Source of the DNA: a virus
Virus record (IMG/VR): IMGVR_UViG_3300042507_003672
Location: 1 to 25,887 of that record
Reading direction: 5' to 3' (one strand)
Length of the DNA stretch: 25,887 nucleotides
Shown: positions 1 to 25,887 of the stretch, one piece after another
How positions within the stretch are numbered: the first letter of the stretch is position 1
How the letters are laid out: each line of letters opens with the position of its first letter
Notes under the pieces: model-generated
Seen by the model: the letters and a program-made list of their open reading frames with translations, nothing else
Told to the model about the DNA's origin: nothing
Database searches by the model: none
Position numbers and translations under genes: made by a program

Positions 1-2
1 AG

Positions 3-419
3 AACGCCGTCGCGTGGTATGAGTCCAACGTAACGGGAAACCGCCGCGCCAGGCGGTCAGTGTCCGCATCCGCATCGCCCGAAGACAGCACGGCCGCCGG
101 CCGCGTCGAGCAGGCGCACGCGATGGTGGGCAAAAACTACGCACTCTGGCAGGGAGCCGCCGAGCAGGGTCAGGTCCGCGAGGCGTGCGAGCTTCAGAAA
201 GCCTATTCGCTCTCTTGTAAGGACGCCTCGGCGGCCGAGGCCGAGTTCATCGAGTGGCAGAAGCGCGTCGGTGCGCTCATGGAAAAGTCGGCTGTGCTGT
301 CCGCTTTCGATGCGGCCTTCGACTCGTGCCTTAAACGCCTGCACCGGGACTATCCCGAGGCCGGCAAACTGGTGGCTGATGCGTGTCAGATTTTCTCGGA
401 CAAATTAAAAGCAGCCTGA
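3..419 (+). CDS. probable terminase small subunit (5' end outside window)
   Basis: The reading frame is open from the window edge (codons from base 3), so this is the C-terminal part of a longer gene. A GTG at 60 could be a start, but the in-frame residues before it (NAVAWYESN, then a basic stretch) look coding. The rest is helical and charged and ends in SDKLKAA. No catalytic motif is visible. It lies immediately before the large terminase and overlaps its start by 37 nt, the usual place for the small, DNA-recognising terminase subunit. The function is inferred from position; sequence similarity to a named family is not evident by eye. Confidence 0.6.
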   Translation, partial: NAVAWYESNVTGNRRARRSVSASASPEDSTAAGRVEQAHAMVGKNYALWQGAAEQGQVREACELQKAYSLSCKDASAAEAEFIEWQKRVGALMEKSAVLSAFDAAFDSCLKRLHRDYPEAGKLVADACQIFSDKLKAA

Positions 420-2122
420 CGGCCGACGATGTCGGCGCCGCCATTGCCCGCAAGGCCCAACCACCGCCAAAGCAGGGCGTGGTCGAGTGGGCCGAGGGCA
501 ATCTGACGATCGGCAACACCGCGCACTTGCACGGGCCGTATCGGACGCGAGAGACGCCCTACATCCGCGAGCCGCTTGAGGCTTTCGGCAACGAATCCAT
601 CCGGCGCATGGCGCTGGTCTGGGGCGCCCAGACGGCCAAGACCACGGCCATCCTTGCGGGCATGGGGTATCGGCTCGACCAAAACCCGGCGCCCGCGCTT
701 TGGGTCATGCCCTCCACGCACCTGGCGCGGTCGTTTTCCAAGTCGCGCTGGCTGCCAATGGTCGAAAGCTCGGACGTTTTGAAGACGCACAAGCCCGACA
801 ACGCCGACGATCTGACCATCCTCGAACAGCATTTCAAAGGGATGAGCGTGTATTTCGTCGGGTCGAACAGCCCGGCCAACCTTTCCAGCCGATCCATCGC
901 GCTCCTGATGATGGACGAGATGGACAAATTCGCGGCACAGTCGGGCAAAGAGGCGAGCCCGATCCAACTTGCCGAGGCGCGCACGGCGACATTCCCCAAC
1001 CATTTGATCGTCTGCACCTCAACGCCAACTTATGAGGACGGCGCGATCTGGACCGAATGGCTGAAGGGAGACCAGCGCCGCTACTTCCTGCCGTGCCTCG
1101 GGTGTGGCGAGCGGCAGTTCCTCGAGTGGAAGAATGTGCGCTGGGACGCCGAGGCCAAGCAGGACAACGGAATATGGAACATGGCGCGGGTGGCCGAGAC
1201 CACACGCTATGCCTGCCCGAAGTGCGGGCATCTCCACGAGAACGCCGACAAAAAGACCTGGCTCGAGCGCGGCGAGTGGCGCGCAACGGAGTTTGCCGCC
1301 GAGGCCGGCCGCCGCAGCTATCATCTGTCCTCGCTCTATTCGCCCTGGCGCACTTGGCCTGATCTGGCCGTGAAGTATTTGCAGGACTACGAAGCCCCGG
1401 GCGGGTTGCAGGATTTTCTAAACCGCGAGATGGCCGAACCGTGGAAGCCGCAGGGGGCGCTCATCACGACGGCCATGATCCGCGACCGCGTGGATGCTTC
1501 GCCGCGTTACATGATAGGCGCCGCGCCCGAGGGCAAGATGATCGGACGCCTCATGTCCATCGACGTGGGCCAGACCGAGATGTGGTGGATTGTGCGCGAG
1601 CTCCACGAGGACGGCAGCAGCTACCTCCTCGATTACGGGGCGATGGTCGGATGGGACGGCATCATGGACAAGTTCAAGCACTACAAGTGCTATCGCGGCA
1701 TCGTGGACGCAGGCTACGCGGCCAAGACCCCGGCGGGCGTTTACGATTTCGTTGCCAAGTCGGGCGGGCTCTTTGTCGCGGCCAAGGGGCGCACCGTCAG
1801 CCAGGGATTGCGCGAGCCCTACAAGTTCCAGCAAATCGTTTCGGCCGGCGCGGTGCTGTGGGCCGTGCAATTCGACGCGCACTTCTGGCAGGCCCGACTC
1901 TATCACGACATCCTGCGAGACGGGCGGGGCCGGTGGTATCTGCCCCGGGACATTGCCAAGGATTACGTCGGCCAGTTGCAGGGCGAGGCGCTTATCGAGA
2001 AAGACACAGAATCGAAGTGGCAGCGCCTCGGGCCGAACCACTTGGCCGACTGCGAGAAAATGGCCCTCGTACTGATCGACTCGATCATGGCGCAGTTCAA
2101 GGCGACCAACGCCACTCCTTGA
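383..2122 (+). CDS. phage terminase large subunit, lambda GpA family
   Basis: ATPase-nuclease motor that pumps DNA into the prohead and cuts it. The 579-aa length fits the GpA family. Seen: Walker A-like GAQTAKTT at residues 81-88 (the family usually has GAQTGKT); Walker B LLMMDE at 174-179; paired CxxC motifs at 238-241 and 278-281, as in the zinc-binding insert of GpA proteins; and a C-terminal nuclease-like segment beginning MSIDVGQTE with D394. The start chosen is GTG at 383, which overlaps the preceding gene; no strong Shine-Dalgarno sequence is visible. The stop TGA lies inside a TTGACA box (2119) placed 20 nt before the next gene. Confidence 0.95.
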   Translation: MSDFLGQIKSSLTADDVGAAIARKAQPPPKQGVVEWAEGNLTIGNTAHLHGPYRTRETPYIREPLEAFGNESIRRMALVWGAQTAKTTAILAGMGYRLDQNPAPALWVMPSTHLARSFSKSRWLPMVESSDVLKTHKPDNADDLTILEQHFKGMSVYFVGSNSPANLSSRSIALLMMDEMDKFAAQSGKEASPIQLAEARTATFPNHLIVCTSTPTYEDGAIWTEWLKGDQRRYFLPCLGCGERQFLEWKNVRWDAEAKQDNGIWNMARVAETTRYACPKCGHLHENADKKTWLERGEWRATEFAAEAGRRSYHLSSLYSPWRTWPDLAVKYLQDYEAPGGLQDFLNREMAEPWKPQGALITTAMIRDRVDASPRYMIGAAPEGKMIGRLMSIDVGQTEMWWIVRELHEDGSSYLLDYGAMVGWDGIMDKFKHYKCYRGIVDAGYAAKTPAGVYDFVAKSGGLFVAAKGRTVSQGLREPYKFQQIVSAGAVLWAVQFDAHFWQARLYHDILRDGRGRWYLPRDIAKDYVGQLQGEALIEKDTESKWQRLGPNHLADCEKMALVLIDSIMAQFKATNATP

Positions 2123-2124
2123 CA
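2119..2124 (+). promoter_or_regulatory. TTGACA start-associated box (-20)
   Basis: TTGACA begins 20 nt before the ATG at 2139, and the terminase stop TGA is embedded in it. No -10 box is possible at standard spacing before the start. See findings. Confidence 0.45.
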
Positions 2125-2138
2125 CAGCCCGCGAGGGC

Positions 2139-2402
2139 ATGACCGACGCCTCGATGCTGGCCTCCGTTTTCACGGCCAGCGAATTGTCCCAACTGAAAGC
2201 CTCCTGCAAAGCGCAGATTCTTGCGGGCGGGGCTTCGCAAGCGTTCGTTGTGTCAAGCAGTGTGGGCGGCCGCTCCGTCACGCTTCAGCAAACCTACAAC
2301 GCCTGGGATATGCTCGGCCTGATTGAAACGGCGCTGGCGATCAATGCCGGCACGGTGGGCAACAGCCGCGTCACCCAAGTCCGCTTCCCGAACCGCACCT
2401 AA
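2139..2402 (+). CDS. gpW-like head-tail joining protein
   Basis: An 87-aa protein between large terminase and portal, the position of lambda gpW. Its content (a helical N-terminus rich in A/S/Q, GGRSVTLQQ in the middle, then a second helix DMLGLIETAL) resembles gpW-type joiners, small proteins that close the portal after packaging. The gene starts 16 nt after the terminase stop and its own stop overlaps the portal start in TAATG, so the three genes are one translational unit. Family assignment is by position and size as much as by sequence. Confidence 0.7.
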   Translation: MTDASMLASVFTASELSQLKASCKAQILAGGASQAFVVSSSVGGRSVTLQQTYNAWDMLGLIETALAINAGTVGNSRVTQVRFPNRT

Positions 2403-3928
2403 TGGCTAAAACCACCAGCTTTGTTGACCGTCTCGCCGCGCGCTTTGGCTTTTCGCGCATGATCGAAGCCGTGAACCACCGCAGCGAGGAGCGCGGCTGG
2501 GTCTACGCGCAGGCGCAGGATAGCAAAGTCGATCTTTCCTCCTATGACCGCACGCGCCTGATGGCGTTAAGCCGCAAATGCTTTTACAACAACGCCATTG
2601 TGCGCGGGGCTGTCAGGGATAAAGCCCTGTATTCTGTCGGCTCGGGCATCGGCATCCGTCCGCAGGCCATGACCGGCGATCAGGAGTGGGACGATGCGGC
2701 CGAGGCATGGTGGGAAAATTGGTCGCGGCAGCCTGAGATCTCGGGCCGCCACGATATGCGCGGCCTGCAAATGCTGGTCTCGGAGGCCATCGACCGAGAC
2801 GGCGAAATCTTTGCTATCCTCACCGCCCGGCAAGACGGCGCTCCCGCTGTCCAGATTGTCGAAGCCCACCGCATCGAGTCGCCCGACACGGCGGCCAACA
2901 ACGGCGGCGTGGTGGACGGCGTGAAGCTCGACAAATTCCAGCGTCCGCTCAGTTACTTCATCGGAGAAGGCGACGAATACCCCCGCCGGCATCGGGAGAT
3001 CAAAGCCGAGGCCATGCTTCACGTCTTCGAGCCCGAGCGCGCCGATCAAGTGCGCGGCTATCCGGCTGTCGGTGTGGCGCTCAACTCCATCTTGGACCGC
3101 GACGAACTTCTACGATTTGAAATGATGGCGGCCAAGGCAGGCAGCAGCATTGGCCTGGTCATCAAAAACAACACCGGCACGATCGGCGCCGAAGGATTTT
3201 TTGGCGATCTGAGCAAAGACAGCAACGGCAACCTGACCCGCGAATCCATGTTCGGCGGTGGTTTGGTGCCGCGCCTCAAGACCACGGAAGACATCCAGAG
3301 CTTCCAGATGAACCGCCCGAACGAGAAGCTCGACAAGCACCTCGAGCAATACATCCGCGCGGCGGCCATCGGCCTCGGGCTGCCTTATGAGTTTGTCTGG
3401 GACACGTCCGCTGTCGGAGGTGTCGCGCAAAGATTTATCATTCAAAAAGCCGCGCGTTGTTTTGCGGGCCGCCAGGATGTCCTGATCAACGCCTTCCTCA
3501 ATAAGTTGTGGGGCTACGCCATCGCCAACGCTATGCGCCGCCGCGAGCTTCCGATGAATCCCAACTGGCGCAACGTTGGCTGGCAGACCCCGCGCTCCAT
3601 TACCGTGGACGTTGGCCGCGAGGCCGCAGCACGCCGGGACGATGTAAAGGCGGGTCTGATGACGCTTTCCGATTTCTTTGGCGAGCAGGGCATCGACTGG
3701 AAAGAAGCTGTGTCCGAGATTGCCGCCGAACGTGAATTTGCCGCATCGCTCGGCGTCAGCATTGGCGTGGAGCAGCCGCAGCCGCAGGCCGAGATTCTCC
3801 CGCAAGAAGAAGCGCCCGCCGCCGAACCGCCACAACTTTCCGAACCTACCCAACCGACCGAATTGGCACTGCCGAAAAAGCGCAAGCGCCTTTATCGCCG
3901 GAAGAAGGTCGAAAAGCCGACTGCTTGA
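2402..3928 (+). CDS. phage portal protein, lambda family
   Basis: Dodecameric DNA channel at the head vertex. The 508-aa length is typical. Characteristic stretches: SYDRTRLMALSRKCFYNN near the N-terminus, ALYSVGSGIGIRPQ, DGEIFAIL, IVEAHRIESPD, and the C-proximal IRAAAIGLGLPYEFVWD followed by AQRFIIQKAAR. The last ~70 residues are a P/E/Q-rich tail ending in a strongly basic patch (KKRKRLYRRKK), which may contact DNA or scaffold. The start ATG overlaps the preceding stop. The stop TGA lies in a TTGACA box that precedes the protease start by 21 nt. Confidence 0.95.
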   Translation: MAKTTSFVDRLAARFGFSRMIEAVNHRSEERGWVYAQAQDSKVDLSSYDRTRLMALSRKCFYNNAIVRGAVRDKALYSVGSGIGIRPQAMTGDQEWDDAAEAWWENWSRQPEISGRHDMRGLQMLVSEAIDRDGEIFAILTARQDGAPAVQIVEAHRIESPDTAANNGGVVDGVKLDKFQRPLSYFIGEGDEYPRRHREIKAEAMLHVFEPERADQVRGYPAVGVALNSILDRDELLRFEMMAAKAGSSIGLVIKNNTGTIGAEGFFGDLSKDSNGNLTRESMFGGGLVPRLKTTEDIQSFQMNRPNEKLDKHLEQYIRAAAIGLGLPYEFVWDTSAVGGVAQRFIIQKAARCFAGRQDVLINAFLNKLWGYAIANAMRRRELPMNPNWRNVGWQTPRSITVDVGREAAARRDDVKAGLMTLSDFFGEQGIDWKEAVSEIAAEREFAASLGVSIGVEQPQPQAEILPQEEAPAAEPPQLSEPTQPTELALPKKRKRLYRRKKVEKPTA

Positions 3929-3930
3929 CA
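3925..3930 (+). promoter_or_regulatory. TTGACA start-associated box (-21)
   Basis: The box overlaps the portal stop codon and precedes the protease ATG (3946) by 21 nt. Confidence 0.4.
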
Positions 3931-3945
3931 TGAGCCCGTCCGAGT

Positions 3946-4794
3946 ATGGACGCGCTTAAATTTGAAGGCATCTCCGTCGCCACTGTTGGCCCGGCGCTCG
4001 GTCATGCCATGCTGGTGGACGATGTGACTCTGTTGCAGGCCGAAGCGGCCGGCCAAGTGGGCAGCCCGGTCAAGGTGTTTGTCGATCACGACGAAAGCAT
4101 CGACAGCCTGATCGGCTTTCTCGCCAACTTTCGTATTGAGGAAGACCAACTGCGCGCGGACCTTGAGCTCCTCGGCTCTCACCCCCAAGCGTCTTTCTAT
4201 TCCGAGATCCTGACCAAAGCCCCGCAGCGCGTCGGCTTCAGCATGACCTTCAGCGGAACGCCGGACGAAAACGAAGACGGCACCCGCCTGGCGCGCGTTT
4301 CGGAACTGGTCAGCGTAGACCTTGTCTCGCGCCCGGCCGCCAATCCCGACGGAGTTTTTCGCGCGTTGCCGCAGGCCGAAAAGCCGGTCGCGGTTGACAC
4401 CGCAGAAAAGGGCATGGATCAAAAATCCGCTCCTGAACAGTTCGACGCGAAGGCCGCCATCGAAGCGATGGCCGCCGAACTCCGCGCCGAGATCAAAGCC
4501 GCTTTTGAAGAAAAAGCCGAAGTGGCACCCGAAGCACCCGCTCCCGCTCCCGTCGAGGACAGCAAAGCCGCTGAACTCGCCGCGAAGCTCGAAGCCGTCA
4601 CCTCCAAGCTCTCCGTTTTGGAAGTCGAACTCGCCGCTCGCGGCGACAACGCCGTGACGGGCAACGGTTCCGCCGTCTCCGTCGAAGAGGCTTACGCCTC
4701 GGGCGATCGCTCCACCAAATTTGAAATCGTCCGCAAAGCCCTCGAGGCCGGCGATTTCGCGCTCATCTCCAAGCTCAAACAATCCAACAAATAA
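3946..4794 (+). CDS. prohead protease with C-terminal scaffold domain
   Basis: A 282-aa two-part protein between portal and capsid. Residues 1-~145 look like an HK97-type (S78-like) prohead protease: candidate catalytic His48 in VDHDE and Ser99 in GFSMTF, followed by VSVDLVSRPAANPDG, a signature-like stretch near the end of such domains. Residues ~157-282 are Ala/Glu/Lys-rich with predicted coiled coil (AKAAIEAMAAELRAEIKAAF; ELAAKLEAVTSKLSVLEVEL) and a P/A linker, as expected of a scaffold that is later digested. An internal in-frame ATG at 4414 probably gives a separate scaffold product. The catalytic residues are my reading of conserved patterns, not verified. Confidence 0.85.
   Translation: MDALKFEGISVATVGPALGHAMLVDDVTLLQAEAAGQVGSPVKVFVDHDESIDSLIGFLANFRIEEDQLRADLELLGSHPQASFYSEILTKAPQRVGFSMTFSGTPDENEDGTRLARVSELVSVDLVSRPAANPDGVFRALPQAEKPVAVDTAEKGMDQKSAPEQFDAKAAIEAMAAELRAEIKAAFEEKAEVAPEAPAPAPVEDSKAAELAAKLEAVTSKLSVLEVELAARGDNAVTGNGSAVSVEEAYASGDRSTKFEIVRKALEAGDFALISKLKQSNK
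4394..4399 (+). promoter_or_regulatory. internal TTGACA box before nested scaffold start
   Basis: TTGACA lies within the protease coding sequence (codons for V-D-T) exactly 20 nt before an in-frame ATG at 4414, reproducing the box-to-start spacing seen before separate genes. Confidence 0.5.
4414..4794 (+). CDS. nested scaffold protein (lambda Nu3-like internal start)
   Basis: Predicted 126-aa product read in the same frame as the protease from an internal ATG at residue 157 (MDQKSAPEQ). It would contain only the coiled-coil scaffold. In lambda and relatives, the scaffold Nu3 is made from an internal start in the protease gene C, so the arrangement has precedent. Local support: TTGACA at -20, an AAAAGGGC purine stretch just before the ATG, and the start falling exactly at the domain boundary. 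Expression is inferred. Confidence 0.6.
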   Translation: MDQKSAPEQFDAKAAIEAMAAELRAEIKAAFEEKAEVAPEAPAPAPVEDSKAAELAAKLEAVTSKLSVLEVELAARGDNAVTGNGSAVSVEEAYASGDRSTKFEIVRKALEAGDFALISKLKQSNK

Positions 4795-4800
4795 CTCATC

Positions 4801-5715
4801 ATGGCCTCCATCACTGGTCTTAACGACGACATCATCTCCTCAAGCGCCCTCAAAGCGTTCGTGGATTCCCTCCATCCGCTGAATGCGTTCAGCGTGAACT
4901 ACAATGCCGAGGCCGCCCGCAAGGGTGAGGTCGTGAGCATCCCGCTCATCTCCTCGATCACGGCTTCGACCTTCAACAACACCTACGAAGGTGCGGACGG
5001 AGACGTTACCCTCACCGCCCGTGAGGTCACGATCGACAAGCACTTCCTGTCCACGGTCGATTTCACCGACACGCAATGGAGCAAATCCAGCGCGCTCACC
5101 CCGCAAATGCTGTCCGAGATCGGCGCAGAGCAGGGCCGTGCGGTTGCCCAGGCGTTCATCGCTTCGTGCTGGGGAATGATCACCACCGCCAACTTCGGCG
5201 CGGCGGTCGCTTCCTTCACCTCGGCCAGCTTCAGCATGGCGGATGTCCGCAAGGCCCGCCTCGAGCTCACCAAAGCTAAGGCTCCTCAGAATGACCGCGC
5301 GTTGTTCATCGAGCCCGACGCTTACGACGCGCTCCTGTCCGACAGCACCAACATCCTCGCCAACCTGAACTTCGGTTCGGAAGGCATCCGCGAGGGTCAG
5401 GTCCGCCGTCTGGCTGGCATGAACGTCTTCGAGAGCACCCTGATCCCGGCCACCAACGTCGGCACCAGCATCACTCTCGCCGGCTTCGCGGTGCATCCTT
5501 CGGCCATCGCCGTGGCAATCCGCACCCTTCAGCCGCAGGCTCCGAGCGAATACCTCGAAGCCCGCACGGTGGTCGACCCCGTCAGCGGCATCGGTCTCGG
5601 GTATCGTCGCCACTACAACACGGCGAACGGAACCCACTTCCTCAACTTCGAGGTGGTCGGCGGCTTCACCTACGGCATCACGGCCGGTCTCAAGATTCTG
5701 GCGAAGAAAGCCTAA
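4801..5715 (+). CDS. major capsid protein
   Basis: A 304-aa HK97-fold-type coat protein by position and sequence character: an early helix (SSALKAFVDSLHPLNAFS), then VVSIPLI, STVDFTDTQWSKSSA, a spine-helix-like MLSEIGAEQGRAVAQAF, the A-domain-like FIEPDAYDALLSDSTN and EGQVRRLAGMNVFES, and a C-terminal beta-rich end. It starts six nt after the protease stop with no clear Shine-Dalgarno sequence and no TTGACA box, unusual for what should be the most expressed protein. A strong intrinsic terminator follows 24 nt later. No separate decoration protein gene is seen. Confidence 0.9.
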   Translation: MASITGLNDDIISSSALKAFVDSLHPLNAFSVNYNAEAARKGEVVSIPLISSITASTFNNTYEGADGDVTLTAREVTIDKHFLSTVDFTDTQWSKSSALTPQMLSEIGAEQGRAVAQAFIASCWGMITTANFGAAVASFTSASFSMADVRKARLELTKAKAPQNDRALFIEPDAYDALLSDSTNILANLNFGSEGIREGQVRRLAGMNVFESTLIPATNVGTSITLAGFAVHPSAIAVAIRTLQPQAPSEYLEARTVVDPVSGIGLGYRRHYNTANGTHFLNFEVVGGFTYGITAGLKILAKKA

Positions 5716-5738
5716 GCACTGGTTTGTGTGTTCAAGCA

Positions 5739-5770
5739 CCCCGGGGCATCCGCCCCGGGGTTTTGCTTTT
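5739..5770 (+). terminator. intrinsic terminator after capsid gene
   Basis: Perfect 8-bp GC stem CCCCGGGG (5739-5746), a 6-nt loop, CCCCGGGG (5753-5760), then TTTTGCTTTT. It separates the head genes from the glycosyltransferase and tail genes and probably reduces read-through after the capsid gene. Confidence 0.92.
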
Positions 5771-5777
5771 GGTGCGG

Positions 5778-5783
5778 TTGACA
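5778..5783 (+). promoter_or_regulatory. TTGACA box before glycosyltransferase (-22)
   Basis: The box lies just after the terminator and 22 nt before the ATG at 5800. It may be a -35 element here, but no TATAAT-like -10 is visible at 16-18 nt. Confidence 0.4.
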
Positions 5784-5799
5784 AAAATGCCGTGCCCGC

Positions 5800-7554
5800 A
5801 TGAAGAACACACAGCCCTCGTTGGCGCTGGTGGCGATTGCGGGCAACTGCGAGAGCTACATCCGGCGGTTTATCGAATCATTCCAGCGGCTCACGCCGCA
5901 TATCTACATCGTCCGCGCCTGCGGAAGCCGAGATCCCGACAAGACCCTGGACATCGCCCGCGAAATGGGGTGCAAGGTTGGCGAATACAAGAACGCCGAG
6001 GCGCACCAATTCTGGGACCATGTGGACAACTTCGGCGCCGCCCGGCAAATGGCCGCCGACATGGCCGAGGCCGACGGCCACGAGTGGCTTATGTGGGCCG
6101 ATACCGATGATATCCTCGAGCCCGAGAGCGCCGACATCATCCGCGAGCATCTACGCATTACCGCCCCAGAAACCACGCTGGCGCTCGTTCCCTACCGTCT
6201 GACCAATAACGGCCTCAATCTCCTGCGGGAGCGCATCTGGCGGCGCGGCGCAGCCGTCTGGGCGGACCCTGTGCACGAGCACCTCGAGCCGGTGGACAAA
6301 TCCGGCGACGGCCACGTCCGCTGGGAGGACTGCCGCATCGTCCACGCGCCCGACTCGCACAAAGACGAGGCCGACGGCAAGCAAGGCAACCAGCGCAACT
6401 GGCGCATCATCTCATCCATCCCCGACTTCGACAAAAACCCGCGTTGGCTTTTCTACGCGAGCCTCGAGCATTTCGGGTTCAAGGATGACGAGAACGGCAT
6501 GGCCTACGCGGTCGAGGCTCTCAAAACGCCAGGGCTGGACGATAACGAGCGTTACGAGCTTTACCTTCAACTCGCCATGCGGACGCACGACTTCGGGCCG
6601 AAAAAATCGCTATTGCATGAAGCCTACAAAGTGAGCCCGTGGCGCCGCGAAGCCTTGGCCCAACTGGCTGCCGTGTCGCTCGACAACAACGAGCCGCAAG
6701 ATGCCTTGGCCTATGCCCGCGCTTTCATGGCGATCCCGGTGCCCGATGTGGTGCCGTGGACGCACCGCCCGGTGGTCTATGGTTTCGGCGGGGTGGGGCT
6801 CTATGCCTGCTGCCTGCGCGCCAACGGCGACACCGAGAAGGCCGACAAGTTCGAGCTCGAGTGGTTCAAGAAATGCGGCGGCAAGATTAGCGTGTGCCAC
6901 CCGACACGAGGCCGCCCGTTGCAGGCCGCCGAGACGCGCAAGAAGTGGCTCGAGGCGGCCAAAGACCCGCAAAGCGTGGAATACATCTTTGGTTTTGCCG
7001 AGGACGATGCCGAGACGCGCGACATTCTCGGGCGATTTAAGCACGGCCTGTCTCCCGCCGGCCTCATGGATCAGGTCGGGGGCAACGCTGTCGCCAACTA
7101 CAACGCGGCCGTGAAAGCGGCCTCCGGGCAAATCATCGTCACTGCCCAGGACGACATTGAACCCGAATTATTTTGGGATCAGAAAGTTTGGGACGCCCTC
7201 GAACCACACCTCAAACGGCCAAAGGTTCTTGGTGTGAAAGACGGCCACCGTAACGACGGCCTGCTCGTCACCTTCATTTGCACCCGCCCGACGCTGGGAT
7301 GGCTTGGCTATGGCGGGGGCATCTTGTCCGATGACTACCACGGCATCTATTCCGACACGGAATTTTCCCGCCGCGTCCGCAAGGCCGGAATTGTCTTGGA
7401 CAGCGACATTGTATTTTTGCACAACCATCCCTTCTTCAATCCCAAGATTCCGAAAGACGCCGTCTACGACGTGGAAAACTCGGACGATGCCTACAAATTT
7501 GGAGCCGAAGTCTTCAAGCGCCGCAACCCCGACACCTTTGACTCGCAGGGTTAG
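5800..7554 (+). CDS. tandem glycosyltransferase (two GT-A domains with TPR-like linker)
   Basis: A 584-aa protein. Residues 1-~190 look like a GT2 domain: LALVAIAGNCESYIRRFIES at the N-terminus and WADTDD at 99-104 as the DxD nucleotide-sugar/metal motif. Residues ~205-350 are helical repeats resembling TPRs (LFYASLEHFGF, ERYELYLQLAM, AYKVSPWRREALAQLA). Residues ~370-584 look like a second GT-A domain: ISVCHPTRGRPLQA at its start, IIVTAQDDIEP at ~445-455 as a second DxD-like site, and a terminal FLHNHPFF. It probably transfers sugars to a virion protein or host glycan; substrate unknown. It lies between the capsid terminator and the head-tail joining genes. Confidence 0.85.
   Translation: MKNTQPSLALVAIAGNCESYIRRFIESFQRLTPHIYIVRACGSRDPDKTLDIAREMGCKVGEYKNAEAHQFWDHVDNFGAARQMAADMAEADGHEWLMWADTDDILEPESADIIREHLRITAPETTLALVPYRLTNNGLNLLRERIWRRGAAVWADPVHEHLEPVDKSGDGHVRWEDCRIVHAPDSHKDEADGKQGNQRNWRIISSIPDFDKNPRWLFYASLEHFGFKDDENGMAYAVEALKTPGLDDNERYELYLQLAMRTHDFGPKKSLLHEAYKVSPWRREALAQLAAVSLDNNEPQDALAYARAFMAIPVPDVVPWTHRPVVYGFGGVGLYACCLRANGDTEKADKFELEWFKKCGGKISVCHPTRGRPLQAAETRKKWLEAAKDPQSVEYIFGFAEDDAETRDILGRFKHGLSPAGLMDQVGGNAVANYNAAVKAASGQIIVTAQDDIEPELFWDQKVWDALEPHLKRPKVLGVKDGHRNDGLLVTFICTRPTLGWLGYGGGILSDDYHGIYSDTEFSRRVRKAGIVLDSDIVFLHNHPFFNPKIPKDAVYDVENSDDAYKFGAEVFKRRNPDTFDSQG
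7538..7543 (+). promoter_or_regulatory. TTGACT box before joining protein gene (-20)
   Basis: A one-base variant of the box, inside the last codons of the glycosyltransferase and exactly 20 nt before the ATG at 7558. Confidence 0.35.
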
Positions 7555-7557
7555 GGC

Positions 7558-7896
7558 ATGGCGAACCAGTTAGATACCGCGCACATTCTCGGCGTTTCCG
7601 CCATCACGGACGTGGGCGGCGAGGTTGTCACGATCGGCAGCACCGCGCTCAAAGCCGTGGTGGGCGACATGGATTCGCGTGACGAATTGGCCGAGGGAGG
7701 CGTTCGCCAAGTGCGCTCGGTTCGCCTCGGCATTCCGCGCTCCGAGTTTGAACGCTGCATCGCTATGGGCATCACCGAGGTATCGGTCCCGACAATCTGG
7801 AGCCGCATTACCGTCCGCGACATCGAGCTTCAAGTGCTCGGCGTCTCGCAGGATGCGGCCGTCATTGAAATCACGGCCGGCGGTCTGGCGGAGTAA
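7558..7896 (+). CDS. putative head-tail connector protein
   Basis: A 112-aa protein with alternating beta-rich segments (GGEVVTIGSTALKAVVGDM, RQVRSVRLGIPRSEF, TVRDIELQVLGV) and no membrane or enzymatic motif. Size and position, first in the connector block before a minor tail protein and a tail terminator, fit lambda FII-like or head-completion proteins. Identification is by context. The gene starts 3 nt after the glycosyltransferase stop and is followed by a GTG-start gene after 4 nt. Confidence 0.6.
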   Translation: MANQLDTAHILGVSAITDVGGEVVTIGSTALKAVVGDMDSRDELAEGGVRQVRSVRLGIPRSEFERCIAMGITEVSVPTIWSRITVRDIELQVLGVSQDAAVIEITAGGLAE

Positions 7897-7900
7897 AGCC

Positions 7901-8800
7901 GTGGAAATCACGGTAGACATCAGCAAATTCGGTCGGCTGATCCCGCAGCTTGCCAATGTGACCAAGCGTTCCCTTCGCTCGGTGGTCAAACAGCAGGCCA
8001 GGCTGATCATCCGAGGCAGCGGCACAGGAAGCGACGAAGGTCTAATTCCTTACACGCCGCCGCCCAAAGGACAGGAACAGGGCGAAAACGCCGTGCGCCG
8101 CGACATCTCGCGCGTCTTCGGCTCGCTCTCCAACGTCAAAAAAATCCTCAAGTATTCCAGCGTTCGAGGGGCCGGAACGGCCTTTAACCGCTACATCCGC
8201 GAAGGAGACCACGAAAAAGCCAAAGCATTGTTGAACGGGACAATGCAAAAGAACTTTCGCACCAAGGCGCACCAAAGAAACCAAGGCGGCAAGACGGTGC
8301 GCGTGCGCTCTTACGTTCAGAGCCGGCCGACGGAGATTGACCTTAAAAGCAACCGACTTGGCCGCGTCACCGACATTATCCAAGCGCTCCCGGCGGCTGG
8401 CACGCACCCGATCCACAAGTCGCGGCAGAACAACCGCAAATTTGTCTCCCGCCGCCAATGGTCTGCAGTCGTGCTGCAAAGCGGCACCGTGGCCGCATAC
8501 ATCAAACAAAAGCAAAAGAACGTCGGCACCATGAAAGCGGGATGGGTTCCCGCCGCTCGCAATCTTGGAATCACAGGGTTGCCAAAATTCGTTGCGCGCA
8601 ATTTCCGCAACAACGGCAGTTTCCTCAATGAACTTGACCAAGAAAGCCCGGCTTTCACCGCCATCAATTCCACGCCTGGCATCGGTGGCAGTCTCCGTTC
8701 GGTCATGGCCCGAACCCTGCGGGGCCGCGTCATCCGCATGAAGGCTGACATCCAGAACAAACTAAACGCCGAACTCGGCAAGCTCCAGACCGCCGCATGA
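7901..8800 (+). CDS. putative minor tail / tail-completion protein
   Basis: A 299-aa basic protein; start taken as GTG 7901, preceded at suitable spacing by GGAG (7890-7893). The frame is open further upstream but there it overlaps the preceding gene. The N-terminus (ITVDISKFGRLIPQL, then a KRSLRSVVKQQARLII helix) recalls HK97 gp10-like tail-completion proteins. The middle is rich in K/R/N/Q (KSRQNNRKFVSRRQW) and the C-terminus is helical. It overlaps the next gene by four bases (ATGA). Assignment is by context and general character. Confidence 0.6.
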   Translation: MEITVDISKFGRLIPQLANVTKRSLRSVVKQQARLIIRGSGTGSDEGLIPYTPPPKGQEQGENAVRRDISRVFGSLSNVKKILKYSSVRGAGTAFNRYIREGDHEKAKALLNGTMQKNFRTKAHQRNQGGKTVRVRSYVQSRPTEIDLKSNRLGRVTDIIQALPAAGTHPIHKSRQNNRKFVSRRQWSAVVLQSGTVAAYIKQKQKNVGTMKAGWVPAARNLGITGLPKFVARNFRNNGSFLNELDQESPAFTAINSTPGIGGSLRSVMARTLRGRVIRMKADIQNKLNAELGKLQTAA

Positions 8801-9675
8801 TCCACCGCGAACTCGAATCCAGCTTTGCCACTTGGCTCATCTCGGGCGTGAGCGGGACCAGCCTCTCGGGCGTTCCCATCCGTCATGCGGTGCCCGCCGA
8901 TCCTCTGGCCCTGCCGTGCGTCATCGTGGCCTCGGCCGGCGCCGAGCTCCTCGAGGGCGGGGTAAGGGCGGCCAGCCGCGTCAGCATGGACCTTTCCGTA
9001 GTGTCGGCGGCCAATGGTGGCCCGGGATGGCAGACCGCCCACAAGAACCGCGTGGCCGCCTTGTCCCGCAGGCTGGATGATACCAACACCAACGCCGCGC
9101 TGGCCTCGATCAATGGCGCGCAAACGGACTTCACGCTTTACGGCTGGCACCTGGTCGAGCTTGCCGCCGAGACCGAGCCGAACATCCAGACCGACACCAT
9201 CAGAATCAACCTGATCGCAGGAGATCGCATCGCCACATCCCCGACCGGGCCGACGGCCACGCCGCAGAATTACAGCCTTCGCCACGAGATCGAGCAGATC
9301 GTCAGCGCCCATCTTGGCACCGAGCTCCCGTCGGCCGTGACGGATGACTACTCCGTGTATCCATTCTACTCGGAGACCGTCGTGCCCGAGCGCCGCATTG
9401 TGGCCGCGTGCTTGGCCGCCGAGCGTCCGTTCCCGCAACTGGCCCGCTGGTCCGCGCAAGTCACCATCCACGTCATCACCTCGGGCGTCTACGCGACAAC
9501 GCACGACGAGGCCGTGCGTCAGGCGCAGGACACCCTGCGCGACATCGTGGCCCAGGACTTCACCTCGGCCAACGTCACCGTGGCCGGGATGCTCGAGACA
9601 GGCCACACGATCGACCGATCCGACAACCGCATCGTGGACGTGTTGGCCGTGACCCTTTACTGCCAGCAAAATTGA
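8797..9675 (+). CDS. tail terminator-like protein with internal duplication
   Basis: A 292-aa protein that appears to carry two related domains joined by a Pro/Thr linker (~143-158). Half 1 (~1-142) has HRELESSFATWL, PCVIVASAGAELLEG, RVSMDLSVVSAA, HKNRVAALSRRL and DTIRINLIAG. Half 2 (~159-292) repeats that order: RHEIEQIVSAHL, RRIVAACLAAERPFPQ, WSAQVTIHVITSG, HDEAVRQAQDTLRDI and DVLAVTLYCQ. Each resembles a tail-terminator (gpU-like) module that caps the tail tube, and position before the tube gene agrees. Such proteins are normally single-domain, about 130-160 aa. The stop TGA lies in a TTGACA box. Confidence 0.7.
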   Translation: MIHRELESSFATWLISGVSGTSLSGVPIRHAVPADPLALPCVIVASAGAELLEGGVRAASRVSMDLSVVSAANGGPGWQTAHKNRVAALSRRLDDTNTNAALASINGAQTDFTLYGWHLVELAAETEPNIQTDTIRINLIAGDRIATSPTGPTATPQNYSLRHEIEQIVSAHLGTELPSAVTDDYSVYPFYSETVVPERRIVAACLAAERPFPQLARWSAQVTIHVITSGVYATTHDEAVRQAQDTLRDIVAQDFTSANVTVAGMLETGHTIDRSDNRIVDVLAVTLYCQQN

Positions 9676-9677
9676 CA
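9672..9677 (+). promoter_or_regulatory. TTGACA box before tail tube gene (-20)
   Basis: The box overlaps the stop of the preceding gene and lies 20 nt before the tail tube ATG (9692). CGAGGGC immediately precedes the ATG, as at 2139. Confidence 0.45.
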
Positions 9678-9691
9678 TCGCCCCCGAGGGC

Positions 9692-10252
9692 ATGGCGATC
9701 ACCTACGGCGTAACTGGCGGATTCTCCGTCCAGACCTCCAAGACTTTTGAGAAATTGCTCGTGGCCGACAAAAACGGCGTCACGACAACGATCATTTCCA
9801 AATACGTCCGCACCGAAACCACGACCGAGACAGTGGGAACGACCTTCGGCGGCTACGCCATCGGATCGGATGACGTGCTCAACGCCACCCTGACCGCCCA
9901 AGTAGACGAGCAACTCATCGAAAGCGGTAGCGCCAACACCGCCCCGCCGGCCGTTCGTTTCTACAACCCGCGCGTGGAGGCTTCGGCCACCATCCTCGGG
10001 GCGTTCACGGCCAGCACGTTCAGCCTTGCCGGCATTAGCTTCACCACGCTTTCGGCCGAGAAGTCGGAAACCTCGGGCGATGTGGTCAAAACTTCCATTC
10101 GCGGAACGGCCATTGCCACCTCTTCGCTGGACAGCACAAGCCTGACCACGGGCGACCATTCCTCTTCTTCGACCATCCGCGTTGAGCTTCGCATCAGCAA
10201 TACGGACTACGCCCGCAAAACGGTCACATCCGTAGCCTTCAGCGGAACTTAA
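9692..10252 (+). CDS. major tail tube protein
   Basis: A 186-aa Ser/Thr-rich, beta-rich protein with no enzymatic motif, between the tail terminator and the tail chaperone/tape measure, the standard position of the tail tube subunit. Regular short strands (GGFSVQTSK, TTTIISKYVRTE, VLNATLTAQV, VEASATILGAFTA, STIRVELRISN) fit the tube fold. Good expression would be expected of this gene, and it has one of the clearest box-plus-purine start contexts in the window. Confidence 0.8.
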   Translation: MAITYGVTGGFSVQTSKTFEKLLVADKNGVTTTIISKYVRTETTTETVGTTFGGYAIGSDDVLNATLTAQVDEQLIESGSANTAPPAVRFYNPRVEASATILGAFTASTFSLAGISFTTLSAEKSETSGDVVKTSIRGTAIATSSLDSTSLTTGDHSSSSTIRVELRISNTDYARKTVTSVAFSGT

Positions 10253-10268
10253 TCCGCGACAGCGCCCT

Positions 10269-10841
10269 ATGGACGCGCTCGCGGCAGAATCCTTTCTCAA
10301 CGCGCCACACAAGGTCTGTGGCCTGCGGATGCGTCCGCTTTCCTTGGGCCACGCCTTCGCCCTCGAGGCCATCGGCTCACCCTTCTACCACGGCGAGCTC
10401 GGCAGCGAAGCCGACTTGCGCCTTGCCGCGTGGATCTGCTCACGCCCGCCGTTGGCTTTGCCGCAGATGGATGGGTGGCGCTGCCGCCTGTGGAAGTGCC
10501 GCAAATTGGATTTTGTGGCCGAGGTGGCGCGCTGGAAAACCTACGTTGCCGACTATTGCGCGCCTCCGCAGATGTGGAACAAGGCGCCCAAGCCCGGGGC
10601 CGAGCGCCACGAGCCGTCTGCCATTCCGTCGGGCATAGCAACTGTTGTGCGCCTGATGCGCCTCGGTATGACCGAGGAGCAAGCCTGGGCCACACCCGTC
10701 GGCGCCGCGACATGGTATGAGGCCGCCGCTTACGAGACAGAGAGCGGGTCACGCCTTGACATAGTCTCTGACAGCGAACGCCTTGCCATTGCGCGAGCCA
10801 AGGCGCGGGCGGCCCAATCCGAGGAAACATCCGCCCTATGA
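10269..10841 (+). CDS. putative tail assembly chaperone
   Basis: A 190-aa protein between tail tube and tape measure, where siphophages encode the chaperone that keeps the tape measure soluble. The middle is Cys/Trp-rich (WICSRPP, MDGWRCRLWKCRKLDF) and the C-terminal third, with VVRLMRLGMTEEQAWATPVG, looks like the helical end of gpG/T-type proteins. I see no downstream second frame or slippery site requiring a programmed frameshift. The stop overlaps the tape measure start (ATGA). Function is from position. Confidence 0.65.
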   Translation: MDALAAESFLNAPHKVCGLRMRPLSLGHAFALEAIGSPFYHGELGSEADLRLAAWICSRPPLALPQMDGWRCRLWKCRKLDFVAEVARWKTYVADYCAPPQMWNKAPKPGAERHEPSAIPSGIATVVRLMRLGMTEEQAWATPVGAATWYEAAAYETESGSRLDIVSDSERLAIARAKARAAQSEETSAL

Positions 10842-12229
10842 GCGACGTAAGAGTAAAAGTCACAGCGCAGAACGAAACCCGCACCGGGTTTCAACAGGCG
10901 CTTGGCGATGCCCGCAAATTCGGCCAGGAGGCCCGCAAATCTATCGGCGGTGGCCTCGGTGGCATTGGCGCAGAGATCCGCTCGTCCCTTGTCGGCGCGC
11001 TGGCCGGCATTGGTATCGGTCAGTTTGTCCGCTCCACCTTTGAGCAATTCGGGCGCATTAATGATCTTAGCCAGCAATTCGGCGTATCCGCCGAGACGCT
11101 GCAACGCTTCGGGCAAGTGGCCTCCGAGAGCGGCAGCAACATCGAGCAAGTGGCGGTGGCGTTCTCCACGCTTACCCGCAACCTACAAAGCGCCCAAAGC
11201 GGCACAGGAGCCCAAGCCGAGGCACTACAAAAGCTCGGACTATCGGCCGCAGACCTCGCCAACCTTTCGCCAGAACAGGCATTTTTGAAGCTCTCGGACG
11301 CGCTCGCCGGCGCGTCTAACCGCAACGAGGCATACGCGGCGGCCCTCGATCTTATTGGCGCCCGGCAACGCAACCTGATCCCGCTGCTTCAGCAAGGCTC
11401 GGCCGCCATCCTCGAGCAAGCCAATCAGGTGCAAGTTGCCAGCGACGAGATCATCGCCAAGGCCGACGAGGTGGGCGACAGATTTGCCCGACTTGGGCAG
11501 CAGCTAACAGCGTCTATTGGGCCAGCCCTTATACCAATTAGCCAAGCATTTTTGACGCTGTTTGAGTTTATCAAAACGGGCGCACAGCAAGTCGGCGGAG
11601 CCTTAACATCTGCTTTGTTAGCGTCTGGCGAAGTTCTTAAAGGTAATTTTGTTGGGGCGGGCCAAATACTCAAAGGGGAAGTTGATGCCTTTAATCAAAG
11701 AGCACTGGATCTTCAGCAAACGACCTCAGACATTTTTTCTCAACCCGCGACAAAACCTCAATCCATGCTTCCGCCCGAGGACATGGACACCGCGCCTGGC
11801 GCATCTTCATCACAAAGATCAGGCACGCAAAAAGGCAACGTCACGGGCCGCCAGTTTGGCCCGGGCAGCATCGAAGGCATCCGCGAGTTCGAGCGCGAGC
11901 AGGAGGCCGCCCGCCGCGCGCTTGGCCCCGAGTTTGGCCCCGGCACAGCCGATGCCGCCGCCGGCGGATTCCGCGTCGATGCGGCAGAGTTTGCCCGCCA
12001 GCAAGCAGAAGAAGCGGCCAAGGCGATGGCCTCGGTGGCGCCCGGCGGCATGGCCGGCTCCTTCGGCGCCTCCCAACTCCAACGCATCGGCTTCGCCTCA
12101 AACGAGTTTTTCGACACCCGCCGCAAAGAAGACCCGGCAAAGACAATGCAGCAAGTTGTCAGAGAGCTTCAGAAGGTAAACAAGAACCTCGAAAATGGAG
12201 AACCCATCGTTCTCCGCAACAACGGATAA
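10838..12229 (+). CDS. tail tape measure protein
   Basis: A 463-aa protein that sets tail length and is ejected with the DNA. The N-terminus (VRVKVTAQNETRTGFQQALG) and the following GGLGGIGAEI and LVGALAGIGIGQFVRST segment are typical tape-measure features, as is the helical module FGRINDLSQQFGVSAETLQR. A hydrophobic helix lies near LIPISQAFLTLFEFI. The C-terminal third is A/E/R-rich. It is short for the family, suggesting a tail of very roughly 70 nm by the usual rise of about 0.15 nm per residue. GAGGA lies upstream of the start, one of few clear Shine-Dalgarno sites here. Confidence 0.85.
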   Translation: MSDVRVKVTAQNETRTGFQQALGDARKFGQEARKSIGGGLGGIGAEIRSSLVGALAGIGIGQFVRSTFEQFGRINDLSQQFGVSAETLQRFGQVASESGSNIEQVAVAFSTLTRNLQSAQSGTGAQAEALQKLGLSAADLANLSPEQAFLKLSDALAGASNRNEAYAAALDLIGARQRNLIPLLQQGSAAILEQANQVQVASDEIIAKADEVGDRFARLGQQLTASIGPALIPISQAFLTLFEFIKTGAQQVGGALTSALLASGEVLKGNFVGAGQILKGEVDAFNQRALDLQQTTSDIFSQPATKPQSMLPPEDMDTAPGASSSQRSGTQKGNVTGRQFGPGSIEGIREFEREQEAARRALGPEFGPGTADAAAGGFRVDAAEFARQQAEEAAKAMASVAPGGMAGSFGASQLQRIGFASNEFFDTRRKEDPAKTMQQVVRELQKVNKNLENGEPIVLRNNG

Positions 12230-12232
12230 GTC

Positions 12233-12886
12233 ATGGCACAATTTGAAACAACAGGCGGCGGGTATCTCGACAGCGGCGACCGCAAGGTCATCCGCAAAGT
12301 CGTAGTCGCCACGGGCGGCGAGCTAATCAACGTCCCGCAGACCGAGCAAGGATACCCGCTCTCTAACGTCAGCGTCTCCGAAGAAGCGGGAGGAGTCCGC
12401 AAGGCGACCCTCGAATATTCCCAAGGAGGCGAGGGTGGGGCCAGTTACAACGCTTACGGCAAACGAGTCGAACTGACGGGCGGGACGCGGGAAGTGCCGA
12501 TTCAGACGCATGAATACTTTTCTGATTTGACCGAAGAGGAAATTGCAGCCGTGCAAAAATGCGTCGATGCGCGCGATCCTAATGCGGACGAAAACTATGC
12601 GATGGCTGGGAGATTGTATCCTTTGTATGCCTTTCTAATCAGAGGCGTTGAATACGTCCTTGCCCCCTCAGTTGTTGGGCGCGTTACCGAAATAGAAAGC
12701 GCGCTTCCAAGTCTTGAGCCGATTGCGAAAGTTGCAAATCCTTCAGAGCTTAACGCTCCTGCCGACACGTTTTGGATCTGCACGGCAATTACCGCTTCAC
12801 CCATCGGCAATCGTTACGAAGTCACCCGCGAATACACGCTAAACTTCAGCAGTTGGGATGATGTCGCTGCACTTTATTCGTGGTAA
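12233..12886 (+). CDS. putative distal tail protein
   Basis: A 217-aa protein directly after the tape measure, the usual place for the distal tail or first tip protein. The sequence is beta-rich (YLDSGDRKVIRKVVVATGGE, YEVTREYTLNFSSWDDV) with no recognisable catalytic motif. It starts three nt after the tape measure stop. I do not recognise the family; the tip role is inferred from order. DNA from about 12580 to 12760 is somewhat richer in A/T than its neighbours. Confidence 0.5.
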   Translation: MAQFETTGGGYLDSGDRKVIRKVVVATGGELINVPQTEQGYPLSNVSVSEEAGGVRKATLEYSQGGEGGASYNAYGKRVELTGGTREVPIQTHEYFSDLTEEEIAAVQKCVDARDPNADENYAMAGRLYPLYAFLIRGVEYVLAPSVVGRVTEIESALPSLEPIAKVANPSELNAPADTFWICTAITASPIGNRYEVTREYTLNFSSWDDVAALYSW

Positions 12887-12889
12887 GTC

Positions 12890-13525
12890 ATGGCCGATTT
12901 CGCGCAAATCCGATTCCTGCCCAACAGGCCGCTCCTGCGCGAACTGAGCGCCGATCGTCTCAACACGATCCTGCAAGAGATCAAACGCAACAAGCCCAAG
13001 GGCGAGCGCGGCATCACAGTCAGACAAGACGGCACAGGCACCTACATCGGCCTAGCCGCTTCCCTGCCACGCGGCGGCACCTCTGCCCCAACGACCCGCC
13101 AACCGTGGGACTTAATCGCCCGCGTCGATCCCGACGCCGATCCTGAAGACGAGAATCCGCCTTATTTTGTGCGCGTCCAGCCCGGAACGCTCAACGGCAT
13201 CCTGCCTTCAAATTGGGACGAGGAATTTGAGTGCGCTGGCACGGGCCTGCATTACGCCAAGGCCGTCATTGCCACAGACGGCGTGAACATCACGGGCGTG
13301 ACAATCGAGATTGATACCGAAGAGCCTCCGCTGCAAAGCGCTTTGCTCTTCAGCGTGGACAATCCCGTGACGCTGCTATTCGGCCTGTTTGCCGAGGGGC
13401 AAGTTTACCGCGTCATCGGCCCCGGCGACATCATTGCCACACCAGAACTGTGGCTGACCAAGGCAAAAGACTCGCCGCCCGCCGTTGGCGAGCTTCCTTG
13501 GATCAACTATTACCGACTCACATAG
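12890..13525 (+). CDS. hypothetical tail tip protein
   Basis: A 211-aa protein. The N-terminus (FAQIRFLPNRPLLRELSADRLNTILQEI) is a short helical adaptor-like segment, followed by GTGTYIGLAASLPRG and a beta-rich region (YFVRVQPGTLNGILPSNWDE; VNITGVTIEIDTEEPP) ending at WINYYRLT. This layout, an adaptor followed by a compact beta domain, is common in tail tip or fibre-base proteins. No enzyme motif is seen. It starts 3 nt after the preceding stop and is followed after 2 nt by the GTG of the Ser/Thr-rich protein. Confidence 0.45.
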   Translation: MADFAQIRFLPNRPLLRELSADRLNTILQEIKRNKPKGERGITVRQDGTGTYIGLAASLPRGGTSAPTTRQPWDLIARVDPDADPEDENPPYFVRVQPGTLNGILPSNWDEEFECAGTGLHYAKAVIATDGVNITGVTIEIDTEEPPLQSALLFSVDNPVTLLFGLFAEGQVYRVIGPGDIIATPELWLTKAKDSPPAVGELPWINYYRLT

Positions 13526-13527
13526 CC

Positions 13528-15450
13528 GTGATTACTTGGACGGTAAACACCACGGCGGCTGTCAGCACTTCCGTGTCGGGCTCCAACTCGTCCACGCATA
13601 GCAGCAGCGTCACAGGAACTTATCTTTCCAATACTGGCAGCGGCCCGTCACAAACAAAAACGAACAGCTTTTTTACTCAGGGCAGTTCGTCCTCAAGTTT
13701 TAGCTCCGTTACTTCAAACGGCACCACGCACGCCACCAATTACTCAACAACATTCCTGTCCACCGCACAGCTTGCTTTCGATGTGGCCGCAGGAAACCAA
13801 ACCAACACAAGCGGACGCACCATAACCTCAACCACGGCGTCGGTTAATGTGCAAACCACGACCGCCAGCACGCGCGAATACACGTTCTATCCGACGATAC
13901 TTGCCAGCGTGGCAACGATCGGGTGGAGCTACGATTCGGAGCAGTCATCGTTTATCGCCACGGCGGGCGAGGCTTCCAGCATAACGCTGGCAACTTTTAC
14001 GCAATCTTCTGAGGAAACATTCATCACCACCACAAACTCAGGAACGGCATCCGATAGCGGACACAGACGAACGCACTATCGAGCGGATCGGTTCACGCAG
14101 CCCGTGTTCGTTAATGGGGTGGAGATAGCCCAAACGCAGCACGAAGTCTTGTGGGCCGCAAATGCACCAGCCAGCGAGCCCTTGGATGTCGCGGGCTATC
14201 CCGCCAGTGAATCAGCCACAACTGCAACCTCGTTTGTGCAAAATCCGCCCTCGCAGACGATGGCGCTCGTCTCGACTTCCGCTTCTACAACGCCTGTCAG
14301 CAAGACGATCACCACTTCCAAATACACCGTAACCTTTGACGAAGCAGACCCAGCCGCGCCGTTGGCGACTTTCACCGTTGGAACTATCGCGGGCTACCAG
14401 CTTCCGATTGTCACGGATGTTGTGCAGCGAGCAACCGCCACAAAATCGGCGTCAAGCAGCTACGGAATCGGCCCCAGCGAGTCGTTTGTCCTCACGCAAA
14501 ACTCTTGGTCAACAGGAACGCGGTGGCTTACCAGCGTCGAAACCTATTCTGGCTTCTATCGCACCAGCACAATCCGAGAGCGGAGGGGGCTCTATGTCAG
14601 CACGACTGAAAACCGCTCGGCGGTCAACAGCGTTTTGGTTTCTTCAACAAGCGCGAGCGACCAAACTTTTGATGGCAACACGACAAACTACTCTTCAAGT
14701 GCCTCCGCAATAGCAGGGGGAGGCGCGGCGTTTTCCGCCGTTCCGGTCGCGTGGCAAACGGAGCGGGCGCTACTTGGCTTGGACGAAGTAGGAGATGCCG
14801 CAACATTTCTGTCTTTTTACGGAAATGGCAATTTTGTGGTCAATGGCGAGACGGGCGCGGCCATCACGGGACTGCCAGAGTGTGATCTCGTCTTTAACGA
14901 CGAGCAGCCGAATCCAATGTGGGCCAAGGTGCATCGCAATGATCCGCTTGAATTTGCTTTAACGGCGCGGCCCGGAACCTATGACCTCGATCCATCGGGC
15001 CAATCTTTTACGGCGGGCAAGCTGTCCGTTTCTGGGAACTCGTTTACCTCAAGCACAAACGACAGCGTTACATCGGGGTCTGCAAGCGGAAGTTTTGGCT
15101 TGAGTTATCCAGCCGTGGAAAACGCGGGTCGAGCGATTGCCCAGGATTTAGCTGGCTTCTCCAATATTGAAGGGCGCGCAGCGGGTGGCTCACCAAGCCC
15201 TGACGAAACGGCTGTCGGGGCAACTCGGCAGGGGGCATACCGTGTTTATTTTCCGTCAGCGCCAGCTACGACCACTTACTTTTCAAGGCAAATCAAGACC
15301 AGCGCCACGGGCGAGCTTGCGATCAGTGCGCTGGAGGCGCTTTCGTATTTCGTCCCGCAGACAAATCTGGCCGACACGTCGCCAGTTGGACAAACCATGA
15401 CGGTGTGGCCTGTGGCCCGAAATGCAAACAACCAGTTTAGTGCTTGGTAA
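13528..15450 (+). CDS. Ser/Thr-rich tail protein
   Basis: A 640-aa protein; start set at GTG 13528, 2 nt after the preceding stop, because the frame further upstream overlaps the previous gene. It is remarkably rich in Ser, Thr and Asn, especially residues 1-~200 (SGSNSSTHSSSVTGTY; SSSSSFSSVTSNGTTH; TTASVNVQTTTASTREYTF). The C-terminal part is more ordinary (CDLVFNDEQPNPMWAKVHRN; TYDLDPSGQSFTAGKLSVSG). No protease, depolymerase or signal sequence is visible. Position and size suggest a central tip or receptor-binding structural protein. It is followed by a glycosyltransferase and a sugar epimerase, so O-glycosylation of its Ser/Thr tracts is an attractive inference. Confidence 0.6.
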   Translation: MITWTVNTTAAVSTSVSGSNSSTHSSSVTGTYLSNTGSGPSQTKTNSFFTQGSSSSSFSSVTSNGTTHATNYSTTFLSTAQLAFDVAAGNQTNTSGRTITSTTASVNVQTTTASTREYTFYPTILASVATIGWSYDSEQSSFIATAGEASSITLATFTQSSEETFITTTNSGTASDSGHRRTHYRADRFTQPVFVNGVEIAQTQHEVLWAANAPASEPLDVAGYPASESATTATSFVQNPPSQTMALVSTSASTTPVSKTITTSKYTVTFDEADPAAPLATFTVGTIAGYQLPIVTDVVQRATATKSASSSYGIGPSESFVLTQNSWSTGTRWLTSVETYSGFYRTSTIRERRGLYVSTTENRSAVNSVLVSSTSASDQTFDGNTTNYSSSASAIAGGGAAFSAVPVAWQTERALLGLDEVGDAATFLSFYGNGNFVVNGETGAAITGLPECDLVFNDEQPNPMWAKVHRNDPLEFALTARPGTYDLDPSGQSFTAGKLSVSGNSFTSSTNDSVTSGSASGSFGLSYPAVENAGRAIAQDLAGFSNIEGRAAGGSPSPDETAVGATRQGAYRVYFPSAPATTTYFSRQIKTSATGELAISALEALSYFVPQTNLADTSPVGQTMTVWPVARNANNQFSAW

Positions 15451-15454
15451 GCCT

Positions 15455-15460
15455 TTGACA
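15455..15460 (+). promoter_or_regulatory. TTGACA box before second glycosyltransferase (-22)
   Basis: The box lies in the 26-nt gap after the Ser/Thr-rich gene, 22 nt before the GTG at 15477. Confidence 0.35.
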
Positions 15461-15476
15461 CTGCCGCCGCCTCCGA

Positions 15477-16490
15477 GTGCTGGCAATAGCAACATACGCA
15501 ACAAGGTCTTACTTCTATGCTTGGCCGCAGTTTCTGAGGCGCATCGCCGCCGCAGCCGGGCACCACGCCGAGGCGCATTTTGTTCTGGCAACCGACCAGA
15601 GCGAGGAGGCCAAGCAGGCCATTGAGAGCGCCCGCCACGAACTGCCCGAAGGCTGGCGTATCCAAGCCATAACCCTGCCGCTCGATGACGGAGGGGCCGA
15701 GGGCAAGGACTACCAGACGCCCGCACAGATGCGGATTGCCGCCCTGCAAGGGGCCGCGTTTGCCGCCGCGAGGAAGATCCGCGCCACGGCCTTGTGGTCG
15801 GTGGAGGCCGACAACCTTGTCCCTGCCGATGCTTTGCGTGTGGCCGAGTGGGCTCTCCAAATGCCACAAGCGGATGGGTCAAACTTTTACGATGTTGCCG
15901 CCGTGACGTATCCGAATGGTTTATTCCTCGGAGGCAACGGGACACCCCAGAATCCCATTGCCGAGGACTTCACCGAGAAGGAGCGTAAGCTGCCGCCGCG
16001 CCTTGTCCGCGCTTTGGAGGCTTGCCGCGAAAGGCTGAGGGCCGAGCCGACAAGCGAGAAGGAGGGCAAGCGGTTGGGCCGACTGCATGATCGGGTGAAG
16101 CGTTGCCCGCCAGACGGCAACGTCTTTGAAGTCACTGCCAAGCACGGATGGAGAAGAAGGGGATGGATGGATTTTGCTTACCCCGGAATCGGCAGGGGGG
16201 CCATAGTGCCGAGCGATTGGTGCGGCCTCGGTTGCACACTCATGTCGGCCAAGGCGCTCGCGCTGGCCGATTTTAGCGGCTACGACGGCAGGGGAACGCA
16301 AGACCTGTTCCTTTGCTGGCATCGCTGGCACCCGGCAGGGCTGCGGATTGCCTGCGTCCCGCATTGTGTCGCCGACCATGTGAAGCGCGACAAGGACGGC
16401 AAGATTGTCCACCACCGGGCGTATCACGAAACCGAGGGGGAATACCGGGGCCATCTTCGCGTTCGTCAACAGGAATGGATGCCATGTTAG
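15477..16490 (+). CDS. putative glycosyltransferase (GT-A-like)
   Basis: A 337-aa protein; GTG start. It begins MLAIATYATRSYFYAWPQFL followed by AEAHFVLATDQSEEA, which fits the first beta-alpha units of a GT-A fold. ALWSVEADNLVPADAL (~105-120) contains EADN as the likely DxD-type metal/nucleotide-sugar site. The C-terminal third (GCTLMSAKALALADFSGYDGRGTQDLFLCWHRWH) resembles the acceptor/leaving-group end with a GxD-like acidic residue, and a basic Cys/Trp/His-rich tail follows. Which sugar it uses is unknown. Its 3' end overlaps the epimerase start by seven nt, so the two are co-translated. Family assignment is moderate. Confidence 0.7.
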   Translation: MLAIATYATRSYFYAWPQFLRRIAAAAGHHAEAHFVLATDQSEEAKQAIESARHELPEGWRIQAITLPLDDGGAEGKDYQTPAQMRIAALQGAAFAAARKIRATALWSVEADNLVPADALRVAEWALQMPQADGSNFYDVAAVTYPNGLFLGGNGTPQNPIAEDFTEKERKLPPRLVRALEACRERLRAEPTSEKEGKRLGRLHDRVKRCPPDGNVFEVTAKHGWRRRGWMDFAYPGIGRGAIVPSDWCGLGCTLMSAKALALADFSGYDGRGTQDLFLCWHRWHPAGLRIACVPHCVADHVKRDKDGKIVHHRAYHETEGEYRGHLRVRQQEWMPC

Positions 16491-16912
16491 CCACCCTCCG
16501 CCCGCTCACAGCCCACCTCGATGAGCGGGGCAGGCTCATCGAAATCTTCCGGGCCTCGGATGGCGCTCACGGCTTCGGCCAAGCCTACATCACGACTTGC
16601 GCGGCAGGCGTGGTGAAAGCCTGGCACCGCCACAAGCTGCAAGTCGATCGGTGGTTTTGCGTGGCAGGCGCGGCCAAGGTCGGCATTTGGGACGCCGAGG
16701 CCAAGCGGGGCGAGACAGTGATCCTTTCCGCCGACACGCCGCAGCTACTCATCATCCCCGCAGGGTTGTTTCACGGCTTCACGCCATGCCACGGCCACGC
16801 CTCGGCGGCGATTCTAAACCTTCCTTCCCGCGAATACGATCCCATCAATCCCGACGAGGAGCGGCGTGGGCCTTCGGCTTTCCCGTTTCGGTGGGCCGTG
16901 GAGTCGCGCTGA
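16484..16912 (+). CDS. dTDP-4-dehydrorhamnose 3,5-epimerase-like cupin
   Basis: A 142-aa RmlC-like cupin. Residues: QAYITTCAAGVVKAWHRH with H48 and H50, D55 in LQVDRWFCV, GAAKVGIWDA, then PQLLIIPAGLFHGF with H97. These match the cupin core of sugar-nucleotide epimerases/isomerases and the WxxHxxxxD arrangement of this subgroup. The start is taken as ATG 16484, 9 nt after AGGA (16471-16474); ATG 16475 is also in frame. It probably edits a nucleotide sugar or serves as a sugar-binding cupin for the glycosyltransferase encoded just upstream. It is shorter than true RmlC (~180 aa), so the exact reaction is uncertain. Confidence 0.75.
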   Translation: MLATLRPLTAHLDERGRLIEIFRASDGAHGFGQAYITTCAAGVVKAWHRHKLQVDRWFCVAGAAKVGIWDAEAKRGETVILSADTPQLLIIPAGLFHGFTPCHGHASAAILNLPSREYDPINPDEERRGPSAFPFRWAVESR

Positions 16913-16916
16913 CACT

Positions 16917-16922
16917 TTGACA
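16917..16922 (+). promoter_or_regulatory. TTGACA box before BppU-like gene (-26)
   Basis: The box lies 26 nt before the ATG at 16943, looser than the others. The gap also contains tandem GAGGGC/GAGGGCAGGGCC purine blocks. Confidence 0.3.
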
Positions 16923-16942
16923 CAGAGGGCGAGGGCAGGGCC

Positions 16943-17479
16943 ATGCGCGTTTACATCAACCTCGACACATCCGAATTTGTCGTTTCTCCCGTTTTAACGC
17001 AACGGGTCAACACGCACTATTTTGTCCGCCGCGACACGGTGCCCGTTGAGGTGCAGTTCGTGCGCGGTGGCGGCGTGGTCGAATTGGACGCCGGGGCCAC
17101 GGGGCAGCTTGGCATCAAAAAGACCTACACGGGCAGCTTCCTCGCCAACGATGCGGGGTGGACGAAAACAGGAACGGGCAGCAGCACGGTTTACCAATTC
17201 GACTTGGCCCTCAATACGACTGAACTCACCGCCGAGTTCAACCCGGACGCCACAACGGACAGCATCACGGCGAAGATTGAAGTCTCGTGGACAGTCAGCG
17301 GCACCACCTCCAGCACCATGCCGTGCCAATGCGTGATCTACAACGATGTAATCCGAGGCTCCGAGGGCGCGGTTTCCTTCGCCAACACCATGAACCAGTT
17401 CGATCTGCGGGCCAGCGACAACTCGATCTGGCGCGTGACCATTGACGCGGACGGAGTTTTGACCACTCAGAAAGTCTAA
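16943..17479 (+). CDS. baseplate/fibre-base protein (BppU N-domain-like)
   Basis: A 178-aa beta-rich protein. The N-terminus (MRVYINLDTSEFVVSPVL, then RRDTVPVEVQFVRGGGVVEL) and the following GQLGIKKTYTG and ITAKIEVSWTV strands resemble the upper-baseplate/fibre-anchoring domain found in many siphophages. The C-terminal end (NDVIRGSEGA...SIWRVTIDADGVLTTQKV) is a typical adaptor to a fibre trunk. No enzymatic motif is seen. It is the first gene of the fibre block and related in design to the protein at 18188-18553. Confidence 0.6.
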   Translation: MRVYINLDTSEFVVSPVLTQRVNTHYFVRRDTVPVEVQFVRGGGVVELDAGATGQLGIKKTYTGSFLANDAGWTKTGTGSSTVYQFDLALNTTELTAEFNPDATTDSITAKIEVSWTVSGTTSSTMPCQCVIYNDVIRGSEGAVSFANTMNQFDLRASDNSIWRVTIDADGVLTTQKV

Positions 17480-17481
17480 CC

Positions 17482-18009
17482 ATGAAAAAACTTTTCACCC
17501 TCCTCCTCGCCACCCTCTGCGCGGCCACAACTTACGGCCAGACGATCAAGGCGCTGTCCTACAACAGCACGAACAACACCATTGTTGCCACGCAGCGCGT
17601 GACATTTCCCGCGCTTGGCGTTGCCACAGGATCGGCGGCAGCACCCTCTCTGACTTACGCGATCGGGACAAACGTATTTGGAACATTTGCAACAACGGCA
17701 CTCGGCGTTGGCCCCTATCTCGGTTTTAGCGTGAACGGAACGCGGCAATTTTACATTGCGACAAATACCATTCGCGCCGAACTGCCGATCAGTTTTAGCA
17801 CAACAACAAATGCCGCCGAAACCCGGACAAATTTGAGCCTCGGACTTCCAGCCCTAACCAACACCAGCAACGTCACCACGATGAGGGAGCTGGCGGGCAG
17901 CACGAATACGAATCAGCCCTTTAGTGGAACGGTCGAATATCACAACCATAATGCCGATCCGTTTTTCATGGAGATTTCCAATGGAATTATTTTGAGGATT
18001 TACGAATGA
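17482..18009 (+). CDS. exported fibre-like protein with signal peptide
   Basis: A 175-aa protein beginning MKKLFTLLLATLCAATTYG, a clear Sec signal peptide (n-region KK, hydrophobic core, likely cleavage near residue 19-20 before Q). The mature part is Asn/Thr-rich, with fibre-like strands (LGVGPYLGFSVNGTRQFYI; NTIRAELPISFSTTTNA; FSGTVEYHNHNADPFFMEIS). An export signal is unusual for a virion fibre, which assembles in the cytoplasm. Either this protein works in the host envelope (for example surface display or exclusion) or the N-terminus is misread. It starts 2 nt after the preceding stop, with TTGACC 23 nt upstream, and overlaps the next gene by 4 nt (ATGA). Confidence 0.6.
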   Translation: MKKLFTLLLATLCAATTYGQTIKALSYNSTNNTIVATQRVTFPALGVATGSAAAPSLTYAIGTNVFGTFATTALGVGPYLGFSVNGTRQFYIATNTIRAELPISFSTTTNAAETRTNLSLGLPALTNTSNVTTMRELAGSTNTNQPFSGTVEYHNHNADPFFMEISNGIILRIYE

Positions 18010-18191
18010 GCCTGCACGATCCCATTGATTTCCTTTCGCGGCCACTCGTCGGCGTCTCGACCTCGCTCGGCAGCGTGATCGTGAGCCTGCTGCCGCACCT
18101 TGAGACTGCCGCACGCTTAGGAGTCCTTGGACTCGGCCTCATCGCGGGACTGCTGACAGTTCGCAAAGCATGGAAGGATCGCAACAAATGA
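18006..18191 (+). CDS. small membrane protein
   Basis: A 61-aa protein with one clear transmembrane helix near the C-terminus (LGVLGLGLIAGLLTV) followed by a basic tail (RKAWKDRNK); the stretch LVGVSTSLGSVIVSLL may be a second hydrophobic helix. It could be a holin, but it lies in the fibre block rather than next to the amidase, so it may instead partner the exported protein before it. It overlaps both neighbours by 4 nt (ATGA on each side). Confidence 0.6.
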   Translation: MSLHDPIDFLSRPLVGVSTSLGSVIVSLLPHLETAARLGVLGLGLIAGLLTVRKAWKDRNK

Positions 18192-18553
18192 GCGCCTGCG
18201 CTTCATCCCAAGCCGATCTGACATGGACTCGCGGCGACTCCGGGCGGCTCGATGTGTCGGTCAAAGACGCGGACGGCACGGCCTACAACTTAACGGGAAG
18301 CACGCTTTTTTTGACGGTAAAATCCGCACTGACCGATGCGGATTCTGCCGCCGTCATTCGCAAAGAGGTCACCTCGCACAGCAACGCGGCGGGTGGGCTG
18401 TCCCACTTTGATCTACTCACTACCGACAACGCCACGGCGGGCACTTGCTACTACGATGTTCAGTTGAAGGACTCGACTAACAAAATCTACACGTTGTTCG
18501 GCGGCTTCTGGAAAGTCCTCTCCGACGTAACGACCCGCACCGCACCGCTCTAA
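18188..18553 (+). CDS. BppU-like fibre-base domain protein
   Basis: A 121-aa beta-rich protein; start set at ATG 18188, overlapping the previous stop. The order LTWTRGDSGRLDVSVKDADG, YNLTGSTLFLTVKS, VIRKEVTSHSNA, HFDLLTTDNATAGTCYYDVQL, FGGFWKVLSDVT is characteristic of the N-terminal domain of upper-baseplate/fibre-anchor proteins (BppU_N-like). It probably anchors the fibre encoded next. The following ATG lies one base after the stop. Confidence 0.65.
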   Translation: MSACASSQADLTWTRGDSGRLDVSVKDADGTAYNLTGSTLFLTVKSALTDADSAAVIRKEVTSHSNAAGGLSHFDLLTTDNATAGTCYYDVQLKDSTNKIYTLFGGFWKVLSDVTTRTAPL

Positions 18554-18554
18554 A

Positions 18555-20645
18555 ATGGCCGCTTACCACAAAGTTGAGGTCAGCCTAAACACCAACGCGG
18601 TTGAAGTGGGCATCCCTTCGCCGCAGACGGTAAACGTGACGCTGCCGACAATCGGCCCTGCGGGCCCGACCGGCAGCGTCGGCCCCGCTGGCCCAACTGG
18701 CCCGCAGGGAGTGCCAGGCACCGGGCTGGAAGTCCTGACCACGCAGGGCGACATTCTTTACCAAGGCGCGTCTACCGGGCAGCGCCTCGCCATCGGCACC
18801 AGCGGCCAAATTCTAAGGGTCGCCAACGGCATCCCCTCGTGGGGCAACGAGTCGGGCGCGGTTAGCTCGGTGGCAGGCCGCACCGGGGCCGTCGTGCTCG
18901 CCGTGGCCGACGTGGCTGATGCCGTGGCAACCTCGGACGCCCGGCTCTCGGACGCGCGCACGCCAAGCAGCACGCTTGCTCATGCCGCAAGTCACGCCGC
19001 AGGGGGAAGCGATCCTGTAATTTTAAGTCAATTAGATTCTCAGCCGTCTGGAGGCGTAAATAAATTCAAGCTCGGCCTCGGAGGCGATTCGCCAACGGGC
19101 CGCTTCGTCGGCGTCAGCACGGCGGGCGATCCGATTATTGGCGTTTTAAGCTACGGAAGCGCGGAGCAATACGACCCAAGTGCTGAAGTTTCATCATCAG
19201 CGTTTGGTATGACGTTTGGCGCAACCAACTCTTCAATGTTCGCGCAATACTTAAAAGACGGCGGGCTGGAGGCTCAATACAATTTCCCAGCAGCAAGCGG
19301 CACCGTCGCGCTGACGGACGACATACCGACCGAAGTTACTGACCTCGCCGCCACAGGCATCAGCGCCGACTACGTTCCTGTGGCACAGGGCGATGGCACG
19401 ATAGTTTGGGAAGCTCAGAGCGGCGGTGGTGGTGGTGGCGATACCGTCTCAATCCAATCAACCGCCGCAGATATTCTTTCCGTCTCATCGGGCGCAATCT
19501 CTGCCGACGATGCGGGCGCAACACGGATTGTTTATTGGAACGATACAAACAACAAGCTCGCCTACGGAACGCCGTCCGATGTCGGCGCAGCGGCAAGCTC
19601 GCACACACACTCGGACGCCACGCAGTCTGTCGCTGGATTTCTTTCCACGGCAGACAAGACCAAGTTGGACGGCATTGCAAGTGGCGCGGAAGTAAACGTC
19701 AACGCCGACTGGAACGCATCGAGCGGCGACGCGCAGATCCTTAACAAGCCGACCCTCGGCACCGCAGCAGCAGCAGCGACAACTGACTTTGCGGCGGCTT
19801 CGCACACGCATCCCGCTTCCGCAATCTCCGACAGCACCACCGCAGGCCGCGCCCTGCTCACGGGCGCAGACGCAGCGGCACAGCGCACATCTCTCGGCCT
19901 CGCCGCCTCGGCGACCACGGACACGACCAACGCCGACAACATTTCCAGCGGGACGCTTGCCGTTGCGCGGCTCCCTGTCGGCACAGGCTCAACCAACGTC
20001 CTCGCCCCGACCATCGTAGACGCCAAAGGTGACCTCATCGTGGCCTCGGCAGCGGACACCGTGGCAAGGCTACCTGTGGGCGGCACGAACGGCCATGTGC
20101 TTACGGTGGATTCGGCGGAAACGCTGGGAGTGAAATGGGCGGCAGCATCGGGCGGCGGATCTGGAGGAACAAAAACCTACGCCGTCTTCACCGCCGAACA
20201 CAACCAGCCGCCCGCCACCGCTTTCGCCACCCTCGACACCCGCAACAGCATCGCCGTCCTCGACTTCGACGCCGCCACGGACGAAAGCGCAGTATTTGTT
20301 GGCGTCATCCCCGAAGGTGCATCGCTCGGCAGCGGCCTCAAGGTTTTCATTCACTGGATGGCAAGCACCGCAACGAGCGGCAACTGCCGATGGGGCGTGC
20401 AATTTGAAAAGTCTGGCACAGACCTCGACACGGACTCATTCGACACTGCCACCGAAGCGCACAGCGCGGCCAACGGCACAAGCGGCATCGAGACTGTGAC
20501 CGAAATCACCGCCACCGCCATCGACTCGCTGGCAGCAGGCAACAGATTCCGCCTCAAAGTCTTTCGCAATGCCGACGATGCGACCAACGACACCATGACA
20601 GGCGATGCGGAGTTGATCGCTGTCGAAGTAAGGAGCGCGGCGTAA
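18555..20645 (+). CDS. tail fibre protein with collagen-like repeats
   Basis: A 696-aa trimeric-fibre-type protein. Residues ~34-57 are collagen-like Gly-X-Y (GPAGPTGSVGPAGPTGPQG). Then come alternating fibre-shaft units typical of phage fibres (RVANGIPSWGNESGAVSSVA; TKLDGIASGAEVNVNADWNA; AAQRTSLGLAASATTDTTN; ADTVARLPVGGTNGHVLTVD) and a Gly linker near 290-297 (GGGGGG). The C-terminal ~160 residues (TKTYAVFTAEHNQPPATAFA onward) form a beta domain that is probably the receptor-binding head. Overlaps the next start in TAATG. Confidence 0.85.
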   Translation: MAAYHKVEVSLNTNAVEVGIPSPQTVNVTLPTIGPAGPTGSVGPAGPTGPQGVPGTGLEVLTTQGDILYQGASTGQRLAIGTSGQILRVANGIPSWGNESGAVSSVAGRTGAVVLAVADVADAVATSDARLSDARTPSSTLAHAASHAAGGSDPVILSQLDSQPSGGVNKFKLGLGGDSPTGRFVGVSTAGDPIIGVLSYGSAEQYDPSAEVSSSAFGMTFGATNSSMFAQYLKDGGLEAQYNFPAASGTVALTDDIPTEVTDLAATGISADYVPVAQGDGTIVWEAQSGGGGGGDTVSIQSTAADILSVSSGAISADDAGATRIVYWNDTNNKLAYGTPSDVGAAASSHTHSDATQSVAGFLSTADKTKLDGIASGAEVNVNADWNASSGDAQILNKPTLGTAAAAATTDFAAASHTHPASAISDSTTAGRALLTGADAAAQRTSLGLAASATTDTTNADNISSGTLAVARLPVGTGSTNVLAPTIVDAKGDLIVASAADTVARLPVGGTNGHVLTVDSAETLGVKWAAASGGGSGGTKTYAVFTAEHNQPPATAFATLDTRNSIAVLDFDAATDESAVFVGVIPEGASLGSGLKVFIHWMASTATSGNCRWGVQFEKSGTDLDTDSFDTATEAHSAANGTSGIETVTEITATAIDSLAAGNRFRLKVFRNADDATNDTMTGDAELIAVEVRSAA

Positions 20646-21283
20646 TGGCTTACGATTTTACAGCGGCGAGTAGCCGAAGTCTCACTGCAAATTCTGCGCC
20701 TGTCACTTCACTGCCAATGACCATAGCGGCATGGTTTAATAGAAAAAGCAGTGGAACAAACCATTTTATAGCCGCAGTGGATACGAGTAGCGGGACGGGA
20801 TTTAATGGCTTGTTTTTGACTGCCAGCCCAAACGCTGTGGGAGCGTCATCTAACAACGGAGCAAGTTTTGCCCTTGCACAAACGAGCACCACTTACTCTC
20901 TAAATGAATGGAATCATGGCGCTGCCGTTTTTGCCTCAAGCTCAAGCAGAACAGCATATCTCAATGCGGGAGGAAGCGCCACAGACACAACTGGTATTGC
21001 TGTTAGTGGAGCCAATAACACAACTATAGGCGCAAGATATGCAAGCAGTTCTCTGGGCGCATATGCTAACGCGCTCATAGCCGAAGTCGGCATCTGGAAC
21101 GCCGCCCTCACCGTCGCCGAAATCGCCTCCCTTGCAGACGGCATGACCTGCGACAAGGTGCGCCCGCAAAGCCTCGTCTTCTACGCCCCGCTCGTCCGCG
21201 ACCTCATTGATTACAAGGGCGGCTTGACCATCACCAACAACAACACGGCGACAGTCGCCAACCATCCGCGAGTTTATGCCTAA
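20645..21283 (+). CDS. LamG/concanavalin-like lectin-fold protein
   Basis: A 212-aa protein with the LamG-type jelly-roll pattern: YDFTAASSRSLTANSAPVT, MTIAAWFNRKSSGTN, WNHGAAVFASSSSRTAYLNA, NNTTIGARY, and ALIAEVGIWNAALTVAEIASL, the last being a signature-like element of these domains. It probably binds a cell-surface glycan as part of the fibre. It has no signal peptide. The 5' two thirds is visibly more A/T-rich than the neighbouring fibre DNA, suggesting exchange of a receptor-binding module. Confidence 0.8.
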   Translation: MAYDFTAASSRSLTANSAPVTSLPMTIAAWFNRKSSGTNHFIAAVDTSSGTGFNGLFLTASPNAVGASSNNGASFALAQTSTTYSLNEWNHGAAVFASSSSRTAYLNAGGSATDTTGIAVSGANNTTIGARYASSSLGAYANALIAEVGIWNAALTVAEIASLADGMTCDKVRPQSLVFYAPLVRDLIDYKGGLTITNNNTATVANHPRVYA

Positions 21284-21698
21284 CTATTACCGCATTTCCG
21301 ACCCGAACGATGTCCGCGACCTTGGCGAGCAGATGGCCGCGTGGGAGCTTGCCGACAACCCGAAGCGTTTTGATTGGGCCGTCCAAAGCGCACCCCCAAG
21401 CGTAGATGCCGTGTGGACTGACGGCGCGTGGATCGTCCCGCCGTTGCCGACGATGACCGCCGAAGAGGCCGTCAGCCAATACTTCTCACCTTACCAGACG
21501 CTCGCCCTCCAGCGTTTTGAAATGGCGCGGCTCCAAGCAGGCAAGCCCCTCGGCCCGAAGATGTCGGCCTGCAAGACATGGCTGGAATCCGTGATGCTTG
21601 GCTGGGCGCTCGATCCTACGCCGAAGGAGAGCTTTGGAAGTCCTACGGCTACGTTTGAAGAGGCCAGCGCGGAGGCTGTTGCTGATCTCGCTCAGTAG
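21276..21698 (+). CDS. putative tail fibre assembly / small structural protein
   Basis: A 140-aa protein starting inside the end of the lectin gene (8-nt overlap). The N-terminus (MPNYYRISDPNDVRDLGEQMAAW), a Pro-rich middle (GAWIVPPLPTMTAEEAV) and the acidic helix TFEEASAEAVADL are compatible with fibre-assembly chaperones encoded directly after fibre genes, but I do not recognise a conserved family. No membrane segment is seen. Confidence 0.45.
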   Translation: MPNYYRISDPNDVRDLGEQMAAWELADNPKRFDWAVQSAPPSVDAVWTDGAWIVPPLPTMTAEEAVSQYFSPYQTLALQRFEMARLQAGKPLGPKMSACKTWLESVMLGWALDPTPKESFGSPTATFEEASAEAVADLAQ

Positions 21699-21701
21699 GC
21701 T

Positions 21702-21707
21702 TTGACA
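21702..21707 (+). promoter_or_regulatory. TTGACA box before lysis cluster (-20)
   Basis: The box lies 20 nt before ATG 21722. A small hairpin, CCCC-GGCGC-GGGG (21708-21720), fills the space up to one base before the start and could hide it. Confidence 0.45.
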
Positions 21708-21721
21708 CCCCGGCGCGGGGT

Positions 21722-21880
21722 ATGAACTGGAAGACCACCGCAACGGGCGTTTTGGGCGCACTCATCTCGATCCTCACAATCACAAAGGCAGTGCTGTCGG
21801 GCCAGCCGTTCGACCCCGCGCTTGTCACCGGGGTCATCACGGGAGTCGGTTTAATCTTCGCCGCAGACGCTAAGAAGTAA
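21722..21880 (+). CDS. holin-like small membrane protein
   Basis: A 52-aa protein (MNWKTTATGVLGALISILTI at the N-terminus; ends AADAKK) with two hydrophobic segments, ~7-20 and ~35-47, split by a polar SGQPFDPA loop. The pattern MNWKTTxTG...GLIFAxD is common in small phage membrane proteins beside endolysins, so a holin role is likely. It overlaps the lipoprotein start (TAATG). Confidence 0.7.
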   Translation: MNWKTTATGVLGALISILTITKAVLSGQPFDPALVTGVITGVGLIFAADAKK

Positions 21881-22020
21881 TGCGCCTCGCACTATTGGCG
21901 CTGGCCGCGCTGGCCCTCACGGGCTGCGCGGGCCTCAAGTGGGCGGTTGGCTACAACCCGCAGACAAAACAGTGGACGGTGAGCGGCGAGCTTCCGCCTC
22001 CGGGCAGCAACAAGAAGTGA
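21880..22020 (+). CDS. small lipoprotein (candidate outer spanin)
   Basis: A 46-aa protein with an N-terminal hydrophobic stretch and lipobox LTGC, the modified Cys being residue 16 (MRLALLALAALALTGCAG). The mature part is short (~30 aa), with aromatic and Pro residues (KQWTVSGELPPPGSNKK). A tiny outer-membrane lipoprotein between holin and amidase fits the outer spanin of a Gram-negative phage. No matching inner spanin is recognised. It overlaps both neighbours (TAATG before, GTGA after). Confidence 0.7.
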   Translation: MRLALLALAALALTGCAGLKWAVGYNPQTKQWTVSGELPPPGSNKK

Positions 22021-22667
22021 ACTTGCTGTGCTACCTAAAACGCTTATTCGCGCCATTCGGGCGTGGCCCACGACCGACCTTGCCGAACTCCTCGGACTCC
22101 TTCACACCGAAATCCACCGCCGCGCCGAAACCGAGCGCAAAGCCGCCAAAAAGCGCCCCAAGCACAAAGGCGAAAAGCCCTAAGTCTTACCCGGAAAAGC
22201 TGCTCAACACGCCGAACGTCTCGCGTGGCAGGCGCATCAAGCCACAGGCCATCGTCCTGCATCACACTTCGGGATCTTACGCTGGCAGCGTGGCGTGGTG
22301 CATGAACCCGGCGAGCAGGGTCAGCTATCACTGCATCGTGGCAAAAGAGGGCAGGCGCTCCACCTTAGCCGATCCAGACGAGAGAACATGGCACGCGGGA
22401 GTTTCGTTTTGGCGCGGCAAGCGCGACCTTAATAGTTGGAGCATCGGCGCAGCCTTTGAAGGCGACAGTTACAAGCGCCCGTTAGGCGAGGACGAGATGG
22501 CCTCGATGGCCGAATACCTTGAGCCGTTAATGAAGCTGTATCGGCTCACGCTTGCGGACGTTACCGACCACCGCACGGTTTCGCCGAGGCGCAAAGACGA
22601 TTTGAACCCGGTCGAGCTTGCGCGCTTCAAGGCGTATTTAGCGCGCCGCATAGAAAACGCGACGTAG
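22017..22667 (+). CDS. N-acetylmuramoyl-L-alanine amidase (endolysin)
   Basis: A 216-aa zinc amidase (Amidase_2-like). Start set at GTG 22017, which overlaps the lipoprotein stop by 4 nt; the frame is open further upstream but there it overlaps the lipoprotein. Residues 1-~57 form a Pro/Ala/Lys/Ser-rich segment. The catalytic domain follows: IVLHHTSGS with H82-H83, RVSYHCIVAKEG, ERTWHAG with H126, and DVTDHRTVSPRRKDDLNP with H185 and D194/D195 as the expected metal and catalytic set. It cleaves the amide bond between MurNAc and the stem peptide at lysis. No cell-wall-binding domain is seen. Confidence 0.9.
   Translation: MNLLCYLKRLFAPFGRGPRPTLPNSSDSFTPKSTAAPKPSAKPPKSAPSTKAKSPKSYPEKLLNTPNVSRGRRIKPQAIVLHHTSGSYAGSVAWCMNPASRVSYHCIVAKEGRRSTLADPDERTWHAGVSFWRGKRDLNSWSIGAAFEGDSYKRPLGEDEMASMAEYLEPLMKLYRLTLADVTDHRTVSPRRKDDLNPVELARFKAYLARRIENAT
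22028..22183 (+). CDS. possible overlapping 51-aa ORF inside amidase linker
   Basis: A second frame within the amidase linker reads from GTG 22028: VLPKTLIRAIRAWPTTDLAE, then LLGLLHTEIHRRAETERKAA and KKRPKHKGEKP to TAA 22181-22183. It looks protein-like, with an amphipathic helix and a basic tail, and its third codon positions are mostly C/G. This matches genuine genes here at least as well as the amidase frame, which in this stretch encodes only a low-complexity Pro/Lys/Ser linker. It could be a small lysis accessory, or the amidase could start further inside. No Shine-Dalgarno site separates it from the amidase. Confidence 0.35.
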   Translation: MLPKTLIRAIRAWPTTDLAELLGLLHTEIHRRAETERKAAKKRPKHKGEKP

Positions 22668-22696
22668 TTTAAGCCACCACTTGAACTATTAAAGAA

Positions 22697-22888
22697 ATGT
22701 CCCTGCGCTTTGAACAACGCCGCGCGCTGTTAAAGGCGCGCGATCTTCTGCGCGATTTGCTCCACCCGTCCACCCGCCCGAAGACCGTGCGGGAATTGCG
22801 GGAGCGAGCGCATGGCGCGCTGCGGCACTATCCGTTCCTCGACGAGAGGGGCGAACCATTGTGGTCGCAGGATGAATTTGACCAATGA
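22697..22888 (+). CDS. hypothetical 63-aa phage protein
   Basis: A small basic, helical protein (SLRFEQRRALLKARDLLRDL; TVRELRERAHGALRHYPF) ending DEFDQ. AAAGAA sits just before the ATG. I do not recognise the family; small proteins of this type are common near phage lysis genes. Its stop codon abuts the tRNA-like element. Confidence 0.6.
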   Translation: MSLRFEQRRALLKARDLLRDLLHPSTRPKTVRELRERAHGALRHYPFLDERGEPLWSQDEFDQ

Positions 22889-22957
22889 GCGCGTGGCGGA
22901 AGTAGACGCAGGCCCATAAAGCTAAAGTTGCAGGTATCGAATCCTGCCGCGCTCCCC
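22887..22957 (+). tRNA. degenerate tRNA-like element
   Basis: Cloverleaf parts: perfect 7-bp acceptor stem GAGCGCG (22887-22893) with CGCGCTC (22948-22954); perfect 5-bp T stem GCAGG (22930-22934) with CCTGC (22943-22947) around TATCGAAT, a T loop with one extra base; and a D-arm-like GCGGAAGTAGACGC (22896-22909), close to the tRNA-Leu form but lacking the GG of the D loop. The anticodon arm is weak: a 3-bp stem (GGC/GCT) around CCATAAA, with CAT visible. There is no long variable arm and no encoded CCA, and it is short (~68 nt to the end of the acceptor stem). It is probably a non-decoding or decayed tRNA, or a tRNA mimic. Confidence 0.5.
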
Positions 22958-23046
22958 TTGTGTATAGCAATGACCACTTTGATATACACAAGCGCGCATT
23001 GAGTATAGCGAAGTTCACAAGGGGAGGGGGCGATTTGCCTCCGCCC
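22954..23046. repeat. inverted repeats between convergent gene blocks
   Basis: An outer inverted repeat CCCCTTGTG (22954-22962) / CACAAGGGG (23016-23024) encloses an inner one, GTGTATA / TATACAC (starting 22960, ending 22989). A GC-rich stem follows (GGGCG / CGCCC around 23028-23046). The + strand lysis block and the - strand operon converge here, so it may act as a two-way terminator, although no T-run is present. No convincing gene is seen on + in this stretch. Confidence 0.45.
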
Positions 23047-23199
23047 TTAGCGCCATCCCAAAGCAATCGCCATGAACCCCGCATTGGCGCAGGCATAGAA
23101 CAAAAAACACGTTCCAAGAGCGGGCTGGCCCTGGCTCCAGAATCCGTAAGCCGTCCAAAGGTAGCAGACGGTGGTGATGACGAGGGGCCAAAAGGTCAC
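23047..23199 (-). CDS. small two-helix membrane protein
   Basis: Read on minus from GTG (23199) to TAA (23049-23047), 50 aa. It starts VTFWPLVITTVCYLWTAYGF, has a short polar loop (WSQGQPA), then a second hydrophobic segment with LGTCFLFYACANAGFMAIAL, and ends GWR. Start evidence: GGGAGG about 10 nt upstream and a GTGA overlap with the stop of the metallopeptidase-like gene. It would be the last gene of the minus operon. A typical small phage membrane protein; holin, exclusion or an accessory role are all possible. Confidence 0.7.
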   Translation of the reverse strand: MTFWPLVITTVCYLWTAYGFWSQGQPALGTCFLFYACANAGFMAIALGWR

Positions 23200-23540
23200 G
23201 AAGCCTTATGCCTCCCGATGCTGATCTTTCCGTCATTGCATCGAGTCGCCGCCCACCGAACCACCGCGCAGACAAGCCGCTCTAAATCCCGAACGTGCGT
23301 TTCGTCGGTTGGCGGGATACAGGCGTGCGTTAATTCGTGTGTGACGATGCCGAGCAAGTCGCCTTTCACCGCTTCGGGGTTTAGCCATACGGTGCGCTTC
23401 TTGTAGTGGCACAGGCCGTCGAGCTTTTCTTTGTCGGGCGGGCGCTCTACCCGGACGCGCCACCATTGGCCGTCGAGCTTGAAGCGCATTGTCGGTGCGG
23501 GTTTCTTGCGCTTACGCGGGGCTGTGGCGGGCTTTTTCAT
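23196..23540 (-). CDS. SprT-like zinc metallopeptidase domain protein
   Basis: A 114-aa protein with HELTH (H68-E69-L70-T71-H72) in LLGIVTHELTHACIPP, the HExxH zinc site, preceded by a beta pair (CHYKKRTVWLNPEAVKG) as in SprT/WSS1-type minimal peptidases found in phages. The N-terminus is a basic Lys/Pro/Arg stretch (KKPATAPRKRKKPAP). A third zinc ligand may be H82 or a downstream Glu; I cannot assign it. Its substrate is unknown; phage relatives are often called putative metallopeptidases. It overlaps both neighbours by 4 nt. Confidence 0.75.
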   Translation of the reverse strand: MKKPATAPRKRKKPAPTMRFKLDGQWWRVRVERPPDKEKLDGLCHYKKRTVWLNPEAVKGDLLGIVTHELTHACIPPTDETHVRDLERLVCAVVRWAATRCNDGKISIGRHKAS

Positions 23541-23821
23541 TTAAGTCGGTAGTGCGGAGTCGCACGCGAAAAACTGCCCACGCTAACGCGGAATTTCTGC
23601 ACCTCGCAGCGGCCAGCCGCTACGGCATCGGCAAGCAGTCGGGCCATCGTGGGGCGCGTCTTGCCGAGCTTGTCGGCCAACGTCTTCGTGGTGAACCAGC
23701 CGGGCGGGATTACGTCCGTCACGGCGGGAGCCGCGAGGGCCGCGCACCACTGGGCGAGATCGGGATCGAGGGAGGGAGGCAAATTGCCGCCCCCCTTTGT
23801 GGTCAAAATTTTTGACCTCAT
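23537..23821 (-). CDS. winged-helix/HTH DNA-binding protein
   Basis: A 94-aa protein whose second half reads GWFTTKTLADKLGKTRPTMA followed by RLLADAVAAGRCEVQKFRV and the wing-like VGSFSRATPHYRLK, a winged helix-turn-helix. It probably regulates the minus operon or other phage genes. The first ~20 residues (KGGGNLPPSLDP) are encoded by DNA that is also half of an inverted-repeat pair with 23016-23042. The start overlaps the phosphoesterase stop (ATGA). Confidence 0.65.
   Translation of the reverse strand: MRSKILTTKGGGNLPPSLDPDLAQWCAALAAPAVTDVIPPGWFTTKTLADKLGKTRPTMARLLADAVAAGRCEVQKFRVSVGSFSRATPHYRLK
23775..23801. repeat. inverted copy of the 23016-23042 GC-rich motif
   Basis: Read on minus this segment, CACAAAGGGGGGC followed by GGCAATTTGCCTCC, closely matches the + strand at 23016-23042 (CACAAGGGGAGGGGGC followed by GATTTGCCTCC). 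It contains the palindrome GGCAAATTGCC. The two copies flank the operon's distal genes in opposite orientation. Confidence 0.45.
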
Positions 23822-24558
23822 AGGGGGAGGTGGTAATGCGGATCAAAGACCGCGATGTTCACCGTGCAGTGAGAACCGTTGAAATGCCCGTATGCCGCCG
23901 CGTGCCGCCATCCAAGGGTCTGCCGGCGCTGGGCCGAATAGCCAATGTCCAGCTTGATGCCGCAGCCGATGTTATAGCCGATGGCTTTGGCGTGAGTCCT
24001 GGCTGACTCCATCGCCACACGGTGCGTGTGGCCCATAACAATGCTGCGCCCGCTCATCTCTGCCACGTCACGAGCGGCAGAAACTCCATACAAAGATCCG
24101 TGGGTAAATCCCGTGTCGCCGAGCAGGAATATGCCCGCCGGGTGAACGCCGACGTATGGCACGACCTGGCACTTAATCTTGCCCATCTCGTCCATGATTC
24201 GGCCCATGACGTTGCTGGCGGCGTAGGAAAGGACGGCGTTGGGCGAATGGGCCAACTCGGTTAGTCTCGCCTCATGGTTGCCGAGAAGGTAGACGTTGGG
24301 CTTGAGTTGCTTGAGGAAAGCCAACCCCTGCATGAGATCATCAGCCAAGTCGGCGGCGTGGTCTGCGCTGTCCGAGTCTTTGCGCGCTCCAGAGCGGAGG
24401 CACCGGGCATCAATGGCATCTCCAAGGTGCAGGGTGAACTGCGGTTTCCACGCTTCTTTAAGCCGAAGCATGGCGTCGAGGGCGCGGGGGTCGGCCTCTG
24501 CCCCGTGGGTGCAACTGACTGCCAGATACTTTTGCCAGCCTTTGGTCTTGGACGCCAC
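23818..24558 (-). CDS. calcineurin-like metallophosphoesterase (atypical)
   Basis: A 246-aa protein with most metallophosphoesterase motifs in order: VSCTHG (16-19 region; the usual D-x-H reads C-T-H), HLGDAID (G46, D47, D50), LGNHEARL (93-96), GDTGFTHG (H153) and MGHTH (176-179). Such enzymes hydrolyse phosphomono- or diesters using two metals. The Asp-to-Cys change at the first metal ligand is notable and may alter metal use. It is the first gene of the minus operon. Start is GTG at 24558 with TTGACA exactly 20 nt upstream. Confidence 0.85.
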   Translation of the reverse strand: MASKTKGWQKYLAVSCTHGAEADPRALDAMLRLKEAWKPQFTLHLGDAIDARCLRSGARKDSDSADHAADLADDLMQGLAFLKQLKPNVYLLGNHEARLTELAHSPNAVLSYAASNVMGRIMDEMGKIKCQVVPYVGVHPAGIFLLGDTGFTHGSLYGVSAARDVAEMSGRSIVMGHTHRVAMESARTHAKAIGYNIGCGIKLDIGYSAQRRQTLGWRHAAAYGHFNGSHCTVNIAVFDPHYHLPL

Positions 24559-24572
24559 GAAGCGGCGGCGTA

Positions 24573-24578
24573 TGTCAA
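24573..24578 (-). promoter_or_regulatory. TTGACA box on minus strand (-20)
   Basis: The box on minus (24578 to 24573) lies exactly 20 nt before the GTG at 24558. It shows that the box/start arrangement is not limited to the + strand late operon. Confidence 0.45.
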
Positions 24579-24807
24579 GTCATATAAAAGTGGTTACATC
24601 CCGGTTACTCCATGAAGCGAATCCCCCACAAGCCCCCACACTACGGCTTTTTTACTCTGTTGCGGTCAACGTGGCGTGTGGGTGAAAATATTTTGCCAAA
24701 TGAAACCAGAAAGTAACCACTATTCCGACTCTATGTTATCGCCCGATTTTCTCAATTTCCTGTGTCGGACGGCACCATTTGGAGCCACTCAAACCAAGTA
24801 GTGTAGA

Positions 24808-24827
24808 TTCGACCCCCTCCGCCGGCA
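24808..24827 (+). other. candidate att core (tRNA 3'-end segment)
   Basis: TTCGACC followed by CCCTC, CGCCGGC and A matches a tRNA from the T loop through the 3' T stem, acceptor stem and discriminator base. The partner 5' T-stem strand (GAGGG) is absent, so this is only a tRNA fragment. Phage attP cores typically carry such 3' ends, which restore the host tRNA after integration. The target would be a tRNA with acceptor 5' strand GCCGGCG. Confidence 0.6.
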
Positions 24828-24836
24828 CTCTAATAA

Positions 24837-25886
24837 TCAACGACTTACAGAATTTGAGACAGGAAAGTAACCAGTTTTGAACCACTCGGTTGCGGCCTTT
24901 CTTTCCTGCATTTCGAGGTAGTTCTTGCGGACTACGGCCTCGGAGTTGCCCATTTCTAAGGCCACCTGTGAGGCACTTTTGACCGCCGCGCATCGGTAAC
25001 TTCCAAAAGAATGTCGCAGGCCGTTCTTCACCCACAGGGCTCCTTTTCTACGAAGGCGCTTGGCGAGGTTGTCGATGCGGTCTTGCGGGGCAACCATGCC
25101 GCCCGGTTGCGCTTCGCTTTTGCGTATCCATGAGGCGAGAGCGGGGAGGATTGGAACGAGGCGACGGCGTTTTGTCTTACAGATTTCGGGACGCACCTCG
25201 ATGTGTTTTCTGCCGAGCTTGATGTCTTCCCAGCGCAGTCCTTGGATCTCTTCGGTGCGTAGGCCAGCAAGGCCACCGATTGCCAGGGCGAGCCGCCATT
25301 CGCTTGGGGCGGCGGCAAGTAGAGCGCGGAACTCCTTCGGCGTGTAGATTGCCACAGGCTTTGTGTCCAAGGTCTTCGTGTGCGTCCGCTCTGGCGCGGT
25401 CATGCCGTCAGGGATGAGCGCCGATTTGCGGGCCCACGAGAAGAAGCTGACGAGGGCCGTGCGGACGTTGTTGTAGCGGCGAGGCCCAACAGGCAGGCCG
25501 TCGAGGTAGTCGCGGATCTGGTCGGGCGTGACCTCGCTCATGCGGACGGGGTGCGCCTTGGCAAACTTGGCAAGGTCGGAGGCCACGATGCGCGTCTCTT
25601 GCACCTTGCGGTCTTTGAGGTGGGCAAGGTAGCGGATCACAGCCTCGCTCACCTTGGGCGACTCCAGCCGCGTGGCTCGCCATTGCTGGAACTCGGAGAG
25701 CAGGGCGGGAGTGATCTCGGCCAAGTCGGCCTTACCCACCCGGATGGCTTTAAGCTGGGCGCGGGCTTTGTCGCGGGCGCGGTCGAGGTTTTTGGCGGTG
25801 CAAAGGATGCGCCGCCCGGCCTTGTGGGTGTGCCATTTCCAGCGTCCGTCAGAGGCCAGCCAAAGGTGGGCGGAAAATGATCCCAC
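24837..25886 (-). CDS. tyrosine recombinase / phage integrase
   Basis: A 349-aa protein that catalyses site-specific integration/excision. N-terminal arm-binding-like region, SAM-like core-binding domain (~75-165: YLAHLKDRKVQETRI; VRTALVSFFSWARKSALIP), then the catalytic domain: R210 in GLAGLRTEEI, K237/K239 in CKTKRRR, R291 in NGLRHSF, and Y323 in VVRKNYLE. The two histidine positions read Asn (N288, and N314 in EMGNS). MGNS in place of GHS is a subtype I associate with integrases of Verrucomicrobiota and related phyla. The start is GTG at 25886, at the window edge, so the gene may continue upstream. Its 3' end lies 9 nt from the att core. Confidence 0.9.
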   Translation of the reverse strand: MGSFSAHLWLASDGRWKWHTHKAGRRILCTAKNLDRARDKARAQLKAIRVGKADLAEITPALLSEFQQWRATRLESPKVSEAVIRYLAHLKDRKVQETRIVASDLAKFAKAHPVRMSEVTPDQIRDYLDGLPVGPRRYNNVRTALVSFFSWARKSALIPDGMTAPERTHTKTLDTKPVAIYTPKEFRALLAAAPSEWRLALAIGGLAGLRTEEIQGLRWEDIKLGRKHIEVRPEICKTKRRRLVPILPALASWIRKSEAQPGGMVAPQDRIDNLAKRLRRKGALWVKNGLRHSFGSYRCAAVKSASQVALEMGNSEAVVRKNYLEMQERKAATEWFKTGYFPVSNSVSR

Positions 25887-25887
25887 T

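What the first reader, a model, noticed from the sequence alone, without database searches (positions are those of the whole stretch)
4394..4794. The same box marks a Nu3-like nested scaffold start inside the protease gene
TTGACA at 4394 lies exactly 20 nt before the in-frame ATG 4414, at the protease/scaffold boundary. Lambda-type phages make scaffold from an internal start (Nu3 in C). Here a box found before separate genes appears within coding sequence where such a start is needed, which supports both the nested gene and a functional role for the box.
Basis: partly seen in the sequence, partly recalled or inferred. Interest (0 to 1): 0.75.

Follow-up and report, generated by a model that had tools for sequence, protein, structure and literature searches.

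The report
TTGACA box marks nested scaffold start
In a family of viruses of Verrucomicrobiota bacteria, the six-letter sequence TTGACA sits about 20 letters before many gene starts, including a hidden second start inside the capsid-protease gene that would make the scaffold protein alone; it seems to do the job of the usual ribosome-binding site, though nobody has measured it.

Summary
TTGACA at 4394 lies 20 nt before in-frame ATG 4414 (codon 157 of 282). All 58 homologous viral contigs covering the spot have the box exactly 20 nt before an in-frame ATG. In 29 aligned homologs (32-94% identity) the two box codons (GTT GAC) are the only 2 of 50 invariant residues with no synonymous change. A Verrucomicrobiota prophage homolog and a Spartobacteria prophage with an unrelated S49 protease carry the same in-frame box. 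A remote homolog group has a Shine-Dalgarno (SD) site at that boundary instead, and also before its own start.

Genome-wide, TTGACA is the hexamer most associated with an ATG 19-22 nt downstream in the window and four of six related phages, but not in host DNA. 79 independent sites show no second element, so a sigma-70 promoter is unlikely. In the window, box genes start away from the upstream stop; boxless genes abut it (p=4e-4).

Best reading: a phage-specific start-associated signal for de novo translation initiation, used for a Nu3-like nested scaffold. What recognises it is unknown; there are no expression data.

The parts
4394..4399 (+). internal start-associated box TTGACA, read in the protease frame as (G)TT GAC A = V-D-T
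   Evidence: GTT and GAC invariant in 29/29 homologs
4414..4416 (+). internal in-frame ATG (codon 157), proposed scaffold start
   Evidence: Met invariant in all 29 aligned homologs; V-to-M spacing 7 codons
4414..4794 (+). nested ORF, 126 aa, acidic (pI 4.7), helical in the model: proposed scaffold protein
3946..4794 (+). full-length head maturation protease-scaffold gene, 282 aa
   Evidence: AF2 model with Foldseek hits to HCMV protease, T4 gp21 and phage head maturation proteases on the beta-rich N-terminal part; between portal and major capsid genes
4336..4443 (+). low-confidence, length-variable linker (about residues 131-166) holding box and internal ATG
   Evidence: pLDDT below 50 over most of residues 131-166; indels in alignment A2
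3925..3930 (+). box 21 nt before the gene's own ATG 3946
   Evidence: present upstream of the own start in all distinct homologs printed
2119..2124 (+). box 20 nt before ATG 2139
5778..5783 (+). box 22 nt before ATG 5800 (glycosyltransferase-like)
7538..7543 (+). variant box TTGACT 20 nt before ATG 7558
9672..9677 (+). box 20 nt before ATG 9692
15455..15460 (+). box 22 nt before GTG 15477
16917..16922 (+). box 26 nt before ATG 16943
21702..21707 (+). box 20 nt before ATG 21722 (52-aa ORF)
24573..24578 (-). box 20 nt before GTG 24558 (ortholog in G157 is a metallophosphoesterase)
4801..5715 (+). major capsid protein gene; no box, starts 6 nt after the protease-scaffold stop

Best explanation
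TTGAC(A/T) placed 18-23 nt (mostly 19-22) before a start codon is a phage-specific start-associated signal for de novo translation initiation in a set of Verrucomicrobiota phages, working in place of a Shine-Dalgarno site. Inside the protease gene it directs ribosomes to an in-frame internal ATG. One mRNA then yields the full-length protease-scaffold fusion (282 aa, from ATG 3946 with its own box) and a separate 126-aa scaffold (from ATG 4414), as lambda C/Nu3 and Mu do. Genes without a box are read by coupling to the stop codon of the gene before. Shown: placement, conservation, nucleotide-level constraint, absence from host genes, SD at the same boundary in a relative. Inferred: that it acts on translation, that the scaffold is made, and that something (host or phage factor, unknown) recognises the hexamer.
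For: 58/58 homologous contigs keep box, in-frame ATG and 20-nt spacing despite linker indels and diverged spacer sequence. V150 (GTT 29/29) and D151 (GAC 29/29) are the only 2 of 50 invariant residues without synonymous change; GTT is 32% of Val codons, GAC 72% of Asp. L191/L192 (protease 32% identical) have the same in-frame pair. A prophage homolog in Verrucomicrobiota genome G257 (L383) has a box before its own start and an in-frame internal box, 23 nt. A Spartobacteria prophage with an S49 protease has it at the protease/coiled-coil boundary. In L385/L401/L402 that internal Met is preceded by AAGGAGTCAGAA, and their own starts by AGGAG or AGGGG: the two positions change signal together. 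TTGACA ranks 1 of about 3,100-3,900 hexamers for ATG at 19-22 nt in the window, G152, C22, G257 and G156, and 2-3 in C18 and G157; hosts rank 12 and 498. 79 independent sites: only TTGAC[A/T] and a following C are strongly conserved. Window: box genes start more than 8 nt from the upstream stop in 7/8, boxless in 2/18, p=4e-4. The model puts the internal Met in a low-confidence linker between a prohead-protease-like domain and helices.
Against: No RNA, ribosome-profiling or protein data. 16S rRNA of the Spartobacteria host has no complement to UUGACW, so no recognising partner is known. No non-structural gene is shared by all the box phages I compared. Some genes break the coupled/box rule (10269 and 22697 lack a box with gaps of 16 and 29 nt; 7558 has a box and a 3-nt gap). 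Host rank 12 (p=3.6e-3) in G001 is not fully zero.
Confidence: 0.68

Rival explanations
1. The box is a transcription signal: a phage-specific promoter or activator element just upstream of each start, so the scaffold has its own short-leader mRNA, as herpesvirus UL26.5 inside UL26 (from memory).
For: Fixed element before genes on both strands, one directly after a terminator-like hairpin (5740-5775) and one before the first gene of the minus-strand group (24578); the protease fold resembles assemblins.
Against: 79 independent sites show one block only; no second element within 45 nt upstream or 36 nt downstream. Best match to TATAAT 15-19 nt after the box is 3/6 in the window. Spacing is locked to the start codon, and SD takes its place in relatives. 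A sigma-70 start would fall inside the gene.
Confidence: 0.17
2. The conservation is protein-level: V-D-T...M is a functional peptide of the linker, for example an autocleavage site, and no internal initiation takes place.
For: The protease family processes capsid proteins; V, D and M are invariant in the linker.
Against: Zero synonymous variation in the V and D codons; the same hexamer at the same spacing before genes where it is read in other frames or overlaps a stop codon; V-D also in an unrelated S49 protease; SD before the same Met in relatives.
Confidence: 0.06
3. TTGACA acts only in termination-reinitiation, since TTGA often contains the upstream TGA stop.
For: In 2119, 3925 and 9672 the box overlaps the upstream stop.
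Against: The internal box, 5778 and 24578 have no stop in it, and most genes that start next to a stop lack it.
Confidence: 0.04
4. Chance: TTGACA is not over-represented in the window.
For: 11 found against 9.8 expected.
Against: Spacing enrichment at rank 1 in independent phages and constraint in homologs.
Confidence: 0.01

Closest known systems
Lambda C/Nu3 and Mu-type protease-scaffold genes with an in-frame internal scaffold start
   Same: Scaffold nested in frame at the 3' end of the head protease gene, between portal and major capsid genes; relatives L385/L401/L402 even mark it with SD, as reported for Mu-like phages (PMC4378225).
   Different: Here the internal start is marked by TTGACA at -20 rather than SD, and the window's protease resembles the assemblin/prohead fold rather than S49.
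Start-Associated Sequences (SAS) of Cluster K mycobacteriophages (PMC3203893)
   Same: Short conserved sequence repeated before many start codons of one phage group, in one orientation, absent from the host, proposed to act in translation initiation, mechanism unknown.
   Different: SAS is 13 bp, 3-7 nt before the start, contains SD (AGGAG) and is in non-structural genes; this box is 6 bp, about 20 nt before, has no SD core and is mostly in structural genes.
Non-SD initiation signals of Bacteroidota (PMC6847099, abstract)
   Same: Initiation without SD.
   Different: Those are tuned by mRNA structure and base identities in the host's own mRNAs; this is a hexamer confined to phages.
Herpesvirus UL26/UL26.5 (from memory)
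   Same: Scaffold nested in frame in an assemblin-fold protease gene.
   Different: UL26.5 is made from its own internal transcript; no promoter evidence here.

Membership tests
Nested protease/scaffold gene (lambda C/Nu3, Mu type) | in-frame internal start at the protease/scaffold boundary | tested here: met
   ATG 4414 in frame, conserved in 29/29
Nested protease/scaffold gene (lambda C/Nu3, Mu type) | gene order portal - protease/scaffold - major capsid | tested here: met
   2402-3928 Phage_portal_2; 4801-5715 Phage_capsid_2 at its cut-off
Nested protease/scaffold gene (lambda C/Nu3, Mu type) | S49 (ClpP-like) protease domain, as in lambda gpC | tested here: not met
   no Pfam S49 in the window protein; Foldseek gives assemblin/prohead-fold proteases. 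Met in related prophage L286
Nested protease/scaffold gene (lambda C/Nu3, Mu type) | separate scaffold polypeptide in proheads | not testable with these tools
   no proteomics
Start-Associated Sequence (Cluster K SAS) | short repeat tightly placed before start codons, one orientation | tested here: met
Start-Associated Sequence (Cluster K SAS) | GGGATAGGAGCCC 3-7 nt before the start, with SD core | tested here: not met
   consensus TTGAC[A/T]C 18-23 nt before the start, no SD
Shine-Dalgarno site | pairs with the 3' end of 16S rRNA | tested here: not met
   no WGUCAA in the G001 16S rRNA
sigma-70 promoter | -10 hexamer 15-19 nt after TTGACA | tested here: not met

The most novel reading that the evidence does not exclude
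Verrucomicrobiota phages use a second class of ribosome-recruitment signal, UUGACW at about -20, recognised by an unknown factor and interchangeable with Shine-Dalgarno, which separates box-driven structural genes from SD-bearing early genes and host mRNA.
Probability: 0.4. Interest if true: 0.88.

Novelty: new variant of a known kind. Interest (0 to 1): 0.7.

Why it matters
Nested scaffold starts and phage start-associated sequences are known, but I found no description of a single hexamer about 20 nt upstream that takes the place of Shine-Dalgarno. It would make gene starts predictable in these phages. It also poses a testable question: what on the 30S subunit, or which phage or host factor, reads UUGACW at the edge of the initiation footprint, and why the host does not use it.

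Tried and rejected
Host-wide use: 0 of 75 host genes in G001 have the box; hexamer rank 12 and 498 in two hosts; TTGACA-ATG pairs in host DNA rarely open a reading frame. An extended pattern (TTGACACN7GAGGGCATG) over 85,000 genomes gave 88 hits spread over many phyla, about chance, so the GGGC before ATG is a habit of one phage group. A scan of 145 Verrucomicrobiota genomes gave 0-7 hits per genome. Hairpin between box and ATG (GCCC..GGGC at 2119, 9672, 21702): not kept at the internal site or in other groups. 16S pairing: the only near match is h35 GACGUCAAGUC, which would favour TTGACG; TTGACG shows no spacing enrichment. Phage-encoded factor: only structural genes are shared among box phages. 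Terminase alignment against genome contigs found no host. Akkermansia phage Moulinsart, a remote relative, lacks the signal.

Full report
Observation. TTGACA occupies 4394-4399 and the in-frame ATG starts at 4414, 20 nt later, at codon 157 of the 282-aa gene 3946-4794. TTGACA is not over-represented in the window (11 against 9.8 expected), so counting alone proves nothing; position does. Among 3391 hexamers TTGACA is the one most associated with an ATG 19-22 nt downstream (6/11, p=6.9e-6). In related viral contigs 183 of 312 distinct TTGACA sites have an ATG at 20-23 nt, against 34 of 347 for the reversed hexamer; TTGACT behaves alike, TTGACC and TTGACG do not.

The internal start. IMG/VR holds 60 loci encoding relatives of the gene; 58 cover the spot and every one has the box exactly 20 nt before an in-frame ATG, including two (L120, L121) in which the bases between have diverged. 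Many of these contigs are near-identical, so the number of independent lineages is smaller. In the 29-member alignment A2 (32-94% identity to the window) the linker varies in length, with an insertion of about 10 residues in four members, but V150, D151 and M157 are invariant and 7 codons apart from V to M. Of 50 invariant residues, V150 (GTT 29/29) and D151 (GAC 29/29) are the only two without any synonymous change; GTT is 32% of Val and GAC 72% of Asp codons in these genes. For the two box codons to be the two least variable of 50 by chance is 1 in 1225, ignoring phylogeny.

Other instances. L191/L192 carry the pair in frame 147 codons into a protease 32% identical to the window's. Prophage homolog L383 (genome G257, Verrucomicrobiota) has a box 22 nt before its own start and an in-frame internal box 23 nt before ATG. 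In a Spartobacteria MAG (G001, contig C22) a prophage, followed on the same contig by a recombinase, tRNAs and host genes such as gcvT, has an S49-family protease gene (7659-8966 of L286, Pfam S49 E=5e-28) with an in-frame box at 8485 and ATG 8505, giving a 153-aa coiled-coil-like product just before the capsid gene. That protease class is different, so this is a separate occurrence of the arrangement.

Exchange with Shine-Dalgarno. In a remote homolog group (L385, L401, L402) the Met at the same boundary is preceded by AAGGAGTCAGAA in all three, and their own starts by AGGAG or AGGGG. Box-type genes have the box at both positions; SD-type genes have SD at both. Two further remote homologs (L384, L386) have neither signal at a Met near the boundary.

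What the box is. 79 independent sites show TTGAC[A 69/T 10], a following C, a weak GC before the start codon, and no second block within 45 nt upstream or 36 nt downstream. Spacing is 18-23, mostly 19-22. That argues against a sigma-70 promoter, as does the absence of TATAAT-like sequence 15-19 nt after the box. In the window, box genes start more than 8 nt from the upstream stop in 7 of 8 cases, boxless genes in 2 of 18 (p=4e-4): boxless genes look coupled, box genes initiate afresh. Start choices in this comparison were made by hand. SD-like sequences are scarce in the window's structural genes (3 of 21 by an automatic count); in the three phage sequences together they are more common in early genes (25/76) than in late ones (9/66, p=0.01, noisy start calling).

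Phage, not host. TTGACA is the top hexamer in the window, G152, G001-C22, G257 and G156 and rank 2-3 in G001-C18 and G157, but rank 12 and 498 in the two hosts. Prophage sites have ATG at 18-23 nt in 22/29 against 13/67 in host DNA (p=3e-7), and the host pairs mostly do not open genes. None of 75 host genes has the box, while 15 have SD. The host 16S rRNA offers no complement to UUGACW. Box phages share only structural genes, so the reader of the signal is unknown.

Protein. No Pfam family matches the window's product convincingly. The AlphaFold model has modest confidence (mean pLDDT 60), with a beta-rich N-terminal part resembling HCMV protease and T4 gp21 (Foldseek probability 0.98, E no better than 5e-3) and predicted phage head maturation proteases (E down to 1e-6), a low-confidence linker at residues 131-166 and helices from 168. 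The internal Met lies in the linker.

Conclusion. The nested scaffold start is very likely real (about 0.85) and belongs with lambda C/Nu3 and Mu as a mechanism. The box is best read as a phage-specific start-associated translation signal (about 0.7 given the nested start), closest in kind to the SAS of Cluster K mycobacteriophages (PMC3203893) but different in sequence, place and lack of SD. Mu-like phages mark the same nested start with SD (PMC4378225). Not shown: expression, transcript ends, the recognising partner, and the window phage's own host.

Noticed in passing
window 5740-5800: A strong terminator-like hairpin (CCCCGGGG..CCCCGGGG, then TTTTGCTTTT) follows the capsid gene, and a box and ATG follow it within 30 nt.
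   Followed up: no
L373:5389-5892 (minus), L371:3574-4092: The gene before the terminase (weak Crp-like HTH match in L373) has an SD-preceded ATG directly followed by a box (+4) and a second in-frame ATG 23 nt after the box: possibly two starts with two signals.
   Followed up: partly
L026, L035, L129, L135 protease genes: An insertion reading about DRMHKDFQHP sits in the linker just upstream of the box in members of different subgroups; function unknown.
   Followed up: no
window 10269 and 22697: Two genes without exact box, SD or close upstream stop; upstream sequences hold TTAATC (about -19) and TTGAAC (about -16), perhaps degenerate boxes.
   Followed up: no
window 5800-7554: A glycosyltransferase-family-2-like gene sits inside the head gene cluster and is kept in related phages, including L191 (7199-8890).
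   Followed up: no
L393 / L384 (genome G203): A remote relative has TTGACG 21 nt before its own start and no internal box; possibly a variant or a lost signal.
   Followed up: no
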